Part shown: positions 1 through 64,000 of the stretch, one piece after another
Position numbering within the stretch: the first letter of the stretch is position 1
Layout of the letters: every line of letters begins with the position of its first letter
NCBI RefSeq assembly: GCF_002161805.1
Contig: NZ_NFIP01000004.1
Location: 1-64,000 of the forward strand
DNA from: Collinsella sp. An307
GTDB taxonomy: Bacteria > Actinomycetota > Coriobacteriia > Coriobacteriales > Coriobacteriaceae
Length of the DNA: 64,000 nt
Direction of reading: 5' to 3'
Made by a program: the position numbers and the translations under genes
The notes under the pieces: model-generated
What the model was told of the DNA's origin: nothing
The model's input: only the letters and a program-made list of their open reading frames with translations
Database searches by the model: none

Positions 1-56
1 GTCCAGCCCTCCTCGAGCGCCATCAGCGCCAGCTCCACGTCCTCCCTGCTGTGCAT
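1..56 (-). CDS. N-terminal fragment of a transposase-like protein, cut by window edge
   Basis: Only the first 18 codons are in the window (MHSREDVELALMALEEGW). The ATG at 54-56 has a good ribosome site, GGGAGG about 5 nt upstream on the minus strand. The short helical, acidic start resembles the helix-turn-helix N-terminus of IS3-type OrfA transposases in coriobacteria, but 18 residues are too few to name a family. The nearby IS-like end supports a transposase. It could equally be another small DNA-binding protein. Confidence 0.35.
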   Translation of the reverse strand, partial: MHSREDVELALMALEEGW

Positions 57-109
57 GCGGACCTCCCGTCCGGACCGCCGCGCGGTCCAACTTTTTGTCC
101 GCGGTCCCA
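1..109 (-). mobile_element. possible end of an IS3-family insertion sequence
   Basis: The stretch at about 86-109, read on the minus strand, begins TGGGACCGCGGACAAAAAGT and leads inward to the start of a transposase-like ORF at position 56. A terminal sequence starting with TG and containing a GGACAAAAAGTTGGA-like core is typical of IS3-family ends. Only this end is in the window, so neither the second terminal repeat nor a target duplication can be checked. The proposed outer border falls exactly at the left edge of the palindromic repeat at 109-196. Assignment to IS3 is inference from the look of the end. Confidence 0.3.
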
Positions 110-196
110 ATTCCGTACGTCTCTTACGATATGCACGGAAGAATCCGTATGTCTCTGACGAAAAGAGGTCCCTAAACGTCAGAAGCATACGGATTC
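109..196. repeat. three-armed palindromic intergenic repeat, copy A
   Basis: Three related 20-bp arms lie in the order direct, direct, inverted: 109-128 (diverged), 141-160 and 177-196 (inverted). The inner pair matches at 18 of 20 positions and is separated by a 16-base loop, so it can fold as a long hairpin. The same architecture, arm sequence, spacing and loop length recur at 14221-14307. No transposase is associated with the second copy. It behaves like a REP or small non-autonomous palindromic element. Confidence 0.75.
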
Positions 197-266
197 GTCC
201 ACAAAGGTGCGTTATGTCCCGTTCGATTGGCGACCCTCATACAACGAAGGGGACAACGAGGGGCAC

Positions 267-2357
267 CTACACGTAGAACAGCATGTCGTCATAGGTCGGC
301 ACCGGCCAGTAGTCGTGCGCGACCACATCCTCCATAGCGTCGACAGCCGTACGGAGCGCGTCCATGGCGGGCGCGACTTCATGAGCGTAGACATCGGCCT
401 TCTCCTGCCAACCCTCGGTTGCGAGAGCCTTCTCGTGAACATCCCGCAGGGCGAGGATTGCCTCGTTGATGGTGGTTACGCCCTCAAGAAGCTTCTCCAT
501 AAGATCGCGCTCGAAGTTGAGCGTGCTCACGCCACCTGCACCCATCACGGTATCGATGCCCTTGGCGATCTTCGTCGCATAGGCGCTGATGCGCGGCAGG
601 TAGGTCCGGCGCGCCATGCGCTCCATCGTGCGCGCCTCGATGTTCATGCGCTTGGCGTACTTCTCGAGCTTAACCTCGTAGCGGCTCTCGACCTCCGGGC
701 CATCGAGCACACCCATCACCGCAAAGAGCGCACGCGACTTCTCCGTCACAAACGCAGGAAGCGCGTCGGCCGTGGTCGGGAGGTTGGCCAAGCCGCGACG
801 CTCAGCCTCGGCGTGCCATTCCTCCGAATACCCGTTGCCGCCAAAGAGAATGCGCTGATGCATGGTCAGACTCTCGCGCACGTACGCGAGCGCGCGTTCG
901 CCAAACTCCTCGGCAGAGGCGCCCTCCATCGCGTCGGCAAAGTGCTTGAGCTCGTAGGCGACGGCCGTGTCGAGCACCATGTTGGCATCCGACGCGTTGA
1001 CGGCAGAACCTGGCATGCGAAACTCGAACTTGTTGCCGGTAAAGGCAAAGGGCGAGGTGCGGTTGCGATCGGAGTTGTCCTGCTGGAGCTTGGGCAGCAC
1101 GTCGGCGCCGAGGTCGAGCACGCCGTGCGCCGCGTGCACACTCGCGCGACCATCGACGATCTTCTGGACGCACTCGGTCAGAAGGTCGCCCAAGAAGATG
1201 GAGATGATGGCAGGCGGTGCCTCATTGGCACCCAGGCGATGGTCGTTTCCGCATGTGGCAACGCTCGCACGCAGGAGGTCCTGGTACTCGTCTACCGCCG
1301 CGATCACCGCAGAGAGGAAGACCAGGAACTGGAGGTTGTCCTCGGGCGTCTCGCCGGGGTCGAGCAGGTTTGCGTCCTCGGTGGCAAGCGACCAGTTGTT
1401 GTGCTTGCCGCTGCCATTGATGCCCTCGAAGGGCTTCTCGTGCTGGAGGCACACGAGTCCGTGCCGGCTTGCGATGATGCGCATCTCCTCCATCATAATG
1501 AGGTTCTCGTCCACCGCACGGTTCGCGTTGGTAAAGACGGGCGCCAGCTCATGCTGGCAGGGCGCGACCTCGTTGTGCTTGGTCTTGGCCGCGATGCCGA
1601 GCGCCCAGAGTTCGTCGTCGAGCTCCTTCATGAAATTGTTGACCGTGGGGCGGATCGCGCCAAAGTAGTGCTCCTCGAGCTCCTGCCCCTTGCAGGGAGC
1701 TGCACCAAAGAGCGTGCGTCCGGTAATGACGAGGTCCGGCCGGCGGGCGTAATCCTCCTCTTTGATGAGGAAGTACTCCTGCTCGTTGCCCACACTCGGC
1801 ACCACGCGGCGGGGGTGCTTGCCAAAGAGCGCAAGCACGCGCTTGGCCTGCGTATCCACAGCGGCCATCGAACGCAAAAGCGGCGTCTTCTTATCGAGCG
1901 CCTCGCCCGTATAGGAGCAAAACGCCGTGGGGATGCAGAGCACCTCGTCTTTGATGAAGGCGGGCGAAGTCGGGTCCCAAGCGGTGTAGCCGCGCGCCTC
2001 AAAGGTGGCGCGAAGGCCGCCGTTGGGGAAGCTCGACGCGTCCGGCTCGCCCTGGATGAGCTCCTTGCCGCTGAACTTCGAGATAGCCGTACCGTCTCCC
2101 ACCGGGTCGAGGAACGCCTCATGTTTCTCGGACGTGATGCAGCTGAGCGGCTGGAACCAGTGCGCGTAATGCGTGGCGCCGCGTTCGATCGCCCAGGTCT
2201 TCATGGCATGGGCGACATCGTTTGCCACATCTATATCGAGTGGCCTGCCCTCGCTTACCGTGGCGTTGAGTTTTTTGTACACGTCTTTGGGCAGATAGCG
2301 TTTTTGCTCGGCCTCGCCGAACACCATCGTGCCAAATCGATCCTCCAAAGCGGGCAT
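267..2357 (-). CDS. glnN: glutamine synthetase type III (copy 1)
   Basis: 696-residue cytoplasmic enzyme that condenses ammonia with glutamate using ATP, the key step of nitrogen assimilation. The length (about 700 residues) and the conserved blocks place it in the GSIII family rather than GSI (about 450 residues). Blocks seen include a cluster [33 protein letters not shown] near the N-terminus, and [13 protein letters not shown]. The start at 2357 is chosen because AAGGAGG lies 8 nt upstream; an in-frame upstream extension lacks family similarity. It is a close paralogue of the gene at 23166-25256, with the same length. Transcription diverges from the M20 amidohydrolase. A weak promoter (TTGACC, 16 nt, TAGAAG) can be drawn on the minus strand at 2515-2488. 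Confidence 0.95.
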   Translation of the reverse strand: MPALEDRFGTMVFGEAEQKRYLPKDVYKKLNATVSEGRPLDIDVANDVAHAMKTWAIERGATHYAHWFQPLSCITSEKHEAFLDPVGDGTAISKFSGKELIQGEPDASSFPNGGLRATFEARGYTAWDPTSPAFIKDEVLCIPTAFCSYTGEALDKKTPLLRSMAAVDTQAKRVLALFGKHPRRVVPSVGNEQEYFLIKEEDYARRPDLVITGRTLFGAAPCKGQELEEHYFGAIRPTVNNFMKELDDELWALGIAAKTKHNEVAPCQHELAPVFTNANRAVDENLIMMEEMRIIASRHGLVCLQHEKPFEGINGSGKHNNWSLATEDANLLDPGETPEDNLQFLVFLSAVIAAVDEYQDLLRASVATCGNDHRLGANEAPPAIISIFLGDLLTECVQKIVDGRASVHAAHGVLDLGADVLPKLQQDNSDRNRTSPFAFTGNKFEFRMPGSAVNASDANMVLDTAVAYELKHFADAMEGASAEEFGERALAYVRESLTMHQRILFGGNGYSEEWHAEAERRGLANLPTTADALPAFVTEKSRALFAVMGVLDGPEVESRYEVKLEKYAKRMNIEARTMERMARRTYLPRISAYATKIAKGIDTVMGAGGVSTLNFERDLMEKLLEGVTTINEAILALRDVHEKALATEGWQEKADVYAHEVAPAMDALRTAVDAMEDVVAHDYWPVPTYDDMLFYV

Positions 2358-2674
2358 AGGCGGTCCCTCCTTACGGCTCTCGCCGTGGTACGGGATGGCA
2401 ACGACACAGGTTTTACCGTGCCGTCCGGACGCACCCAAAGATAGGGCGCCGCTGTTTCGCCGCCGTTGCCCTTTGGTTGCCGAGACGCTTCTATGTGATG
2501 AACACTGCAGGTCAAAATGGTTTCAGGCAGATGGATTGCCGGTTACCGACAGGTAGCAGGAGCGTTTCCATTGCGTGACGGCGCGGCGACTTGACTTCCG
2601 GGCTAAGCTCACCGCCCTCATCTGGTGTTGCCCGTGGCGTATGATGAGAGGTAAGCCTGATAAGGAGGCGGCAT
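2358..2674. promoter_or_regulatory. divergent promoter region between glnN and M20 amidohydrolase
   Basis: This 317-bp gene-free region separates two divergent genes. On the minus strand TTGACC (2510-2515) and TAGAAG (2488-2493) are 16 nt apart and could drive glnN. On the plus strand TATGAT (2640-2645) lies 30 bp before the M20 start. I see no clear GlnR- or AmtR-type palindrome, no RNA fold and no small ORF with a good ribosome site. Confidence 0.35.
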
Positions 2675-3895
2675 ATGGCCGGTGAGAATATCACATCGCG
2701 CATCCAACACGCAGTACGAGAGCTCGAACCCTATGTGATCGAGCAGCGGCGGCGCTTTCATGCCCACCCCGAGCTGAGCCTCCAGGAGTTCTGGGCAACC
2801 GATGCCATCGCCGCGGAGCTCGACCGGATGGACATCCCCTACACGCGCCCGCTCGAGACAGGGCTCATCGCCACGCTGCGCGGCACAGCCGATGGCGCCT
2901 ACCTTCCCGACGGCAGCCCGCGCCGCCGCCTGCTGCTGCGCGCCGACATTGACGCCCTGCCCGTTGAGGAGCGCACCGGCGCGCCTTTTGCGAGCAAGTG
3001 TCCCGGTGTCATGCACGCCTGCGGGCACGACTGCCATATTGCCATGCTGTTGGGAGCGCTCAGGGTGCTCGCCCAGATGACCGATGAACTTGGCGGCGAG
3101 GTCCGCGCCGTCTTCCAACCCTCCGAGGAGAACGGCCAAGGCGCCGCCCTCATGATCGGCGCCGGTGCGGCCGACAAGGTGGATGGGGCGTTTGCCCTGC
3201 ACGTTTGGAGCGAGGTAGACACCGGCACCATAAGCTGCGAGGCGGGGCCGCGCATGGCAAACGTCGACTGGTTTCGCATCGACGTCACGGGTACCTCCTG
3301 CCACGGCGCGATGCCGCAACGCGGGGCGGATGCCGTTATCGCAGCGGCAGAAATCGCCAACGCGTTGCAGACCATCGTGAGCCGCGATGTCTCGCCCTTT
3401 GAGCCGGCGGTAGTAACCATAGGCGAGCTGCATGCAGGCAGCGCGCGCAACGTCATCGCCGGAGAGGCGTATCTCGCCGGCACGGTCAGGACGTACGGGG
3501 CGCGCACGCACGAGGCCATGCCCACGCTCATCAAGCGCATCGCCACGCACACCGCCCAAGCCCTTGGCGCCGAGGCCACGCTCACCGAGTACACGCGCGC
3601 CCACCCTGCCGTGGTCAACGACACCGAGGCTGCGGAGCGCTGCCGCCGCGCTGTGGTACGCGTTCTGGGCGAGGATGCTGTTGGAAGCTACCAGGGAACG
3701 CTCTCGGGTGAGGACTTCTCGCTCTACCTCGAGCGCGTACCAGGCGTGCTCGCCTTTGTGGGCACGCGCAACCCCGCCGCAGGTGCCACCTTTGCGCAGC
3801 ATTCGTGCTATTACACGGTCGACGAGTCAGTGCTCGCCAAGGGCGTGGCGCTTACCTGCCAGTACGCGGTGGACCTTCTTGCCGAGGACGAATAG
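2675..3895 (+). CDS. M20 family amidohydrolase (N-acyl amino acid / hippurate hydrolase type)
   Basis: 406-residue zinc-dependent cytoplasmic hydrolase that likely cleaves N-acylated amino acids or related amides. The metal-site blocks of the M20D group are present: LLLRADIDALPVEE near residue 90, MHACGHDCHIAMLLGA near residue 115, and FQPSEENGQGA near residue 150. A C-terminal LSGEDFSLYL block completes the second metal-ligand region. AAGGAGG sits 6 nt before the ATG. It is convergent with the TIR/propeller gene, 22 bp from its stop. The exact substrate cannot be read from sequence; hippurate, indole-acyl and aminobenzoyl-glutamate hydrolases share these motifs. Confidence 0.9.
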   Translation: MAGENITSRIQHAVRELEPYVIEQRRRFHAHPELSLQEFWATDAIAAELDRMDIPYTRPLETGLIATLRGTADGAYLPDGSPRRRLLLRADIDALPVEERTGAPFASKCPGVMHACGHDCHIAMLLGALRVLAQMTDELGGEVRAVFQPSEENGQGAALMIGAGAADKVDGAFALHVWSEVDTGTISCEAGPRMANVDWFRIDVTGTSCHGAMPQRGADAVIAAAEIANALQTIVSRDVSPFEPAVVTIGELHAGSARNVIAGEAYLAGTVRTYGARTHEAMPTLIKRIATHTAQALGAEATLTEYTRAHPAVVNDTEAAERCRRAVVRVLGEDAVGSYQGTLSGEDFSLYLERVPGVLAFVGTRNPAAGATFAQHSCYYTVDESVLAKGVALTCQYAVDLLAEDE

Positions 3896-3917
3896 CCCTA
3901 GATTCAACGCGCGCCCT

Positions 3918-6134
3918 CTACCAAAAAACCGACTCATCGGTGAAAAGCCCAAAGGATTGTCCTGCGTTTACGCGCTCTGCAACGCGTTCGCGCATCGTCG
4001 TGGCGTCAAAGCCGCCAAGATCAACATCTATGACAAGAATCTCACCGTCTCGCGTCGCTGCAAGCACCTGGGTACCCTGAGGCGTAAAGGTGCAGGCGCG
4101 AATCTCGGACGCCTGCTCGCGCACGGTGGTACCCATGGCGACATCCTCTGAGCGCATGAACGCCATGCCGCCATCGGAAAGACCTATGGCAAAAACCGAT
4201 CCGTCGGAAGACGCCGCAACAGCGCGCGCCTGCCCACCAACATCCCCCGCAACAAACGCACCGGTCGCGCCCGTGTTCAGCTCCCACCAGCCCGCGCGCT
4301 TCGTCAGCGTGCGAGATGAGCCCTGGTTGAATCCATCGCCTACTGCAAGCGCCATGTCGCCCGAACATGCAATGGCGCGAGGCATCGCACCCGGCAAAAT
4401 GCCCACCGCGCCGCCCAAGATGTCGCTTTCGGCCTCCCTGACACGCGCCAGCTCGCTTGTCCCCGGCTCGACCACGGACAAACCGCCGCCCACAGCGCCG
4501 ATAAAGACCCTACCCTGCTCGTCCATAGCAAGCGTTGACACCGACGAGCCAGTGATATCCTGCATGACGTCCCCTGTTTGCGCATCAAGCACAAGCACGC
4601 GATCAGAAGATCCTACCGCCACGCGGTCGGGCATCGCTGTGGACGATGCCACCTCCCTTGGCTCAAAGCCATCCGGCAGAGACACCTCGTCCGCGGCGCC
4701 CGTCGCAAGATCGAGCTTCCACAGGGCGTTCTCGCCCGACTCGTTAAAAGCGATAACGTACACGGTGTCGACATCCGCGCCCGCTGCGATGGCACTTGCC
4801 TGGTCGGTCGCAAGGGGATGGACAATCTCGAGCAGCTCGCCCGACGCTCGGTCTATAAGGGCAATGCGCCCGTCTCTGGAGAGCACTGCCCAGCGCAAGC
4901 CGTCCGAAAGCACACATCCGTCCATAAACCAACAGTCTGTTGAGGCGGCGGTGCGCGTCGCGGCCGCCGTCTTCCAAATCGCATAGGTGCCCGCGGGCAT
5001 CTTCAGCGCGAGCTCGTCGCCCGCGTCGCTCCAGGCAAGCGCACAACCCGTCTCGGGCACCACCCCTGCGAGCGTTCGGAACACCTGTCCTCGCGCTGTG
5101 TCGATGAGCTTGATGTTTTTCTTGGTTGCGACTGCCACGCACGCGCCCGTGGGGTCAGACGCAATGGCGAGCACGGGCGCATCGAGCACGACTCGAGCCG
5201 CCACCTCACCTGTGGCATCGTACAGAAGAAGGCCCGTGGAAGCCTCGTCGAGGGCAATCCGCACACCGCTCGCCGTCTCGAGCGAAGTGCGTGCACCCTC
5301 CGAAAATGCAATGTTCGCAGGAGCGCTCTCGCCATACGATACCGGTGTCTCAACCTCAAGCGCGCGATGGTACAGGACCAGATCGGTATACCAGGACTCC
5401 TCGTCGGAGTCCTCGCACGCATCGAGTGCAAGCGCTGCAGCGGCAAAGGGCTCCTCAGGCGCCGTCAGGCGCACGGCGCTCATAACAGTCGACGTCTCTC
5501 GCCAAGCTACCTGTTGGTCCTTGATGGTTTTAATCTGTACGTGGCCAGCCAAGACGGTGAAGCCACTCAGGCCAATAGCCACAACAGCCAGCACGGCAAT
5601 CGTCCGCACAAAGCGCGCATGCCCCGTCGAGCGACTCACAAAGGTACGCGCCACATCTGTGGTGCCATCCACACGCCGGCCAATCAAGCGACGGAAGCGC
5701 TTAAGATCGCGTCCTCGCGCCAAAAGTCGCGTCCTGCTGCCGCCGTCGACCCATGCCGCCGCACGCGTCTCGAGGTCCGCAACAAGATCGTCATCCTCGG
5801 ACCGCGTCGCAAAGCGTTGCGCGATGGTCTCCGCGATCTGTGTGAGGTCATCGGAATCCGCATCGAACGGAACCTCGATCAAGGGACGATGGTAGTAACG
5901 CGCCTGCTCTTCCTCGATGTGGCAGGGCTTTGACGAGAACCACGCGGGAGCTTGGAAAAGCACGACCGCCGATGCCGACCGGATGGCCGCCGTTACGCGC
6001 GCATCCCAATGCGTGCCGTACCGCAGCTGTTCGGTATCGCGCCAAACCTCGATTCCGCGCGCTTCAAGCTGCTTTTGCAGCTCGGCAACCTCAGGCTCAC
6101 AAACCCTGGGACAGGAAACAAAGATGTAGCCCAT
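3918..6134 (-). CDS. TIR domain - transmembrane - beta-propeller protein
   Basis: 738 residues. Residues 1 to about 95 match the bacterial TIR_2 pattern: a YIFVSC strand, GIEVWRDTEQLRYGTHWD, an IRSASAVVLF strand, then SKPCHIE, where E74 sits at the position of the catalytic glutamate of TIR NADases. Residues 110-165 carry the linker seen in TIR-WD40 proteins (RAAAW, RTRLLARGRDLKRFRRLIG). One membrane helix follows at about 176-197. Residues 260-720 are a series of short beta-rich repeats (ACVAVATKKNIKLID, RVLVLDAQTGDV, EILVIDVDLG) that look like a WD40/quinoprotein-type propeller. By topology the TIR would be cytoplasmic; the propeller side is uncertain. The paralogue at 6138-8351 ends 3 bp before this start, so the two are surely co-transcribed and probably translationally coupled. 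No strong Shine-Dalgarno site is visible here. Function is unknown; immunity or signalling is inference. Confidence 0.8.
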   Translation of the reverse strand: MGYIFVSCPRVCEPEVAELQKQLEARGIEVWRDTEQLRYGTHWDARVTAAIRSASAVVLFQAPAWFSSKPCHIEEEQARYYHRPLIEVPFDADSDDLTQIAETIAQRFATRSEDDDLVADLETRAAAWVDGGSRTRLLARGRDLKRFRRLIGRRVDGTTDVARTFVSRSTGHARFVRTIAVLAVVAIGLSGFTVLAGHVQIKTIKDQQVAWRETSTVMSAVRLTAPEEPFAAAALALDACEDSDEESWYTDLVLYHRALEVETPVSYGESAPANIAFSEGARTSLETASGVRIALDEASTGLLLYDATGEVAARVVLDAPVLAIASDPTGACVAVATKKNIKLIDTARGQVFRTLAGVVPETGCALAWSDAGDELALKMPAGTYAIWKTAAATRTAASTDCWFMDGCVLSDGLRWAVLSRDGRIALIDRASGELLEIVHPLATDQASAIAAGADVDTVYVIAFNESGENALWKLDLATGAADEVSLPDGFEPREVASSTAMPDRVAVGSSDRVLVLDAQTGDVMQDITGSSVSTLAMDEQGRVFIGAVGGGLSVVEPGTSELARVREAESDILGGAVGILPGAMPRAIACSGDMALAVGDGFNQGSSRTLTKRAGWWELNTGATGAFVAGDVGGQARAVAASSDGSVFAIGLSDGGMAFMRSEDVAMGTTVREQASEIRACTFTPQGTQVLAATRDGEILVIDVDLGGFDATTMRERVAERVNAGQSFGLFTDESVFW

Positions 6135-6137
6135 AGG

Positions 6138-8351
6138 TTAGCCACGCCCCCTCTCACCAAACGCAGGGGCAGCCCGCATTCCCAGTTCCTGTACATAGTC
6201 TTGGGGCAGTACGTCGATTTCGGTTTGCCGCCACACGATGGGCTGGCGCGCACGAATCAGCTCGGCAATTCCCTCGTTATCTCTTGCGGTGTGATTGGAC
6301 CACGGCGTCCACCATCTGCCAGCCGCTTTTACCACTAAGCGCTGAACGTCTTCAGACCAGCCAATCGCCTCAACTGGGTCACCCGTGGGGACCTGCCAAG
6401 CCTGCGTCTGCTGGAAGCGCATCTTGGGAGAGAGGGAATAGCACACCACAAATCCTGACGACGTACCCGCCGCAAATGACAGGCCGTCTGAAGCGAGGCT
6501 TACCGCCGCTACCTCCCCCATACGCTCCTTGAGAACGACACCGTCTGAGCCCGAATCGTTGGACATCGTGATACGGGACCCTTCCGCCTCTACGCTCATC
6601 CACCCCACAGAGTCAAAGAGCCCGGTGCTCAGGCGGGCGTAGGCGGGCTCCGCAGCGCAGGGAATCAAATCGGCGAGGTCATCGACAGCCGTGTAGAAAC
6701 CGTTCGAGCAGCATGCGATGCCATCGGATGATACGGATATGAAGCAGACACCCGCCATAGTCTGGGCAATCTCACCCAAAAGCGCGCCTGTCACGCGGTC
6801 GAAGACCTGCACGCCGTCCGCGGCAGTCGCGATTATGACCACATCGTTGGTCGCCGCCATCGCGTCGGGAAGGTCACGTACGGTGGCACCGATACGCCTG
6901 GGCGCAGGCGCAGCTCCATCGAGCCCTATCTCAAGGAGCGCACCGTCCGCACAAATGACCGCGCTGCCGTCGGGCGCCAGTGCGCCGGTGTACACCTGCG
7001 CCTCAGGTACCGTAACTTCAAACACGGCCGCCAGGTCGAATCCCTTCAGCAGCTCGACCGTCGTCCCCTTGCGAACGAGGGCGCAGGGGCCGAGCGCGGT
7101 GCGCGCGCACGCAAGCACCTCGTCAAAACCATCCGCGTAAGAACCGATACGCGCAGAAACAATGCTTGTCACCGCGTTTGTCTGCGCGATGACAGCATCG
7201 TCTCCATCTTCGGAAATCGCAACGTCAACGGCGTCACGCACATCTTCTGCGAGGGTCTTCCGCGCGTCGCTTGCCAGGTCGAGCAGGTGCACGCCCTCCG
7301 TATCGGCAACAACCGCTCGCGAGCCGTCGGGTGTGACATCGAACACAAACTGGTCATCCGAAGAGGCCTGAACGGACGTAGCACCGTAAAGGGCCTGCAT
7401 ATCCCAAGCTTCAAGCACGCCGCCACGAGCCCGCACCCAGTAGGTACCATCGTCGGTAAAGGCCCCATCCCCCTGCCACGTACCATCGCGTTGAAGGTCG
7501 ACCGTCCCCAGGGTGCCAGCAGGCCAATGTGCCCTGAGGCTTGAGTAAAACCCCACGGTAGTTGGCACAGACCAATCCCCTAGAGTGACATCGCGGGAAG
7601 CCGATGCCGTCTCGACTGCCGTGAATGCAGGGTCGTTCTCGTAAGACGAGCTGAATGAGCTACGCGCAAGGGCGAGCGACTCACTCACCTGCTCGGACAC
7701 GGCCCAACGGACCAGCAGCACCACGCCAATTGCCACAATCACGAAAAATGCCGTAAACATGGCCCTTTGCATGTTGTGTCTGCGCACCCGAGCCGAAAGA
7801 AGCAGCGAGGCGTGCACGTAGGCTGCCAACGTCTTATCGACCGTGTAAAACGTGTCGTTTGCCATCTCCTGGATAACGTCAAACGCTCGCTCGGCATCCT
7901 CTTTATTCTGGATGAGGAAGCTGTTGTCGCGCCCCACAAGATCCCAGCGCTCGGCACGCGTTCTCAGGTCTTCGAATTCTTGATACAGCCAAACATGCGC
8001 CCGAAACAGGCGATCCCATGCTTCGGGCAACTCGCGCGCCCAAATCCATTGGCGCTCGCGCAGGGGCGAGCCCGCAGGGCCACAACGCTCGGGCGTGATG
8101 GAATCGAGCTGCACCGGGACAGCGCTTAGGGCCGCATCGGCACGCATCTCGGCATGCGCCATAAACGCAGGGTCTGCCGCAGCCGCCTCAGACAGGAGCA
8201 CGACGCAAAGCGTCGCCCGCGCAGAATCGGCAGCATCGGGCAACACTCGCCAGCCATTGCGCTCCGCGGCAGAAGCCACCTCGGCGTATCTAATCGAATC
8301 ATGCTGATGGGCCACAATGAGCACGGTTCGTTCGGCCGCTGCATCCCCCAT
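6138..8351 (-). CDS. degenerate TIR-like - transmembrane - beta-propeller protein
   Basis: 737 residues, paralogous in design to the gene just downstream. Residues 1-80 look like a weakened TIR fold (TVLIVAHQHDSIRYAEV, NGWRVLPDA, CVVLLSEAAAADPAFMAHAE); E68 could correspond to the catalytic glutamate, but the TIR surface motifs are poor. The linker pattern is clear at about 130-185 (RAERWDLVGRDNSFLI, TVDKTLAAYVHASLLLSARVRR). A membrane helix spans about 197-216. The rest is a repeat-rich propeller-like region (GSAVICADGALLEIGLDG, DGVQVFDRVTGALLGEI). The ATG at 8351 is chosen for the AGGGAGG 6 nt upstream; longer in-frame starts run into the metQ terminator. It is the first gene of a two-gene unit. 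Confidence 0.75.
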   Translation of the reverse strand: MGDAAAERTVLIVAHQHDSIRYAEVASAAERNGWRVLPDAADSARATLCVVLLSEAAAADPAFMAHAEMRADAALSAVPVQLDSITPERCGPAGSPLRERQWIWARELPEAWDRLFRAHVWLYQEFEDLRTRAERWDLVGRDNSFLIQNKEDAERAFDVIQEMANDTFYTVDKTLAAYVHASLLLSARVRRHNMQRAMFTAFFVIVAIGVVLLVRWAVSEQVSESLALARSSFSSSYENDPAFTAVETASASRDVTLGDWSVPTTVGFYSSLRAHWPAGTLGTVDLQRDGTWQGDGAFTDDGTYWVRARGGVLEAWDMQALYGATSVQASSDDQFVFDVTPDGSRAVVADTEGVHLLDLASDARKTLAEDVRDAVDVAISEDGDDAVIAQTNAVTSIVSARIGSYADGFDEVLACARTALGPCALVRKGTTVELLKGFDLAAVFEVTVPEAQVYTGALAPDGSAVICADGALLEIGLDGAAPAPRRIGATVRDLPDAMAATNDVVIIATAADGVQVFDRVTGALLGEIAQTMAGVCFISVSSDGIACCSNGFYTAVDDLADLIPCAAEPAYARLSTGLFDSVGWMSVEAEGSRITMSNDSGSDGVVLKERMGEVAAVSLASDGLSFAAGTSSGFVVCYSLSPKMRFQQTQAWQVPTGDPVEAIGWSEDVQRLVVKAAGRWWTPWSNHTARDNEGIAELIRARQPIVWRQTEIDVLPQDYVQELGMRAAPAFGERGRG

Positions 8352-8398
8352 GCCTGCCTCCCTAGTCGCTCTTGGCGTCATCATATCATGCCAAAACA

Positions 8399-8429
8399 AC
8401 AAAGGCCCCGCAGCGTGCGGGGCCTTTGC
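8399..8429 (-). terminator. rho-independent terminator after metQ
   Basis: A perfect 12-bp stem (8401-8412 with 8416-8427, loop GCG) is followed on the minus strand by a T-rich run, GTTGTTTTGG. It lies 60 bp past the metQ stop and just upstream of the TIR-like gene, so it separates the two operons. Confidence 0.9.
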
Positions 8430-8488
8430 GAAACGATGTCTGACGGATTCACTCGACGCGACGCTCAAGCGCGTTCCGCTCGAAATCC

Positions 8489-9322
8489 TTAGAATGCAGC
8501 CTGGACGGAATCGCCAAAGGTCTCCTCAAGGTAGGCCTTGAAGTCCTCGGTCTGAAGAACCTCAACGAGGGCGACGATGCACTCGTCATCCTCAAGCTCG
8601 GGACGCGTGCAGATGACGTTTGCATACTCCTCGGCGATGATCTCGGAGTCGGCGCGCTCCTGCGCGACCGCGTCGGCAAGCGTGAGACCGGCATCGATGG
8701 CATAGTTGCCGTTGATGACCGCAAAATCGACGTCGGCGAGCGTGGAGGGAAGCATGGCGGCCTCCTGCTCGGAGAACTGAATGTTGTGGGGGTTGTCCAC
8801 GATGTCGTTGGGCGTGGCCTCGAGACCAGCATCATCGGAAAGCGTAATCACACCCTGCTCCTGGAGAAGCAGCAGCGCACGACCCTCGTTGGTGGGGTCG
8901 TTAGGGATGGAGATGGTGGCACCGTCGGTGATAGCAGCAAGGTCGTTCGAACGGCCGGCGAACACGCCCATCGGCTCGAAGTGAATCTTACCGGCGTTAA
9001 CAAGGTCGGTGCCATTTTCGGCGTTGTAGTTGTTGAGATAGTTGATGTGCTGGAAGTAGTTGGCATCCAGATCGCCCGACGTGACATCCTGGTTGGGCTT
9101 GATGTAGTCGGTGTATTCCTTCACCTCAAGAGTAATGCCCTGCTCCTCCAGGCGAGGCGCAACAAAGTCGTTCAGGATCTCGGCGTGAGGGCTCGGCGAG
9201 GCGCCGATCTTCAAGGTGCCGTGCTCGTGCTTGGGCTTGCTACCGCAGCCAGCAAGAGACGACACGGCGAGCACGGCAGCGGAAGCGAACAGGGAGCGAC
9301 GGGTAAACGTGAAGTTCTGCAT
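8489..9322 (-). CDS. metQ: methionine ABC transporter substrate-binding lipoprotein
   Basis: 277-residue NlpA-family binding protein that captures methionine outside the membrane and delivers it to MetNI. It has a basic start, a hydrophobic signal segment and a lipobox LAGC near residue 25. Family blocks seen are GASPSPHAEIL, DANYFQHINYL, SIPNDPTNEGRALLLLQ and the NGNYAIDAG region. AAGGAA precedes the ATG. It is the last gene of metN-metI-metQ, 47 bp after metI, and is followed by a strong terminator. The NlpA family also includes binders of other small amino acids, but the Met-rich leader of this operon supports methionine. Confidence 0.92.
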   Translation of the reverse strand: MQNFTFTRRSLFASAAVLAVSSLAGCGSKPKHEHGTLKIGASPSPHAEILNDFVAPRLEEQGITLEVKEYTDYIKPNQDVTSGDLDANYFQHINYLNNYNAENGTDLVNAGKIHFEPMGVFAGRSNDLAAITDGATISIPNDPTNEGRALLLLQEQGVITLSDDAGLEATPNDIVDNPHNIQFSEQEAAMLPSTLADVDFAVINGNYAIDAGLTLADAVAQERADSEIIAEEYANVICTRPELEDDECIVALVEVLQTEDFKAYLEETFGDSVQAAF

Positions 9323-9369
9323 GATGATTCCTTACCTGAGAAGTTGTAGACAAATGGAGCTCATAGTAA

Positions 9370-10056
9370 CTAAGAGTGTGCGGAGCGATGATCGCTCTTA
9401 CGTGCAAGGAAGTCGCACAAGCTCTGGATGACTTGCACAATCACCACCAAGATGATGACGGCGGCAAGCATGACGTCAGACTGATACCGGTAGTAGCCGT
9501 AACGGATGGCGATATCGCCCAAACCGCCCGCACCAACAGCGCCGGCAATAGCGGTATAGCCGAGTACGGAGATGAGCACGACCGCGACGCCGCGAACGAT
9601 CGAAGGCAGTGCCTCAGGCAAGAGAGCCGAGAACACGATGCGCGGGGTGCTCGCACCGCAAGCCTCAACAGCCTCCACGCTCTCGCGCGGGACCTCGGCG
9701 AGCGACTGCTCGATCATACGCGCAATGAACGGCGAGGCAGAAAGCACAAGCGGCGGGATGGTGCCGAGGATTCCCGAGCCCGTGCCCATGATAAGGCGCG
9801 TGAACGGGATGATGAACACCATAAGCACGATGAACGGGAACGACCGGAGGATGTTGACCACCCAGCCGAGGACCGCGTTCAGCGCAGGGATGGGACGCAG
9901 CGACCCCGGTGCGGTGAGGTAAAGCACCACGCCGAGCGCAAGGCCGATGACATAGGAGATGGCGGTGGGGATGAGGACCATGATGATGGTCGAACCCGTG
10001 CCCTCGAAAAGAAGCCCGCCGTATTCGGCGAGAAACGCGGATACGGTATCAAGCAT
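9370..10056 (-). CDS. metI: methionine ABC transporter permease
   Basis: 228-residue inner-membrane permease with about five hydrophobic segments and a binding-protein-dependent transport signature around VEAVEACGASTPRIVFSALLPEALPSI, where the EAA loop docks with the ATPase. The start at 10056 overlaps the end of metN by 8 nt, so the two are coupled; AAGGG lies about 10 nt upstream. The length is normal for MetI. Confidence 0.92.
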   Translation of the reverse strand: MLDTVSAFLAEYGGLLFEGTGSTIIMVLIPTAISYVIGLALGVVLYLTAPGSLRPIPALNAVLGWVVNILRSFPFIVLMVFIIPFTRLIMGTGSGILGTIPPLVLSASPFIARMIEQSLAEVPRESVEAVEACGASTPRIVFSALLPEALPSIVRGVAVVLISVLGYTAIAGAVGAGGLGDIAIRYGYYRYQSDVMLAAVIILVVIVQVIQSLCDFLARKSDHRSAHS

Positions 10057-10798
10057 CCCAATCAACCCTTTCGAGCAGCACCTGTGCAGCATGGGACTGG
10101 GGCGCGGCAAAAACATCCGCCACGCTCCCCTGCTCGACCACCTGGCCGTGCTCGAGCACCGCGACGTTCGTGCAGATCTTCTCGACCACGCCCATGGAGT
10201 GGGTGATGACGATGACCGTGACGCCCGTCTTGCGGTTGATGTCGCGCAGGAGCTTAAGAATCGTGTTCGTGCTCGCCGGGTCGAGGGCGCTCGTGGCCTC
10301 GTCGCAAAGGATGTACTCGGGATCGCACGCCAGCGCGCGGGCGATGGCTACGCGCTGCTGCTGCCCACCGGAGAGCTGAGACGGATAGGACTGAGCCTTA
10401 TCTTTGAGACCGACCATGTCGAGCAGTTCGAGCGCGCGCTCGCGGTTCTCGGACGTGACCTTGCCCGTGGCCGCCTTGTAGGGGAAGCACACGTTGGCAA
10501 GCACGGTCTTTTGTGCGAGCAGACCAAAGTTCTGGAAGATCATGGCAACGCGACGGCGATAGGCACGCAGCGCGGCGCCGGAGAGCCCGGTGACGTCCTG
10601 CCCGTCGACGATGATACTGCCCGACGTGGGGCTTTCCAGCAGGTTGATGCAGCGTACAAGCGTCGACTTGCCCGCGCCGCTCATGCCGATGATGCCCATG
10701 ATGTCGCCGTCGGCGATAGAAAGGCTCACATCGTTTAGCGCATGGGCCGTACCGCCGGCGCTCTCGAAGGTCTTAGTGAGGTGTTTGATTTCAATCAC
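10049..10798 (-). CDS. metN: methionine ABC transporter ATP-binding protein, short form without NIL domain
   Basis: 249-residue ABC ATPase that powers methionine import. Walker A is GMSGAGKST, the signature is LSGGQQQRVAIARAL, Walker B is ILCDEATSALDP, and the switch His lies in VIVITHSMG. The protein stops right after the ABC core. The C-terminal NIL (ACT-like) methionine-sensing domain that makes many MetN proteins about 340 residues long is absent. The GTG at 10798 begins the family start (VIEIKHLTKTF). It is preceded by the Met-rich leader ORF and the hairpins at 10829-10862. Confidence 0.93.
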   Translation of the reverse strand: MIEIKHLTKTFESAGGTAHALNDVSLSIADGDIMGIIGMSGAGKSTLVRCINLLESPTSGSIIVDGQDVTGLSGAALRAYRRRVAMIFQNFGLLAQKTVLANVCFPYKAATGKVTSENRERALELLDMVGLKDKAQSYPSQLSGGQQQRVAIARALACDPEYILCDEATSALDPASTNTILKLLRDINRKTGVTVIVITHSMGVVEKICTNVAVLEHGQVVEQGSVADVFAAPQSHAAQVLLERVDWDA

Positions 10799-10828
10799 GA
10801 GGTTGGCTCCGCTCGATGAGGATGGTCT

Positions 10829-10862
10829 CAAAAGAGGCGAACAGCCTCCCGCCGGAGGCTGC
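10829..10862 (-). promoter_or_regulatory. candidate attenuator hairpins in the metNIQ leader
   Basis: On the minus strand an 8-bp hairpin (CAGCCTCC-GGCG-GGAGGCTG, 10861-10842) overlaps a second one. GAGGC (10848-10844) can instead pair with GCCTC (10838-10834), which is followed by TTTT (10833-10830). The two folds are mutually exclusive. A third segment, GCCTC at 10873-10869, can also pair with GAGGC. CGCCCGG just after the Met codons (10927-10921) can pair with CCGGGCG (10879-10873). The leader ORF stop is 2 nt before the first hairpin. This is the layout of translation-coupled attenuation. The U-tract is short, so termination strength is uncertain. Confidence 0.65.
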
Positions 10863-10979
10863 TTAACTGAGGCGCCCGGTCTTTCCCTGCACGCGACGAT
10901 CGCGCGGCATGACAAAGTGCCCGGGCGAGGGCATCTGCATGACCATCATCATCGTGATATGTGCGGAAATCGTAAACAT
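10863..10979 (-). CDS. methionine-rich leader peptide of metNIQ
   Basis: A 38-codon ORF runs from ATG (10979) to TAA (10863). Residues 10-16 read MMMVMQM, that is five Met codons in seven, and residues 1 and 24 are also Met. There is no Shine-Dalgarno site. TTGCGT and TAACCT with a 17-nt spacer place the transcription start on or next to the A of the ATG, so the message is probably leaderless, which is common in actinobacteria. The stop abuts the attenuator-like hairpins in front of metN. The inferred role is to sense Met-tRNA supply through ribosome stalling. Confidence 0.7.
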   Translation of the reverse strand: MFTISAHITMMMVMQMPSPGHFVMPRDRRVQGKTGRLS

Positions 10980-11015
10980 GGTGATTAGGTTAGCAGCGCA
11001 GGGGGGCAAACGCAA
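10980..11015 (-). promoter_or_regulatory. promoter of the metNIQ leader (leaderless start)
   Basis: On the minus strand -35 TTGCGT (11015-11010) and -10 TAACCT (10992-10987) are separated by exactly 17 nt. The expected start lies 7-8 nt downstream, at or beside the leader ATG (10979). Confidence 0.55.
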
Positions 11016-11097
11016 CCCGCGAATGTTATCGGTTGGTTACACCGCAGCAGCGCGCTGCTGCGCGGGTGCGCGGCGTTGCTGTCGCACAGACATTTCA

Positions 11098-11252
11098 GGC
11101 AAGAATCGAAGTAATGAACCCAGGTAATGCGCGATTCGGCGCTTTTCGACACATCGGGTTCATTACTTCGATTTTCGCAGGCTCTCTACCTGCACTTCTT
11201 CTACGAGTTCACTACCGGGTTCACTACCGGGTTCATTACTTCGATTCTTGCC
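11098..11252. repeat. inverted/direct/tandem repeat cluster
   Basis: A 24-bp arm at 11098-11121 is perfectly inverted at 11229-11252. A direct copy of its 18-base core (GGGTTCATTACTTCGATT) also sits at 11156-11173. Immediately before the last arm a 12-bp unit, GTTCACTACCGG, is tandemly repeated at 11207-11218 and 11219-11230 and runs into the third arm, which shares its first bases. The cluster lies in the 468-bp gene-free stretch 10980-11447 between the met leader promoter and the end of the Gls24 gene. Function is unknown. Confidence 0.8.
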
Positions 11253-11447
11253 GAATTCGTAGCGGTGAGGGCGCTTTGCGCGAGCTCGGGCATTTCGCTT
11301 CGGCTTTTGTCAGAAGCGCACAAGCAATCGTGGTCGCGGTCGCCATAACAGCCAACGGACGAAACCTGCAAGGCTCTTCGCAGGTGCATGTGCACAGAGC
11401 CCGGGCCCCGCCCGTTGTTCTTCTCGCCTGTCGAATCGGCAGAGGAC

Positions 11448-12044
11448 TTACTCGGCGGCCTCCGCCTTCTGGCTGTCGACGTACTTCTTCTTGCTCTCGT
11501 TATAGGCCTCGAGCGTTACCACGTCCTCGATGCGCAGGTTAATACCCGCAACGTCGAGACCGGTCATCTCGGTCAGGCGCTCGGTCACGCGCGCCTTGAC
11601 ATCCTCAAAGATCGCCGGCGCATAGCAGCCGTACTCGATGATGACGGAGATGTTCACGATAACGCGGTTGTCGTCCGTGACCTCGACGGTCACGCCCTTG
11701 GTGAGGTCCTTGGCGCCGAGCGTCTCCTGCACGAAGTGGATGAGGTTGCCCTTCATGCCGAGCACGTGCGGCACCTCGCGGGTGGCCATGGCAACGATTT
11801 TCTCGATGACGCCGTTGGAGTAGGTGAGCGAGTCCTCGGTCTCCTCGTACTCGTCGTCCTCATCATCCTCGTAGTCTTCGTCATCCGCGTCGTCGGCATC
11901 CGCCTCATCGGCGTCAACGGCCTCGGCGACGTCCTCGACCGTCTCCTCGGCAGCCTCGTTGGCCTCAACCATAGCCTCGTCCTCAGCAGCGGCGACCTCG
12001 TCGGCGACCTCGATGCTCTCGCGGAGTTCCTTGTCCTGAGCCAT
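11448..12044 (-). CDS. Asp23/Gls24 family envelope stress protein
   Basis: 198 residues. The first ~70 are extremely acidic and low-complexity (runs of D, E and A). Residues ~75-185 are the Asp23/Gls24 domain (LTYSNGVIEKIVAMATREV, GVTVEVTDDNRVIVNISVIIEYG, VKARVTERLTEMTGLDVAGINLRIEDV). Gls24 proteins sit at the cytoplasmic face of the membrane, tethered by AmaP, and respond to alkaline or cell-wall stress in Gram-positive bacteria. It is the last gene of a three-gene operon after DUF2273 and AmaP. GAGAGGGG precedes the ATG. The long acidic N-terminal extension is unusual for the family. Confidence 0.9.
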   Translation of the reverse strand: MAQDKELRESIEVADEVAAAEDEAMVEANEAAEETVEDVAEAVDADEADADDADDEDYEDDEDDEYEETEDSLTYSNGVIEKIVAMATREVPHVLGMKGNLIHFVQETLGAKDLTKGVTVEVTDDNRVIVNISVIIEYGCYAPAIFEDVKARVTERLTEMTGLDVAGINLRIEDVVTLEAYNESKKKYVDSQKAEAAE

Positions 12045-12115
12045 GTGTGCCCCTCTCGGTTATCGGCCGTAAGGCCGGTTGGAACCTTTACAGACAGCAG
12101 CGGCAGGGCCGCGCG

Positions 12116-12517
12116 TTATCTCCCACCGCGCAAAAGACGGGAGAAGAAGTTGACGATGCCATTATCCCCATCGCGAATCTGGCCAATCACGGCACCCACG
12201 ATCACAAAGACCGCGATCACAATCGTGTCCCAAAGCCCGATGGTCAGGATGAGAACTGCAAGCACCAACCCGATGAAGCCATACGTCACAGTAAACGGGT
12301 GGCGCTTGGCGTAGGCCCAGGCGGTGGCGCCGAGGCCTTTGGCGAACCCGACGGCGTTCTTGAAGTCGTCGGAATTCACCGCGTCGTGAACCGCGTGCCC
12401 AGCAGTCTCCCATGCAGAGGCGCCCTCGGCACCAGCGTCCTGATCGTCCTCAAAGGGTTCGGTCTCGATGGAAAGCCGAGGTATCCGCGCCTGGCGCGCG
12501 TCGTCTCTATCGCTCAC
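12116..12517 (-). CDS. DUF2273 small membrane protein
   Basis: 133 residues. A soluble acidic N-terminal half is followed by two close membrane helices (TVTYGFIGLVLAVLILTIGL and TIVIAVFVIVGAVIGQI) and the DUF2273 ending RDGDNGIVNFFSRLL. It starts with GTG, with AAGGAGG 6 nt upstream, and overlaps the end of amaP by 11 nt. DUF2273 proteins regularly sit between AmaP and Gls24, and probably belong to the same membrane-associated stress complex. The N-terminal half is longer than in typical DUF2273 proteins, which are about 60-80 residues. Confidence 0.85.
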   Translation of the reverse strand: MSDRDDARQARIPRLSIETEPFEDDQDAGAEGASAWETAGHAVHDAVNSDDFKNAVGFAKGLGATAWAYAKRHPFTVTYGFIGLVLAVLILTIGLWDTIVIAVFVIVGAVIGQIRDGDNGIVNFFSRLLRGGR

Positions 12518-13052
12518 GAGAAACCTCCTTGGTCACAACCGTGGTCTTAGCGGGAAGAAAGCGCACGAGCGCTGTGGCGCCCGTGGCCCCGAGCGTCTCG
12601 TCGCACGCGCGCTCGATGCTTTTCTGAATGCGCTCGGCAAGCTCGGTCAGGCCGTCCTCGGTAAAGGCGATGGCCTCGACAGTGAAGCGGACCTGGTCGC
12701 GATTGCGGCCAAAGATGCGGCCGCGGATGGACTCGACCATGACACCTTCGCGCTCCGCCGCCGAGCGGACGGTTGACTTGAGCGCAGAGAGGCTCACCTC
12801 TATATCGGGATTGCCGCCGGGATTCAAGCACGTGGGCTCGCGGCGGGCGAGAAAGATGGCAAGCACGGTGATGAGGGCGCCGAGCGCGAGCGTAACCAGA
12901 CAGACGGCGAGCACTACCTGCGCCACCGGATGATCAAGCAGCCGCTCGAAACGCGCGGTGAACGGCCCGTAGGTAAGACCCGTCACCAGCCCCAGTACCA
13001 CAATGGCCGAGAGCAGATAGATGAGCGCGCATATCCTCTTGAAGACGCGCAC
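12507..13052 (-). CDS. amaP: alkaline shock membrane anchor protein AmaP
   Basis: 181 residues with two N-terminal membrane helices (ICALIYLLSAIVVLGLVTGL and VVLAVCLVTLALGALITVLAIFL). A cytoplasmic domain follows with an Asp23-like fold (VSLSALKSTVRSAAE, VRFTVEAIAFTEDGLTELAERIQKSIERA). The GTG at 13052 is preferred because GAGGAGG lies 7 nt upstream. It anchors Gls24-type proteins to the membrane. It is the first gene of amaP-DUF2273-gls24. Confidence 0.85.
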   Translation of the reverse strand: MRVFKRICALIYLLSAIVVLGLVTGLTYGPFTARFERLLDHPVAQVVLAVCLVTLALGALITVLAIFLARREPTCLNPGGNPDIEVSLSALKSTVRSAAEREGVMVESIRGRIFGRNRDQVRFTVEAIAFTEDGLTELAERIQKSIERACDETLGATGATALVRFLPAKTTVVTKEVSRER

Positions 13053-13205
13053 GGGCACACCTCCTCGCGTGCAAACGGTCGGGCGCGGCGCCGCGGCGCT
13101 TTGCCCTAGGAGCGATATGGTCTGATTATACGCGAGCCGGGCCCGCAGCGTCATGCCACGGACCCGGCTTTAAGCACATTGCCATATGAACCTAAAGGCG
13201 AGACG

Positions 13206-14012
13206 TTACTCCTCCTCGAGGGCGGCGAGCACCTCGTCGGTCATATCCATGGTGCTGTAGACGTCCTGGACGTCATCAAGCTCCTCAAGGCGGTCGATCA
13301 GGCGCTGAACCTTCTTGGCGTCAGCAGCGGAGACCGCGGTCGGCGTGGTGGGAACCATGGTGAGCTCAGAGCCCTTGACCTCGATACCCTGCTCCTCGAG
13401 ACCCTTGGAGACCGCCATGAGGTCGCCGGGGTTGGTCCAAACGACCCACTCCTCGCCAGCGTCCTCATAATCGTCGCCGCCAGCTTCGGCGACGGCCATC
13501 ATGAACTCCTCCTCATCGCCAGCAGCGCCGTTGGCCATGAGGTTCTCCTTCTTGTCGTTGGGGTCGACGATCTGCTTGGCCACGACGACCTGGCCCTTGC
13601 GCTCGAACTGGAAGGCCACCGAGCCGGTGGTGCCGAGGTTGCCGCCGGAATGAGAGAAGGCGGAGCGCACATCGGCAGCGGTACGGTTGCGGTTGTCGGT
13701 CAGGCACTCGACGTAGACCGCCACGCCCGCGGGACCGTAGCCCTCGTAGACGATGTTCTCGTAGACGGCAGCATCGGCACCGGCACCAAAGGCCTTGTCG
13801 ATGGCAGACTTGATCTTGTCCTTGGGCATCGACTGAGCCTTGGCCTTGGCGACCGCCGCGGCAAGAGAAGCGTTGTTATCGGGGTTGGGGTCGTTGCCCA
13901 GACGGGCAGCGACGGTGATGTTACGGGAGAGCTTGGAGAAGAGTGCCGAGCGCTTGGCGTCCTGAGCGCCCTTACGGTGCTTGGTAGTTGCCCATTTAGA
14001 ATGTCCGGACAT
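13206..14012 (-). CDS. yebC: YebC/PmpR-family DNA-binding protein
   Basis: 268-residue protein. It opens with the family hallmark MSGHSKWATTKHRKGAQDAKR and continues with AIDKAFGAGADAAVYENIVYEGYGPAGVAVYVE. YebC proteins act as transcriptional regulators or, as recently shown for some, help ribosomes through proline stretches. It is somewhat longer than the usual ~245 residues because of an acidic insert near residue 170. The ATG has AAGGAGTC 6 nt upstream. It is monocistronic by spacing. Confidence 0.93.
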   Translation of the reverse strand: MSGHSKWATTKHRKGAQDAKRSALFSKLSRNITVAARLGNDPNPDNNASLAAAVAKAKAQSMPKDKIKSAIDKAFGAGADAAVYENIVYEGYGPAGVAVYVECLTDNRNRTAADVRSAFSHSGGNLGTTGSVAFQFERKGQVVVAKQIVDPNDKKENLMANGAAGDEEEFMMAVAEAGGDDYEDAGEEWVVWTNPGDLMAVSKGLEEQGIEVKGSELTMVPTTPTAVSAADAKKVQRLIDRLEELDDVQDVYSTMDMTDEVLAALEEE

Positions 14013-14699
14013 GCAAGACTCCTTCTAAGTATTTGCGGCCACGGGGCGCTAGGGTGCCGAGCTGGCCCATGTGAGCATGAACTTTAGCATGATATACCGT
14101 TTGCGGCCGCCGGTACAGTCCTCGCAGGCGCTGCCACGCAATATGCAAGGTTGTGAGGCGAAAGGCAGCAGGCGCAAACGTGCTTGACGGATCTTTTGGC
14201 GCCGCCCATCGCCTGCCGGCGAATCCGTACGTTCCCGACGATAGAGCAATCGAATCCGTACGTTCCTGACGCAAAAGACCCTGCAAACGTCAGGAACGTA
14301 CGGATTCGATATGGCAAGCTATAGCAAGCGGCAAACGGCAGGAACGCATGGCCACTGGTGAGCGGCGGCAGCGGCAGCGCTCTTGTACAACGTCCTTGTA
14401 CAAAGGGGCACTGAACGGCACACGCGTCGTACGAATACCGTCCGCATCTCTGCAGCCGCGCTACCGTTCACCGAAAAGATGACTCTCCAGCAGGTGGAAT
14501 ATATATTAGTGCGAAGTGTAAAAACCGCAGGTAAAACGCCATGAAAAAAGTTGTGTTTTCCCCTTGCAAACACATGCGCCAAGTCCTAGGATACCGCGTC
14601 ATCGCGAGGCTACGCATCCGGAGGCGCACTCGCGACCGTGTGGTTTCTTTTTCTCGTCGTGCAGCCCTGAGCTGCCGACATGGGGAGAGGAGAGGTTTC
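14013..14699. other. 687-bp gene-free region with repeat copy B and an ATPase promoter
   Basis: The region holds the palindromic repeat at 14221-14307. Two CTTGTACAA sites lie 13 bp apart at 14382-14390 and 14395-14403, each with a palindromic TTGTACAA core. An AT-rich promoter candidate follows (ATGACT 14479-14484, 17 nt, TATATT 14502-14507), which would leave a 5' leader of about 185 nt before the P-type ATPase start. A small stem, TGTGTTT with AAACACA, can form near 14552-14575. I recognise no riboswitch class. Confidence 0.45.
14221..14307. repeat. three-armed palindromic intergenic repeat, copy B
   Basis: Arms lie at 14221-14240 (direct, one mismatch), 14252-14271 (GAATCCGTACGTTCCTGACG) and 14288-14307 (perfect inverse of the second). 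The inverted pair encloses a 16-base loop. Order, arm sequence, spacer lengths (11 versus 12 and 16 versus 16) and parts of the loop match copy A at 109-196. Confidence 0.8.
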
Positions 14700-17633
14700 A
14701 TGGGAAGCCGTCTCGGCGCATCGCCCGCTGTCATGCGCGATGCGTCCGCCGCGCAGACGCAAGGCGTGGCAGAGCGGGCTGAGGGGTGCGAGGACACCGA
14801 CCCGCTCGAACGAATCCGTACACAATCAATCGATCATGTTCTTGCCGAGCTCGGCTCGGGCAAGGGCGGCCTGAGCTCGCAAGAAGCTGCCGACCGCCAG
14901 CAGAAATCCGGCAAGAACCTCATCGAAAGCGCGAAAAAGCGCTCGCCGCTTCTCGCGTTTCTTTCGAACTTCACGCACCTTATGGCCATCCTGCTCTGGG
15001 TCGCCGGCGCAATCGCGTTTTTCGCCGGCATGCCCGAGCTCGGCGTGGCCGTGTGGCTCGTGAACATCATCAACGGTGTCTTTAGCTTCTGGCAGGAGCA
15101 CCGTGCAAGCCAGGCGACCGAGGCCCTGAAAAAGATGCTCCCGGCATACGCCACCGTCATCCGCGACGGCCAGCAGCAAAAGATCCTTGCCGAGGACCTC
15201 GTTCCTGGCGACGTCATGCTCCTTGCCGAAGGCGATAAGATCTCGGCGGACGCCCGCGTCATCCAGAGCTCCGACTTGCAGGTGAACCAGTCCACCCTAA
15301 ACGGCGAATCCACCCCGTCGCGCAAGACCGCCGACGCCGTTGTGGAGGACGGTCTATCGGCCGCCGAGATCCCCAACCTCGTCTTTGCCGGAACCAGCGT
15401 GTCGGAGGGCAACGGCCGCGCCGTGGTCTTTCGCATCGGCATGGCGACCGAGTTTGGCAAGATCGCGAGCCTGACACAGAATATGGAGGCTGCCGAGAGC
15501 CCGCTCACCCGCGAGCTCAATCGCCTCACCAAACAGGTGACGGTCTTTGCCATGTGCATGGGCATCGCGTTTTTCCTGCTCAGCATGTTTGTGGTGAAAG
15601 AGCCGTTTGCAAGCTCGTTCATCTTTGCGCTCGGCATGGTCGTCGCCTTCATTCCCGAGGGGCTCCTCCCCACCGTCACGCTCTCGCTCGCCATGGCGGT
15701 GCAGCGTATGAGCACGCGATGCGCCCTTGTTAAGAAACTCGACTCCGTTGAGGCACTGGGCTCCACGAGCGTCATCTGCACCGATAAGACGGGCACGCTC
15801 ACCCAAAACGAGATGACCGTGAACCATCTCTGGACGGCGACGCGCGAGTACGAGATCACCGGCGTGGGCTATGCACCCGAGGGCCATATCGAGGCCGAGG
15901 GGCGCAGCTGGCGCGCCGTGGATGACGCCGACCTGGAGCTTCTGCTCGAAGGCGGCCTGCTCTGCGGCAACGCGCGCCTGGCCGCACCCGAGGCCGAAGG
16001 CGGGCGCTGGGAGGTCTTTGGCGACCCGACCGAGGCGTGCCTCATCGTCTCTGCCGAGAAAGGCGGCATCGACCGCACCGAGCTCGAGCACCGCATGCCG
16101 CGCGTGAAGGAGCTTCCCTTTGAGAGCCGTCGCAAGCGCATGACGACGGTGCATGCCCTCGAAAACCCCGTCGATGGGGCGCACCGCATCGCCTTTGTGA
16201 AAGGCGCGCCCAACGAGGTCGTTCGCCTCTCCACACAGGTGCGCGCAAACGGCGCAACCGTTGCGCTCGATGAGGCGACGCGCGAGCGCATCATGGCGGC
16301 AAACGACGCGTACGCTGCCGACGGCTTGCGCGTGCTCGCCGTGGCGTACCGCCCCCTCGACGGGCCTCGGGCCGATAGCGACATCCCTGCCGCAATGAGC
16401 GACTACGATCCCGACACCATCGAGCGCAACCTTACCTTTGTGGGCCTCGAGGTCATGATGGACCCACCGCGCCCCGAGGTCGCCGCCGCCGTAGCGGAAT
16501 GCCACCGTGCGGGTATCCGCATCGTCATGATCACGGGCGACTACGGCCTCACCGCGGTGAGCATCGCGCGTCGCCTTAAGATCGTGGAGGGCGAGGACGT
16601 GTCGGTCATCTCGGGCTTTGAGCTCGCCCACATGGACGATGACGAGCTCAAGCGCCGCCTTGCCGGACAGGTGGTGTTTGCCCGCATGGCGCCCGAGCAG
16701 AAGCTCCGCGTGGTCACCGCCCTGCAGGAGATGGGCGAGATCGTGGCCGTGACGGGCGACGGCGTGAACGATGCGCCGGCGCTCAAGAAGGCTGACATCG
16801 GCGTTGCCATGGGCGTCACCGGTACCGACGTGGCAAAAGAGGCGGCCGACATGATCTTGACGGACGATAACTTTGCCTCCATCGTTGCCGCCATCGAGGA
16901 GGGCCGCGCCGTCTACAGCAACATCCGCAAGTTCCTCCTCTACATCTTGAACTCCAACGCGCCCGAGGCCGTGCCCTCCGCCGTGTACCTGCTCTCCGGC
17001 GGTGCCGTGCCGCTGCCGCTTACCACGATGCAGATCCTGACCATCGACCTTGGCACCGACATGCTGCCCGCCCTCGGCCTTGGCACCGAGCCGCCCGAGG
17101 ACGCCATCATGGACCAACCGCCGCGCGATCCCCACGAGCGCCTGCTCAACCGCCGCGTGCTCGTAAAGGCCTTCCTCTGGTACGGTCTTATGGGCTCCCT
17201 TGCCGCCATGACGGGGTACTTCCTCGTCAACATGCTGCACGGCTGGACGCCCGGTATGCCGCTCTTTGGCCTTGGCAACGACGGCGACCCTGTCTACATC
17301 CAGGCCACGACCATGACGCTTGCGGGCATCGTCTTCGCGCAGATCGGCCAGGTTATGAACTGCCGCACAGAACGCACCTCTGTCTTTGCGATCGGCCTTC
17401 TCTCGAACCACCGCATACTCACCGGTATCGTGTTCGAGATCGCACTCATCGTCTTCCTTACGGTGTTCCCACCGCTCCAGGGCCTTTTCCACACCACGCC
17501 GCTCGGCTGGCAGGACTATGTGTTCCTCTGTTGCATCCCGCCCATCGTTTTTGCCGTCGAGGAGCTGCGCAAGGCCTGGCTTCGCCGTCACCAAAGCGCG
17601 CGCAGTGCCAAGCGCACGCCCTCTGAGAGTTAG
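14700..17633 (+). CDS. P2-type cation-transporting ATPase, Na+/K+-ATPase-like
   Basis: 977-residue membrane pump. It has an N-terminal cation-ATPase domain (from about residue 45), the TLNGES actuator motif, phosphorylation site DKTGT with D362, the KGAPNEVV nucleotide-binding motif and the hinge GDGVNDAPAL near 686. About ten membrane helices are likely. The M4 motif PEGLLPT and the M6-region TIDLGTDMLPALGLGTEPPE, followed by QPPRDPHERLLNRR, resemble P2C (Na+/K+, H+/K+) pumps more than SERCA. The ATG at 14700 is chosen for GGAGAGG just upstream; the in-frame extension upstream looks non-coding. It is followed at 9 bp by two TrkA-like genes and there is no TrkH pore in sight. The ion is not certain. 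Confidence 0.9.
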   Translation: MGSRLGASPAVMRDASAAQTQGVAERAEGCEDTDPLERIRTQSIDHVLAELGSGKGGLSSQEAADRQQKSGKNLIESAKKRSPLLAFLSNFTHLMAILLWVAGAIAFFAGMPELGVAVWLVNIINGVFSFWQEHRASQATEALKKMLPAYATVIRDGQQQKILAEDLVPGDVMLLAEGDKISADARVIQSSDLQVNQSTLNGESTPSRKTADAVVEDGLSAAEIPNLVFAGTSVSEGNGRAVVFRIGMATEFGKIASLTQNMEAAESPLTRELNRLTKQVTVFAMCMGIAFFLLSMFVVKEPFASSFIFALGMVVAFIPEGLLPTVTLSLAMAVQRMSTRCALVKKLDSVEALGSTSVICTDKTGTLTQNEMTVNHLWTATREYEITGVGYAPEGHIEAEGRSWRAVDDADLELLLEGGLLCGNARLAAPEAEGGRWEVFGDPTEACLIVSAEKGGIDRTELEHRMPRVKELPFESRRKRMTTVHALENPVDGAHRIAFVKGAPNEVVRLSTQVRANGATVALDEATRERIMAANDAYAADGLRVLAVAYRPLDGPRADSDIPAAMSDYDPDTIERNLTFVGLEVMMDPPRPEVAAAVAECHRAGIRIVMITGDYGLTAVSIARRLKIVEGEDVSVISGFELAHMDDDELKRRLAGQVVFARMAPEQKLRVVTALQEMGEIVAVTGDGVNDAPALKKADIGVAMGVTGTDVAKEAADMILTDDNFASIVAAIEEGRAVYSNIRKFLLYILNSNAPEAVPSAVYLLSGGAVPLPLTTMQILTIDLGTDMLPALGLGTEPPEDAIMDQPPRDPHERLLNRRVLVKAFLWYGLMGSLAAMTGYFLVNMLHGWTPGMPLFGLGNDGDPVYIQATTMTLAGIVFAQIGQVMNCRTERTSVFAIGLLSNHRILTGIVFEIALIVFLTVFPPLQGLFHTTPLGWQDYVFLCCIPPIVFAVEELRKAWLRRHQSARSAKRTPSES

Positions 17634-17642
17634 GAGATCATC

Positions 17643-18296
17643 ATGAACGTTATCATTGTGGGCATTGGCTTTATGGGTACCGGTCTTGCCCAGCGCCTCA
17701 TCCATCAAGGGTTTTCCGTCACCGCCGTTGACCAGAACCAGACAGCGCTCGACGCGCTGGGCGATGCCTTTCCCGGGCAGCGCGTGTGCGGCGTGGGATT
17801 TGACCGCGACGTTCTTGAGCGGGCTGGCATCGAGCGCACCGACGCCGTCGTATCGTGCATGGGGTCTGACGAAGCCAACATCGTCGTCGCGCACGTGGCT
17901 CGCTCGACCTTCCACGTACCGCGCGTCATCGCGCGCCTGCACGACCTCTCCAAGGCGGATACGTATCGCCGCCTGAACATCCAGACGATCTCGCCCAACG
18001 CCTGGGGCATCGCCCGCACGGCCGAGCTGCTCACCTACCAGCACCTCGACAGCGTGTATGACGTGGGCTCCGGCGATGTGGTCATCGTGCGCGCCGACGT
18101 GCCGGCGCTACTCGACGGCACCACGGTGCGCGAGCTCACCGCACTTGGCGAAGTTCAGATTGTGGGCGTCTCGCGCGACAACGAGACCTTTATCCCCACG
18201 CAGGGCACCGTGCTCGTCGACGGCGACATCGTCTACGCTGCCGTCGCCACAAGTGCCACGCGCAAATTTAAGCAGATGTTCGGCATCGCCGCGTAA
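17643..18296 (+). CDS. trkA: TrkA/KtrA-like RCK potassium-regulation protein (first)
   Basis: 217 residues. A Rossmann NAD(H)-binding domain starts MNVIIVGIGFMGTGLAQRL with the GxGxxG loop. RTDAVVSCMGSDEANIV follows, then a C-terminal RCK_C domain (about 135-215; LLDGTTVRELTALGEVQIVGVSR). Such proteins bind nucleotides (NAD(H), ATP/ADP or c-di-AMP) and gate Trk/Ktr potassium channels from the cytoplasm. GGAG lies 7 nt before the ATG. It sits between the P2 ATPase and a second RCK gene, 12 bp before the latter. Confidence 0.88.
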   Translation: MNVIIVGIGFMGTGLAQRLIHQGFSVTAVDQNQTALDALGDAFPGQRVCGVGFDRDVLERAGIERTDAVVSCMGSDEANIVVAHVARSTFHVPRVIARLHDLSKADTYRRLNIQTISPNAWGIARTAELLTYQHLDSVYDVGSGDVVIVRADVPALLDGTTVRELTALGEVQIVGVSRDNETFIPTQGTVLVDGDIVYAAVATSATRKFKQMFGIAA

Positions 18297-18308
18297 GGAG
18301 GACTCATC

Positions 18309-18968
18309 ATGCAGATTATCATCGTGGGTGGCGGCAAGACCGGCTCGCACCTAGCCGAGCGCCTGACCGAAGACGGTGCCGCCGTGACCGTTATCGAGGG
18401 ACGTCCCGAAGTGGCCCGCCACCTGCGCGCCGCCTGCCCCACCGCTACCGTTATCGAGGGATCCGGATCCGACCCGCAGGTACTCGAGCGCGCCGGCATC
18501 CATATGGTGGATGCGCTCGCCGCTGTCACGGGCGAAGACGAGGTCAACCTCGTCGTGTCGATGCTCGCCAAGATGGAGTTTTCGGTGCCGCGTGTGGTCG
18601 CCCGTGTGAACAGCCCGGCCAACGCATGGATGTTCACCCCGGCAAATGGTGTCGATGTGGGCGTGAACCAGGCGGAGATCACGGCGCGCTTCATCTTGGA
18701 AGGCATGAACGCCCGCGACGTCTACACACTCATGAGCCTTGGCCGCGATGACCACCGCATCGTTCAAGCGACCGTGGCGCCCAGCTCGCATGTGGCAGGT
18801 AAGACCCTGCGTGACATCGCCTTTCCCGCAGAGACCATCGTGGCGGGCGTCGAGCACGAGGGGGCGCTCGCCGTCCCCAACGGCGATACCATACTCGCCC
18901 CCGGCGATGAAGCCGTACTCTTTACCACCGATGAGGGCACCGAGGAGCTAAGGCGCCTCTTTTCGTAG
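18309..18968 (+). CDS. trkA: TrkA/KtrA-like RCK potassium-regulation protein (second)
   Basis: 219 residues with the same two-domain plan: MQIIIVGGGKTGSHLAERL at the N-terminus, EGSGSDPQVLERAGI and VTGEDEVNLVVSMLAK in the middle, and an RCK_C domain at about 140-219. It is clearly paralogous to the preceding gene but diverged. A GGAGG site precedes the ATG. The ATPase-RCK-RCK unit ends with a strong terminator. The pair may form a hetero-octameric gating ring. Confidence 0.88.
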   Translation: MQIIIVGGGKTGSHLAERLTEDGAAVTVIEGRPEVARHLRAACPTATVIEGSGSDPQVLERAGIHMVDALAAVTGEDEVNLVVSMLAKMEFSVPRVVARVNSPANAWMFTPANGVDVGVNQAEITARFILEGMNARDVYTLMSLGRDDHRIVQATVAPSSHVAGKTLRDIAFPAETIVAGVEHEGALAVPNGDTILAPGDEAVLFTTDEGTEELRRLFS

Positions 18969-18996
18969 CGCCACGCGATACGAATCGATAACCGAA

Positions 18997-19059
18997 GACG
19001 GGGCGTGCCGCTCGTCCGCGCAGACGCGTAGCGGGCGGCACGCCCCGTCCTTTGTTGTT
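18997..19059 (+). terminator. terminator after the ATPase-trkA operon
   Basis: An 18-bp stem (18997-19014 with 19032-19049, one wobble pair) is followed by CTTTGTTGTT. It lies 28 bp past the second trkA stop, and lgt approaches convergently. Confidence 0.88.
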
Positions 19060-19116
19060 CTCCGAGTAGCTCAGCAAATGGCTGGCGGTAAAACTCCGCT
19101 AGCGAACTCCGTCCTC

Positions 19117-19938
19117 TTATACCCCCACGTAATCGTTCTGGGGACGCCTGAGGCGCAGGGCGACAATAAGGATCACGATGCCTGCGACCACCAGCGGCAG
19201 ACTGAGAATCTGCCCCATGGTGATCACGCCGCCCAGAAGATAGCCAAGCTGCACGTCGGGCACGCGCACGAACTCCACCAGGATGCGGGCGATACCATAG
19301 CCGATGAGGAAGATGCCCAGAAACGTACCCTGCGGGAGCGTCGGCTTCTTGCGGCTGAGCAAGTAGAGCACGCAAAAGAGCACGATACCCTCGAGCACCG
19401 CCTCGTAGAGCTGGCTCGGGTGGCGCGGCATATCCCCCGCCGCACCGCCAAAGACCACGCCCCACGGCAGATCGGTCGGCTTGCCCCACAGCTCGCCGTT
19501 GACAAAGTTTGCGCAGCGGCCGAGCGCAAGCGCAATGGGCGCGCCAATGACGGCCAAGTCGGCGATGGTCCATGTGGAGATATGCATGGCACGGCAAGCG
19601 ATGGCGCCGCCCAAGATGCCGCCCACGAGACCGCCGTGGAAACTCATGCCTCCGTGATTGGTCATGAAGATCTCGAGCGGGTGGGCAAAGTAATAACCAT
19701 CCCCGTAGAAGATGACATAGAACAGGCGCGCACCCACCACAAGGCCAAAAAACACCCCAAAGACCACCATCGAGAGGTCATCAGCCGAGATATTGAGGCC
19801 CCAACGGCGCTGCGTGCGCCACATCACCACTGCCGTGAGAAACGTGCCCACCACGTAGGCGAGACCGTACCAGTAGATAGTGATGGGCCCCGCCGAAAAC
19901 GCGACGGGGTCCAGCATCTGATAAAGATCGTTCAGCAC
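19117..19938 (-). CDS. lgt: prolipoprotein diacylglyceryl transferase
   Basis: 273-residue multi-pass membrane enzyme. It moves diacylglycerol from phosphatidylglycerol to the lipobox cysteine of prolipoproteins such as MetQ here. The conserved block HGGMSFHGGLVGGILGG (near residue 95), ALGRCANFVNGELWG and RHPSQLYEAVLEG are present. GTG start at 19938, with an AAGG site embedded in the stop of the NifU-like gene 9 bp upstream, so the two are coupled. Confidence 0.95.
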   Translation of the reverse strand: MLNDLYQMLDPVAFSAGPITIYWYGLAYVVGTFLTAVVMWRTQRRWGLNISADDLSMVVFGVFFGLVVGARLFYVIFYGDGYYFAHPLEIFMTNHGGMSFHGGLVGGILGGAIACRAMHISTWTIADLAVIGAPIALALGRCANFVNGELWGKPTDLPWGVVFGGAAGDMPRHPSQLYEAVLEGIVLFCVLYLLSRKKPTLPQGTFLGIFLIGYGIARILVEFVRVPDVQLGYLLGGVITMGQILSLPLVVAGIVILIVALRLRRPQNDYVGV

Positions 19939-19947
19939 AACTGCGCC

Positions 19948-20235
19948 TTAGAACGGCGTGTACTCGTCGTACAGGTCAGCCATGCCGCCCTGGGCGGCGA
20001 GGTCGTTCACCGACACGACGCGCGTGACGCCGGGCACGTTCTCCTTCAGGATGCGCTCGATGCCCATCGAGAGCGTGAGCTGGCTCATAGGGCAGCCGGC
20101 GCAGTGACCGGTGAGCTCGAGCGAGACGACGCCCTCGTCATCGACACTGTGGTAAATCATGTCGCCGCCGTCGGCCTGAAGGTTTGGGCGAATCTGGTCG
20201 AGGACCTTGACCAGGAGTTCTTCGTTAACAGCCAC
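19948..20235 (-). CDS. NifU C-terminal-domain iron-sulfur scaffold protein
   Basis: 95 residues that form a single NifU_C domain: LDQIRPNLQADGGDM, a central GHCAGCPMSQLTL with the CxxC that binds a transferable Fe-S cluster, then IERILKENVPGV. It is a NfuA-like carrier that loads Fe-S apoproteins in the cytoplasm. GTG start with AAAGGAG 5 nt upstream. It is followed directly by lgt. Confidence 0.92.
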   Translation of the reverse strand: MAVNEELLVKVLDQIRPNLQADGGDMIYHSVDDEGVVSLELTGHCAGCPMSQLTLSMGIERILKENVPGVTRVVSVNDLAAQGGMADLYDEYTPF

Positions 20236-20365
20236 GCTGGGCTCCTTTCATGTGCTATAGGCGCGGGTCGAAATGCTGCCCCGCAGGTGACTGATGATAC
20301 TACAAGGTGGTACCCACAAGACAGCGCATCACACACGAGGTTGTGTAGAGCAGATGTTGCGTCGC

Positions 20366-22111
20366 TCACGCACCCGCAAGCCCCGCCGCAACCGAGGCGA
20401 AGGCGATGATGACGCCCACGATGGACTCGCCACCGAGCACGCCGGACGCCACGACGACGCCCGCTTCCTCCGCCTGCGCCGTATCCGCTCCGCGCGCGGC
20501 GCGCACACGGTCCCACACCCAGCGCACCACCGCGCCTGCCACAGTGGAGATTGACATGTAAAACGGCAGGTACACGCCGAGCCCAAGCATCATCGAGGGG
20601 ATGCCGGCGAGATAGAGGGCAGCGCCCACCGCAAGTCCTACGGCAAAGGCCGCCGTGCTCGGGATACCCGAAACCATGGTGGCGACCACATTTGCCTGCG
20701 CGGCGACAAAGAGAGCGTCCGCGCCAAAGGCATCGGTGCCGTATGCGCCTACGAGAGCCGCCATCGCCCCAACTGCGACAAACGTCCCCAGAAGCGCCCC
20801 TATCGCCTGGCCTGCCCACATGACATGCGGGTCGGTCCCTATAATCTGGCCGGTCTTGAAGTCGCTCATCACATCTCCGGCAAGGCCGCACGCAACCGCG
20901 ATTACGCCTGCCACAAAAAAGAGCTGCACACGCGTGCTTGCAGAGAAGGCCGCCACAAAGAGCAGCACGATGAGGCCAAAGATCTCCATGGGGTCGATGC
21001 CCGACTGGCCAACGGACTGTGCACTCATGACAGCGGTCACAAAGGAAAGCGCCACAACCACAAGGCAGACGAGGGGCGAGAAACCGAGCATAAAGCAAAG
21101 CGCAAGCGCCGCGGCAGCAACCATGAGGGCGAGCAGGCCGCGATCGCGCGTGAGAATGGTCCCCGAAGAGGGTCTTTCGCTACGGGCAGTCCTGAGCTCG
21201 CTCGAAGGCGCCACAGGCACCTTCGGCTCGTGCGGAACTTGCGAAAGACCCTCGCCGGAGCCCTTCCCCACCGCGACGCGCGCTCGTCCTCGCCCAAGAA
21301 GCGGCAGTGTGACGTCCTTGATGACAACGCCCGCGCCAGAACCCATCATGAGCCCCATGCCGAGGCTCGACACGATGCCCTGCGCCGTGGCGACATCCCA
21401 AAATCCGAGCGCGCTGCCCGCCCAAACGATGCCAAACCATCCGGCAACCGCACCGACCGTCCACCAGATAATCGAGCGCCTGCCCGCAAGAAAACCTACA
21501 GCCCAGCGCATGGGAGACAGCTGCAGACCTGTCGCCACACCCGGAACGGGAACCTGAGCCACGAGCGCGGGGATGATACCGAGGACGTCGCGCGCCACGC
21601 ACCAGGCACCCGCCACCGCCATCGAGCCAAAGAGCATGCTTCCTGTCTGCCCGCCAGCCCGACTTGCCAGCAGCGTCTCTGCCGCCGCACGACCGATGGG
21701 GTACTCCAGATCGGACTCATCCACAAAATGTCGGCGGATGAGGGCCGTGCACACGAGACCGAGAAGCGTACCGGCAAGGGCAACCGCAAGCATCTCGAGC
21801 ATGCTCACGTCATCCCCCGCGCCCAGAATCCACACGCCGGGAATGGTGAAGGCAAGGCCGCCCGCAACCATGGAGCCGGCGGACATAATGACCTGCGTGA
21901 TATTCGCTTCGTTAAGGCTCGTGCGGCCCGCAGCGCGCAGCAGTACAAGCGCAGTTATGGAGGTGAAGATCGTCGGCCAGGGAAGCGAGCCCATCTTAAG
22001 GGCGGTGTAGACCGACGAGGCGGTGATGATGACGCAGCCCACGCACCCGATCAGAATGCCGACCGGCGAGAGCTGCCCGCGCAATGGCGCGCGGCGAGCG
22101 TTCGAACTCAT
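20366..22111 (-). CDS. OPT family oligopeptide/metal-complex transporter
   Basis: 581-residue integral membrane protein with about 14-16 hydrophobic segments. OPT family blocks are seen: SSVYTALKMGSLPWPTIF near the N-terminus, SLNEANITQVIMSAGSM and GLAFTIPGVWIL. The NPP-type signature is not obvious. Bacterial OPT members take up small peptides or iron chelates with protons. GAAGGGA precedes the ATG. A 130-bp gap separates its stop from the nifU-like gene; no terminator is evident there. Confidence 0.85.
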   Translation of the reverse strand: MSSNARRAPLRGQLSPVGILIGCVGCVIITASSVYTALKMGSLPWPTIFTSITALVLLRAAGRTSLNEANITQVIMSAGSMVAGGLAFTIPGVWILGAGDDVSMLEMLAVALAGTLLGLVCTALIRRHFVDESDLEYPIGRAAAETLLASRAGGQTGSMLFGSMAVAGAWCVARDVLGIIPALVAQVPVPGVATGLQLSPMRWAVGFLAGRRSIIWWTVGAVAGWFGIVWAGSALGFWDVATAQGIVSSLGMGLMMGSGAGVVIKDVTLPLLGRGRARVAVGKGSGEGLSQVPHEPKVPVAPSSELRTARSERPSSGTILTRDRGLLALMVAAAALALCFMLGFSPLVCLVVVALSFVTAVMSAQSVGQSGIDPMEIFGLIVLLFVAAFSASTRVQLFFVAGVIAVACGLAGDVMSDFKTGQIIGTDPHVMWAGQAIGALLGTFVAVGAMAALVGAYGTDAFGADALFVAAQANVVATMVSGIPSTAAFAVGLAVGAALYLAGIPSMMLGLGVYLPFYMSISTVAGAVVRWVWDRVRAARGADTAQAEEAGVVVASGVLGGESIVGVIIAFASVAAGLAGA

Positions 22112-22261
22112 AGGTTGTCCCTTCGTATATCCGCTCCCCCTCTGCCGGGGAGTCGGGTTACGGCAAAGTCCGTTCAGTATAGCGGGGTGAGGAACGCCCG
22201 TTGCCGCACGCGGCGCGTATCATAGAATCAAAGCAGAACCGTCGCGAGAAAGAGGGCAGCC

Positions 22262-23068
22262 ATGGGCGCCGCAACGCATATCCTTACCGTCGATGTGGGA
22301 AACACCACCACACGCCTCGGCGTCTACACCCTGCCCGCAGACCGCGAGGACGCCGCCGCGCCCGAGCTCATTGGCGCCTGCGATCTCACCACGCCGGACC
22401 GCGCCACCGCGGACGAACTCCGCATCCAGCTTGCCCAGGCCCAGGGTATTCTGCCGATGGCCGAGCTTGCCGGCTCCATCCTCTCATGCGTGGTTCCCAC
22501 ACTCACCGAAACCTGGCGCCACGCCCTCGCAAGCGTTGCGCAAACACGACCGCTCGTTGTGGGGCCGGGGCTCAAATCGGGCATCCGCATGCGCTATGAC
22601 GATCCCTCCGAGGTGGGGGCGGACCGCATCGCCGGCATCGTTGCGGCGCGTGCCGCCTACGAACTCCCGGCGGTCGTCGTCGACCTGGGCACCACCACCA
22701 ACTTCGACGTCATCGACGCTACGGGCGCTTTTGCGGGCGGCATCATCGCCCCCGGCATCGCGCTCGGCGCGCAGTCCCTCGCTCGCGCCGCGGCGCGCCT
22801 CCCCATCATCGAGCTCGCCGCGCCCAAGTCCCTCATTGGAACGAGCACGCGCTCTGCCATGCAATCCGGCGTGGTCTTTGGCGAGGTCGCACGCATAGAC
22901 GGTCTTATCGAGGGCATCGCGGGAGAACTCGGCGCGGCGCCCACGGTCATCCTTACCGGTGGTGACGCCGCGCGCATAGCACCGCTCCTCAAGCACGCGG
23001 CAACCGTCGACGGCGACCTCACCCTCCGCGGCCTCGCGCTCCTCTGGCAGAAAATCCGCCGCGGCTAA
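22262..23068 (+). CDS. coaX: type III pantothenate kinase
   Basis: 268 residues. It phosphorylates pantothenate in the first step of coenzyme A synthesis. The N-terminal ATP-binding motif TVDVGNTTTRLG, the GADRIAGIVAA motif, VVVDLGTTTNFDVID and GGIIAPGIALGAQSL are diagnostic of CoaX. The ATG follows AAAGAGGGC. It diverges from the OPT gene and is convergent with glnN copy 2. Confidence 0.93.
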   Translation: MGAATHILTVDVGNTTTRLGVYTLPADREDAAAPELIGACDLTTPDRATADELRIQLAQAQGILPMAELAGSILSCVVPTLTETWRHALASVAQTRPLVVGPGLKSGIRMRYDDPSEVGADRIAGIVAARAAYELPAVVVDLGTTTNFDVIDATGAFAGGIIAPGIALGAQSLARAAARLPIIELAAPKSLIGTSTRSAMQSGVVFGEVARIDGLIEGIAGELGAAPTVILTGGDAARIAPLLKHAATVDGDLTLRGLALLWQKIRRG

Positions 23069-23087
23069 GCCCCTCCCCGTTAACGGA

Positions 23088-23124
23088 CCAGGGCCCCGCA
23101 GGTCAACAACCTGCAGGGCCCTGG
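23088..23124. terminator. hairpin between convergent coaX and glnN copy 2
   Basis: A long, nearly perfect hairpin is formed by CCAGGGCCC / GGGCCCTGG outer arms and GCAGGT / ACCTGC inner arms. It lies between the coaX stop (23068) and the glnN stop (23166). Neither side has a T-run, so it may stop transcription inefficiently or with Rho. Confidence 0.65.
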
Positions 23125-23165
23125 TGCATCAATGCAACGTTTGCTGTGCGCGGTGACGGGGCGCC

Positions 23166-25256
<2,091 letters not shown>

Positions 25257-25512
25257 ACGGCACTCCCTTCGGTGGCGCGCCTCAATGCAGCGGGCGGCCT
25301 CGGCGATGCAGCTGTGAACAGGGTAACGCACCAGCGGCGTTGCGGGGCGCCCAGATAAGGTTCTCGTCCAAAACGCAACAAAATCCCTCGTCCGCGCAAG
25401 CCGACACGCCCAACGTTCCCATCCGGTTACCGACCTCGCCGCACGCAAGCGCGACGGTCCGCATGCGCTACCATCTCTTCTACCGGCGCACGCTCCAAAC
25501 GAAAGGCACGCC

Positions 25513-26379
25513 ATGCGCATCGACAACATCTTTGCCAACGCCCGCGCAGGCGGGCGCATCCCCGTCTCTTTTGAGATGTTTCCGCCTAAAGGCGAGCTCA
25601 CCTTGGAGCGCGCTCGTGAGGCGGCCGAGAAACTCTGCGCCTGCGCGCCCGATTTCATAAGCGTCACCTGCTCTGCCGGCGGCACGGGCGACTCAAGCGC
25701 CACGGCGGACATTGCCGCCATGATCGAGCGCGATTTTGGCGTGAGCTCCGTCGCGCACCTCACCGGTATCGGCCGAACACGCGCCGAGCTTGCCGAGCGA
25801 ATTGCCGCCTACCGAAAGGCGGGGGTCGAAAACGTCCTCGCCTTGCGGGGCGACATGCCCGAGGGCGCCGATGCGGCGCGTGGGGATTTCTCCTTTGCCT
25901 ACCAGATTATCCCCGACCTCGTCGAAGCCGGATTCTGCGTGGGCGCGGCCGCCTACCCCGAGGGCCACATAGCCTGCGATGACCTTGCCGAAAGCGTTCG
26001 GCACCTGCGCCTCAAGCAGGATGCGGGCGCCTCGTTTTTGGTCACGCAGCTCTTCTTCGATAACGATTTGTTCTATCGGTTCCGCGAGCTTGCAGACGCC
26101 GCGGGCATCACCGTGCCCATTACCTGCGGCATCATGCCCTTTATGAGCAAACAGCAGGTAACACGCATGGTCTTTATGTGCGGAGCGTCGCTTCCCTCCC
26201 CCGTCATCAAGCTCCTCGCGCGGTACGAGGATGACCAAGAGAGCCTTATGCATGCGGGTATTGACTACGCCTGCCGTCAGCTCGAAGACCTTGCCGCGCA
26301 CGGCGTCGACGGCCTGCACGTGTACACGATGAACCGCCCCTCGGTCGCCCGCGCAGCGATTGCCGCGCTGGGAAGGTAG
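25513..26379 (+). CDS. metF: methylenetetrahydrofolate reductase
   Basis: 288-residue flavoprotein that makes 5-methyl-tetrahydrofolate for methionine synthase. Typical blocks are [10 protein letters not shown] near the N-terminus, [28 protein letters not shown], the [10 protein letters not shown] strand and [10 protein letters not shown]. It is the first gene of metF - reactivation protein - metH, with only 6 bp to the next gene. The 256-bp region upstream shows no SAM or cobalamin riboswitch that I recognise. Confidence 0.93.
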
Positions 26380-26385
26380 CGCGCC

Positions 26386-27192
26386 GTGACGACCCGCGCC
26401 GCCGCATACGCGCACCATGCGCCCAACGCCCCTTGGCGCGCCCTCGCCGGCGCCCAACGGTATCGCCTGGGCAACATCCACGTCGACCGCGCCGAAATGC
26501 TCCGCTACCTCGGCTACACGGGGCAAAAGATCGACGAGGACCTCGCCCGCCGCATCGAGCGCGTGGCACGAGAGGTTGAGCAGACGCTTGAGCCGCACGG
26601 TGTGAGCCAGGTGTTTGGTGTTGACACCCATGCGCGCACCGCTGCGGGCGCGTCCTGCGTGCGCCTCGTGGGAACCGTCGTCGAGCTCACCGGAGACGAT
26701 ATCCACCGACACCTGGAAGGTGCCTGCGCCGTAGCGCTTTTGGCGGTGACACTCGGCATGGAAAGCGAGCGTCGCCTGCGCACCCTCGCCGCAACCGAGC
26801 CTGTGGAGGCAGCGCTTTTTGACGCCGCCGCCTCCGCGTATGTCGAAGCGGCGGCAGACGCAGTAGATGCCGCCATCGCGACCGACGCCACACGCACGGG
26901 CCTTGTCCGCAATGGCCGCTTCTCCTGCGGCTACGGCGACTGCCCGCTCACCGCACAAGGCCCCATCATCGATGCGCTCGACGCCCGTCGCGCGCTCGGT
27001 ATTACCGTGACAGAGAGCTACCTGCTCGTTCCCAGCAAAAGCATCACCGCCCTCATCGGTCTCTTTGAGCGAGGTAACGGGGTCCAAGACGCATCGCGCA
27101 CCTGTGCGCACTGCGCACTTAAGGAGAGCTGCGCGTTCAGAGCGCGCGGCGAGCGTTGCTGGCGGCGAGCGAATTCGGTACAGGAGGACTGA
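26386..27192 (+). CDS. stand-alone methionine synthase reactivation-domain protein
   Basis: 268 residues. The fold markers resemble the MetH activation domain (RYLGYTGQKID, AVALLAVTLGMESERRLR, ADAVDAAIATDA, RFSCGYGDCPLTAQ, ALDARRALGITVTESYLLVPSKSITALIG). A short Cys-rich end (CAHCALKESC) is also present. In long MetH proteins this domain binds SAM and lets oxidised cobalamin be re-methylated. Here it is separate and lies between metF and metH, 1 bp before metH, whose product lacks it. GTG start after GGAAGG. The Cys cluster suggests a bound metal or Fe-S cluster; that is inference. Confidence 0.8.
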   Translation: MTTRAAAYAHHAPNAPWRALAGAQRYRLGNIHVDRAEMLRYLGYTGQKIDEDLARRIERVAREVEQTLEPHGVSQVFGVDTHARTAAGASCVRLVGTVVELTGDDIHRHLEGACAVALLAVTLGMESERRLRTLAATEPVEAALFDAAASAYVEAAADAVDAAIATDATRTGLVRNGRFSCGYGDCPLTAQGPIIDALDARRALGITVTESYLLVPSKSITALIGLFERGNGVQDASRTCAHCALKESCAFRARGERCWRRANSVQED

Positions 27193-27193
27193 C

Positions 27194-29626
27194 ATGACGC
27201 GCGACCTTGCACGCGCCCTCAAGGGCGAAAGCCATCTTCTGTTTGACGGCGGCATGGGGACCATGCTGCAGGAGGCGGGCCTCGCTGCAGGTGAAACGCC
27301 TGAGCTGTGGTGCCTCACCCATCCGGATGAAGTGCGCGCCATCCACCGCGCCTACGTCGAGGCGGGAAGCGATGTCATCACCACCAACACCTTTGGGGCC
27401 AACCGCCTCAAGCTCGACGGTAAGGCGACGGTCGATGAGGTCTTCTCGGCAGCCGTGGCGTGCGCCCGTGCCGCAGGGGCTCGCTACGTCGCCGGAGACA
27501 TCGGGCCCACCGGCGCTTTGCTCCGCCCCTTGGGCACCCTCTCGTTCGATGACGCCTACGAGCTCTTTGCCGAGGAGGCGCGCGCTGCCGCGGCGGCGGG
27601 CGCAGACCTCTTCATCATCGAGACGATGACCGATCTTCTTGAGGCAAAGGCTGCCCTTCTTGCTTGTCGCGAGAACACAAACATGCCCATTATCGCCACG
27701 ATGACGTTCGGCGAGGACGGACGCACGTTTTTGGGGACGAGCCCCGAGGTGGCGGCGGTCACCCTCGACGCACTCGGCGCCGATGCGGTGGGCATCAACT
27801 GCTCGCTCGGACCGGGAGAGCTTCTCGGCCTTGCCAAACGCATGCTCGCCGTTACGGAAAAGCCCCTCCTCGTGCAGGCGAATGCCGGCCTTCCACACGT
27901 TGAGGGCGAACGAACCGTTTACGACATTGGACCCGAGTCCTATGCAGAGAGCGTGCGCGCGCTCGTGGACGCGGGCGTGGGGATCATCGGCGGCTGCTGC
28001 GGCACCACCCCCAGCTATATCCGCCTGCTCGATGAGGTCATCAAGGGCCGCGCGCCTAAGTCGCGCCACATCGAACGCGCGCTCACAGCCACCAGTGCGC
28101 AAAGCATGGTGCATCTCCCTGTAGGGGCGGGGCACGTCGCTGTTATTGGCGAGCGCATCAACCCCACAGGCAAGAAGCGCCTCCAGCAGGCGCTTCGCGA
28201 GGGCGATATCGACTACGTCGTGGGCATGGGGATCTCCCAGCAAGAACAGGGCGCCGATATCCTCGATGTCAACATCGGTCTGCCCGAAATTAACGAGGCA
28301 AAGCTCCTGCCCGAGGTAGTTGAGCGACTCTGCGCAAGCGTCTCGCTACCGCTCATGCTCGACTCATCCGACCCGGTCGCCCTCGAGGCGGCATGTCGAC
28401 GCTACCCGGGAAAACCTATCATCAACTCCGTAAACGGGAGCCGCGAGAGCCTCGAGGCGATTCTCCCCATCGCGGCGCGCTACGGCGCAAACGTTGTCGC
28501 CCTCACCCTCGACGAGCAGGGCATCCCCCGCACGGCAGAGGAGCGCCTCGCCATCGCCCGACGCATCGTCGAGGCGGCAAAGCGAGCTGGCATCGGAAGC
28601 GAACGCATCCTCGTCGACTGCCTCGCCATGACCGTATCGACCGATCAGTCCCAAGCCACCCAGACGCTCAAGGCCATAGGCCTCGTCAAACGCGAGCTCG
28701 GCGTCTTCACCACACTCGGCGTCTCAAACATCAGCTTCGGACTGCCCCAGCGTCCGCTCATCAACAGCACGTTTCTCTCCGCTGCCTTTGGCGCCGGCCT
28801 CGACGCCCCCATCTTGAACCCCGCTACGGAGCGCTACCGCGACGTGGTACGCACCTGGCGGGTGCTCAATGCCCAGGACACGGGCGCCGAGCAGTTCATC
28901 GGCAACTACGCCGAATGGGTCGATCCCTACCAGCATCCCGGCAAAGGGGCCATCGGCGATGGCGTCACCACGCGCCAACCGGAAGGTACAGCTGCCGCTG
29001 CGAAAACCTCGTCCACGCTGAGGGAGCTCGTTATCTCGGGCAGGCGTGGAGACACGGCGCGCTGCGTGGCTGAGCAGCTCAAACACCACGACCCCCTCGA
29101 GATCATCAACGACGAGCTTATCCCCGCACTCGACGAGGTGGGCGACCGCTTTGAGGCGGGTACGTACTTCCTCCCCCAGCTCATGGCATCCGCCGAGGCG
29201 GCGCGGGCGGGCTTTGACACCATCCGCGACGTCATGCCCGCACGCGCAACCACAGACAAGGGCGCAATCTGCTTGGCAACCGTCAAGGGCGACATCCACG
29301 ACATTGGCAAAAACATCGTCAAGATGCTCCTCGAGAACTACGGCTACACCGTCTTTGACCTGGGAAGAGACGTCGATCCCAAGCTGGTCCTCGACTGCGT
29401 GAGAACCCACGGCATCCAGCTCGTCGGCCTCTCCGCTCTCATGACCACCACCGTTAAGAGCATGGAGACAACCATCGAGCTCCTTCGACGCGAGGCTCCC
29501 AGCACTAAGGTCTTTGTGGGAGGAGCTGTGCTCACGCCCGAGTACGCCAAGATGATCGGGGCGGACTTCTACGCGAAGGATGCCGCCGAATCGGCGCGCA
29601 TAGCTGCCGAGGTGCTCTCATCATAG
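27194..29626 (+). CDS. metH: cobalamin-dependent methionine synthase, without reactivation domain
   Basis: 810 residues in three modules. A homocysteine-binding zinc domain (1 to ~300) ends with the GGCCGTTP motif and has GINCSLGP upstream. A methyl-folate (pterin-binding) domain (~320-590) carries IGERINPTGKKRL and DVNIG. A B12-binding domain (~620-810) has GDIHDIGKNIV, with H702 as the lower cobalt ligand. The ~350-residue C-terminal activation domain of Escherichia coli MetH is missing; the preceding gene appears to provide it. GGAGG lies 8 nt before the ATG. It is convergent with the SARP-like gene, 4 bp apart. Confidence 0.93.
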   Translation: MTRDLARALKGESHLLFDGGMGTMLQEAGLAAGETPELWCLTHPDEVRAIHRAYVEAGSDVITTNTFGANRLKLDGKATVDEVFSAAVACARAAGARYVAGDIGPTGALLRPLGTLSFDDAYELFAEEARAAAAAGADLFIIETMTDLLEAKAALLACRENTNMPIIATMTFGEDGRTFLGTSPEVAAVTLDALGADAVGINCSLGPGELLGLAKRMLAVTEKPLLVQANAGLPHVEGERTVYDIGPESYAESVRALVDAGVGIIGGCCGTTPSYIRLLDEVIKGRAPKSRHIERALTATSAQSMVHLPVGAGHVAVIGERINPTGKKRLQQALREGDIDYVVGMGISQQEQGADILDVNIGLPEINEAKLLPEVVERLCASVSLPLMLDSSDPVALEAACRRYPGKPIINSVNGSRESLEAILPIAARYGANVVALTLDEQGIPRTAEERLAIARRIVEAAKRAGIGSERILVDCLAMTVSTDQSQATQTLKAIGLVKRELGVFTTLGVSNISFGLPQRPLINSTFLSAAFGAGLDAPILNPATERYRDVVRTWRVLNAQDTGAEQFIGNYAEWVDPYQHPGKGAIGDGVTTRQPEGTAAAAKTSSTLRELVISGRRGDTARCVAEQLKHHDPLEIINDELIPALDEVGDRFEAGTYFLPQLMASAEAARAGFDTIRDVMPARATTDKGAICLATVKGDIHDIGKNIVKMLLENYGYTVFDLGRDVDPKLVLDCVRTHGIQLVGLSALMTTTVKSMETTIELLRREAPSTKVFVGGAVLTPEYAKMIGADFYAKDAAESARIAAEVLSS

Positions 29627-29630
29627 GTCC

Positions 29631-32600
29631 CTAACGCCCATAATCCGCCCGTACAGACGATCCTGTCCCCGATGCGTCGACGATGCGATCGTACAGAGCC
29701 CTTGTCTCGGGCTCGGGCATGCCTTTGTCCTGCGCCTTGAGCGCTAGCGCGTGACGCCGGTACAAATCGACCACCTCCCTCCGTCTTCCCGCGAGTTCGT
29801 ACACGCGCATGGCCGCACGGACCACGTCCTCGCGCAGGGGAGCCTGCAGGAGCGCCGCATCCGCCATCCACGAGGCGCTCGAGACATCGCGCTCCTCCAG
29901 AGCCGCCTCAACACCGCGCAGCATACAGTCGACGAACTTCGTCCGGTACCCCTCGCGCATCTTCTCGAAAAACGCCCCTCCCTCTCCATCGGGAACAAAC
30001 AGGGGTCCTGCGTAGAGCTGCTCAACTTTGAGGCATATGTCGATGATCTGCGGAGCGCTTATGCCCTTGCGCTTGAGAAGCACTTCCCGCGCGAGCATAT
30101 CGAAACGCATAACATCGGAGACCACATACTCCGCATTGAAGGCAATACCCTCTCCTTGCAAGATCAGGTATTGCGGACCGTCCTTGGTCTGTCCCAGCGC
30201 GCGCCTGAGTGCCGAAAGCGTTGAGTAGAGGCTGTTACGCGCATGGGTGTAGTCGTAGCCATGCCACAGTTCCTGCTGGAGCGTCGCGCGCGGCACAAAG
30301 GCCCCCGGCGCAAGGGCAAGACGCGCCGCGACGACGCTCGTCTTTCGCCTGCGCCAAAGAGCACTTGTGAGCACGTGCCCATTGCGCTCGATCTTAAGTC
30401 CGCCGAAGAGGCGAACGGTCAGCTGGCCAACAACCGTCCGCTCCATATCTCCTACCACCTCAAAGAGGCGCTCCGAGCGTTCCTCCGCCGAGGCGCCCGT
30501 CTTAAACGCGGCTTGGAGATGCTCGGGGATTAAGCGGACGATGGCAGCGGCAGGAACGCCGAGAGCGCGCAGGGCAAGTCGCGCTGCCGGGCGAATGCCC
30601 TCGTCGAGCATTTCTTTACGGTGGAGAGACATCCAGGCGGACAGCTCCGCATCAAAACGGACAGCGGCCAAGCTGAGCGCCGTCGTCCACGCGGCGGACG
30701 GGCGGCATGACGCCGGAGAGAGGTCGATTAGCTCCGCCTCTTCGCTCAACGCGACGCGTGAGGTGTTGCAGATGTAGGCAATCTTCTCAAGAATCTGGGC
30801 ATGCTCGCGCACAAACGGTACGCGCCGGTCGGCGAGCTTGATCACCTGCTGAGCGCGAAAATGCGCGTTCACTACCTGATCCATACTCAGATATTGCCAG
30901 CCCTCCAGCAAAAGACACAACAGTTGGAGCGGTTGGTCGGAGGTGCGAATGGCCATAGTCCCCGCGTCGACGAACGCGCGCTCATCGGTTACCGGGAGCC
31001 CCGCGTATACGCGACGCATCGAGATGACAAGCCTGACGGTCATCAATACCGGTGCGAGCCTCCGTTCACGGAGATAGTCGAGTGCCTGCTGCAGCATGTC
31101 ATCGCGCTCGTCTATACCGCTATCGCGCCCCAAAGAGACCTCTCGTACGAGCTCGGCGCACATCGCAAAGATTGAGGGCAGGTCACGCAACGGCCCTTCG
31201 CGCGAATCCCGGGAGGCGCGCACCTCCCCGCTTTTCTGGCGGTTGGTCTTCCCCTCCAAAAGGTTGCGCAGGCTGGTACTGAACGACCGGAGCGCACGGG
31301 CAGCGTCACTTGTCGAGCGTCCGCTTTTTCGCGGGCTTACTTCGGGCAGGCCAATACCAGGACAGGTACTCCAGATTCCCCTAAGCGCGCAAGCAACAGC
31401 CCATTCGGAAGGTGTCACCTCCTCTTCCACTTCCAGAGCACGCGCCGCAAGCTCTGTTGCCATAGCGCGAGCGACCTTAAAATCTCCGAGTGTGAGGGAC
31501 GCCGTGTAACGGGCAAGCTGGCACCCCACAGGAAGAAGCGCCTCCGGCGCCGCCATAGTCGTCTCCGTCGCAATGCGGGCCACGTACGCGCCCTGTCCCG
31601 CGAGGGCGCACGCTGTCGGGAACCTCCCCATCTCCTCAAGTGCCGCTGCCGCCCCCAGCAACTCGTCTGCCAGAAGCACCGCGTCCTCGGCACTTCCACG
31701 GCGCAGCAGCGCCCGCACAGCCTTAGCGGGGAGCTCTCCCATGCACTCCGACACCACCTTGCGCATGCCCCTGCGCGAATCCCATGTGCCCAGACAGCTG
31801 AAGGAATGGCTGGAGGGATCGACCCCAAAGAGCGGGTAATCGTGAACGAGGCGCACCCGTGCGGCTTGAGGTAGCTTGATTCCGCAGACGTCGAACTCGC
31901 CAAGACCTCCCTTCCCCATAAGAAGCATCATCCCTGCGGCGCGCAACGCCTCGGGCGCATCCTTCTCCAACTCACTCCAGACACTTCGATAGAGACCGTC
32001 CACGCAAGCATCGAGTGTCGAGGCCGCTCCCTCCCCCTGGGTAACCACAGATAACGCCGCCACGAGCATCGGTATTCCTTGGGTAAGACCGTACACATCC
32101 AAATCACCGGATATGGAAAACGTTCGAATCCACGAGGCGTACTCCCTTGGCCGTATCCTCAACGCCTGGCTTCCAAACTTCGCCGCATCCCCCAAAAGCG
32201 CTATGAGTTCTCTGCAGCGCGGCGTACAAGCAAGCAGCACCTCAAAGTTCTCGGAGCGCATAGCGCGCAGCACGCGCACCACCTCTTTAGCCTGCGCTTC
32301 TCCCCATGGCGGTACATCGTCTATCGCGATAAGCGGTCGTGTTGCCTGCGGCAGCTCCAAGCGGCAGGCGGCAAGCTCCGTCGCGAGCTCTGCCGGACTT
32401 TTGCCCCTCGCATCCATGATGCGCGCAACGCCGCGCAACGGGTCACTCCTCACCTCCTCGGCATATTGGATGAGCAGCGCCGTCTTGCCAAACCCCTCCG
32501 GGGCAACGAGCACCGCCATGCCCGCGGCCCGGCATTGCTTGGTCAGTTCGCGCAGAAGATCGACGCGCTTCACCGTGAAGCTCTCCCCCATGGGCAGATG

Positions 32601-32660
32601 CGACAGAAACGCACCACCGTCTCCTGCTGCACCGATCATGCGGTCTTCGTACGAATCCAT
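29631..32660 (-). CDS. large ATPase regulator with C-terminal SARP/BTAD region
   Basis: 1009 residues. A P-loop APEGFGKTAL at 53-62 and a Walker B-like LIAIDDVP mark an N-terminal STAND-type ATPase, followed by a long alpha-helical (TPR-like) middle. Residues ~755-850 form an OmpR-type winged helix (LTVRLFGGLKIERNG, ALWRRRKTSVVAARLALAP, ARNSLYSTLSALRRALG). Residues ~870-1000 form a bacterial transcriptional activator domain (VMRFDMLAREVLLKRKG, AALEERDVSSASWMADAAL). Placing the SARP module at the C-terminus is unusual; classic SARPs have it first. GGGAAAGGACG precedes the ATG. Four 11-bp-phased direct repeats lie 80-125 bp upstream and may be its own binding sites. Target genes are unknown. 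Confidence 0.85.
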   Translation of the reverse strand: MDSYEDRMIGAAGDGGAFLSHLPMGESFTVKRVDLLRELTKQCRAAGMAVLVAPEGFGKTALLIQYAEEVRSDPLRGVARIMDARGKSPAELATELAACRLELPQATRPLIAIDDVPPWGEAQAKEVVRVLRAMRSENFEVLLACTPRCRELIALLGDAAKFGSQALRIRPREYASWIRTFSISGDLDVYGLTQGIPMLVAALSVVTQGEGAASTLDACVDGLYRSVWSELEKDAPEALRAAGMMLLMGKGGLGEFDVCGIKLPQAARVRLVHDYPLFGVDPSSHSFSCLGTWDSRRGMRKVVSECMGELPAKAVRALLRRGSAEDAVLLADELLGAAAALEEMGRFPTACALAGQGAYVARIATETTMAAPEALLPVGCQLARYTASLTLGDFKVARAMATELAARALEVEEEVTPSEWAVACALRGIWSTCPGIGLPEVSPRKSGRSTSDAARALRSFSTSLRNLLEGKTNRQKSGEVRASRDSREGPLRDLPSIFAMCAELVREVSLGRDSGIDERDDMLQQALDYLRERRLAPVLMTVRLVISMRRVYAGLPVTDERAFVDAGTMAIRTSDQPLQLLCLLLEGWQYLSMDQVVNAHFRAQQVIKLADRRVPFVREHAQILEKIAYICNTSRVALSEEAELIDLSPASCRPSAAWTTALSLAAVRFDAELSAWMSLHRKEMLDEGIRPAARLALRALGVPAAAIVRLIPEHLQAAFKTGASAEERSERLFEVVGDMERTVVGQLTVRLFGGLKIERNGHVLTSALWRRRKTSVVAARLALAPGAFVPRATLQQELWHGYDYTHARNSLYSTLSALRRALGQTKDGPQYLILQGEGIAFNAEYVVSDVMRFDMLAREVLLKRKGISAPQIIDICLKVEQLYAGPLFVPDGEGGAFFEKMREGYRTKFVDCMLRGVEAALEERDVSSASWMADAALLQAPLREDVVRAAMRVYELAGRRREVVDLYRRHALALKAQDKGMPEPETRALYDRIVDASGTGSSVRADYGR

Positions 32661-32740
32661 AGGCTCGTCCTTTCCCTCCCCCTCACCATAGGCGCAGCGC
32701 TGCTCAACCGACGTACCGTGGCAGGATCTTTCTGCGCGCC

Positions 32741-32784
32741 GGTTGGATGGCGGTCAGGTTTTGGTCAGACATTGGTTAGACGTC
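32741..32784 (-). promoter_or_regulatory. four 11-bp direct repeats, candidate SARP operator
   Basis: Four consecutive 11-mers each start with GGTYRG: they begin at 32741, 32752, 32763 and 32774. The heptad cores GTCAGGT, GTCAGAC and GTTAGAC start at 32753, 32764 and 32775. Direct heptamers with an 11-bp period are the classic binding pattern of SARP activators. The array lies 80-125 bp upstream of the SARP-like gene start (32660). Confidence 0.55.
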
Positions 32785-32983
32785 CGCGCCTGCAGCGGCG
32801 CGCGCACCGTCGCAGCTCATCGCGGGTGCGCAGCCGACGCAAGATTATTTGGATGGGAACGCTTGGTTTTGAGTTCTATAATTTAAACCGTTTATCCGAT
32901 ATATCGCCTAGTCCCACCGAAATGAAATAGACGAGTTGCATAGGCGCTGCTACACACGCTTTTTCGTTTTATTACCCCGCCGT

Positions 32984-33001
32984 GTCAGACATTTGTTAGA
33001 A
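32984..33001. promoter_or_regulatory. second pair of the same 11-bp-phased repeats
   Basis: GTCAGAC at 32984 and GTTAGAA at 32995 repeat the core, spacing and orientation of the array at 32741-32784. A 17-bp block is shared at 16 of 17 positions. The pair lies about 70 bp upstream of tRNA-Leu(TAA), on the far side of the AT-rich segment. Confidence 0.5.
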
Positions 33002-33071
33002 CATGATTCGTCCTGCACATTCGCAGGTGGTTCACCGTACGTTGATGAGCAATCTGATAGACTATGCGCGT

Positions 33072-33156
33072 GGGGGCGTGGCGGAATTGGCATACGCAGG
33101 AGACTTAAAATCTTCGGCCGCAAGGATTGTGGGTTCGAGTCCCACCGCCCCTACCA
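33072..33156 (+). tRNA. tRNA-Leu (anticodon TAA)
   Basis: 85-nt type II tRNA. The acceptor stem GGGGGCG pairs with CGCCCCT (one G-U pair), the D arm is GGCGGAATTGGCATACGC, and the anticodon loop CTTAAAA gives TAA. It has a long variable arm and a T arm GTGGGTTCGAGTCCCAC. The terminal CCA is encoded. Confidence 0.96.
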
Positions 33157-33211
33157 GATATTCCGCTGGCGGACCGCGTCCGCCATCTCTTTGCGCAAGG
33201 GGGCGCTCGAC

Positions 33212-33496
33212 ATGAAGAAGATTGTACTTGCCTGCGGTGCCGGTGTGGCCACCTCGGCCGTCGTCGCGCAGAAGATCTCTGCCCTGCTCGATGCTAACGG
33301 CTATGCCGATTCCTATGAAATCGTTCAGTGCCCGGTGGGCGAGGCAAAGGACACCTGCGCCGATGCCGACCTCCTCATCGCTACGACCGTTGCGCCCGAG
33401 GGGATCACCTGCCCTTACGTTAACGGCGTTCCCTTCCTCACCGGCATCGGCCGTCCCGCCGCCGAGCAGGAGGTTCTCGAGGCTCTCAAGGCCTAG
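33212..33496 (+). CDS. orphan PTS galactitol-type IIB component
   Basis: 94 residues. The protein opens KKIVLACGAGVATSAVVAQKI, with the phosphorylatable cysteine at residue 8 in the CGxGxATS loop of the lactose/galactitol-type IIB fold. IIB subunits pass phosphate from IIA to the incoming sugar. No IIA or IIC gene is nearby; both neighbours are tRNA-Leu genes, so it either serves a transporter encoded elsewhere or has a regulatory role. AAGGGGG precedes the ATG. Confidence 0.85.
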   Translation: MKKIVLACGAGVATSAVVAQKISALLDANGYADSYEIVQCPVGEAKDTCADADLLIATTVAPEGITCPYVNGVPFLTGIGRPAAEQEVLEALKA

Positions 33497-33587
33497 CATC
33501 CGGCAAGCCGCCACCCGCAAGTTTTCTCTTGCGCGAGTGCGCGGGCTACGGTATGATGAACCGTGCTTTTGACGAAGGTCGAAAGAC

Positions 33588-33674
33588 GCGGGCGTGGCGG
33601 AATTGGCAGACGCGTATGGTTCAGGTCCATATGGGGGCAACCCCGTGAAGGTTCAAGTCCTTTCGCCCGCACCA
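33588..33674 (+). tRNA. tRNA-Leu (anticodon CAG)
   Basis: 87-nt type II tRNA. The acceptor GCGGGCG pairs with CGCCCGC, the anticodon stem TATGG / CCATA encloses the loop TTCAGGT, giving CAG, and the variable arm is long. CCA is encoded. Confidence 0.96.
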
Positions 33675-33683
33675 CCGAATAGC

Positions 33684-33709
33684 AAAGGCCCCGGTAACGG
33701 GGCCTTTTT
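33684..33709 (+). terminator. terminator after tRNA-Leu(CAG)
   Basis: AAAGGCCCC / GGGGCCTTT with a GTAAC loop-region is followed by TTTTT. It overlaps the stop codon of the convergent hypothetical gene. Confidence 0.9.
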
Positions 33710-34011
33710 CATGCCGAGCTATTCTGGAGCTCCGGCCGTGCTGTCCGCGCAGCAGGCATCTGAGCAGCACTGCGCATGATCACGTACCAGCGCGGTCCCG
33801 ACCAGCCAGTCGTATCCTTCCAGAGGGTCGTCATGCGCTTACCGATCCTAATCGCAACAGCGTACCCACCCTGCACGCGCTGCCAGCGCTCCACCGCATC
33901 GATGCGAAAAAGGCGCCCGTCGGGCAGGGCGATTACCTCCGGGGTCTCATGCCCATCGGGCCCAACCCGTAGGTACACATCCACATAGGTTCTCATACCC
34001 TTGGGAACCAC
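33709..34011 (-). CDS. hypothetical protein, short and beta-rich
   Basis: 100 residues, not recognised. The body (residues 5-75) alternates strands and charged turns (RTYVDVYLRVGPDGHETPEVIALPDG, RLFRIDAVERW, YAVAIRIGKRMTTLWKD) like a small cytoplasmic beta-barrel; the last 25 residues look disordered. The GTG at 34011 has GAAGGGCGG upstream; an internal ATG at 33996 is the alternative start. It stands alone between the tRNA terminator and yhcH. Confidence 0.6.
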   Translation of the reverse strand: MVPKGMRTYVDVYLRVGPDGHETPEVIALPDGRLFRIDAVERWQRVQGGYAVAIRIGKRMTTLWKDTTGWSGPRWYVIMRSAAQMPAARTARPELQNSSA

Positions 34012-34109
34012 GAGCCACCGCCCTTCAGACCTGATTCGAACATCAGTTCCTACTATACGGTGTCGTGCGGACAGACACGTGGTTTCAGACAGCTCCGCCT
34101 CGCAAGCGC

Positions 34110-34580
34110 CTAGGCAAACAGCTCATCCACAATCAGCTTAAAGCAGACCTTGCGCACCGGGCTCGGCCCGTCCTCACCAAAGACGAGCGTCGGCATATGG
34201 GGCTCGCCAGCGAGGAAAAGCGCAAAGGCGCCGTCGGCAAGGTTGCCGTCGATACCATAGTCGCTATCGACCAGCTCGAAATCGTCCTTCTCGTCATACG
34301 GGGTAACCGGCGACGTTTCCCCCGCGGTCACGCGAAACGCCTCGCGCCCCGCAAGGTCGATCTGCAGATCCATGTAGCGACGATGCGTCTCAAAATGCGC
34401 GTCCTCAGGCGCGCGCGTCGTCGCCTCCATGACGTTCGCATAGACCTTGTCGCCCAGAATCTGATGAGATCCGAGCTCCAGATCCTGCGGATCGTGGTCG
34501 GCGAGCCAGTCAATCAACACGTCAAGGCTCTTAAACAGGCCGCGATAACGCTCGATATCACAAAGCGAGCCTACAAACAT
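34110..34580 (-). CDS. YhcH/YjgK/YiaL family protein
   Basis: 156 residues that match the small cupin-like YhcH family (also called EbgC-like): a helical start, AHFETHRRYMDLQIDLAGREAF with the conserved His and the MDLQ motif, then PYDEKDDFELVD and a final KVCFKLIVDE. The family is linked to sugar or sialic-acid metabolism and often has a metal site. GGGGGA precedes the ATG. It is the last gene of the long minus-strand operon, 21 bp after the SurA-N-like gene. Confidence 0.85.
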   Translation of the reverse strand: MFVGSLCDIERYRGLFKSLDVLIDWLADHDPQDLELGSHQILGDKVYANVMEATTRAPEDAHFETHRRYMDLQIDLAGREAFRVTAGETSPVTPYDEKDDFELVDSDYGIDGNLADGAFALFLAGEPHMPTLVFGEDGPSPVRKVCFKLIVDELFA

Positions 34581-34601
34581 AGCTGTTCCCCCTATCGTGC
34601 G

Positions 34602-35675
34602 TTACTGGAAAACGCCCAGAAGCGTCAGGTTGCAGTTGGCGTACAGGTTGTTGACGTAGGTCGTCCACGTCTGCTGAGCGGTGCTCGCCGTCTCGTAGTA
34701 ATCCTGGTAGGCGACGTAGAAGGCGGCAGTTGCCTGCGCGTAGGTAGCGGTCGTGCCGTCAAAGTTTGCGCCGTCGATAGCGGCGTACATCTCGCCGTCA
34801 GTGCGCGCCCACGTTCCGGTGGTGCTGTCCCATTCGTCACCCAGAAGATTGATGATGTAGCTCGCGTATTCTGCAGAAGAGGTGCTCTCGTCACCGTTCT
34901 CGGGCTCGGTGGGCTGAGTGGGCATCTCCGCTGCACCTTCGGGGGCAACCTGCTCGTAGAGCTTTGAGATGAGCAGGTTGGTGCGCACGATCTCACGCGC
35001 CTGGTCCTCACTTATCTGGTACTGCTCGGCAAGCGTAGCAAAGTCGGAGACACCGAGCGTCTCCTCGGCATAGGATGCCATCTCGTCGTCGGTGGCCTCG
35101 ATGCCGCGCGACTCGGCGTCGGCGACGAGGATTTCGTTGCGCACGTTGGTGAGGATCACCTCTGCCGAGGGAACGGTGTAGGTCCCCGCATCGGTCAGAG
35201 CGACGTCGAGGCTGTACTGGCTCTCGATGGCTTCGCGCACGCTCACCGTGTGTTTGGCGCCATCGTAGGTGTAGGTGGCAAGCGGACGGTCGAGTTCATC
35301 CTCGGTAACCGTGGCAGAGTGGACCCCTTCGGGAGCGAAGCCGCCGGAACCGATAACGAAGCCAAGCACCGCGGCGACCACCGCGATCGCAACAGTGCAA
35401 ACAACCAGCAACGGCAGCTTGCTGCGACGGGGATCGCCCTCGTCACCCGCAGGCGCGGTGTCCTCCTCGGCGTCGCCTATGGCTTCGGAGGTATCTGCCT
35501 CCGCCGTGTCCTCGGGCTCATCTGATGCAGGCGACTCGGCGTCCTCCGAAGAGGGGGCACCTACGAGCTCGACATCGTTTTCCGGAAGGTCATCGGGCAC
35601 ATCCTCGCGCTCGATGATCTGAATCCCTTCGATCTCTTCACGCTCTTCTTCGTCTTTTTTCTGGATGAAGCCCAT
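34602..35675 (-). CDS. membrane-anchored SurA N-terminal-like chaperone
   Basis: 357 residues. An acidic cytoplasmic segment (1 to ~85) is followed by one membrane helix (about 86-110, LPLLVVCTVAIAVVAAVLGF). The outward-facing helical domain has SurA_N features (VSVREAIESQYSLD, VILTNVRNEILVADAESRGIEATDDEM, AEQYQISEDQAREIVRTNLLISKLYE). No parvulin PPIase domain follows. It probably helps extracytoplasmic folding. The start at 35675 has GAGAGGAG upstream. Confidence 0.75.
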   Translation of the reverse strand: MGFIQKKDEEEREEIEGIQIIEREDVPDDLPENDVELVGAPSSEDAESPASDEPEDTAEADTSEAIGDAEEDTAPAGDEGDPRRSKLPLLVVCTVAIAVVAAVLGFVIGSGGFAPEGVHSATVTEDELDRPLATYTYDGAKHTVSVREAIESQYSLDVALTDAGTYTVPSAEVILTNVRNEILVADAESRGIEATDDEMASYAEETLGVSDFATLAEQYQISEDQAREIVRTNLLISKLYEQVAPEGAAEMPTQPTEPENGDESTSSAEYASYIINLLGDEWDSTTGTWARTDGEMYAAIDGANFDGTTATYAQATAAFYVAYQDYYETASTAQQTWTTYVNNLYANCNLTLLGVFQ

Positions 35676-35749
35676 CGGTGCTCCTCTCAACCGCACTACA
35701 GACGTATCGCCGCACACAGCGGCGATACCCGTTGCTTACGTGAACAAAG

Positions 35750-36838
35750 TTACTTGGACATACACGCTATGACCGCATCGGCAAACGCGGCGGTGCCTGC
35801 CGCACCCGCCACAGAACCGGTCAGCGCGCGGCGGACATCGGCCGTGACCGTTGTGCCCTCGGCAAGCGTCGCCGTGACAGCGGCGCGCACGCGCGCGGCG
35901 GCCTCGGCCTCACCCAGATGGTCGAGCATCATGGCCGCCGAGAGAATCTCAGCGGTGGGGTTGGCGATGTCCTTGCCGGCGATATCGGGGGCAGAGCCGT
36001 GCGTCGCCTCAAAGACCGCAAGCTTGTCGCCTATATTGGCGCCGGGCGCCATGCCGAGCCCGCCCACGAGACCCGCGCACAGGTCGGAGACGATGTCACC
36101 GTAGAGGTTAGGCAGCACGAGGACGTCGAACTGCCCCGGGTCCTGCACGAGGCCCATGCAGCAGGCGTCTACGATCTTGTCCTCAAAGGCGATATCGGGG
36201 TAGCTCTCCGCCACCTCGCGGGCAACGCGCAAAAAAAGGCCGTCGGTCGCCTTCATGATGTTTGCCTTGTGCACCGCCGTGACCTTCTTGCGGCCGCAAC
36301 GGCGCGCATACTCAAAGGCGTAGGTAACAATGCGGCGCGAACCCTCGGCAGAAATGGGCTTAACCGAGATGGCGGAACCCGGGCGAAACGCCTTCTGTCC
36401 CGACGCCGCCACCAGCTCGGCCAAGCGCTCGACCTCGGGAGCATCGGGCTCAAACTCGATACCCGCATAGAGGTCCTCGGTGTTCTCGCGCACGATCACC
36501 ACGTCTACGTCGCGATACCGCGAGCCGTCACCGGGAAGCGAGCGGCACGGACGCACGCAGGCGTACAGGTCAAACGTGTGCCTGAGCGCTACGTTCACAC
36601 TGCGAAAACCCATCCCCACGGGCGTGGTGACCGGGCCTTTGATGGCAACGCCGAGCTCGCGCACGAGCTCTATGGTCTCGGGCGGCAGCGGGGTGCCGCA
36701 ACGCTCGATCTGGGCTGCGCCCGCCTCGGCCACATGCCACGAAATCTGAGCACCCGAGGCATCGACCACGCGTCGCATGGCCTCCGTAATCTCGGGACCG
36801 ATACCGTCTCCGGGGATGAGCGCGACGTCGTGAGCCAT
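35750..36838 (-). CDS. icd: isocitrate/isopropylmalate-type dehydrogenase, probably isocitrate
   Basis: 362 residues of the beta-decarboxylating dehydrogenase family: [10 protein letters not shown] start, [22 protein letters not shown] substrate loop, [14 protein letters not shown], the [12 protein letters not shown] block and [25 protein letters not shown]. The SVN loop and the ENTEDLYAG motif favour NAD-type isocitrate dehydrogenase over 3-isopropylmalate or homoisocitrate enzymes. It is 3 bp after the HEAT-like gene, inside the operon. GAGGAG precedes the ATG. Confidence 0.88.
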
Positions 36839-36841
36839 GGG

Positions 36842-37540
36842 TTACTCCTCTTCTTCGTCCTCGTCGTCGTCCTTAGGAACAACGCGGGTACGCTTCTTGG
36901 GATCCTTCAGCTTGAAGCGCTTGACCAGGTGGTCGTAAATCTCGGCGGAGCGCGCCTTAATGGAAGCGCCCTTGCCGTTCTGGGCATCAAACTGCAGACG
37001 TCCGGCGAGCTCGTCTGCCACCTCGCCGGCAATCTTGCCCTCGGCAAAGGTCATAAGGCAGGCGAGCATATCGCGGTACTCAAGATCGCCGTGGTAGCAC
37101 TGGATGGCCTCGTCGAGGATCGGCCACACCTTCTTGGAGCGACCACGCTCGGAAGCGCCCCAGGTGGCGAGGAAGTTGAACGCCGAGAAACGCAGCGTGG
37201 AGGACAGCTCGTCAAAAAGCGCGGCCTCCGCCCCCTCAAACGCAGCACCGACCTCCTTGGCATGCGTGGGCACGAGGCGGGTGAGCGCGTCGAGCACTTC
37301 CCAGCGGGTCTGCGCCTCGGGGCGGTAGAGCGCGTCGATGAGGGCGTCGATATGCGGCGCCAAAAGCTCGGGCTCCTCCGCAGAGAGCAGTGCCATCACG
37401 CGCGCCGCAAACTGGCGGCGGCGGCGGCTCGCGCTCGCCAGATCCTCGATAAGGGCCTCGAGTGCGGCACCGTCGCGCTCAACATCGTCGAGCTTTGCGC
37501 GCTCCTCGTCGTTAATATCTTCCACAGCAGAATGTGCCAT
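36842..37540 (-). CDS. HEAT-repeat-like hypothetical protein
   Basis: 232 residues, almost all helical. Repeating pairs of helices (RRQFAARVMALLSAEEPELLAPHIDALIDAL, TRWEVLDALTRLVPTHAKEV, LRFSAFNFLATWGASE) suggest an ARM/HEAT scaffold. The C-terminus is basic then strongly acidic. No catalytic motif is visible. It lies between a membrane protein and icd with gaps of 5 and 3 bp, so it is co-translated with them. Its partner is unknown. Confidence 0.7.
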   Translation of the reverse strand: MAHSAVEDINDEERAKLDDVERDGAALEALIEDLASASRRRRQFAARVMALLSAEEPELLAPHIDALIDALYRPEAQTRWEVLDALTRLVPTHAKEVGAAFEGAEAALFDELSSTLRFSAFNFLATWGASERGRSKKVWPILDEAIQCYHGDLEYRDMLACLMTFAEGKIAGEVADELAGRLQFDAQNGKGASIKARSAEIYDHLVKRFKLKDPKKRTRVVPKDDDEDEEEE

Positions 37541-37545
37541 ATCGT

Positions 37546-37992
37546 TTACCTCTTGTTTTCCGTATCGTTGCTTGCAGCCGACGCGCGGTGGGACGCCTTG
37601 TCGCCCGAGACGGAGATGAGGTCGGGCGCGGCCTCCCCCGTCTTCTTACGGCGACGCGCGGCGCGGGCGGCAGCACCCGCGGCGCCGCGCTGGCGGCGGT
37701 TGACGTCAAAGAAGCGATCGAGAACCTTCCACGGGCCCACCGACTCTCCGAATCCCATCTTGAGTCCCACGACGGCGCCCATGAGAAGGCCGAGCGGCGT
37801 GGCGTAGAGCAGCGGGAACAGCGTGAGCACCGCGGTGAGCACCACGCACACCACAACCGCGATGGCATTGTAGAGCCAGTACGCGCCTGCGCTGAGCGCG
37901 CGCTCCCCCCAATAGTTGCCTACGGTGAAACCAAGGTACACGCTGAAGACAAAGAGCAGGATGAAGCAGATGAGGAAGGCGAAATCTCCCAT
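37546..37992 (-). CDS. hypothetical membrane protein
   Basis: 148 residues. Three or four hydrophobic segments fill residues 1-85 (FLICFILLFVFSVYLGFTV, NAIAVVVCVVLTAVLTLF, LGLLMGAVVGLKMG). A basic, disordered cytoplasmic tail follows (AARAARRRKK). It does not match a family I know. GGGGAG lies upstream within the stop region of the preceding dehydrogenase gene. Confidence 0.7.
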   Translation of the reverse strand: MGDFAFLICFILLFVFSVYLGFTVGNYWGERALSAGAYWLYNAIAVVVCVVLTAVLTLFPLLYATPLGLLMGAVVGLKMGFGESVGPWKVLDRFFDVNRRQRGAAGAAARAARRRKKTGEAAPDLISVSGDKASHRASAASNDTENKR

Positions 37993-37995
37993 GCG

Positions 37996-39081
37996 CTACT
38001 CCCCGTGATGGCAGCAGCAGCCCTCGCCGTGCTCGTGATGATGCCCCTCGCCATGGCAGCACTCGTGCTCACCGTGGGCGTGGTCGTGACCGCAGCCGCA
38101 TTCATGATCGCTGTGGGCATGGTCGTTTCCGCAACCGCACTCGTCATCGTGCTCGTGCTCGGCGGTGTAGAGCGACCAGTCGAGACCCGCGGCAACCGCC
38201 TCGGCCTCCTCCTGATAGAGCAGGGTGATGGCCTGCGTGCCGAGCTCGGCGCCACCGATGGCCTCGAGCATGTCGTAGAGGGTGAAGGCCACGTCGCAGC
38301 CGGGCAGCGCGATGTCGCGCTCCTCCGCCTCGGCAAGGGCGAGACCGAGGTCCTTGATAAAGTGGCGGACCTTGAAGCCGGGCTTCCAGTCACCGTCGAG
38401 GGCCTTGGGGGCAAGCGTAGCGAGAACGCCGGTGGAGCCGGTGCCGGAGAGGATCATCTCGCGCACCTGCTCGAGGTCAAGCCCCTCCTGCTGCGCGAAG
38501 GAGAGCGCGTCGGCCATGCCCACCATGGACGCGGCGAGCGCCACCTGGTTGGAGAGCTTGGCGCTCTGGCCCTTGCCAGCACCGCCGAAGCAGAAAATCT
38601 TGCTCGTGAACGTCTCGAGAATCGCACGGACCGGCTCGATGTCGCGCTCGGTGGCACCTGCGATGGCGGTGAGCGTACCGGCGATGGCGCCCGCCTCGCC
38701 ACCCGTTACGGGGCAGTCGAAGGCCACGCGCTCAGAGACCGCAGCGGCACCGGCGATATCGCGGGCGAGCGCAGGCGAGCTCGTGGTGAGGTCGATCAGG
38801 ATCGCGCCGGGCTTGGAGGCGGCGAGGATGCCGTCGCCGGCGAGATAGAGCTCCTCGACATCCTCCGGATAGCCGACCATGGTAAAGACCACGTCGGCGC
38901 CGCGGACAGCGTCAGAGGCGCTCTCCGCCCACACCGCGCCGCGCTCGATGAGCGGCTCGGCCTTGGCGGCGGTACGGTTGTAAACGGTCACGGGGTAGCC
39001 GGCGTCCAAGATGTGCCCGGCAATGGGCGCACCCATGATGCCGGTGCCGATGAACGCAACAGAAAGCTTCTTATCTGCCAT
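37996..39081 (-). CDS. beta-hydroxyacid dehydrogenase (HIBADH/GlxR family) with His/Cys-rich tail
   Basis: 361 residues. The N-terminal Rossmann domain starts VAFIGTGIMGAPIAGHIL (NADP-type GxGxMG). The family motif DCPVTGGEAGAIAGTL lies near residue 122, and the catalytic Lys region KLSNQVALAAS near 175; the core ends around residue 305. The last 55 residues (307-361) hold 16 His and 9 Cys with many Asp and Glu in repeating HxH, CxC and CC clusters, which is a metal-chelator composition. Such a tail is foreign to this enzyme family. Substrate unknown (3-hydroxyisobutyrate, tartronate semialdehyde and others). Gaps of 15 bp and 3 bp place it in the DegV-to-YhcH operon. Confidence 0.88.
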   Translation of the reverse strand: MADKKLSVAFIGTGIMGAPIAGHILDAGYPVTVYNRTAAKAEPLIERGAVWAESASDAVRGADVVFTMVGYPEDVEELYLAGDGILAASKPGAILIDLTTSSPALARDIAGAAAVSERVAFDCPVTGGEAGAIAGTLTAIAGATERDIEPVRAILETFTSKIFCFGGAGKGQSAKLSNQVALAASMVGMADALSFAQQEGLDLEQVREMILSGTGSTGVLATLAPKALDGDWKPGFKVRHFIKDLGLALAEAEERDIALPGCDVAFTLYDMLEAIGGAELGTQAITLLYQEEAEAVAAGLDWSLYTAEHEHDDECGCGNDHAHSDHECGCGHDHAHGEHECCHGEGHHHEHGEGCCCHHGE

Positions 39082-39096
39082 GGATTGCTCCTATCG

Positions 39097-40047
39097 TTAT
39101 TTTCTGACGCGACGGGCGATACGGTCGGAGAGCGACACCTTCTCGGCGCGGTTCTTGCCCCAGAAGATGAGGGCGACCATGCCCGGGCCCACGTGCGCTC
39201 CGATGGTGGGGCCCACCGAACCGCGGATGATGGTGAGGTCGGCGCAGCCGGGCTCCTTGCGCACGGCGGCCTCGACCCAGTCGCCGTCCTTTTCCGCGTC
39301 GGCCGTCACGACGGTGAGAGGGAGCGCGGGGTCGAGGACGTAGTTGTCCTGGAACGCCTTGATGAGCGCGCGCAAGGCCTTCTTGCGGCCGCGGTTGACG
39401 CCCGTGAGCGAAAGCGAACCGGCGAGGTCGAAGGAAAGCGACGCCTTCACATCGAGCTTGCTCGAGAGCTGCGCCGCCGCGGGTGGGATACGGCCGCCGG
39501 CAGCGAGCGAGTCGAGGCTGTCGAGCGTGAAGTAGCCGTGCACGTAGTGCTTGGCCTCGTTTGCCCACTCGACAAGCTCGGCAGCGGAAAGACCCGCGGA
39601 ACGCTGGCGCACCGCCTCGAGAGCAAGCAGCTCGCCGCAGGCGCACGGCAGGCAGTTGTCGACCACATACAGCTCGAACTCCGGATAATCGGAGCGGACC
39701 TGTTCTGCCGCCTGGCAGGCAAAGTCGTAGCTACCCGAGAGCGCGCTGGTGAAGCACAGGTAAACCGTGGGCGTTCCCTCTTTGGCGCACTCGGTGAAGA
39801 ACTCGAGATAGCGACCGAGCGAGATCGCCGACGTGGACATCTTCACCCCTGCACGGATCTGGTCGTAGAACTCCTTCGGGGTCATCGAGGTCCAGATGTC
39901 GTCGGTCTTCTCCTGCCCGTCAACGATGTAGGGAAAGCCCAGGATATCGACGTCGAGGGTCGCCGCGATCTCGGGCGTGAGGTCGGCGCAGGTGTCGACG
40001 ACGATGCGATAGCGGTTTGCATGGCCGGAAGAGGAAGGCTCTGCCAT
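39097..40047 (-). CDS. DegV family fatty-acid-binding protein
   Basis: 316 residues. It has the DegV two-domain pattern: VDTCADLTPEIA at the start, the KMSTSAISLGRYLEFF loop, TVYLCFTSALSGSYDFA, VDNCLPCACGELLALEA and GRIPPAAAQLSSKLDVKASLSF. FakB-type DegV proteins present fatty acids to the FakA kinase; no fakA is seen here. The ATG at 40047 is preferred over a GTG 6 bp upstream because AAAGGG then lies at 7 nt. Confidence 0.88.
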   Translation of the reverse strand: MAEPSSSGHANRYRIVVDTCADLTPEIAATLDVDILGFPYIVDGQEKTDDIWTSMTPKEFYDQIRAGVKMSTSAISLGRYLEFFTECAKEGTPTVYLCFTSALSGSYDFACQAAEQVRSDYPEFELYVVDNCLPCACGELLALEAVRQRSAGLSAAELVEWANEAKHYVHGYFTLDSLDSLAAGGRIPPAAAQLSSKLDVKASLSFDLAGSLSLTGVNRGRKKALRALIKAFQDNYVLDPALPLTVVTADAEKDGDWVEAAVRKEPGCADLTIIRGSVGPTIGAHVGPGMVALIFWGKNRAEKVSLSDRIARRVRK

Positions 40048-40070
40048 CTCCACACCCTTTCATACGCGAC

Positions 40071-40098
40071 GGGCGGCCACCCGTACGGATGGCCGCCC
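40071..40098. terminator. hairpin after hpf
   Basis: A perfect 9-bp stem, GGGCGGCCA (40071-40079) with TGGCCGCCC (40090-40098), lies between the hpf stop and the DegV start. No T-run follows on either strand, so termination is weak or Rho-assisted. Confidence 0.5.
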
Positions 40099-40134
40099 AT
40101 CACCTTACGTGTAACAGACGTATTTTACTCGCAT

Positions 40135-40719
40135 TTACGCGTCGAGTTCCTCAATCTTGGGCTTGATGATGCCATATCCACCGTTTTTGCGGTGATACAC
40201 CACATTGATGAGGCCCGTCGCGGCATTCTCGAAGACATAAAAGTCATGACCCAACAGATCAGTCTGGACGAGCGCCTGCTCCTCGGTCATCGGCGTGATA
40301 TCGATGACCTTCTCGCGAACGAGCATATCGTCCTGCTCCTCGGGGATGAGGAGGTCAGCCAGATCCTCAACGGGCAGCTCGGGCGCCACCTCGGCGGCAG
40401 ACGGGCCCTGCTGGCGGTTGTCGATGACCTTGGTCTTGAACTTGCGGAGCTGGCGGGTCACCTTGTCGGCCGCGAGGTCGATGGCGGTGTACATGTCCAC
40501 ACCGTGCTCGGCAACGCGAATGACAGAGCCGCGGGCGCGGACCGTGACCTCGACGATGGCGGGCTCGGGGTTAGAGGGGTTCTTCTCGTACCTGAGCACC
40601 ACGTCTGCCGTCATAGGCTCGATATCGAAGACCTTGAGGGCTCCGCCGATCTTCTCGTCTACATGTGCGCGCAGGGCATCGGTTACCGTGGTCTTGCGTC
40701 CTGATACGGTGATATCCAT
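40135..40719 (-). CDS. hpf: ribosome hibernation promoting factor, long form
   Basis: 194 residues. The N-terminal HPF/YfiA domain (1 to ~100; MDITVSGRKTTVTDALRAHV, EVTVRARGSVIRVAEHGVDMYTAIDLAADKVTRQLRK) and the C-terminal dimerisation domain (~135-190; LLGHDFYVFENAATGLINVVYHRKNGGYGII) are both present. Long HPF alone makes 100S ribosome dimers in stationary phase. GGAG precedes the ATG. It appears monocistronic. Confidence 0.95.
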   Translation of the reverse strand: MDITVSGRKTTVTDALRAHVDEKIGGALKVFDIEPMTADVVLRYEKNPSNPEPAIVEVTVRARGSVIRVAEHGVDMYTAIDLAADKVTRQLRKFKTKVIDNRQQGPSAAEVAPELPVEDLADLLIPEEQDDMLVREKVIDITPMTEEQALVQTDLLGHDFYVFENAATGLINVVYHRKNGGYGIIKPKIEELDA

Positions 40720-40821
40720 GAATGCTCCTGTTCTCCTCGGGGATAGGACTCGGTACTCACGTTGTACCCAAACCCGGCCGAACCGAGCACGAAAGACGGC
40801 GACTCCCGTTGGCGAAAAGAA

Positions 40822-40846
40822 GAAGCCCGCCTACCGAAGGCGGGCT
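40822..40846 (-). terminator. terminator after the ABC substrate-binding lipoprotein gene
   Basis: AGCCCGCC (40846-40839 on the minus strand) pairs with GGCGGGCT (40831-40824), followed by TCTTCTTTTC. It lies 48 bp past the lipoprotein stop. Confidence 0.88.
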
Positions 40847-40893
40847 AGACAAACCAGCGTTATACGCTTGTGGAGTTAGTCAAGACTATGGAA

Positions 40894-41817
40894 CTAATCA
40901 AGACTGTTGAGCGAATCCAGGGACTCCCCGTCCTCCGCCGCCTCGTCCTGCGCCTGTGTGGCATCGGTGCTCGCAGAGATGGTGACGCCCGACACCACGG
41001 TATCACTCAGGCTAAACGGCATGGTTCCGTACCAGACGGTATGAACGGCATCGAGCGTTCCGTCGGAGGAGATCTCGTCCAGCGCGGAGGAGACGGCGTC
41101 GGAAAGCTCGTGAGCGTCGGAGGCGATTGCGAGCCCATAGGCCGTCGACGAGCTGAGCGTCCCCTCGAACGACACGCCCGGATAGGCGCGGGCGAGATAG
41201 GCGCCGGCCGTGGCATCGCACACCACGTAATCGACCTCGCCGGAGGCAAGCGCGTCAAAGCAGGCGTTAACATTTGAATACGTGCTCTGGGTGGCACCGA
41301 TGGCGCTGCGCACAAGCGCCTCCTGGGAAGCGGAGCCATCCTGAACGGCGACCGTCGCGGCAGCAAGATCAGCCGCGGAGAGCGACGCCGCATCTGACGT
41401 ACCGAATACGGCCGTTGCATTCTCAAGATAGACGCCGGACACCGTGATGCCCTCTGCCGCATCGGTCGTCTCCGCCCCAAGGTAGAGATCGGCCGTACCC
41501 GCACCGACCGTACTCTCGGCAGACGTGCCAGAGACCACCGCAAGCTCCAGACCCATGTTCTCGGCAAGCGCGCAGGCGACATCCACGTCGTAGCCCTCCA
41601 CGCCCTCGGTAAGGACCATCGCCTGCGGGGCATCGGAGGTGTCCATGGCAACGGTCAGCGTCCCGGGGGTCACCAGATAGGAGTCCTCTATCACCTGGGT
41701 GTTCTTCTCAACGGCAGGAGCCTCGCTGAGTGGGGGCGTAAAAAGGGAGCACCCGCCCAGGCCGGTTGCTGCCAGCACGGCGACCGCGCACGCCGTAGCA
41801 ATTACTCGAAGTCTCAT
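40894..41817 (-). CDS. ABC transporter substrate-binding lipoprotein, amino-acid type
   Basis: 307 residues. A signal peptide ends in the lipobox LGGC near residue 20. Family 3 binding-protein blocks follow (GTLTVAMDTSDAPQA, GYDVDVACALAENMGLELAVV, TVAVQDGSASQEALV, VNACFDALASGEVDYVVCD, YGLAIASDA). The product ends in a low-complexity acidic tail. The start at 41817 is preferred: GAGGG lies 6 nt upstream and a clean signal peptide begins there; 41832 is the alternative. No permease or ATPase gene is adjacent. About 350 bp of structured RNA-like sequence precede it. Confidence 0.85.
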   Translation of the reverse strand: MRLRVIATACAVAVLAATGLGGCSLFTPPLSEAPAVEKNTQVIEDSYLVTPGTLTVAMDTSDAPQAMVLTEGVEGYDVDVACALAENMGLELAVVSGTSAESTVGAGTADLYLGAETTDAAEGITVSGVYLENATAVFGTSDAASLSAADLAAATVAVQDGSASQEALVRSAIGATQSTYSNVNACFDALASGEVDYVVCDATAGAYLARAYPGVSFEGTLSSSTAYGLAIASDAHELSDAVSSALDEISSDGTLDAVHTVWYGTMPFSLSDTVVSGVTISASTDATQAQDEAAEDGESLDSLNSLD

Positions 41818-42178
41818 AGCAACCCTCGCCATGGCATCGTCCCATCCCTCATATGTCCGCCTTGCGCGGAACCTGCCGCCCGCACAAGGCGGACGGCGCC
41901 ATAATCTCAGCCCCTCAGCTGACCTGGTCTTTGACCCCACACTTGCGCACCGGGGCGTTTGCTCGGGATGCCGCGGCATCCTTCACGACTGACCCGCTCG
42001 CCCGCGGGGCGGTATTGCCCCAAAGTTGGTAGGACGGACGGTGCGGCTTACCTCTAGGACGCGCCATGATCGTCCCCGCGCGCACGCGGCGACTTACGTG
42101 GATCCCTTTGACCGCGTCTGTCTTGGACTAGGGTGGATGTGCACCCGCAACCACAGCCTGAGGGTTGTTGGCATTATA
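41818..42178 (-). ncRNA. candidate structured RNA or long structured leader
   Basis: A consensus -10 hexamer TATAAT (42178-42173, minus strand) sits just past the comF stop. About 5-10 nt after the expected start, CCCTCA(G)GCTG can pair with CAGCTGAGGG roughly 250 nt later, closing the whole region, and TGGTT can stack with GACCA. Inside lie local hairpins GGGTG/CACCC, CCGCG/CGCGG, GGGGC/GCCCC and the 16-bp palindrome GGATGCCGCGGCATCC (41969-41984). A 10-bp stem (41855-41864 with 41885-41894) follows, just before the lipoprotein gene. I do not recognise RNase P, tmRNA, 6S, SRP or a known riboswitch. It could be a free RNA or the leader of the lipoprotein gene. Confidence 0.4.
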
Positions 42179-42200
42179 GCAGCTCGCGGGTGGAGCGGCA

Positions 42201-43028
42201 CTAACACACCCGCGCGACAGCCAAGGCGTCGATATGCGCAGCCCCTGCATCGGCAAGGGCGCGGGCTGCGGAGCGCAACGTCGCGCCCGTGGTGATGACG
42301 TCGTCGACGAGCAGAAGGCGCATGCCCTCTACCTGCTCGACCGTCTCGTACGCACCTCGCGAGCTCGCCTGCCTTCCCGCTCGCCCCAACCTGCGCTGGT
42401 CGGCGCTGCCGTGCTTGACGAGCGCGTCTGCCATCGGCACGCCTGCAAGCTCGCCGAGCTCGCGCACGATGCCTTCCATGTGGTCGAATCCGCGCCGCCT
42501 ATAAGCACGCGCCGTAGCGGGAACAAACACGAGCGCGTCGGCCCCTGCGAGGACCCCTCCGTAACGGTCGGGCGCCTCGGTCTGCGCGTGCTCAGCGGTA
42601 TCGAGAAGCATCTGGGCAATGAGCGGTGCGAGCCTGCGCTCGCCACCGTCCTTGTACGCACGCACGATGCGGGGCAAGGGGTCTTCAAAGACCGCCGTGG
42701 CAAGTACCCGGTCGAGAGGCGACTCGTCGTCCGAAGCCGACGCGCCGCTCACAGAGGCACCCGTGGGATTCCCGCATTCGGTGCAGATGATGTAGCCGCC
42801 CGGAGCCCCGCAGCGCATACAGGACGTGGCAGGGTCGATTAAGACGAGACGGTTGAGGCATGCAGGGCAGATGAGGGCGCCGGGCCGCTCGCACCCGGCG
42901 CACCGCGTGGGCGAGAGGACTTCTAGAAACGGTCGCGCAAGGCGTGCGAGCTCCTTCCCGCGCACGTTGGCCTTCGGCATGCGGACGGATGTAGAAGACT
43001 CTTTTGTGCACGCGGCGCATACAGACAT
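42201..43028 (-). CDS. comF: ComF family phosphoribosyltransferase-like protein
   Basis: 275 residues. An N-terminal zinc-ribbon region (CAGCERPGALICPACLNRL, CMRCGAPGGYIICTECG) is followed by the PRTase domain with VFVPATARAYRRRGFDHMEGI and the PRPP loop LLLVDDVITTGATLRSAA. ComF proteins support DNA uptake or handling of internalised DNA; no other competence genes are in the window. GGGGGAGGG precedes the ATG. Confidence 0.92.
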   Translation of the reverse strand: MSVCAACTKESSTSVRMPKANVRGKELARLARPFLEVLSPTRCAGCERPGALICPACLNRLVLIDPATSCMRCGAPGGYIICTECGNPTGASVSGASASDDESPLDRVLATAVFEDPLPRIVRAYKDGGERRLAPLIAQMLLDTAEHAQTEAPDRYGGVLAGADALVFVPATARAYRRRGFDHMEGIVRELGELAGVPMADALVKHGSADQRRLGRAGRQASSRGAYETVEQVEGMRLLLVDDVITTGATLRSAARALADAGAAHIDALAVARVC

Positions 43029-43121
43029 GAAAACCCTCCCCCGAACATGCGAGGGAGAGGTGGCGATGCATGCTCTATACCCGCAAAGCGGGCAGCTATA
43101 CGCAGCGAGCCCGGAGCTGCG

Positions 43122-44702
43122 CTACTCCGCCTGGGATGCCGCCGAGGATCCGGAGGCACCGCCCTCGGAGCGCGGCTTGCGCGAGCGACGACGGCGGCGA
43201 CGCTTGGGGGCGGATCCGTCGGAGCCGGCACCCTCGGAACCTGCCGCAGGGGCATCCGCCTTCGGGCGCTGGCCTCCCCCGTCGCCGGGGCGGCGACGCG
43301 TCACCTTGACCTCGCCCTCGGCAAGTTGGTCGGCAACGGAGGGCTTATCGGGTTTGACAGAACGACCGCGCTCAGGAGCGTCCGTGCCCGCGGTGTGGCG
43401 GCGACGGCGCGAGCGCGTCGGCTTGGGGGACGCGTCGCTCTCAGCGGCATTCTCACGCGCGGCAGCGGCGCGGAACGCATCGTCGCGCTCCTCGCTCGTC
43501 AGGTGACGGCGGCGACGGCGCGTGTTCTGCGACGGCGTAGCCTCGGTCTCGTTGCGAACCTCCGCCTCGGAGGAGCGCTTGCGGCGACGGCGGGACGAGG
43601 AGCCCTCACGCGGGGCGTCCGCGCCCTCGTCGGAGACCTGAGAGGCCTTGGCGCGCGAGCGCTTACGCGCGGGGGCGCCGGCCTCGCCCTCGTCAGAGCC
43701 GCGACGGCGGCGCGACGAGGTGGGCCCGGACGTAGCAATGCGGTCCGCCTGCGACAGACCGTCGCCCACATCCACACCGTTTTGGCGATCGAGCTCAAGA
43801 AGCGCAAGCGAGATATCGGCCGACTCAATCTTCTCGAGCACGTCGCGGGTCACACAATCGGGGCGGCAGGCGCAATGCTGCTCCTCGGCACGCTTCTTGC
43901 AAGCGTCCGAGCAGGTCATGTCGGACAGGCTCACGCGGAAGACCTTGCCGTTCTCAAGGCGGAGCACAAGCTGCTCGCGCGGGGTGTCGTACTCTTGGAT
44001 CTTCGCCTTGCCAAGCGGCGTGTCGATGAGCGTCTTCTTTTTAGGCGCGCGGCTCTTAAAGTCCTTGTACGCCTCGAACTCGTAGCGCAAACAGCACATG
44101 AGGCGGCCGCACACGCCAGAGATCTTGGACGAGTTGAGCGGCAGGTCCTGCTCTTTTGCCATGCGGATGGAGACCGGCTCGAACTGCCCGCCAAAGCGCG
44201 TGCAGCAAAGCTCCTGCCCGCACTGGGCATAGCCACCCGCCAGGCGCGTCTCATCGCGCACACCAATCTGGCGCATGTCGACGCGCACATGCAAGCAACT
44301 CGCAAGATCCTTGACGAGTTGACGGAAGTCGACGCGGTCCTCAGCGGCAAAGTAGAACACCGCCTTCTCGCCCCCAAAGAGGAACTCCACGCCCACCGGT
44401 TTCATGTCGAGGTTGTTCTGTTTGATAAGGCGGCGGAAGTCGCTCATGGCGGCGTCGCCGCGGTCGGCGAGCTCGTCGGCACGGTCGAGGTCCTCGTCGG
44501 TCGCGATGCGGATCACCGGCTTGAGCGGCGCCGCAAGATCCTCCTCCTCAACCTCATACGGGTCCTCGGTCACAAGACCCAGCTCGGTGCCGCGCTCGGT
44601 GGAGCAGACGGCGTAATCGCCCTCCACGATGTCGAGGTCTTGCGGATCAAACCACAGCTCACGCGCGGCGAAGGGGAACTTTACGGGAACAACTACCGGC
44701 AT
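43122..44702 (-). CDS. ricT: PSP1 domain protein RicT/YaaT with long Arg-rich tail
   Basis: 526 residues. Residues 1 to ~285 are the conserved PSP1/RicT core: VCSTERGTELGLV, LFGGEKAVFYFAAEDRVDFRQLVKDLA, RIGVRDE-type motif, and the Cys motifs GGYAQCGQELCC and CGRLMCCLRYE that can hold an Fe-S cluster. Residues ~330-526 are disordered and rich in Arg, Ser and Glu with several RRRR runs. In Bacillus, RicT works with RicA/RicF on RNase Y; this tail suggests an added RNA-binding or scaffold role (inference). It overlaps holB by 10 nt. Confidence 0.9.
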   Translation of the reverse strand: MPVVVPVKFPFAARELWFDPQDLDIVEGDYAVCSTERGTELGLVTEDPYEVEEEDLAAPLKPVIRIATDEDLDRADELADRGDAAMSDFRRLIKQNNLDMKPVGVEFLFGGEKAVFYFAAEDRVDFRQLVKDLASCLHVRVDMRQIGVRDETRLAGGYAQCGQELCCTRFGGQFEPVSIRMAKEQDLPLNSSKISGVCGRLMCCLRYEFEAYKDFKSRAPKKKTLIDTPLGKAKIQEYDTPREQLVLRLENGKVFRVSLSDMTCSDACKKRAEEQHCACRPDCVTRDVLEKIESADISLALLELDRQNGVDVGDGLSQADRIATSGPTSSRRRRGSDEGEAGAPARKRSRAKASQVSDEGADAPREGSSSRRRRKRSSEAEVRNETEATPSQNTRRRRRHLTSEERDDAFRAAAARENAAESDASPKPTRSRRRRHTAGTDAPERGRSVKPDKPSVADQLAEGEVKVTRRRPGDGGGQRPKADAPAAGSEGAGSDGSAPKRRRRRRSRKPRSEGGASGSSAASQAE

Positions 44703-45835
44703 AGGAGTGCCTTCCTGATATCGAGAAACATGACCTCGAGGGCCAGTTGAGGGGTTATGTTGCGGGCGACGGTTCGCTCGGCGCGCGTCACGGCGTCGAT
44801 GGCGCGCACCGCACCTGCCGTGTTGGTCCGGGCGGCAAGCCGCTCGACGATTGCGGCAACGTCCTCGTTGACGATGCCGTCGCTGGCGCCTTCGAGCACG
44901 CCGAGTACGTCACGCAGAAGCGAGCGGGCGCTCGCCAGCACTTCCATGATACCCGAACGCTCGCGCGCATTGAGCTCGCGCTTCTGACGGTCCTCAAGCT
45001 GCTTCAATGCTCCACGGCTGAGGTAGTCGGCGTTCTGGCTGAGCACGGCCTCCTGGGTGGACTTGACCTCCGCAAGCGGCGCCTTGACCTCTAAGATGAG
45101 CTGTTTTGCCGCGTTTAGGATATCGAGGTCGTCCGCCTCAGGCAGTGCGTCGAGCGTGCGGAGCATCGTGCGGCGCGCCGCCTGGCGCTCCGCACTTTTA
45201 AGAAACTCCACCGCACGCGCCGGGCTTCCTGCCACCGCAACCGCCATACGGCAGCGCTCGGGAGCAGCACCGGTGGCGTGTGCGACGGCCGTCGCCGCAT
45301 CTTGGGGCGACACCATGCGGAAGGGAACGCACTGGCAGCGCGAGACGATGGTGGGAAGTATCGTCTCTGCCGAGGTGCCGAGCAGGATGAACGTCACGCC
45401 CTGTGGAGGCTCCTCAAGGGTCTTGAGCAGTGCATTGGCGGAGTCCGCCCGCAGCCGTTCGGCACGGTCGACAATGTAGACCTTCGAGCGAGCGCGGATG
45501 GGAGCGAGCGCAACGTCCTCAATCAGGTCGCGCGTCTGGCCGATGAGGTATCCCGTCACGCTCTCGGGAGAAAGATAATGCACGTCGGGGTGCGTCCGGC
45601 GCGCCACGCGCACGCAGGCCTCGCACGAGGCGCAGCCGTGGCTCTCGCAGATAATCGCCTGAGCGAGCGCCCAAGCGGCATCAAGCTTGCCCGAACCGGG
45701 GGCACCCAGGAAGAGATACGCGTGGCTTGTGCGGTCGCCCTCGACGGCACGCATCAGAAAGTCGCGCACGCGCGGCTGAGTGTCGAGCTTGGCAAGAAGG
45801 CTCGCCGGTGCGGGACGTTTGGCAGTCGTTTCCAC
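44693..45835 (-). CDS. holB: DNA polymerase III delta-prime subunit
   Basis: 380 residues. An AAA+ clamp-loader core carries Walker A GAPGSGK, the zinc module CESHGCASCEACVRV, KVYIVDRAERL (Walker B-like), the ALLKTLEEPPQGVTFILLGTS block and sensor-1 region ETILPTIVSRCQ. A helical C-terminal collar follows. GTG start at 45835, 4 bp after the tmk stop. Gene order tmk-holB-ricT is conserved in many Gram-positive bacteria. Confidence 0.93.
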   Translation of the reverse strand: METTAKRPAPASLLAKLDTQPRVRDFLMRAVEGDRTSHAYLFLGAPGSGKLDAAWALAQAIICESHGCASCEACVRVARRTHPDVHYLSPESVTGYLIGQTRDLIEDVALAPIRARSKVYIVDRAERLRADSANALLKTLEEPPQGVTFILLGTSAETILPTIVSRCQCVPFRMVSPQDAATAVAHATGAAPERCRMAVAVAGSPARAVEFLKSAERQAARRTMLRTLDALPEADDLDILNAAKQLILEVKAPLAEVKSTQEAVLSQNADYLSRGALKQLEDRQKRELNARERSGIMEVLASARSLLRDVLGVLEGASDGIVNEDVAAIVERLAARTNTAGAVRAIDAVTRAERTVARNITPQLALEVMFLDIRKALLCR

Positions 45836-45839
45836 CGTC

Positions 45840-46502
45840 TCAGACGCCCCCTAGCGAAAAGCCCGCTGCCACGAGCTCGGCAGCGACATCGGAGAAAACG
45901 TCCTCGACAGACCGCGCCGCATCGATGAGGCGCACGCGCGACGGCTCCTCCTTTGCGATCGCTCGAAAACCAGCGGCCACGCGCTCCTGGAACGCAAGGC
46001 CCTTCGTCTCCATGCGATCGGCCGCGTCCCCGCGCGCCTGCGCGCGCTCGGCCGCAATGGCCGGGTCGATATCGAACACGAGCGTGAGCGCCGGACGGCA
46101 GCCGCCCACCGCGATAGCATTGGCGGCGTCGACCGACGCGCGGTCGATGCCGTCGGCAAACGACTGATAGCACGTGGTCGAGTCGATAAAGCGGTCGCAC
46201 ACAACGACCTTGCCCGCCGCGAGCGCCGGCTCAATACGCTCATGCACAAGCTGGGCGCGGGCCGCGGCGTAGAGCAACAGCTCGCAGGTATCGCTCATCT
46301 CGGCATGCGCAGGATCGAGCAAAAGGGCGCGGATCTTCTCGGAGATGACCACACCGCCCGGCTCGCGCAGGGCGAGCACGTCGTAGCCCGCCTGCTCGAG
46401 TGCAGAAACAATGCGCGCCGCCTGCGTGGATTTACCGCATCCGTCGATACCCTCCACGGTGATGAACGCGGGCGTAGGCGCGGCAAGCGAAGCTGTTGGC
46501 AT
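45840..46502 (-). CDS. tmk: thymidylate kinase
   Basis: 220 residues. It phosphorylates dTMP to dTDP. P-loop EGIDGCGKST, the LREPGG motif, ARAQLVHERIEPALAAGKVVVCDRF and a lid region RGDAADRMETKGLAFQERV are seen. The ATG at 46502 has GGGGG 5 nt upstream; a GTG 6 nt further up is an alternative. It starts 10 bp after the DUF4013 gene stop. Confidence 0.95.
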   Translation of the reverse strand: MPTASLAAPTPAFITVEGIDGCGKSTQAARIVSALEQAGYDVLALREPGGVVISEKIRALLLDPAHAEMSDTCELLLYAAARAQLVHERIEPALAAGKVVVCDRFIDSTTCYQSFADGIDRASVDAANAIAVGGCRPALTLVFDIDPAIAAERAQARGDAADRMETKGLAFQERVAAGFRAIAKEEPSRVRLIDAARSVEDVFSDVAAELVAAGFSLGGV

Positions 46503-46511
46503 GGGCACCCC

Positions 46512-47696
46512 CTATACCGCGCGGTCCATGTAGTACTTGACGTTCTCCTGGTACTCGGGCCACGCCTCGGGGTGGAAGTCCTGCGCCCAGTAACCGAGGG
46601 CGCGCGCCGTGACGAGCGTTGCGGCGGTGCTCACAAAGAAAACCGCAAACAGCACCAGAATCGTGATGGGGATGAACGAGAGCATCATGGCAAGCAGCTG
46701 CGCGACGATGTAGTAATCGGAGTGATAGACACCCGACATCCCGTAGGCGACCGAGACGCTCGACCCCATGACCACCATGAACAGCAAGAGGTAGCACACA
46801 AAGGTAAGGAGCACCACGAGGGCAGCGGGGCCCCAGTACGCGGCAAACACCTGACCGGTCTTGCCCGGCGCTGCAAAGAGCGACCAGGCGCGCTTGAGGT
46901 TAAGGCCTGAGCGGACGCGGCCGCAGAGCGCCGTGCGCATGTTCATCACGGCAAAGAACGGGCCGCAGCAGACAACGAACAGAATGACAAGCAGAGTGAA
47001 GATGATAAACAGCCGAAGCGCGCTGAACACCGTCGCGGCAAACAGGCCGAGCACAAAGAAGACGACCGTCATGATGACCGAGACGCCGTAGATGTAGAGG
47101 CCGTTGTCGAGCACGCCGGGACGCACGATCTTGGTAGGAAGGGGCAGATGGCGGCCGAGCGCCTGCTCGCGCGCCCATGTGTAGGCGTAGCCGCTGAGCA
47201 CAAGGCTTCCCACGCCCGGAACAAACTGGAAGAGGGCCAATTTGAGGATGATCCAGAGCTTGCCGGGCGACGCCTTGAAGTCCATCCAGGCGCGCTTGAG
47301 CGGACTCGGACGATACGGGTCAGCGATGGCGGGATGGATCTCGGGGCCGGCGGGCGGCTCGCCGGTGGCACCCGCACCGGATGCGCCGGTGGCCGGGTAG
47401 GGCTCGGTCGGCGCGCTGTGCGGAATCTCCTGCGTGGGGGGCTCTTCCTGCGGAATCTCCTGGGTAGCCGGCTCCTCGCGAGGAACCACCTGCGTGGGTG
47501 CCTCCTCGGACGGGATTACCTGCGTGGGTTGCTCTTCACGCAGTGCCTCCTGAGCAGCGGGCTCCTCCTGCGGAGCCTCATCGGTAGCGCTGGTTTCGTC
47601 CGCATCGCCTGCAAACACCGCACCGCAGGCGGGACAAACGGCATTTTGGGAATCTTCGGGCTCGAATTCGTGCCCGCATACGGGACAGGTGGCCAT
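46512..47696 (-). CDS. zinc-ribbon and DUF4013-like membrane protein with Glu/Pro repeats
   Basis: 394 residues. An N-terminal zinc ribbon (CPVCGHEF, CPACGAVF) is followed by a low-complexity region (~45-95) built from repeated units of roughly PTQ(V/E)IPxEE. The C-terminal half (~130-380) has about six membrane helices arranged as in DUF4013 proteins (GYAYTWAREQALGRHLPLP near 170). The function of the family is unknown. AAGGAGG precedes the ATG. It starts the DUF4013-tmk-holB-ricT run. Confidence 0.8.
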   Translation of the reverse strand: MATCPVCGHEFEPEDSQNAVCPACGAVFAGDADETSATDEAPQEEPAAQEALREEQPTQVIPSEEAPTQVVPREEPATQEIPQEEPPTQEIPHSAPTEPYPATGASGAGATGEPPAGPEIHPAIADPYRPSPLKRAWMDFKASPGKLWIILKLALFQFVPGVGSLVLSGYAYTWAREQALGRHLPLPTKIVRPGVLDNGLYIYGVSVIMTVVFFVLGLFAATVFSALRLFIIFTLLVILFVVCCGPFFAVMNMRTALCGRVRSGLNLKRAWSLFAAPGKTGQVFAAYWGPAALVVLLTFVCYLLLFMVVMGSSVSVAYGMSGVYHSDYYIVAQLLAMMLSFIPITILVLFAVFFVSTAATLVTARALGYWAQDFHPEAWPEYQENVKYYMDRAV

Positions 47697-47759
47697 ACGT
47701 GCCTCCTTTATTAGACGTCAACCGCACCATGTGCGGTATCGTCCCATGGTAAACGAACG

Positions 47760-47788
47760 TCCGGACACCGTACAAGCACGGTGCCCGG
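47760..47788 (-). terminator. possible terminator after topoisomerase I gene
   Basis: On the minus strand CCGGGCACCGT can pair with ACGGTGTCCGG around a short loop, directly after the topA stop (47792). The following bases, ACGTTCGTTTACC, are only weakly T-rich. Confidence 0.5.
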
Positions 47789-47791
47789 GTA

Positions 47792-50323
47792 CTATTTCGC
47801 CTTGGTGCCCGAAGACTTCTTGGTCGTCTTCTTGGCCGAGGTCTTCTTTGCCCCCGGCTTGCGCGCGCCGGCGCGGCCGCGAGCGGGTTTCTTCTCTTTG
47901 CTGGGGCAGTCCATGTTCACGCAGATGCGCCACGGACCGCGCGCCGTCTCGACCACCACGATGGGCGCCCCGCAGTGCTCGCACACCTCGCCCGTGGCCT
48001 CGAGCTTGCCGCGTGCCGGCAGCGGGTAGGAAACGCCGCAGTCGTCGTAATTGGTGCAGCGGATAAAGCGCTTGCCGCTCTTCTCGCTCTTGTGCGCGAT
48101 GAGGTCGCCGTGACTCCCTGCCGCCGCGCAGGTGGGGCACTCGCCCACCTTGAGGTCGGGCTCGTAATTGGTGGGGCACTGGGGGTTCACGCAGACCTCG
48201 TAGGCCTTGCTACGGAACGGCTGGCACTTGATGCGTGGCGCGCCGCACTCCGGGCACACGGCCGCCTCGCCCTCGAGGGGACTTACCTTCACGCCGGAGG
48301 GGACCGGATAGGTGACGTCGCAGTCCGGCCAACCCATGCAACCGATGAAGCTGCCGCGGGTCTTGGCGGAGGTCTTCATGACCAAGTCCTTGCCGCACTT
48401 GGGGCAGGTACCCACCTTGGCGTCTGCCGTGACGGCGTCCGCGATGCGGTCGCCCAGGTCGTCCTTGTGCTCTATGAGCGCGTCGAGCATGCCGGCAAGC
48501 AGCGCCCGCGAGTGGTCCACAACGCGCTCCTGGGTGTCTTGCCCCTCTGCCACACGCGTCATATCCTCGTCGAGCTCGGCTGTCATCTCGGGCGTGGTGA
48601 TGCGCGGCGCAAACTCGTGCAGCGCGTCGACAATGGCCATGCCGAGCTGGCTCGGCTCGATGGGGTCGTTTTTAAGGTAGCGCACCTGGTAGAGGCGCTC
48701 GATAATCGAGGCACGCGTGGACTTGGTGCCCAGGCCTCGCTTCTCCATCTCCTGCACGAGGCGTCCCTGGCTGTAGCGCGCGGGCGGCTCGGTCTGCTTG
48801 GCCTCGAGCTTGATGTCGCGCACGTCGACCACGTCGCCCTCGGCAAGCGCGGGCAGCTGCTCGTCGCGCTTGAGACCGTAGGGGTAGGCCTCGCGGAAAC
48901 CCTGCTCAACAAGCACGTCGCCCGACGCCGTGAAGGGCTCGCTCGCCACATCAATCGCAAGCTTGGTGTTCTCAATGGTCGCAGGGCCCATGAGCGTCGC
49001 CAAAAAGCGCCGCGCGATGAGCTGGTAGAGCTTCTTCTGACCGCCGTCCAAGCTCGACGGGTCGCCCTGCCCCGTGGGGTGGATGGGCGGATGGTCGGTG
49101 GTCTCGACCTTGCCGCGCGTGGGCTTCATGGGGCCGGCAAGGACCTTACCGCACACGGGGCGAAGCGCCGGGTTGGTATCGGCGAGGCCCTTGACCACAC
49201 CCGCGATATCGAGCGAGCGCGGGTAGACCGTGTTGTCGACGCGCGGGTAGGAGATGAGACCCGCCATGTAGAGGCTCTCGGCAATGCGCATGGTACGCGC
49301 CGGCGAGATGCCCTCGGCCGCAGCAGCGGCTTGCAAGCTCGTGGTGTTGAACGGAATGGGCGGCTGCTGCTTGCGGGCGCGCTTGGCCACCTGCGTGACG
49401 GTGCCGGTTGTGGCACCCTCGACGTGCGAAAACGCCGTCTCTGCCGCCGTCTTGTCCGTAAAGCGCGCCGTGGCGTGGGAGATCTTGAACTCGTCGCCGT
49501 CCTTGGCGGCAAGGCCGCGGATCTGCCAGTAATCCTCGGGCACAAAGGCCATGCGCTCGCGCTCGCGCTCGACCACCAAGGCGAGTGTAGGCGTCTGCAC
49601 GCGACCGGCGGAGCGCACGTTGCCAAACCCGCCAAAGCGTGCAAGCGTGAGGTAGCGCGTGAGCACGGCGCCCCAGATAAGGTCGATGTACTGGCGGCTC
49701 TCGCCGGCGTCGGCCAGATTCTGGTCGAGCGTAACGAGATTCTCAAAGGCCGCCGTCACCTCGCCCTTGATGAGCGCCGAGTAGCGCGCACGGTACGCCG
49801 GCAGCTCCGGCGCGACCTCGCGTATCATGTCGAGCGCGTCCGAACCGATGAGCTCGCCCTCGCGGTCGAAGTCGGTGGCGATGATGACCTCGTCCGCCTT
49901 TTTGGCGAGATTCTTGAGGACGCGAATGATCTCCTTCTCGGCCGGCTTCTTGAGCACGGGCGCCCAGGTAAGGTAGGGCAGGCTCTCGACCTTCCACCCC
50001 TTGAGCGAGATGCCATTTTCGAGGTAGGGCTTGCGCTTGGTGGCATACGGCGGGCGCGCGAGGCCGTCGGGAATGTCCGCGGGGAGCACCTCGCCCTCCT
50101 CGGTCACGCTGTACCAGCCCTGCTTCTTGTCAAAGAGCACGTCATCGGGGAAGTCGGGCGCCAAGATGTGCCCGGCAAGGCCCATGGAGACCCACTCCTC
50201 GCCCGCTACCTCAAAGCGGTAGACCTGGGTGTTGTAGACCTTGTCGGTCTTGGGCTTGGTGGTGGAGAGCAGCTGCGCGATCTTTTGCGCGGCGATGTTC
50301 TTCTCTGCAACGACGAGCTTCAC
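47792..50323 (-). CDS. topA: DNA topoisomerase I, archaeal-type (type IA)
   Basis: 843 residues. The Toprim domain begins MKLVVAEKNIAAQKIAQLL and has the metal motif DFDREGELIGSDAL. The active-site block reads LISYPRVDNT with catalytic Tyr359, as in archaeal topo I and topo III, instead of the TYMRTDS form of ordinary bacterial TopA. Residues ~640-810 carry four C4 zinc ribbons (CPKCGKDL, CPECGAP, CPTCA, CEHCGAP with partner cysteines). The last ~30 residues are a Lys/Ala-rich DNA-binding tail like that of mycobacterial TopA. GTG start after AAGGGG. No second topA lies in the window. Confidence 0.92.
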   Translation of the reverse strand: MKLVVAEKNIAAQKIAQLLSTTKPKTDKVYNTQVYRFEVAGEEWVSMGLAGHILAPDFPDDVLFDKKQGWYSVTEEGEVLPADIPDGLARPPYATKRKPYLENGISLKGWKVESLPYLTWAPVLKKPAEKEIIRVLKNLAKKADEVIIATDFDREGELIGSDALDMIREVAPELPAYRARYSALIKGEVTAAFENLVTLDQNLADAGESRQYIDLIWGAVLTRYLTLARFGGFGNVRSAGRVQTPTLALVVERERERMAFVPEDYWQIRGLAAKDGDEFKISHATARFTDKTAAETAFSHVEGATTGTVTQVAKRARKQQPPIPFNTTSLQAAAAAEGISPARTMRIAESLYMAGLISYPRVDNTVYPRSLDIAGVVKGLADTNPALRPVCGKVLAGPMKPTRGKVETTDHPPIHPTGQGDPSSLDGGQKKLYQLIARRFLATLMGPATIENTKLAIDVASEPFTASGDVLVEQGFREAYPYGLKRDEQLPALAEGDVVDVRDIKLEAKQTEPPARYSQGRLVQEMEKRGLGTKSTRASIIERLYQVRYLKNDPIEPSQLGMAIVDALHEFAPRITTPEMTAELDEDMTRVAEGQDTQERVVDHSRALLAGMLDALIEHKDDLGDRIADAVTADAKVGTCPKCGKDLVMKTSAKTRGSFIGCMGWPDCDVTYPVPSGVKVSPLEGEAAVCPECGAPRIKCQPFRSKAYEVCVNPQCPTNYEPDLKVGECPTCAAAGSHGDLIAHKSEKSGKRFIRCTNYDDCGVSYPLPARGKLEATGEVCEHCGAPIVVVETARGPWRICVNMDCPSKEKKPARGRAGARKPGAKKTSAKKTTKKSSGTKAK

Positions 50324-50465
50324 GAGGACCCCTTGGCGGCCGGTTGATACATCAAATCAGACACCGCGAAGCGTGCCCCGCGGCGGTGGTTTCTTGCCGG
50401 ACAGTATAACCAAGTTGCGCGAGCGCGAAAAATCAACACATGTTGCAGCGCGGCGGTGAGCCAGT

Positions 50466-51440
50466 CTACACCGTGAGAAACACCATCGCGATGATGAGGG
50501 CAAAGCCGGCGATATCGGTCGGTGCGAAGACCGTGCCCAAGAAGAGCGCGCTTGTGATGGTCGCCGACACCGGCTCGACCGTGCCGATGAGGCTCGCCCG
50601 CATGGAACCGATGTCTTTGACGCCCTGCATATATAAGAAGTACGCGAGGAACGACCCCACAAAGACAAGCACCGCGAAGGCGCCCCAGCCCATAGCGTCA
50701 AATGCGGGCACCTGCTCCCACGGACGGATGATGACCGAGGACGCGATGCCGGATACGAGCATGCCCATGCCCGTCACGATCGAGGAGCCGTACCGGGCAA
50801 GAAGCCCCGTGGGGATGATGGACATGCACGCGGCGCCCACCGCGGCGATAAGGCCGATGGCGAGCCCGTCGGGCGGGATAACGAGCGTGGAGGGGTTGCC
50901 CGCCGTCGCAAGCAGGTAGGTACCGGCGAGCGCCAGCACCACACCCGCGAGCTCGCGTTTGCGGGGACCGCGCCGCGCGCGCAAGCAGGCGTAGACCATA
51001 ATGATGATGAGCTGCAGGCACTGGAGCACCGTCGCGGTACCGGCGTTCATAGCGCGCACGGCGAGCAGATAGAAATACTGGTTGAGAAAGACGCCGCTCG
51101 CCGCAAAGACCGCAAGCAGAGCGAGGTCACGCGGGGTGGTGAGCAGCTGTTTGAGACGAGCGCGGTCGGTCGCGAGGATGAAAACGAGAAAGAGCGCGCC
51201 CGAGCAGAGCTGCCGCACGACCATGAGCCACGCGGTGTCGACCGCATAGTTCTCAAAGAGGTAGCTCGCGCACGTTCCCGAGAAGCCCCAGAAGATACCG
51301 CCCGCAAGCGTAGCCAGAAAGCCCGTGATAAGTTTACGGTTTGCCGAGGCGTTGAGACGCTCGCGAATACCGCGACGGCGGGCACGGGAGGCGGCATCGG
51401 TGCCGAAATCTTCCGCTGTAATATCCTCTTGTTCTGCCAT
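50466..51440 (-). CDS. EamA family (DMT) transporter
   Basis: 324-residue membrane protein with ten predicted helices in two EamA repeats (LITGFLATLAGGIFWGFSGTCASYLFE and IGLIAAVGAACMSIIPTGLLARYGSS). The motif before the last helices, GSMRASLIGTVEPVSATITSALFLGT, is typical of drug/metabolite exporters. The soluble N-terminal 45 residues are charged. The ATG at 51440 has AAAGGGGG upstream. Substrate unknown. Confidence 0.9.
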   Translation of the reverse strand: MAEQEDITAEDFGTDAASRARRRGIRERLNASANRKLITGFLATLAGGIFWGFSGTCASYLFENYAVDTAWLMVVRQLCSGALFLVFILATDRARLKQLLTTPRDLALLAVFAASGVFLNQYFYLLAVRAMNAGTATVLQCLQLIIIMVYACLRARRGPRKRELAGVVLALAGTYLLATAGNPSTLVIPPDGLAIGLIAAVGAACMSIIPTGLLARYGSSIVTGMGMLVSGIASSVIIRPWEQVPAFDAMGWGAFAVLVFVGSFLAYFLYMQGVKDIGSMRASLIGTVEPVSATITSALFLGTVFAPTDIAGFALIIAMVFLTV

Positions 51441-51574
51441 GCCTGCCCCCTTTGGTCCGCGACACACCATAGCGTATGATTGCGCAGGTTAAAAGGGGTA
51501 TCGGACAAAAAGAACGTCAGAGGGCAAAGTCGCTTTGGCAGGCTAAAGCATGTGCTGGGCGATGCATGCGCTAC

Positions 51575-52153
51575 CTAATCGGCATGCGACCCGTCTTCGG
51601 TTGAGGGAGCATCCAGTTTAGGTGCAGGCGAGAGGTAGCGCTCGCAGCAGCGCGGCACGGCGTAGATGGCAATGCCGATCCAGACGATGCACGTGATGAT
51701 GCTCGTCACATCGGGATTGATGGGCGGCACAAGCTCCGTCAGAAGCGACACGATGTTAGGGATGAACGCCACCAGACCCACAAGCCCAGCATAGAGAAGA
51801 AACGCGTCTTTTTTGCTCCAATGATTCTGCTCCACAAAGGTCTCTCCCGCGAAGTTCCGAGCAAAGTAGTCGCGCTTGATTGCCTTGTAGGCGCCCGCAA
51901 TGAAGATAATCGTGATGATCAAGAACACGAAGAAGAACAGATAGAGGCCAATTATCAAGTTGAATGCCTGCGCTACGTCCAGCTCCCCAAACGGATTGAT
52001 GCCTACAGCATCCATAACGTTCAGCACGATGAGCGCTATAGAGGCGATGGCGTCCGCCACCAAGGTAAACACCAGATACCGAAGGAACTTGCGCCGCGCC
52101 TGCTCCCCCATCACCTGCCACGACGTCTTGAGCATGTCGACGATGCCGTTCAT
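51575..52153 (-). CDS. hypothetical four-helix membrane protein
   Basis: 192 residues. Four hydrophobic segments (YLVFTLVADAIASIALIVLNVM, NLIIGLYLFFFVFLIITIIFIAGAY, FLLYAGLVGLVAFIPNIVSLL, IITCIVWIGIAIYAVPRCCERY). The first has a basic amphipathic lead-in. Not assigned to a family. The start at 52153 has GGGGAGGAGG upstream. A run of nine C residues (52230-52238) lies about 80 bp upstream of the start. Confidence 0.7.
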   Translation of the reverse strand: MNGIVDMLKTSWQVMGEQARRKFLRYLVFTLVADAIASIALIVLNVMDAVGINPFGELDVAQAFNLIIGLYLFFFVFLIITIIFIAGAYKAIKRDYFARNFAGETFVEQNHWSKKDAFLLYAGLVGLVAFIPNIVSLLTELVPPINPDVTSIITCIVWIGIAIYAVPRCCERYLSPAPKLDAPSTEDGSHAD

Positions 52154-52737
52154 GGTGCCTCCTCCCCAGCAGGAAACCATAGAGCCTATATACCCAAAAC
52201 GGTTCCGCATTGGGAGCGATAGAGGACCGCCCCCCCCCGCAAACGGACTGTCCGCTGCGGTAAACGGCAGATAGAACTATGATGGATAGGACGATGTCGT
52301 TAGGTTTATAGGCCTGGTGATAATGGCGCCAACTTTGCCGTAAACGACTGGACCATCACCACGTTTTGGTGATTTGGCATCGGGGGGTCGACGTGCACAA
52401 CCATCGGACTCTGGTAGCCGTACTGATTATTGTCTTCCTGCTTCTGCTGAGCCTGCTCTTCTTCGCGCTTTGGGATAAACCGTACGAGCTATTTGCGTAT
52501 CCTCCCCAGTAATGGCGCCATGACAATCATAGCGCTCGCTACTGAATAGACGACTCTCTGCATCCCAGGAGATACGATTGGGCTGTGCCGATAATCCATG
52601 TCGCACATTGCGAATTGCCACTATTTACAAAACCATAGGCTCCGCAGACGGATTGGCTGCCGCGGTAAACGGTGGCGTCAGGCGGTAGTATGGGTATAAG
52701 CACCCTCGTTCACTACGTTTGCCTTGATAGGAGCTGT
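52154..52737. other. 584-bp region with duplicated 25-bp element and small ORF
   Basis: It contains the C9 tract (52230-52238), a 25-bp element at 52244-52268 repeated at 52649-52673 (20 of 25 identical, sharing GCGGTAAACGG), a hairpin ATCACCA/TGGTGAT at 52354-52372 and the 39-codon ORF at 52393. TATGAT follows the first element at 52279-52284. The second element lies 65 bp before the M16 protease start. Confidence 0.5.
52393..52512 (+). CDS. putative 39-residue single-span membrane protein
   Basis: A GTG at 52393 with GGGGGG 5 nt upstream opens a 39-codon ORF that ends in TAA at 52512. Residues 7-26 are almost purely hydrophobic (LVAVLIIVFLLLLSLLFFAL). They are followed by WDKPYELFAYPPQ; short basic residues (HNHR) precede the helix. 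This composition is far from random for a GC-rich intergenic region. No homologue is known to me. Start codon choice and expression are unproven. Confidence 0.5.
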   Translation: MHNHRTLVAVLIIVFLLLLSLLFFALWDKPYELFAYPPQ

Positions 52738-55700
52738 ATGGCCACCATCGAATCCGCTGCCTGCGCATCCGCCGCCCACCTGCTCGCCCCCGGTGCGACC
52801 GTCTCGGGCTTTACCGTCTGCCGCCGCGAGGCGATTGAGGAGCTCGACGCCGACGCATATGTCCTGCGCCACGAAGCCTCCGGCGCGCGCCTGCTCTACC
52901 TTGCCTGCGACGATGAGAACAAGGCCTTCGCCATTGGCTTCAAGACACCGCCGGCAGACGACACGGGCGTCTTCCACATCCTCGAGCATTCGGTACTTTG
53001 CGGCAGTGCCAAGTTCCCCGTGAAGGAGCCCTTCGTCGACCTCATCAAGAGCTCGATGCAGACGTTTCTGAACGCCATGACCTACCCGGACAAGACCATC
53101 TACCCGGTTGCCTCCACCAACGAGCAGGACTTGCTTAACCTCATGGACGTCTATATGGACGCCGTGCTGAACCCCGCCATCTACACGAAGCCCACCATCT
53201 TTGAGCAGGAGGGCTGGCACGAGGAGGTCGAGCGCGACGCCGAAGGACGTCCGCACCGCCGTATCAACGGCGTGGTCTACAACGAGATGAAAGGCGCGCT
53301 CTCGGACCCCATGGACGTGCTCGATAACGCTGTGAACCGGACTCTCTTCCCGGACACGGCTTACGCGCACGAGTCCGGCGGCAACCCCCGCGCCATTCCC
53401 TCGCTCACCTACGAGGCGTTTCTCGACAACCACGCCCGCCACTACAATCTGGCGAACAGCTACATCGTGCTCTACGGCGACTTTAGCAATGTGCGCCGCG
53501 AGCTTGCGTTTTTGGACGAGAACTACCTTGGCGCCGCGGCACAGGAGCGCGCGGCGGCCGTCCGCGCTGCATCCGGCCACGCGCCGGCTGAGGTGGGCAC
53601 ACCCAACCCGCTTGAACATCAGACGCCCGTTACCTGCGATTACAAACGCATCGAGATGGCGACTACGCCCGACAACGCCCCCGTGGGTCAGGCGTACGTG
53701 CTCGGTGACGCGCGCGACCCCTTCCGCACCGTCGCCGCGGATGTGCTCTTTGACGCGCTTCTGGGCTCCAATGAAGCGCCGGTGAAAAAGGCGCTTATCG
53801 AGGCGGGCATCGGCGGAAACGTGACCTCCTACACCTCCTCGGCGTGCTTGCAACCCTACGAGCTCATCATCCTGCAGAACGCCAAACCGGGTGCGGCGCA
53901 GACCTTCCGCCAGATCATCGAGGACACCTGCCGCGACCTTGCGGAGCACGGCATCCCGCGGGAGCGCCTGGAGGCCATCATCTCCAGCAACGAGTACGCT
54001 CTGCGTCAGCGCGACTACGGTACGGCCGACGGTGTTGTGCTTGCCTGCGAAGCGCTTTCTACCTGGCTTTACGCCGAAGACACGAGCCAGACCCGCGCCG
54101 CCACCGCCGCCCTCACCTATGCGGAGACGTTCGCGCGCCTGCGTCGCGAGCTCGATGGGGACTTCTTCGAGCAGCTCCTGCGCGAGCTCGTGCTCGAAAG
54201 CGACCACCGCGCCCTCGTGGAGCTCGTGCCCGTGGACGCCGCGCGGGGTACGGCAGACGTGCCCAGCGGCACAGATGAAGTGTCCGCTGCTGCAGATGCA
54301 GACAATACGCTCATGAACGACCCGAACTCCGCCGATTCCGGCAATCTCGATACGGTTATGAGCGCAAACGAGGCCGCGCGCATCGAAGAGCGCGTTGCGG
54401 CGCTGCGCGCGGCACAGGAGGCGGAGGACACCCCCGAGGCAAAAGCGACCCTGCCGCGCCTTACCGTGGCCGACATCGGCGCGGCGCGACCCGAGCCCGC
54501 GCTCACCCTCGACCGCGAGACGCCCCTGCCCTGCCTTGTGCACCCGCTGCCGACGCACCGCATCGCCTACGCACTCACCTACTTTGACCTCACGCACGTG
54601 AGCTATGCCGAGCTCCCCTACGTGAAGGTGCTCTGCCGCCTCATGCAGCAGCTCGCCACGCGCCGTCACACCGCCGCCGAGCTCGACAGCTATATCACGA
54701 GCAACCTCGGCTTCCTCTCCTTTACACCCGAGGTCTTCTACCGTGACGAGAATTGGCGCCTCGCCCGGCCCATGCTCTGCGTGGCGGCGGGCGCGCTCTC
54801 CGAGAAGATCGACGCCCTCGCCGAGATTCCACGCGAGGTGTGGGCGGAAACCCTCTTTGAGGACACCGGCCGCATGCGCGATGTGCTCGTGCAGCTCAAG
54901 ATTGGCATGGAGCAGGGCTTTATCGTCTCTGGCCATCAGGCGGCGCTTGCGCGCGCCTACTCCTACGTCTCGCCCGCCGGCGTGGTGCATGAGCAGCTCG
55001 GCGGCGTGGACTTCTATCTGTTCCTGAAAGACCTCGTCGAGCACTTTGACGAGCGCGCGGCCGAGCTTTGCGACAAGCTCCGCGACCTGCAAAGCCGCAT
55101 CTTCACCTCGACCGGTACGATTGCAAGCTTCACGGGCTCATCGGAGGACTACCGTGCCTATTGGGATGCCGCGGGAGACTTGGGGCTCGCACCGCGCACG
55201 GCGCCCGCCAAGGAGCTCTACGTGCCCGCGCCCGAGGACAAGCACGAGGCGTTCGTCATCCCAAGCGATGTGAGCTACACCGCGCTTTCTACCGACCCGC
55301 GCAAGCTCGGCATCGCCACAAACGGACGCTGGGGCGTGGCCGCAAATGCGCTTTCTTACGACTACCTGTGGAACGAGATCCGCGTGAAGGGCGGCGCCTA
55401 CGGGTGCGGCTTCCGCGCCGTGGTGGAGCGCCAGCTTGCGTTCTACACCTACCGCGACCCCGCCATCGACCCGTCGCTTGCGCGCATTCGCGCCGCGGGC
55501 ACTTGGCTCGCCGGCTTCGAGCCCGATTCGGCCGCCTTTGAGGGCTTTATCGTCTCAAGCGTGGCGGCGCACGACGCGCCGGTGAAACCCTATGCCCAGA
55601 CAAAGCGCCGCTGCGGCGAGTACTTTGCCGGACGTGAGCCGGGCTTCCGCGACCGCGTGCGCGCCGACATGCTTGCGGCCACGCCCGCAGAGCTGCGCGC

Positions 55701-55815
55701 GCTTAGCTCCGACATCACCCGCGTCGCCGCCGAGGCGCCCGCGTGCGTCTTCGGCGGACGGGACATCATCGCGGCGAGTGAGACCGGTTGGAACGTCGTG
55801 GAGCTGCTCGGCTAG
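52738..55815 (+). CDS. M16C insulinase-family metalloprotease (PreP-like)
   Basis: 1025 residues. The inverted zinc motif HILEH is at residues 80-84, with the third ligand downstream in EEVERDAEGRPHRRINGVVYNEMKGA. The protein is two homologous halves joined by an acidic, low-complexity hinge (~510-570), matching the presequence-protease clamshell. The late RY-type motif region WNEIRVKGGAYGCG is present. No signal peptide is seen, so it probably degrades peptides in the cytoplasm. GGAG lies 6 nt before the ATG, and a terminator follows. Confidence 0.92.
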   Translation: MATIESAACASAAHLLAPGATVSGFTVCRREAIEELDADAYVLRHEASGARLLYLACDDENKAFAIGFKTPPADDTGVFHILEHSVLCGSAKFPVKEPFVDLIKSSMQTFLNAMTYPDKTIYPVASTNEQDLLNLMDVYMDAVLNPAIYTKPTIFEQEGWHEEVERDAEGRPHRRINGVVYNEMKGALSDPMDVLDNAVNRTLFPDTAYAHESGGNPRAIPSLTYEAFLDNHARHYNLANSYIVLYGDFSNVRRELAFLDENYLGAAAQERAAAVRAASGHAPAEVGTPNPLEHQTPVTCDYKRIEMATTPDNAPVGQAYVLGDARDPFRTVAADVLFDALLGSNEAPVKKALIEAGIGGNVTSYTSSACLQPYELIILQNAKPGAAQTFRQIIEDTCRDLAEHGIPRERLEAIISSNEYALRQRDYGTADGVVLACEALSTWLYAEDTSQTRAATAALTYAETFARLRRELDGDFFEQLLRELVLESDHRALVELVPVDAARGTADVPSGTDEVSAAADADNTLMNDPNSADSGNLDTVMSANEAARIEERVAALRAAQEAEDTPEAKATLPRLTVADIGAARPEPALTLDRETPLPCLVHPLPTHRIAYALTYFDLTHVSYAELPYVKVLCRLMQQLATRRHTAAELDSYITSNLGFLSFTPEVFYRDENWRLARPMLCVAAGALSEKIDALAEIPREVWAETLFEDTGRMRDVLVQLKIGMEQGFIVSGHQAALARAYSYVSPAGVVHEQLGGVDFYLFLKDLVEHFDERAAELCDKLRDLQSRIFTSTGTIASFTGSSEDYRAYWDAAGDLGLAPRTAPAKELYVPAPEDKHEAFVIPSDVSYTALSTDPRKLGIATNGRWGVAANALSYDYLWNEIRVKGGAYGCGFRAVVERQLAFYTYRDPAIDPSLARIRAAGTWLAGFEPDSAAFEGFIVSSVAAHDAPVKPYAQTKRRCGEYFAGREPGFRDRVRADMLAATPAELRALSSDITRVAAEAPACVFGGRDIIAASETGWNVVELLG

Positions 55816-55852
55816 ATACCAGCCTCGCCGCATCCGCATTGATACGTTTTGT

Positions 55853-55892
55853 TGGCGGCCGGAGCGGTCATTTCGCTCCGGCCGCCATTTTT
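55853..55892 (+). terminator. terminator after the M16C protease
   Basis: A perfect 14-bp stem (55853-55866 with 55874-55887) is followed by TTTTT. Confidence 0.93.
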
Positions 55893-55921
55893 AGCGCGAA
55901 GTAAGGGGGCCGCGCGCAGCG

Positions 55922-56842
55922 CTACTTACCGACCGTGCGGATGTCGTAGGGCGTGGTCTGGTAGACGTAGTAGTTGAGCCAGTTGGTGTAGAGGAGCTGT
56001 GCCTGCGCGCGCCACGTGTTCACCGGTGGGCGCGAGGGGTCGTTGTCGGGGAAGTAATGAGCGGGCACCTCGGGGTCGATGCCACGCGCCACGTCGCGCT
56101 CGTACTCGAGCGCAAGGGTATCGACGTCGTACTCGGGATGGCCAAAGATAAAGAAACGACGGCTGTCGGTAGACTTCACAATGTAGAGCCCCACCTCGGG
56201 TGAATCCGCAATCACCTCGAGCTCCGGCACGCGCGCCACATCCTCGGCGCGCACCTCGGTGTTGCGCGAGTGAACAGCGTAGAAGCGGTCGTCGAGCCCG
56301 CGCACGAGCGGCGAGCTCGGCTTGACGATGCGATGCTCGAAAACACCCGACGCCTTCTTGGGCAGCGGGTGCTTGTCAATGCCGTAGTGGAAGTAGAGCC
56401 CCGCCTGCGCGCCCCAGCAGATATGGAGCGTTGAGTGCACATGCGTGGTGGACCAATCCATGATGCGGCAGAGCTCGTCCCAATAATCGACCTCCTCAAA
56501 GGGCATCTCCTCCACCGGCGCGCCCGTGATGATAAGGCCGTCGAAGCGCTCGTGGCGTACCTCCTCGAACGTGCGGTAGAACGTCTCCAGATGGCTTGCC
56601 GCAACGTGAGCCGCCTCATGGCTCGCCGTGCGCAGGAGCTCGACCTCAATCTGCAGCGGCGTATTGGAGAGCTTGCGCATGATCTGGGTCTCGGTGGCGA
56701 CCTTGGTGGGCATGAGGTTCAAGATGAGCACACGCAGGGGACGGATGTCCTGGTGAATAGCGCGGTACTCTGTCATGACAAAGATGTTCTCGGCTTCGAG
56801 CGCCGCGGTTGCGGGCAGAGCGTCGGGGATGCGGATAGGCAC
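55922..56842 (-). CDS. metA: homoserine O-acyltransferase MetA, predicted acetyl-CoA type
   Basis: 306 residues, MetA (not MetX) family. Catalytic Cys142 lies in [15 protein letters not shown], and His235 and Glu237 lie in FGHPEYD, numbering exactly as in characterised MetA. Residue 111 is Glu ([15 protein letters not shown]). Glu at this site selects acetyl-CoA, whereas Gly gives succinyl-CoA, so the product is predicted to be O-acetylhomoserine. GTG start with AAAGGAG upstream. It lies 71 bp after the Gfo/Idh gene, possibly in the same transcript. Confidence 0.93.
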
Positions 56843-56913
56843 GGTAGCACTCCTTTAGCGATCGGTCGGCTCAGCTGTCTGAGCGAATGGCGCGTACGGC
56901 ACGCCCGAGGCGC

Positions 56914-58038
56914 CTAGCGGTCCTCTCCGGCCACGGCGACGCCGGCGGCGCGGGCAACGTCGGCCTCCTCGGGATAGTAGACGCCCCAGTCGTAGCGCAG
57001 GCGCGTCATGAGGTCCATAACGTCGGCGGCGATGTCGATGAGGCCAGCCGCGTGCTCATCGCCGGCAACGGCGGCTTCGAGGTCGGCAACCTCGTAGACG
57101 AGCGCATAGCCCTCCTCTCCTACCTCGACGACTTCACGATGGCCGTCGTCGGTCCAGGTGATGAGGGCACGATCGGCGCGCGGGTACGCATCGACCTCGA
57201 TATAACACCGGTCGAAGGAAAGCATAGCGCGCTTGGGCTGCTTGGAATGGAGCGAGAGCGAGAAGACGCCAATCTGCCCCTCGGCATTACGGCACACAAA
57301 CCCGCTCGTCTCGTCCACGCCCGTCTGGGCGCGGTTGGCAAGCGACACGACCTCGGTAGGCGCGCTCGTCATGAAGAGGCGGGCGATGCTGAGCGCGTAC
57401 ACGCCGATATCGAGCATCGCTCCCCCCGCAAGCTGCGGATTGTAGAAGCGGTTGGTAAGGTCGCCATACTCCTTGTAACTGCCAAAATTCACCTGAGCGA
57501 GGTTGAGCGGGCCAAACTCCCCGGCGCGGGCGCGGTCGAGAAGCTTAGTGTACAGGGGCATATGCAGAATCGTGGTGGCGTCCATAAGCACCACGCCGTG
57601 CGCGGCGGCGAGCTCACGCGCCTCTGCGAGCTCGGCGGCGTTGAGCGTGATGGACTTCTCGCAGAGCACATGCTTGCCCGCCGCGAGGGCACGCCGTAAA
57701 AACGCGATGTGGGTGTTGTGCGGCGTGGTAATGTAGACGGCATCGACATCCGGATCGGCGTAGAGGTCATCGAAGGTCCGGTACACACGCTCGACACCGT
57801 AGCGCTCGGCAAACGCGAGGGCTTTCTCGTACGTGCGATTGGCGACGCCCGATAGATGGCGACCGGCGAGCGCGAGCGTCTGCGCCATCTGGTTGGCAAC
57901 GACGCCGCAACCGATCACTGCCCAGCGCAACTCTGGCGCACGGAAGATGTCCTGCGGAAACGCCTTGTTACGCACGGAGGCATAGGCGGCATCGGATGCC
58001 GCGGCGGAATCGAATGGAGCGCGACCAAAGGCAGACAT
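56914..58038 (-). CDS. Gfo/Idh/MocA family oxidoreductase
   Basis: 374 residues. An unusual ~35-residue N-terminal extension precedes the Rossmann start LRWAVIGCGVVANQMAQTL. The family motif HVLCEKSITLNAAELAEA near residue 125 contains the EK pair that binds nicotinamide and substrate. The C-terminal beta domain has GGAMLDIGVYALSIARLF with the conserved Asp/His-region equivalents. It oxidises or reduces a sugar or cyclitol using NAD(P). Substrate unknown. GAGGAG precedes the ATG. Confidence 0.88.
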   Translation of the reverse strand: MSAFGRAPFDSAAASDAAYASVRNKAFPQDIFRAPELRWAVIGCGVVANQMAQTLALAGRHLSGVANRTYEKALAFAERYGVERVYRTFDDLYADPDVDAVYITTPHNTHIAFLRRALAAGKHVLCEKSITLNAAELAEARELAAAHGVVLMDATTILHMPLYTKLLDRARAGEFGPLNLAQVNFGSYKEYGDLTNRFYNPQLAGGAMLDIGVYALSIARLFMTSAPTEVVSLANRAQTGVDETSGFVCRNAEGQIGVFSLSLHSKQPKRAMLSFDRCYIEVDAYPRADRALITWTDDGHREVVEVGEEGYALVYEVADLEAAVAGDEHAAGLIDIAADVMDLMTRLRYDWGVYYPEEADVARAAGVAVAGEDR

Positions 58039-58173
58039 ATGAGCTCCTCACAGCGAGCCTGGATAACGTAGCCATTATAGTCGTTGCGCGCACGCCCCTA
58101 GGCACCCGGCGCCCGCGAACCTCCCATCGGGACAGAAATGAGACGAACGAGCGAGGCCGCAGCATGTTCGCGA

Positions 58174-58299
58174 CGGAAATGGGCATCAAATCCAAAACAG
58201 CCCGGCAACAAGCCCATCCCCCAGGGATCAATTGCCCCATACACGAGGTAGGTCATACAGCGCCTATTCGATGCTTACAAAAATTGATGCCCATTTCCG
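58174..58299. repeat. 126-bp element with perfect 16-bp inverted ends
   Basis: CGGAAATGGGCATCAA (58174-58189) is perfectly inverted at 58284-58299, with 94 bp between. It lies alone in the 291-bp gap between the Gfo/Idh start and the recQ stop. No ORF is enclosed. It could be a miniature inverted-repeat element or a long-range terminator stem. Confidence 0.6.
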
Positions 58300-58329
58300 G
58301 CTCGAAATGACGCCTTACCCCAAAATCGC

Positions 58330-60348
58330 TTAGATGTGGGCACCAGGCACATGCCCTTCAGCACCGTGCACGTCCTCGAACCGAGCGATTTCCGCTAGAA
58401 AGGCGTCGCCGAAATCATCCACTTTTTTCTCGCCGATGCCGGGCACCTCCAGAAGCTCCGCACGCGTGGCGGGACGGCGTCGGCACATGCCGCGCAGAGC
58501 TTTGTCACTTGCGATCATATACGGCGCCCACGCGCGCTCGATGGCGAGCTCGCGGCGGACCTCGCGCAGGCGCTCGAAGAGCTCCGCATCGTCGCCCACG
58601 CGCGGTCGGGCGTCTTCTGCTGCCTCGGCGCGTAAGATATCGACCGCCCTGCGCGCCCGCGCGGGAGCACGACGGGCGGCGGCGCGGCGCTTCACCGTGA
58701 GGGAGAAAGCCGCGCTGCCATCTTCTCCCAGCACCTCGACCGCCCGGGGACCGAGGCCCACCACGGGGAACTGTCCCTGGGACTGCGCAAGATACCCGCG
58801 GCCGATGAGCTGGCCGATCACGTCCTTGATGCGCGCCGCAGGCTCGTCGCGCAGGGCGCCATAACCCGGCAGGTCGTCCAAGCGGTGCTGCCGTATGCGC
58901 TCGGTGTTGGCGCCGTGCAGGGCATCGGCCACAAGGGCGCGGCCAAAGCGCCCGCCACACGCCTGCACGAAACGCACCGCTTCGCGGGCGATCTCGGTCA
59001 CGTCCTCCACCTCATAGGCCGTCGTGCAGTTGGAGCAGTTGCTGCAACCTGTCCGCGCGCCATCGGGCGAGCAAGCGTCAGGGCGCGCGGCGCCCTCAGA
59101 CACCCCGAGTGCACCTTCGTCGCCAAAGTAACGCAAGATGTAGGCGCGCAAACAGCCCGTAGTCTCGCAGTAGCCCTCCATGGCGGAAAGCAGGCGGTAG
59201 CGGTTCTGGCGAGCGCGGTCGCGTGCTTCGTCGTCCAGATTGCTCTCATCATCGGTTCGGTCGATAAGGTAGCGTCTGAGGCGGAAGTCGTTGCCGTTCC
59301 AAAGCAGGTGGCACTCCGCAGGGTCGCCGTCGCGCCCGGCGCGACCCGCCTCCTGGTAGTAAGCCTCGATGCTCTCGGGCACGTTGTGGTGGATCACGTA
59401 GCGAACGTTTGGCTTGTCGATTCCCATGCCAAAGGCGTTGGTCGCCACAATCACCGGCACAAGGTCGTCGATAAAGGCTGCCTGGTTCTCTAGGCGTTCG
59501 TCCGCCAACATGCCCGCATGGTAGCGGCCCACACGAATGCCCGCCGGTGCGAGTTCGCGCCCCAAGTTGAAAGCGAGCTCGTCCACCGCCTTACGCGTCG
59601 AGCAGTAGATGATGCCGCTCTCGTCGGCATGCGCGCGGGCATAATCGCGAATCCAGACGGCCTTAGTCTTGTCGCCCATCTCCTCCACTCCAAAGTAGAG
59701 GTTGGTGCGGTCAAAACCGGTCACCACCGTCTCGGGCCGGCGAAGACCGAGCATGCGCACGATGTCAGCGCGCACGCGCTCGGTCGCCGTCGCCGTGAAC
59801 GCTGCCACAACGGGGCGCACCGGCAGCTCGTCGATAAAGCGCGCGATCTCGTGGTACGAGGGGCGAAAATCCTGTCCCCACTGGGAGACGCAGTGCGCCT
59901 CGTCCACCGCGACGAGGGGGATGCCAATGCCGCCCGGCCCCGCCACCTCGCGCGCGAAGGCGCAGAAGCGCTCGTCTGCCAGGCGCTCGGGCGCCACGTA
60001 CATGATCTGGTACCAACCCTCGCGGGCGCGCTTGAGCACTGTGTTCTGTTGAGCCGGGGTGAGGGTCGAGTTGAGATACGAGGGCCGGGCGCCCGCCGCC
60101 TTGAGCGCGCGCACCTGGTCGCCCATAAGCGAGACGAGGGGGCTCACCACGAGCGTGAGGCCGGGCAGCGTGAGCGCGGGAATCTGGTAGCAGATGGACT
60201 TGCCGGCACCGGTGGGCATGACGCCGAGTGCGTCGCGGCCGGCGAGTATCGCCGCGACGAGACGCTCCTGCCCGGGGCGAAACGCGCTGTAACCAAAGTA
60301 CGTGCCGAGCGCTTGCCGCGCCTCGTCCATGGTCACCGTGGCCGCCAT
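58330..60348 (-). CDS. recQ: ATP-dependent DNA helicase RecQ
   Basis: 672 residues. Helicase domain 1 has FRPGQERLVAAIL, Walker A PTGAGKS and the DEAH box in VDEAHCVSQWGQDFRPSY. Domain 2 has FGMGIDKPNVRYVIHHNVPESIEAYYQEAGRAGRDG. Zinc-binding cysteines (CETTGCLRAYIL...CSNCSNC), a winged helix and an HRDC domain (~590-655, PYMIASDKALRGMCRRRP...LEVPGIGEKKVDDFG) follow. It unwinds DNA 3' to 5' in repair. The ATG at 60348 has GGGGAGG at 8 nt; a GTG 9 nt upstream would be too close to it. Confidence 0.95.
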   Translation of the reverse strand: MAATVTMDEARQALGTYFGYSAFRPGQERLVAAILAGRDALGVMPTGAGKSICYQIPALTLPGLTLVVSPLVSLMGDQVRALKAAGARPSYLNSTLTPAQQNTVLKRAREGWYQIMYVAPERLADERFCAFAREVAGPGGIGIPLVAVDEAHCVSQWGQDFRPSYHEIARFIDELPVRPVVAAFTATATERVRADIVRMLGLRRPETVVTGFDRTNLYFGVEEMGDKTKAVWIRDYARAHADESGIIYCSTRKAVDELAFNLGRELAPAGIRVGRYHAGMLADERLENQAAFIDDLVPVIVATNAFGMGIDKPNVRYVIHHNVPESIEAYYQEAGRAGRDGDPAECHLLWNGNDFRLRRYLIDRTDDESNLDDEARDRARQNRYRLLSAMEGYCETTGCLRAYILRYFGDEGALGVSEGAARPDACSPDGARTGCSNCSNCTTAYEVEDVTEIAREAVRFVQACGGRFGRALVADALHGANTERIRQHRLDDLPGYGALRDEPAARIKDVIGQLIGRGYLAQSQGQFPVVGLGPRAVEVLGEDGSAAFSLTVKRRAAARRAPARARRAVDILRAEAAEDARPRVGDDAELFERLREVRRELAIERAWAPYMIASDKALRGMCRRRPATRAELLEVPGIGEKKVDDFGDAFLAEIARFEDVHGAEGHVPGAHI

Positions 60349-60387
60349 GCCGCGCACCTCCCCGCACCCATCGCAACGAACGAAAAC

Positions 60388-60421
60388 GCCCGGGCCGACG
60401 GAGGGTACCGTCGGCCCGGGC
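60388..60421 (-). terminator. terminator after the sensor kinase operon
   Basis: A 14-bp perfect stem (60388-60401 with 60408-60421) is followed on the minus strand by GTTTTCG. It lies between the GHKL kinase stop and recQ. Confidence 0.8.
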
Positions 60422-60510
60422 AGACTAGTTCCGTAGCGAGGATTATACGCTAGCGCGTGCGGCGGCGCAGCGCGGCTGCTGCACCAATGACGCCCGCACT
60501 GACAGGGCCA

Positions 60511-61575
60511 CTAATCCAACTTGAGGATCACATCGACACGAAGCATACCGTCCCGCTGTTTGAGCGTGAGGGTGCCCTCACGGCGCTCGGCAAGGTCGCG
60601 CACGATGGTGAGACCCCAGCCGTGTTCAGGGAGCAGCGAGGCTTCCCCGATGTCCATCCCGTCACGGTACGCGTGTCGCAGGCGAGGTGGCATGCGACGC
60701 GGCTTCAGTCGGTCGATGGCAGCCGCCTGCTCCGGGGTGCAAGGGTTTTCCACCGCAAGGGCGAGGTAGCCCTGAGCCGTGCGCATGCGCACCGTAACCG
60801 TAGGCACCGTGCGCGCGGGCGCATCTGCCTCATGTCGCGCCCCACCTTGCGATGCCGTTTGCTCGCGGCCAGCCACCTCTTCCGCACCTGCCTGAACCGC
60901 CGCGGTGAGAGCGTTATCCACCAGGTTAGAGATGACCGCACAGAGCTCGGCATCGGTGATACCAATATTCGCCGGAACCTCGGCATGCACGACGAGCTGC
61001 GCACCCCGCTCCTTTGCCTGCGCCATCTTGGCCTTGAGGAGGGCATCGACAACGGGGTGCGCGCAGAGGCGGCCGCCAAAACGCGGAAGCGCCTCCTCGG
61101 TGCGCGCCAACCCCTCCCGTGCTGCCGCCGCGTCGCCTGACGCCAACGCATCGGCGATACGGGTGAATTCCGCTGCATAACGTTCACGATCTTGCCGGGC
61201 CACCGCAAGCGCCTGCTCCGTTTGCGTGAGATGCACCTGTTGTACCGCAACCTGTTCCTCCAGCGCCCGCGCGCGAGCGCGGCTCACCTCGAGCTCGCTT
61301 GCCTCGGCGATACCGGCAAGGAGCCACGCATTAGACACAGCGCAGCCCGCACCTGCAACTACCGCCGCGAACTCGAGAAGCACCACGCTGGCTGACGCGT
61401 CCGCAGGCACCACGAAAACAATAATCATCAACGTCGCCATCTGCCACGCAGCGATGAGCGCCGTGAGCACGCGGCTGCCGATGGGTAGCGCGCGATATCG
61501 GCGCACGACCGACACGAAAGACAAGCCGACAACAAGAGTCGCCGCGCATACCAGCGCAAGAGCGAGCTCCCTCAT
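60511..61575 (-). CDS. GHKL ATPase subunit of a sensor kinase, lacking the phospho-acceptor His
   Basis: 354 residues. About three membrane helices (1 to ~95) are followed by a coiled coil (~95-135) and a DHp-like helical pair (RQDRERYAAEF...ADALASGDAAAAREGL). A GHKL ATP-binding domain follows with N box NLVDNALTAA and G box HGWGLTIV. The RHDxxNH H-box expected in this kinase family is missing; the aligned stretch has no His. The gene overlaps the upstream partner by 4 nt (ATGA). That partner has an intact H-box but no ATPase. Together they look like one kinase split in two. Confidence 0.82.
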   Translation of the reverse strand: MRELALALVCAATLVVGLSFVSVVRRYRALPIGSRVLTALIAAWQMATLMIIVFVVPADASASVVLLEFAAVVAGAGCAVSNAWLLAGIAEASELEVSRARARALEEQVAVQQVHLTQTEQALAVARQDRERYAAEFTRIADALASGDAAAAREGLARTEEALPRFGGRLCAHPVVDALLKAKMAQAKERGAQLVVHAEVPANIGITDAELCAVISNLVDNALTAAVQAGAEEVAGREQTASQGGARHEADAPARTVPTVTVRMRTAQGYLALAVENPCTPEQAAAIDRLKPRRMPPRLRHAYRDGMDIGEASLLPEHGWGLTIVRDLAERREGTLTLKQRDGMLRVDVILKLD

Positions 61576-62459
61576 GAGGACTCACCGTCCTCGTGGGCGA
61601 GTAGATCGGCCATCTCGCGTGCATAAGCTGCCGCCCGCTCGAAATCGCCCTCCGCCATGAGCGCATCGATCGCTTGCAGGTGATTGCGTGCGTCGTGACG
61701 AAGTTGCGCGGTGCGCACCGTGGCGCGCATGACGTGGTCGTACTCCGCAAGACAGGCATCGAGCTGCTCTTGCGCCACGTCCGCCTGCGCGCGGGCGATC
61801 GCGGTACGGCGCGCCCGCTCCACCTGCGCCAACAGAACCACCAAAATCAACGGTAATGCGATCATGCACGTCACACCCGCGCGCGCAAGAGGATAGGTGG
61901 ATGAGATGCCCTCTGCCACGAACAGGGAATACATGATGCTCGCGAGCACCGCGCAGCAAAGGGCGGTCGCCGCAAAACGAGGCAAGACAACGTTTATGCG
62001 CGCGCCGTGCGTCCAACGCGCCATGAACGCGCACACGACGCGCCCGCAGGCGACAAGAACAGCAAACGCGAGCAGGCGGAGTGCGAGGAACAGCACCGGG
62101 TCCTCAGCCATCACTGCCGCAGCATCGATGGGCTTTCCTGCAAGTACAAGAAACAAAAAGCCCGTAACCTCGCCTGCAATCGCCACCCCGATGCAGAGCG
62201 CCGTGGCTACGAGACGGCGCGCCACGGGGCCGCGCATCAAAAACGGCGGCAGGATGAACATGCAGAGCAGGAAGTGTATGCGCGTGACTGCGGGATATAC
62301 CTCACCCGTAACGATATCGAACGCCATGGCCGCGCCGCTCGCAACAAGATAGGCTGTACGGCCGCGCATAGGTAGCGCCATAGCCATATTCCAGCACATG
62401 ACGAACGTGTTGACGCCGCCGGCAAGCGTGATAAGCACCTGAAGCGCACCCTCGCCCAT
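61572..62459 (-). CDS. membrane sensor subunit with H-box but no ATPase domain
   Basis: 295 residues. Six or seven membrane helices fill residues 1 to ~215, as in AgrC/ComD-type sensors. A coiled coil and a DHp segment with QLRHDARNHLQAIDALMAEGDFERAAAY follow (RHDxxNHL H-box). The protein then stops about 20 residues later, so no catalytic domain is encoded. The stop overlaps the start of the GHKL ATPase subunit by 4 nt. The start at 62459 lies 7 bp after the response regulator stop, with AGGTGG upstream. Confidence 0.82.
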   Translation of the reverse strand: MGEGALQVLITLAGGVNTFVMCWNMAMALPMRGRTAYLVASGAAMAFDIVTGEVYPAVTRIHFLLCMFILPPFLMRGPVARRLVATALCIGVAIAGEVTGFLFLVLAGKPIDAAAVMAEDPVLFLALRLLAFAVLVACGRVVCAFMARWTHGARINVVLPRFAATALCCAVLASIMYSLFVAEGISSTYPLARAGVTCMIALPLILVVLLAQVERARRTAIARAQADVAQEQLDACLAEYDHVMRATVRTAQLRHDARNHLQAIDALMAEGDFERAAAYAREMADLLAHEDGESS

Positions 62460-62466
62460 CGTCCAC

Positions 62467-63231
62467 CTACAGTGTCCGGCGGACGAAGGCCATAAGGTGC
62501 TCGGCAAACGCTTTGCGGCAGCGCTGACTTACTGGAAGATGCGCGCCATCCGCAAGAACGAGCTCGCGACCGGTAAACTCCGCCACATACGCCAAGTTGA
62601 CGAGAAAACTCTTATGGCAGCGCACAAACTGGTCGGGCAGCTGCGCCTCGAGTTCTGATATGCGCGCATAGGCCTCCACCGTGCGCGTGCGCTCGTGGAT
62701 GCGCACCTTGCGGCGGTCGCTCTCGATATAGCGCACCTCGCGCGGTGCGATGCGAATGAGCGAGATACCCTGGTGGACCAGCAAGGGCTCCGCCCGCTCC
62801 GCGTCCAGCGCTTCGACGGCGCGGGCGAGCGCCGCGTTGAGCTCGTCTTGCACCACAGGCTTGGAGAGAAACCACGTATGGCGCGTGTGATATGCAGCAG
62901 GTGCGTACTCAAGATAGGCGGAGACGTAGATGACCTGCACGGATGCGGTGGACGGAATGAGCCGGTGGACGAGGTCGATGCCGTTGAGGCCATCTGCCAG
63001 CCGTACATCGACAAAGAGGATGTCGGGCAGCGCCGCTGCCGAGAGTACGCGATGGGAGTCGGTATCCAAGGGGCGCGGAGAAGCATTATCCGAAGGCGTC
63101 CGCTGGATGTTGTCGACCGCCCGCCACGCTGCCGCGAGCTCAAGACGCTCCGTCGCGGGCGAGGCCGCAATCATGCGAGCGAGCTCGGCGGCGTGCGCCG
63201 CATCGTCCTCCACTATGGCCACCGTATACAT
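62467..63231 (-). CDS. LytTR-family response regulator
   Basis: 254 residues. The receiver domain (1 to ~140; VAIVEDDAAHAAELARMI) has its phospho-Asp in LFVDVRLADGLNGIDL and the switch Lys in FLSKPV. The LytTR DNA-binding domain (~150-250) has RIAPREVRYIESDRRKVRIH and FVRCHKSFLVNLAYV. A ~25-residue insert sits in the receiver. It is the first gene of the regulator plus split-kinase operon. Its Shine-Dalgarno site lies within a run of ten G residues (10 C on the plus strand, 63238-63247), 6 nt before the ATG, so slippage could change translation. Confidence 0.92.
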   Translation of the reverse strand: MYTVAIVEDDAAHAAELARMIAASPATERLELAAAWRAVDNIQRTPSDNASPRPLDTDSHRVLSAAALPDILFVDVRLADGLNGIDLVHRLIPSTASVQVIYVSAYLEYAPAAYHTRHTWFLSKPVVQDELNAALARAVEALDAERAEPLLVHQGISLIRIAPREVRYIESDRRKVRIHERTRTVEAYARISELEAQLPDQFVRCHKSFLVNLAYVAEFTGRELVLADGAHLPVSQRCRKAFAEHLMAFVRRTL

Positions 63232-63420
63232 AGAGCACCCCCCCCCCGTGATCTGCTACTGTCCAATGCGGGGAATAGGGCTCCATACTACCATCGGGAA
63301 GCTGCGGAAAGGCGCTATCGCGGCGGGCGATGTCACAACCGCGCGGTTATCCGTCACGAGCGATGCGATGGGCCGCACCCATCCCCTGTACGCAGCAAAG
63401 CGCCCGGCGTTGGGGGGTTG

Positions 63421-64000
63421 CTAGGCGAAGAGCTGGTCCCGCACCTCGGGAAACGGTCGCACGGGCGGCTGATCGGCGCGGTGCGGGGCGATGTGCCGCT
63501 CCATCCAGATCATGTTCCACCAGCGGCCGTACTTGTAACCGCACTGCCTAAACTCGCCCACGAGGCGGTACCCCATGTGCTCGTGAAAGCGCCAGCTATC
63601 GTTGGTGAGGTGCTCGTCCTCCACGTCGGTCGTGGCGATGCAGGCCTCCATGTTGAGGATGCCTTGGGCGAGCAGACAGCGTTCGAGCGCGTCGTGGAGC
63701 GCGCGGCCCACGCCGCCGCGGCGCTCGCTCCGGTCGACGTAAATGGATGTCTCGACCGCCCAGTCGTAGGCGGGGCGCGCCTTAAAGGGGCTCGCGTAGA
63801 CGTAACCCACAATGTGAGGCTGGCCGTCCACACCGGGTCGCTCGGCCACCAGATAGGGATAGCGCTCGAGCGTGTGCCCCATGCGCGCGGTGAACTCCGC
63901 GAGCGTCGGCGGTTCGTACTCAAACGTGATCGCCGTGTCGCGCACGTAGGGCGCGTAAATCTCGTGGCAGCGGGGCGCATCGGTTTCAGGACGCGCCACG
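63421..64000 (-). CDS. GNAT acetyltransferase (phosphinothricin-acetyltransferase-like), 5' end outside window
   Basis: At least 193 residues. The visible part starts within the first strand (ARPETDAPRCHEIYAPYVRDTAITFE), which normally lies about 5-10 residues after the start, so the true start probably lies past the right edge. Pat-like motifs are seen: WAVETSIYVDRSERRGGVGRALHDAL (acetyl-CoA loop), NMEACIATT and FHEHMGYRLVGEFRQCGYKYGRWWNMIWMER. It acetylates an amine such as an amino acid or antibiotic analogue. Confidence 0.88.
   Translation of the reverse strand, partial: VARPETDAPRCHEIYAPYVRDTAITFEYEPPTLAEFTARMGHTLERYPYLVAERPGVDGQPHIVGYVYASPFKARPAYDWAVETSIYVDRSERRGGVGRALHDALERCLLAQGILNMEACIATTDVEDEHLTNDSWRFHEHMGYRLVGEFRQCGYKYGRWWNMIWMERHIAPHRADQPPVRPFPEVRDQLFA

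Follow-up and report, generated by a model that had tools for sequence, protein, structure and literature searches.

To our knowledge, no well-described bacterial system other than RAYT/REP has a single gene that is bracketed by dispersed palindromes of its own. Vsr-like homing endonucleases also exist, and enterobacterial BIMEs are mosaics in which several different palindromic modules are stacked. A third relevant group is formed by the AbiEi antitoxins of the type IV toxin-antitoxin system AbiE: one report (PMC7319586) describes how AbiEi and Rv2827c bind 23-bp inverted repeats, arranged as pairs and in tandem, within the promoters of their own genes. The locus described here resembles REP/RAYT in that intergenic palindromes are dispersed in one genome and bracket a single-copy gene, that their sequences are lineage-specific, and that orphan copies are found where the gene has been lost. 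It differs in that the partner protein has no Y1 domain and that arms of ~20 bp pair across a 16-base loop, with extra direct arms at 31 bp; REPs are hairpins singly, whereas the arms here do not appear to be palindromes by themselves. We interpret the arrangement as a system of the REP/RAYT kind that employs an unrelated protein.

The window, the whole 64,000-nucleotide stretch analysed here, corresponds to C12:1-64000 of G000, a 2.2-Mb genome in 17 contigs, and carries two copies of the element. In the first copy, two direct arms (109-128 and 141-160, both +) are followed by a 16-base loop (161-176, +) and an inverted arm (177-196, -). In the second, the direct arms lie at 14221-14240 and, 31 bp further on, at 14252-14271 (both +), followed by a 16-base loop (14272-14287, +) and an inverted arm (14288-14307, -). 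These coordinates confirm the palindrome with two direct arms, one inverted arm and a 16-base loop that a preliminary description had placed at both loci. Its claim of one shared design held for arm order and loop; the spacers are not identical, with 12 bases between the direct arms in the first copy and 11 in the second. Measured against the arm 20-mer, the arms of the second copy are almost intact, with 1, 0 and 0 mismatches, whereas the first copy has diverged (5, 3 and 3). A search allowing ≤3 mismatches found five matches in the window versus 0.01 expected from shuffles; direct reading shows that 5 of the 20 bases are different in the sixth arm (109-128), which therefore escaped this search. 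Both copies fold much more strongly than shuffled sequences (z -5.7 to -7.6), and folds and consensus alike place the stem between inverted arms and not inside one arm.

The element indeed occurs at six places in G000: the two in the window and those at C12:167138, C1:339156, C11:1636 and C10:131901. The reversed 20-mer had no match genome-wide in G000. In an alignment of the six copies the outer and inner arm parts are conserved and the middle is variable. Among nine genomes of the genus, strong copies (>50 bits) were found at six places in G000, four in G006, four in G007 and one in G003. Several are orthologous, namely the copy near yebC in G007, the C1 copy in G003 and G006, the C10 copy in G007, and the gltD and glnA copies in both G006 and G007. 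The six places and the orthologous copies bear out the earlier proposal of a dispersed repeat and not chance, and the genome-wide count of the 20-mer revealed more copies than the original two. At the C1 site, direct reading of the orthologous hairpins shows the loop inverted relative to its flanks in G006 (C14:30669-30728; L156:3170-3229) compared with G000 (C1:339156-339215; L025:2157-2216) and with G003; hairpins that flip their loops give such an inversion. Across the 65 family genomes, element matches at E ≤0.01 were seen in 11, some of them spurious. Weak matches to the element model (R1) in G001, G003 (C3), G004, G005 and G008 belong to a short tRNA/secE hairpin and were set aside as different, as was a match in G061 that resembles the GGGGACGGG-type repeat. 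The model matched none of the 22 GSIII loci searched, out of 80. A phage, plasmid or viral origin was rejected, as the element had no match in plasmids or phages and its 19-mer none in viral contigs.

A related arrangement was found in the sister genus, where the arm GACGCCACGGTTCCGACA of G010 and G012 follows the same geometry: direct arms recur every 31 bp, and a direct arm and the inverted arm facing it are 34 bp apart, hence the 16-base loop. This arm has 61 matches in G010 and 51 in G012, versus 6 and 2 for the reversed control, and by manual count it forms 19 and 16 multi-arm clusters, respectively. Counts in G009 and G011 are those of background or close to it (6 versus 0 and 3 versus 4, arm versus reversed control), and cluster numbers in this single genus thus vary between about 0 and 19. 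Intergenic regions of G010 and G012 are mosaics of several unrelated palindromic modules, which recalls BIMEs, although the modules are presumably unrelated to the enterobacterial PU/REP sequences. Such mosaics, reaching about 1 kb, are seen at L151:400-1600, L247:400-1600 and L250:1240-2200. The palindromes and flanks of four other family loci of G010 and G012 had no match to the other mosaic modules. A further palindrome family with nested arms, CACAATCGGTACGTTCC, lies at the gltD-glnA locus of the sister genus (L163:2979-3020 and L164:331-372).

We asked which unit is conserved in these copies, the arm or the hairpin. In 31 hairpins of G010 and G012, paired cells amounted to 84.8% versus 85.3% in shuffles; pairing no better than in shuffles indicates that the arm itself, and not base pairing, is what is kept. 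The inverted arms of the sister genus thus pair by being one motif, and the conserved unit is the arm. In the 11 copies from the genus of the window, representing few independent loci, the paired cells reached 94.8% versus 91.6%, a level attained in 1 of 500 shuffles. Selection on RNA structure, weak in the genus of the window and absent in the sister genus, was rejected as an explanation, and Rfam held no family above its gathering score for the element. It is very unlikely that the palindromes are bidirectional transcription terminators or 3' RNA hairpins, even though the folds are strong, most copies in both genera lie ~50-250 bp from the 3' end of a gene, and there is some covariation among copies in the genus of the window. 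Besides the lack of covariation in the 31 sister-genus hairpins and of an Rfam match, the copies have no U tract, the unpaired extra arm is conserved, and one copy sits between divergent genes.

In kind, the element fits the REP or miniature-element type proposed at the outset, being dispersed and intergenic, but membership in RAYT/REP was not supported. Three genes of G000 match PF01797, and the RAYT-like gene among them that had been sought as a mobiliser (C10:42266, L032) turned out to sit among a different repeat, GGGGACGGG. This RAYT-like gene, flanked by TTTGGGGACGGG repeats, also occurs in other genomes of the genus. RAYT-like genes are present as well in G001 and G002, two genomes without the element, and an origin as RAYT/REPIN was rejected on both grounds. 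An IS200/IS605 MITE was rejected too, since the ends of the element are unmatched at the resident IS200-like element C11:35381; no 20-mer match with ≤3 mismatches was found near that gene, and none was seen on reading the region. Thus, although G000 holds both RAYT-like and IS200-like genes and the element is palindromic and intergenic, we regard the idea that it is the REP/REPIN population of a RAYT, or an IS200-type MITE, as extremely unlikely. What the element does have in common with REP/RAYT is the combination of dispersed extragenic copies with one bracketed cognate gene.

This gene lies just outside the window. At positions 1-108, the window carries one end of an insertion sequence whose remainder lies beyond the contig edge; the terminal repeat reads GGGACCGCGGAC, with AAT at 109-111 as the 3-bp target duplication. 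The homology of the window to G006 and G007 begins at 108/109, and the insertion sequence directly abuts arm 1 (109-128) of the first copy. C11:1-108 is the other end of the insertion sequence, GGGACTGCGGAC, after the same AAT, and both ends carry terminal repeats of the form GGGAC[CT]GCGGAC; the insertion sequence is probably IS3-like. Its presence at the first copy explains the break between C11 and C12, which are probably neighbours, judging from the arrangement in G006 and G007. On the window side, the first copy is followed by a gene for glutamine synthetase type III (267-2438, -; Pfam GSIII_N, E 2.4e-77), whose stop codon is 71 bp away and whose product has its nearest relatives in Slackia and Collinsella. 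The second copy lies between genes identified with Pfam as encoding a YebC/TACO1 protein (13206-14012, -) and a P-type cation ATPase (14541-17633, +). The yebC-side site is a diverged region, ~230 bp longer in G000 and G007. Elsewhere in the window we observed an inverted repeat whose two perfect 24-base arms are 107 bases apart (11098-11121 and 11229-11252) and a raiA RNA (41910-42166, -, 144 bits).

Between gltD and glnA, two of the six element copies, one of them that at 109-196 of the window, enclose an unannotated gene of 379 codons (G000:C11:274-1410). In G006 and G007, too, this is the single gene enclosed by the gltD and glnA copies. By reading of the alignment, the two copies beside the gene in G000 look no more alike than the dispersed ones. 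A homologue in G012 (38% identity over 325 aa) lies between two arrays of the sister-genus type, but at a different locus, which extends from luxS to an AAA/Clp gene; G010 carries a lone array at the orthologous site, where the gene is missing. Among the matches listed, the gene is also absent from G003, which keeps an element, as it is from G010, which keeps 19 clusters. Members of the protein family (E ≤1e-15) were found in at least 60 of the 65 family genomes, and no relatives in viral contigs.

The 379-aa protein has no match in Pfam or NCBIfam, and no Y1 (HUH) transposase domain was detected in the bracketed gene. A PADLOC AbiEi profile matches residues 33-178 (E 5.6e-7), which is a weak profile similarity to the AbiEi antitoxins; among 43 members, PADLOC AbiEi profiles match up to 27 (for one profile) and Pfam AbiEi_4 matches one. 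The protein differs from these antitoxins in its extra C-terminal nuclease-like part and in having repeats on both sides of its gene; no AbiEii/DUF1814 toxin gene was noticed next to the family genes. In this second part, the signature E, D, ExDG, K, RE, R is invariant across the 43 relatives, the invariant residues including E207, D241, E255, D257, G258, K261, E280, R283, E284 and R296. The order of these residues resembles that in Vsr/DUF559-like nucleases, although only one of eight C-terminal fragments matched Pfam DUF559, with an E value of 0.1. The C-terminal part is accordingly called nuclease-like on account of its residues. A profile search of the PDB with the protein family found no related solved structure.

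To judge whether bracketing could be due to chance, we looked for repeats common to the 1.5 kb on the left and the 1.5 kb on the right of each gene and required them on both strands; flank was set against flank because the family is common in genomes. The first batch comprised 30 loci, one per genome, of which three without a full flank were dropped. The second consisted of the next 20, by listing order among rows without a locus, and the third of 20 that were hand-picked from the lower part of the listing, not strictly in order, before their flanks were seen. As controls, we used 20 stretches on the same contigs, mostly shifted by 10-12 kb (one by 100 kb), and the 66 of 80 GSIII loci that were longer than 4,900 bases. 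Repeats on both strands bracketed 43 of 67 family loci (19/27, 8/20 and 16/20 by batch), versus none of the 86 control loci (0/20 shifted stretches and 0/66 GSIII loci); 24 of the 67 family loci failed the test. For the first 47 family loci against the 86 controls, Fisher's test gave p = 8e-16. When the both-strand demand was lifted, at E ≤1e-5, 48 of 67 family loci (21, 10 and 17) and two of 86 controls (one of each kind) were positive. Loci of Y1 transposases, subjected to the same test, gave short weak matches only (6/12 at E ≤0.01), and the flank match in an 8.6-kb phage-labelled record was unconvincing and was dropped. Distances were measured in 31 loci: upstream, the 5' copy is 14-586 bp from the gene, apart from one at 1130 bp; downstream, the 3' copy lies no more than about 350 bp away and in one locus overlaps the end of the ORF.

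Comparison of 31 palindromes (465 pairs) revealed matches only for L265/L267 and L310/L311, both orthologous pairs whose proteins share 98% and 88% identity, respectively; in a gene pair at 63% protein identity the palindrome is no longer common to both. Every gene lineage among the 31 compared therefore has its own palindrome. In Collinsella aerofaciens, a single family gene was detected in the 900-kb record NZ_OY725717.1; it encodes WP_148332043.1 (hypothetical protein) and has four palindromes on its upstream side and two on its downstream side. One of these palindromes, used as a query, was found at 31 places in the record and had no match at E ≤10 in any other of 72,556 records. Five 50-kb stretches of it (250 kb) contained 41 arm matches in 11 clusters, with none in two of the stretches, and the reversed motif had no match in the same five stretches. 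Comparison with the annotation tables placed all 11 clusters outside annotated genes, four of them between divergent genes, and two of the 11 flank the family gene. This record (L336-L340) is labelled as a plasmid, yet it carries recA, rho and tuf and is thus probably chromosomal. In Tsukamurella, a 131-bp repeat (82% identity) stands on either side of one of two homologues; the other lacks one. Five records of that strain contain the repeat at 10 places in all, and the best place in each record coincides with no annotated feature. The repeat looks like short direct repeats and not like palindromes.

Considering these observations, we give an even chance to the reading that the elements of the window belong to a within-genome population of palindromes partnered with the AbiEi-like, nuclease-like gene at G000:C11:274-1410. 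The protein would bind, cut or spread the palindromes. Its N-terminal part may bind to the DNA of the ~20-bp arms, much as inverted repeats of 23 bp are bound by AbiEi proteins, a likeness that fits the arms as candidate binding sites; its C-terminal part may nick or cut at the palindrome or its hairpin; repair would then copy arms and palindromes to new places, and gene and palindrome would co-evolve as RAYT and REP do. Several findings count against this reading: no clean palindrome insertion with a target duplication was found, 24 of the 67 family loci failed the both-strand test, G003 and G010 keep elements although they lack the gene, the two copies beside the gene in G000 look no more alike than the dispersed ones, and the nuclease assignment is based on residues, with one weak DUF559 match and no related solved structure.

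An alternative is that the arms are operators, through which an AbiEi-like protein autoregulates its own gene and controls a regulon via the dispersed copies, with no mobility. The binding of AbiEi and Rv2827c to repeats in their own promoters (PMC7319586) is in accordance with such a role, as are the position of one copy upstream of the gene at the distances given above, the 31-bp period that the arms keep, and the C. aerofaciens clusters, which do not avoid the space between divergent genes. However, the other copy lies 3' of the gene, where autoregulation does not need it. Divergent-gene placement is otherwise rare, at one of seven loci in the genus of the window and at none of the sister-genus clusters with both neighbours called (heuristic genes), and the 3' copies together with this near absence argue against a pure operator role. 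The wide variation in cluster number among genomes of a single genus (about 0 to 19) is a further point against it, and we consider an operator role unlikely.

It is also conceivable that the palindromes came first and are otherwise maintained, and that the gene is a passenger of the homing type, inserted at its own palindrome after cleavage by its nuclease, leaving palindrome-gene-palindrome. Vsr-like homing endonucleases provide a precedent, and the array-gene-array order in G012, where G010 has one array, would be the expected outcome; yet gene loss between two direct arrays explains G010 equally well. The fact that each gene lineage has its own palindrome speaks against such a passenger, which we regard as distinctly unlikely.

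Returning to the partnership of gene and palindrome, we put forward tentatively, at somewhat under an even chance, that it represents a new class of selfish partnership in Actinomycetota, in which a nuclease with an AbiEi-type reader recognises its own ~20-bp arms, homes, spreads arrays of palindromes to intergenic sites and co-diverges with its palindrome, lineage by lineage. It would be an independently arisen analogue of RAYT/REP, and it would reach beyond Coriobacteriia because the repeats on the flanks of one Tsukamurella homologue are found at 10 places. Titles and abstract openings, covered for papers outside subscription, contained no description of the gene family or its palindromes, which suggests that the partnership is undescribed in the literature searched. 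A second, unrelated protein family with the RAYT/REP arrangement would demonstrate that partnerships of this kind have more than one origin, and here the partner family occurs in at least 60 of 65 family genomes and is unnamed in both NCBIfam and Pfam. The forces behind intergenic palindromes would thereby become accessible to binding and cutting assays, for which the gene lineages offer ready-made cognate and non-cognate pairs.

Follow-up and report, generated by a model that had tools for sequence, protein, structure and literature searches.

Does the short methionine-rich open reading frame (ORF) in front of the methionine importer operon metNIQ of Collinsella sp. An307 allow the ribosomes that translate it to control the operon? 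The question was raised by a preliminary description of the window, by which we mean the whole 64,000-nucleotide stretch of DNA that was analysed. Bacteria control methionine genes by SAM riboswitches, Met T-boxes and repressors, and to our knowledge hardly any methionine versions of leader-peptide switches have been described. Methionine stands apart from other amino acids in that every protein starts with it. With a conserved Met leader-peptide attenuator, the known modes of methionine control would be joined by a tRNA-charging route, in common gut bacteria, and such an element makes it testable how a cell reads elongator Met-tRNA apart from initiation.

The metNIQ operon and its leader

The three importer genes lie on the minus strand: metN at 10049-10798 (GTG start at 10798, 249 amino acids), metI at 9370-10116 (start codon not fixed) and metQ at 8489-9322. 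All three proteins match methionine-transporter models in NCBIfam, but under the curated cut-offs. The match of MetN to TIGR02314 is limited to positions 1-240 of the 343 in the model, and the main match in Pfam is the ABC domain. MetN therefore lacks the C-terminal regulatory domain, and the cell may control the importer through its expression and not through feedback on the protein. In some Collinsella genomes (seven loci), a few tens of residues seem to have been inserted into MetN close to the N-terminus. Downstream of metQ, an ORF of 776 amino acids (6138-8468, minus strand, TTG start as listed) matched no NCBIfam or Pfam family at an E-value of 0.001. Elsewhere in the window, positions 41910-42166 of the minus strand hold a raiA RNA (RF03072), a conserved structured RNA that scored 144 bits against a gathering score of 101.3.

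The leader ORF is read on the minus strand from an ATG at 10979 to a TAA at 10865-10863. It comprises 38 codons before the stop and encodes the peptide MFTISAHITMMMVMQMPSPGHFVMPRDRRVQGKTGRLS, which opens with MFTISAHITMMMVMQMPSPGH; both the homologues and the frame test described below are in agreement with it. The preliminary description had placed a 38-codon Met-rich ORF before metN, and both its coordinates and the pairings that it named were correct. The putative regulatory Met codons, recognised from the sequence and from the in-frame enrichment of Met, span 10932-10952 and consist of three consecutive ATG codons at 10952-10944, followed by one at 10940-10938 and another at 10934-10932. 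A pattern search for ATGATGATGNNNATG returned five sites in the genome, one of which is the leader.

Upstream of the ORF, a −35-like hexamer, TTGCGT (11010-11015, minus strand), is separated by a spacer of 17 nt from a −10 hexamer, TAACCT (10987-10992), which in turn is separated by 7 nt from the leader ATG. A CTTGC-like hexamer aligns with the −35-like hexamer in relatives, while a strict sigma-70 scan of the leader region in the window called no promoter. The ORF had been described as leaderless-looking. In keeping with this, of 94 homologous leaders that have a −10-like hexamer, 86 have their first ATG 7 or 8 nt after it, as is usual for leaderless mRNA. This spacing suggests that the leader transcript begins at the ATG of the Met-rich ORF. 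A repeat around CGAAGTAATGAACCC is present in several direct and inverted copies at 11093-11250, just upstream of the leader promoter.

Distribution of the leader and conservation of its frame

Each of the nine genomes available for the genus has leader DNA upstream of metN (9/9). In the family and the class, loci were found via MetI, after which the upstream regions were extracted and the leaders examined. Approximately 80 loci from Coriobacteriaceae and Atopobiaceae, labels that were taken from the genera matched (Collinsella, Enorma, Olsenella and Thermophilibacter), contain a leader with the segment ATG-CCC-NNG-CCC-GGG-CAC before metN, and this segment shows almost no variation, third codon positions included. 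About 20 further loci from other families contain leaders that are diverged yet recognisable, such as MSFEFVHTMTNMMMHMLKPGLVGVCADAQA. These probably include Eggerthellaceae, although the family of the weaker leaders was assigned from pattern and position, and the label Eggerthellaceae is a guess. Some of the Atopobiaceae and Eggerthellaceae-like leaders have just one or two internal Met codons. In operons with the gene order metQNI, a similar Met-rich ORF with the sequence MTMAMSM(H/S/Y)MPSSRAPR... precedes metQ in three genomes, so that the leader accompanies whichever gene comes first.

A covariance model built from 47 leaders gave strong matches that were confined to the upstream regions of metN in Coriobacteriaceae and Atopobiaceae; away from metN, all matches were weak (E-values above approximately 1e-4). 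An exact RNA pattern searched across 84,980 species matched 59 times, 58 of them in Coriobacteriia. Of these 59 matches, 56 were verified to lie immediately upstream of metN and two were cut by the end of the locus. The one match outside Coriobacteriia, in Humidesulfovibrio, looks like chance. The leader was not found in the upstream regions of many other Coriobacteriia with metNI, and 37 metNI loci without the leader gave no element when scanned against Rfam. Operons with the same metNIQ gene order and no leader were seen at six loci and at others.

In 93 of the 94 loci, the first ATG after the −10 hexamer shares its frame with the motif, at about a dozen different spacings, and changes in length that preserve the frame recur among the leaders. 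Between the start and the motif, 197 ATG triplets are in frame, as compared to 4 and 1 in the other two frames and to roughly 15 in-frame triplets expected from base-shuffled sequence. The loci are phylogenetically correlated and these counts over relatives are of non-independent sequences, but the excess is a large one. The conservation of the frame suggests that the leader ORF is translated.

Paired segments in the leader RNA

Segment A (GCCCGG, 10921-10926, minus strand) is predicted to pair with segment B (CCGGGC, 10874-10879), and in the window the pairing extends to 7 bp if the flanking C10927-G10873 is counted. The RNAalifold consensus of the 47 leaders consists of A:B and a hairpin, here called T1, and nothing else. 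T1 (AGCAGCCTCC GGCG GGAGGCTGTT, 10840-10863, minus strand) is antiterminator-like, its 5' arm abuts the stop codon, and all ten of its pairs show compensatory changes. Across the 47 leaders, 12 of the 16 pairs have changed on both sides (76 cells), which was equalled in none of 500 shuffles, and the signal vanishes when the partner strand is slid. Within the Coriobacteriaceae and Atopobiaceae, nearly all of the covariation comes from T1, and A:B hardly varies. Across families, 16 combinations of A and B were seen, with replacements of C-G by U-A and of G-C by A-U, and nearly all are paired over at least six positions. Because B was sought there as the sequence that best complements A, this count leans towards pairing.

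These comparisons bear on the preliminary description, which had paired 10921-10927 with 10873-10879 and had suggested a comparison with related Coriobacteriia as a check. The pairing exists and covaries, T1 covaries strongly, and the ORF, its frame and its Met enrichment are kept in the relatives. Given the presence of the leader throughout the genus and the excess of in-frame ATG triplets, the original observation is more than chance.

A further hairpin, P1 (TGCCC/GGGCA, 10918-10933, minus strand), is an alternative to A:B, with which it shares the GG at 10922-10921, and it is conserved in 99% of cells. An H-type pseudoknot of P1 and a loop:B pairing was considered as the main fold and rejected: its pairs are conserved, but the compensatory changes in P1 are limited to one genus, and A:B together with T1 is the fold preferred by RNAalifold, a program unable to represent pseudoknots.

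A terminator-like hairpin in the Coriobacteriaceae

Hairpin scans and folding identified a terminator-like hairpin with a U-rich tail, T2, at 10830-10853 of the minus strand (GGCGGGAGGCTGTTCGCC TCTTTT, or the overlapping GGGAGGC/GCCTCTT). In the Coriobacteriaceae, T2 takes the form GGCGGG.../CCCGCC with a U-rich tail, and it overlaps T1, so that the two cannot coexist. A 451-base stretch contains three terminator-like hairpins with a T-rich tail on both strands, against a mean of 0.5 in shuffles; two of them overlap one another after the ORF and the third lies inside it. When T2 is defined as a stem followed by at least four U in seven bases, it occurs in 28 of 42 leaders from Coriobacteriaceae, in none of 35 from Atopobiaceae and in 3 of 18 others (shuffles approximately 2% or less), and with a stricter filter of five U in eight, in 7 of the 42 Coriobacteriaceae leaders. 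The overlapping terminator and antiterminator of the preliminary description thus hold for the Coriobacteriaceae, including the window, and do not extend to the Atopobiaceae or to most of the Eggerthellaceae-like leaders.

In constrained folding, a ribosome was represented by a footprint of 30 unpaired bases. The stop codon adjoins the 5' arm of T1 in 35 of 38 loci, and a footprint at the stop codon favoured T2 over T1 in 35/38, while a footprint at the Met codons favoured T1 over T2 in 29/38. With the ribosome at the stop codon, A:B was lost in nearly all loci. The loci also agree with a rule by which either A or B is always covered at the stop codon, but such a rule is too easily satisfied to count as a test. 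For the leader of the window, cut at the U-run, the predicted structures differ with the position of the ribosome: T1 extended by a pairing of B with a segment E (0.98), directly before the U-run and terminator-like, if there is no ribosome; A:B with plain T1 if the ribosome stalls at Met 10-14; and T2 if it is at the stop codon. The A:B of the stalled state was read off the drawn structures. These predicted states are what a classical attenuator needs. B:E was rejected as a general terminator, as it is present in the fold of the window and absent as a general feature in the relatives.

The predicted folds in the window, the frequency of U-tailed T2 stems in the Coriobacteriaceae and the position of the stop codon next to T1 would also be consistent with a purely transcriptional attenuation, as put forward in the preliminary description, in which the A:B/T1 antiterminator competes with the T2 terminator and any pairing with the Shine-Dalgarno sequence of metN is incidental. 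However, the U-tailed hairpin is missing from the Atopobiaceae and rare in the other families, yet both of these groups keep A:B, and the Atopobiaceae keep T1 as well. Together with the pairing to the Shine-Dalgarno sequence, to which we now turn, this makes the alternative unlikely.

Pairing of the leader with the metN Shine-Dalgarno sequence

The Shine-Dalgarno sequence of metN, GCGGAG, is located at 10807-10812 of the minus strand. In the minimum free energy fold of the window leader and in duplex tests, it is part of a base helix, H0, in which the 5' half of the leader ORF, including part of the Met run, is predicted to pair with the Shine-Dalgarno region. The 5' strand (10941-10975, minus strand) comprises 10975-10970, 10968-10963 (TTCCGC), 10954-10949 (CGATGA) and 10947-10941 (GATGGTC), and the 3' strand (10795-10827) comprises 10827-10821, 10819-10814, the Shine-Dalgarno sequence at 10812-10807 and the start region at 10800-10795. 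The helix includes TTCCGC/GCGGAG, CGATGA/TCATCG and GATGGTC/GACCATC, and the predicted probability that the Shine-Dalgarno sequence is paired with the leader is 0.93.

Among 68 dereplicated leaders, native duplexes between leader and Shine-Dalgarno sequence have a mean energy of −19.4 kcal/mol, as compared to −16.3 kcal/mol for swapped partners, and none of 5000 permutations was as low. In full folds, the probability of this pairing is 0.59, versus 0.21 with the leader codons shuffled, and the native value is higher in 47 of 58 loci. In other families, perfect helices of 7-13 bp with different sequences cover the Shine-Dalgarno sequence (TCGTACATA/TATGTACGA, TCGTACAGAT/ATCTGTACGA and TCCTACATAC/GTATGTAGGA), and several loci of this set have no helix better than swapped partners. 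A pairing that is stronger than with swapped partners and that reappears in other families with other sequences is unlikely to be incidental. The helix was absent from the preliminary description, and it makes it likelier that translational attenuation is the output shared across families.

A footprint on the Met codons lowers the mean cost of opening the Shine-Dalgarno sequence from 5.5 to 5.0 kcal/mol (p = 0.02), and raises its accessibility in just 32 of 57 loci; the difference in cost between a Met-codon and a stop footprint was not significant (p = 0.11). The predicted effect of a stalled ribosome is thus modest, though of the right sign, and for this reason the direction of the Shine-Dalgarno layer is weaker than its existence.

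A short sequence, ACATA, is conserved in nearly all leaders approximately 20-35 nt upstream of the ATGCCC motif (about 10962-10957 in the window), and is in another reading frame in some Atopobiaceae leaders. It belongs to the Shine-Dalgarno pairing in other families and to an internal loop in the Coriobacteriaceae.

A methionine-sensing attenuator as the likely function

We consider it likely that the leader is a methionine-sensing, ribosome-mediated attenuator, which probably acts on both transcription and translation in the Coriobacteriaceae and on translation elsewhere. Comparison of the related sequences brings out the leader ORF, its frame, the leaderless spacing, the enrichment of Met, A:B, T1, H0 and, in the Coriobacteriaceae, T2. 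Of the Met leader-peptide attenuation first proposed for this locus, the frame, the leaderless start, the covariation of A:B and T1 and the T1/T2 switch were borne out, while the terminator turned out not to be general and the helix over the Shine-Dalgarno sequence had been missed.

A ligand-binding riboswitch for Met or SAM, with A:B and P1 as its conserved core and the ORF as a secondary feature, could account for the near-invariance of ATGCCC-NNG-CCCGGGCAC at the nucleotide level, including third codon positions, for the joint covariation of all three elements P1, A and B within a single genus, and for the otherwise unexplained conservation of ACATA and of a GGCR loop. However, a riboswitch would need neither a strictly conserved frame nor an enrichment of Met, the core drifts in other families, and a search of Rfam, including SAM riboswitches, the T-box and amino-acid leaders, gave no relevant match to the leader at gathering or permissive thresholds, all of which makes a riboswitch improbable. 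Somewhat less probable still is a regulated arrest of the nascent peptide at M-P-K/S-P-G-H, with the peptide sensing Met or SAM in the ribosome tunnel. In its favour, MPKPG/MPSPGH is conserved also as a Pro-rich peptide immediately after the Met run. Against it, the codons are more conserved than the amino acids, motif residues 3 and 6 vary as RNA pairing explains, and no PKPG motif is present in the leaders of metQNI operons.

In the methionine-sensing attenuator that we favour, we infer that the charging of Met-tRNA is the signal and that the ribosome stalls, as well as the ON/OFF sign and the size of the response. When charged Met-tRNA is scarce, the ribosome would stall in the Met run, leaving A and B free to pair, so that T1 would form and T2 would be blocked. 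The stalled ribosome would also sit on the part of the leader to which the Shine-Dalgarno sequence of metN is otherwise paired. With T1 formed and the Shine-Dalgarno sequence freed, both transcription and translation of metNIQ would follow. With Met in good supply, the ribosome would go on to the stop codon and cover the 5' arm of T1 as well as B, and in the Coriobacteriaceae T2 would form. In transcripts that are read through, H0 would close over the Shine-Dalgarno sequence after the ribosome has departed.

Starvation for Met should also cut initiation on the leader itself, via fMet-tRNA, and this counts against the scheme, as do the modest predicted effect of a stalled ribosome on the Shine-Dalgarno sequence, the restricted occurrence of B:E, the leaders with one or two internal Met codons and the many Coriobacteriia with metNI that have no such leader. 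Because Met starvation limits fMet-tRNA too, our own suggestion is that the strongest response may come when starvation is mild, in which consecutive elongator Met codons are slow and initiation is still running. The bolder reading, that this is a class-wide Met attenuator with a dual output, in which a single leader ORF governs a terminator as well as the Shine-Dalgarno sequence of the importer operon and works despite impaired initiation of its own, is tentative, with nearly as much for it as against it.

Comparison with known leader-peptide systems

In the trp, his, leu and thr attenuators, the stop codon lies beside mutually exclusive antiterminator and terminator hairpins. The Coriobacteriaceae leaders share this arrangement and differ in the amino acid, in the leaderless start and in the helix that hides the Shine-Dalgarno sequence. 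Polycysteine ORFs of mycobacteria are reportedly the subject of an experimental paper on translational attenuation by Canestrari in 2020. These ORFs, which are leaderless and precede cysteine genes, were presented as candidates (PMC4633059), and a passage of PMC13236596 cites them as acting by translational attenuation. Like the leaders studied here, they are actinobacterial, leaderless, rich in the regulated amino acid and placed before the operon, but the amino acid is cysteine.

Judged by its published description, the closest architecture appears to be that of the LEU element, which precedes leuA in Actinobacteria and has a base stem formed by the codon run and the Shine-Dalgarno sequence (PMC1262725). 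In the genomes that it covered, the survey that described this element saw no conserved RNA structure upstream of methionine operons (PMC1262725). The present leader likewise has an ORF with a codon run, conserved internal helices and a base stem between the codon run and the Shine-Dalgarno sequence of the first gene. The LEU element differs in that it belongs to leucine biosynthesis and has other helices, and the present leader adds a U-tailed terminator in the Coriobacteriaceae.

No Met attenuator of the present kind was found in the open-licence literature. The preliminary description had known of no methionine version of leader-peptide attenuation, but in 2021 metL, a leaderless leader ahead of the metNIQ genes in Streptomyces lividans, was put forward as a Met attenuator, with termination unclear (PMC8079986). 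The two share a short leaderless ORF before metNIQ and the suggested function. They differ in that metL, a proposal only, is Met-poor, with two internal Met among its 29 residues, and in that the proposal gives no structure. At seven streptomycete loci, we observed a short ORF approximately 200-300 nt before metN with the tail GARCMCRMCAF or close variants. The conserved Cys/Met tail (ARCMCRMCAF) of the streptomycete leaders has, by eye, no sequence similarity to the present leaders, and its mixture of Cys and Met leaves the sensed amino acid ambiguous. The leader of Collinsella and its relatives is thus a new variant of a Met leader rather than the first such leader to be claimed before metNIQ.

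Follow-up and report, generated by a model that had tools for sequence, protein, structure and literature searches.

On the minus strand of the window (the whole 64,000-nucleotide stretch of Collinsella sp. An307 DNA that was analysed), the open frames and their translations define a three-gene operon in which a LytTR response regulator is followed by two membrane proteins, designated subunits A and B (Table 1). The first-pass annotation had described two overlapping genes behind a LytTR regulator, and both frames are present where it had placed them. The stop codon of the regulator is separated from the start of A by 7 bases, and a purine-rich stretch lies upstream of the A start. The ATGA overlap at the A/B junction is likely to provide translational coupling of the two subunits, as judged from its sequence. 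A run of ten G residues (window 63238-63247, minus strand) ends 7 bases before the ATG of the regulator, at the Shine-Dalgarno position, and the corresponding site has nine G residues in the orthologous loci L021 and L022. The run could render translation of the regulator, the first gene of the operon, phase-variable.

A further split-kinase operon, paralogous to the first and equipped with a LytTR regulator of its own, is present in the source genome (L020, G000:C16, about 109307-111173). A secreted protein is encoded downstream of B in both orthologous operons (L021:4344-5795 and L022:2225-3643), and the L021 copy, which was the one scanned, gave a weak LPXTG-anchor match below the cut-off. 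This protein is absent after B at the window locus (60358-60510), and the sole match to it elsewhere in the source genome corresponds to the last 70 residues of the query. Several paralogous operons are also followed by secreted proteins.

Table 1. Features of the split-kinase operon in the window.
Feature	Position	Strand	Evidence and remarks
LytTR response regulator with receiver domain	62467..63231	-	Presumably targeted by the split kinase; Pfam LytTR E 2.1e-22, Response_reg E 6.6e-08
Subunit A: polytopic membrane sensor and DHp hairpin, box RHDARNHL (H255), without ATPase	61572..62459	-	ATG at 62459, stop at 61572; translation, family alignment, structure model
Subunit B: ~3 membrane helices, His-less DHp hairpin, GHKL ATPase (N-box NLVDNA, G-box HGWGL)	60511..61575	-	Open frame from 61575 to 60511; translation, Pfam, hhalign, AgrC as best PDB match
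ATGA overlap, stop of A and start of B	61572..61575	-	4 bp, read from the sequence

Domain content of the two subunits

Subunit A has about six membrane helices, a long helix carrying the RHDARNHL box, and a short second helix, after which the chain stops; it thus ends with a full DHp hairpin. In the predicted model, the membrane helices are accompanied by helices at residues 190-269 and 273-293, and the C-terminus lies ~40 residues past the His. The only Pfam match of A is a weak one to the Spo0B/DHp helix family PF14689 (E 0.0011, below the cut-off). No ATPase domain was found in A by Pfam, and comparison of the model with PDB folds gave no meaningful match. Pfam, the translation, and the family alignment agree with the initial description of A as a sensor that has an intact His box and lacks an ATPase.

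Subunit B matches the GHKL family HATPase_c_5 above the Pfam cut-off (24.8 versus 22 bits). The best PDB match of its ATPase region is AgrC (entries 6e52 and 4bxi), both by sequence (E 0.00033) and by the fold of the model (E 1.2e-8). B has the same kind of long helix and hairpin, with ARQDRERY in the region of A's His box. An hhalign comparison of 12 B proteins with 14 A proteins spans 128 columns (E 1.6e-9), covers the last membrane region, the coiled coil, and the DHp, and places R254-H255-D256 of A opposite R130-E131-R132 of B. By this alignment, A and B are homologous. The earlier assignment of membrane helices, a His-less DHp, and a GHKL ATPase to B is likewise borne out by Pfam and hhalign.

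The features of the AgrC/HPK10 type, namely a multi-TM sensor, an RHDxxNH-type box, HATPase_c_5, and a LytTR regulator, are all present when A, B, and the regulator are taken together. However, the His and the ATPase, which AgrC/HPK10 kinases carry in a single protein, are divided here, with the His box only in A and the ATPase only in B. Neither A nor B has a Pfam match to CheA-type Hpt/P1 acceptor or CheW-like P5 domains.

Conservation of the division among relatives

For the survey, 72 regions were fetched (12 places in the genus and 60 from family and class searches), together with a Flavonifractor locus. The 60 places were mainly B matches with E < about 1e-27 that extended into the membrane segment, whereas weaker hits and a number of partial ones were passed over. 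The class search covered 396 genomes drawn evenly from the larger group, and the B profile gave matches at E 1e-15 in 141 of them, ordinary kinases included. In a phylum draw of 396 genomes, ten had matches at E 1e-25 or better, all within the same order. The opened regions contain 71 B loci in 58 genomes, of which 57 belong to the same order (12, 14, and 31 genomes in three family labels) and the remaining one is Flavonifractor. Clustering at 90% identity reduces the 72 B rows to 61 groups. Named B relatives belong to Collinsella, Candidatus Coprousia, Slackia, an uncultured Coriobacteriaceae bacterium, and an Eggerthellaceae MAG, with a more distant one in Flavonifractor; three additional weak hits are full-length kinases or unchecked. 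A LytTR regulator is present at 61 of the 71 B loci.

Profile scores, and not motifs, decided whether a row was assigned to A or to B. Two of the 87 A rows stop short of the His site, and the 85 readable rows all have the Arg and the His of the box, followed by Asp in 84 and Glu in one. The N-box pattern occurs in none of the 87 A rows. The B rows were aligned with eight full-length kinases, and the part of the DHp helix that surrounds the His is free of gaps. In B, the His is missing in 69 of 72 rows, while the preceding Arg is kept in 55, the N-box in 71, and the G-box in 69 (both boxes by pattern). The position of the His is occupied by Glu (17 rows), Ala (15), Arg (13), Asp (6), Thr (5), Gln (3), Met (3), Leu (2), Gly (2), Ser (2), Val (1), or His (3). 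The three rows with His are those of L023, L024, and L144. Because the rest of the box is absent in all three and their close relatives have Leu or Arg at this site, the His looks incidental. A B protein with a complete H-box of its own, which the first-pass annotation had regarded as an argument against the division, is not found among these rows.

The B protein of L152 has neither the N-box nor the G-box pattern, and two further B proteins lack the G-box pattern. At L152 (G232:C13:34200-43000), the adjacent A has RHELSN, and this pair seems, from its sequences, to be decaying or diverging. The B profile also retrieved 20 full-length relatives, all of which have the HD box in the same chain as the ATPase; in 19 of them the N-box lies 87-88 residues downstream. 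For the 20th (L072), the automatic distance measurement hit an earlier chance match; its box is RHDMRHFL at position 352 of a 529-aa frame.

The overlap of the two frames, and nothing else, would favour a sequencing error or the decay of a single AgrC-type kinase gene, and a base error or frameshift near 61572-61575 had been named at the outset as a possible cause of the division. In the orthologous operons of two other genomes of the genus (L021 and L022), the B proteins are 88% and 84% identical and the A proteins 93% and 90% identical to those of the window, and the 4-bp A/B junction is the same. The dN/dS values among the window and the two orthologues are 0.21-0.33 for A and 0.31-0.50 for B, indicating purifying selection on both. 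The conserved junction, the purifying selection, and the same division in dozens of loci rule out a base error. A single gene split by a frameshift is also rejected, because B, with a membrane segment and a DHp of its own, is more than the missing rest of A. Against the same architecture in 58 genomes, an origin by error or decay has a negligible probability, and the A/B division is not a sequencing artefact.

Gene order, fusions, and multiple A subunits

The proposed search of relatives for the same gene pair was productive, as A adjoins B or is fused to it in 68 of the 71 B loci. Two of the three loci without A (L142 and L143) are cut by contig ends, whereas L100 stands, for now, as a genuine exception: the search of its genome (G009) gave no A, and its B (G009:C7) lies ~1 kb from a contig end with no regulator beside it. 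The 71 B loci include the orders RR-A-B (31 loci, where RR is the regulator), RR-B-A (8), fused (6), and A-B-RR (3). Orders with at least two A genes are RR-A-A-B, A-RR-A-B, RR-A-B-A, A-A-B-RR, A-A-A-B, A-A-B, B-A-A-RR, and RR-B-A-A-A-B-A. Among 67 A/B junctions, 38 have an overlap of 1-20 bp and 22 have an overlap of exactly 4 bp; in 23, a long apparent overlap results from taking the start of the longest frame, and the true start is uncertain there.

A fused version, which had also been suggested as an object of search, exists in the form of six natural A-B fusions (L115, L135, L137, L145, L146, and L159). In the fused chain, a linker joins the sensor and the His box of A to another membrane segment, which is followed by the His-less DHp and the ATPase. 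The called frame of the L115 fusion lacks the first membrane helices of A and contains only the last part of the sensor. In the B tree, L146 stands apart from the group of L135, L137, L145, and L159, and the position of L115 is not settled; fusion may have happened more than once, or the tree may reflect a single change between these groups. Apparent fusions in L040/L057 and L061 (613-aa and 505-aa frames) were open-frame artefacts, in which A lies in another overlapping frame.

The existence of true fusions elsewhere implies that a joined chain would be tolerated, and programmed frameshifting at the ATGA overlap could in principle yield one A-B fusion chain, so that the protein would not be truly split. 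However, the junctions vary among loci: some genes overlap by 1, 4, 8, 10, 13, or 19 bp, others are separated by 0, 2, 6, or 9 bp, and in some loci B precedes A, which means that no fixed frame relation is kept. In addition, no slippery heptamer was recognized by eye at the window junction. We consider frameshifting of this kind very unlikely.

The A paralogues encoded at the same locus have unlike sensors (20-45% identity) and more similar coiled coil and DHp regions (37-94%). The A pairs were compared using 82 of the 87 A rows, as five were too short or lacked the site. In all 21 same-locus pairs, the cytoplasmic identity falls in the upper half relative to different-locus A pairs of similar sensor identity; the fraction of different-locus pairs with an identity as high is 0.11 on average and 0.42 at most, although the pairs are not independent. 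This pattern fits the idea that several sensors stay matched to a single B and a single regulator. B and the regulator are equally compatible as the cause of the shared cytoplasmic part, and recent duplication or gene conversion could contribute. At L136 (G231:C16:12000-26000), four A genes and two B genes lie behind one regulator.

Because A-A-B, A-B-A, A-RR-A-B, and A-A-A-B operons combine unlike sensors with a more similar coiled coil and DHp, these loci fit an order-wide modular receptor system, in which one shared B would serve a single A subunit, or two, three, or more A subunits that differ from one another, encoded beside it. We regard the chances for and against this possibility as about evenly balanced. 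If it is true, several signals would compete for, or add up on, one ATPase and one LytTR regulator, and the arrangement would resemble some eukaryotic receptors with a common signalling subunit.

Proposed mechanism, origin, and known systems

Trans phosphorylation within an A/B heteromer is our best inference from these sequences. We consider it highly probable that A and B form an obligate heteromer of the AgrC/LytTR kind, which arose by duplication and complementary loss and in which the ATPase of B phosphorylates the His of A in trans, with subsequent transfer of the phosphate to the regulator. By analogy with streptococcal FasC, signal sensing probably sits in A, which is variable and polytopic. 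A would thus sense the signal at the membrane and bear the His to be phosphorylated, whereas B, having lost its own His, would supply the only ATPase. Pairing of the two subunits would involve their coiled coils and DHp hairpins, which are homologous, and the interface is likely to be a four-helix bundle of mixed composition, since both hairpins are predicted as intact helices. Because B has no recognizable acceptor and A has no ATPase, autophosphorylation, if any, should run from B to H255 of A, and it would be in trans by definition, as A and B are different chains. The phosphate would then pass from A to the Asp of the LytTR regulator.

A physical A/B complex, whatever its stoichiometry, is supported by the six natural fusions and by the operons with several A per B. 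The divergence of A correlates with that of B (r = 0.89 for all 53 pairs, and 0.72 for those below 60% identity), a correlation that shared descent also gives. In the tree, the 72 B rows lie on one side and the eight full-length kinases on the other with a support of 88/82; as long branches meet there, B is only tentatively treated as one group apart from the full-length kinases. Together with the A-B homology, this tree points to a single duplication of an AgrC-type kinase, with complementary losses thereafter. A and B look like complementary remnants of such a duplicated kinase; A would have lost the ATPase, and B the His box and the front membrane helices. The Flavonifractor B (L048, 446 aa) has a longer membrane domain, lacks the His, and is followed by an A with RHDINNQL. 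It may represent an intermediate form or a horizontal transfer.

AgrC of Staphylococcus aureus carries the His and the ATPase in one chain, and its solved module has both the DHp and the ATPase. It shares the multi-TM sensor and the LytTR regulator with A/B but differs in being a single chain. In Mycobacterium tuberculosis, the Rv0600c/Rv0601c kinase is divided between a protein with the ATPase and one with the His, beside one regulator, TcrA; this is, as far as is known, a single case outside the AgrC/LytTR family. CheA3 and CheA4 of Rhodobacter sphaeroides do not autophosphorylate alone but do so when mixed, and, as in A/B, the acceptor His and the ATPase are on separate chains (PMC3591291). 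They differ in having a P1 acceptor and P5 domains, in belonging to a cytoplasmic chemotaxis cluster, and in their regulator, CheY6 (PMC3591291), whereas A and B are both AgrC-type membrane proteins that come with a LytTR regulator. In Synechocystis, Hik36/Hik43 is also a kinase over two genes, but it is of the CheA/PilL type and serves a pilus system (PMC7656254).

The closest experimental precedent appears to be FasB/FasC/FasA of group A Streptococcus, in which two membrane kinase-like proteins heterodimerize and act with a ComE-like regulator (PMC12675982). Two-hybrid analysis there gave FasB/FasC heterodimers and no homodimers. The TM-DHp part of FasC, including H246, is sufficient; H246 is needed and the FasC ATPase domain is dispensable, and the authors proposed FasC to be a pseudokinase. 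FasB suffices as DHp-HATPase only, and its DHp still has His residues, H241, which is not needed, and H284 (PMC12675982). Like A and B, FasB and FasC are two AgrC-like kinases encoded in one operon with a LytTR-type regulator, a likeness drawn from the published description at the level of the general family. In contrast to A and B, both Fas proteins keep six predicted TM helices, a DHp, and a HATPase, so that the parts dispensable in Fas are physically gone in A/B, as seen in A without its HATPase. The A/B family also has natural fusions and loci where more than one A accompanies B, features of which we found no mention for Fas in the sections consulted (PMC12675982). By analogy, FasBC supports the heteromer reading.

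A could instead be a Spo0B-like phosphotransfer protein or phosphate sink that is phosphorylated by another kinase or by the regulator, with B as an independent modulator, e.g., a regulator phosphatase or an allosteric partner. The sole Pfam match of A, to a Spo0B-type helix family below the cut-off, and the presence of B in G009, where no A was found, are in line with this idea. However, the adjacency or fusion of A and B in nearly all loci, the fusions themselves, and the reciprocal distribution of the His and the ATP motifs point to a partnership, and FasC offers a worked example of the kinase reading. We regard the Spo0B-like role as improbable and retain the trans-phosphorylating A/B heteromer as the preferred interpretation.

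The principle of a split kinase is already known. Our literature search, which covered few subscription journals, found no description of the A/B pair, and an order-wide, fully divided membrane kinase with fusions and several sensors per ATPase appears to be the new part. Either A or B alone is easily mistaken for a truncated or degenerate kinase. Sensor kinases have long been studied with respect to cis versus trans phosphorylation, the need for both sites of a dimer, and the route by which a signal crosses the dimer to the ATPase, and such work has usually required engineered heterodimers. The A/B pair would be a heterodimer made by nature, with the acceptor and the ATPase on separate chains, the fusions as controls, and, in some operons, several acceptors per ATPase. 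It represents a widespread signalling layout in gut Coriobacteriia that is undescribed in the literature searched.
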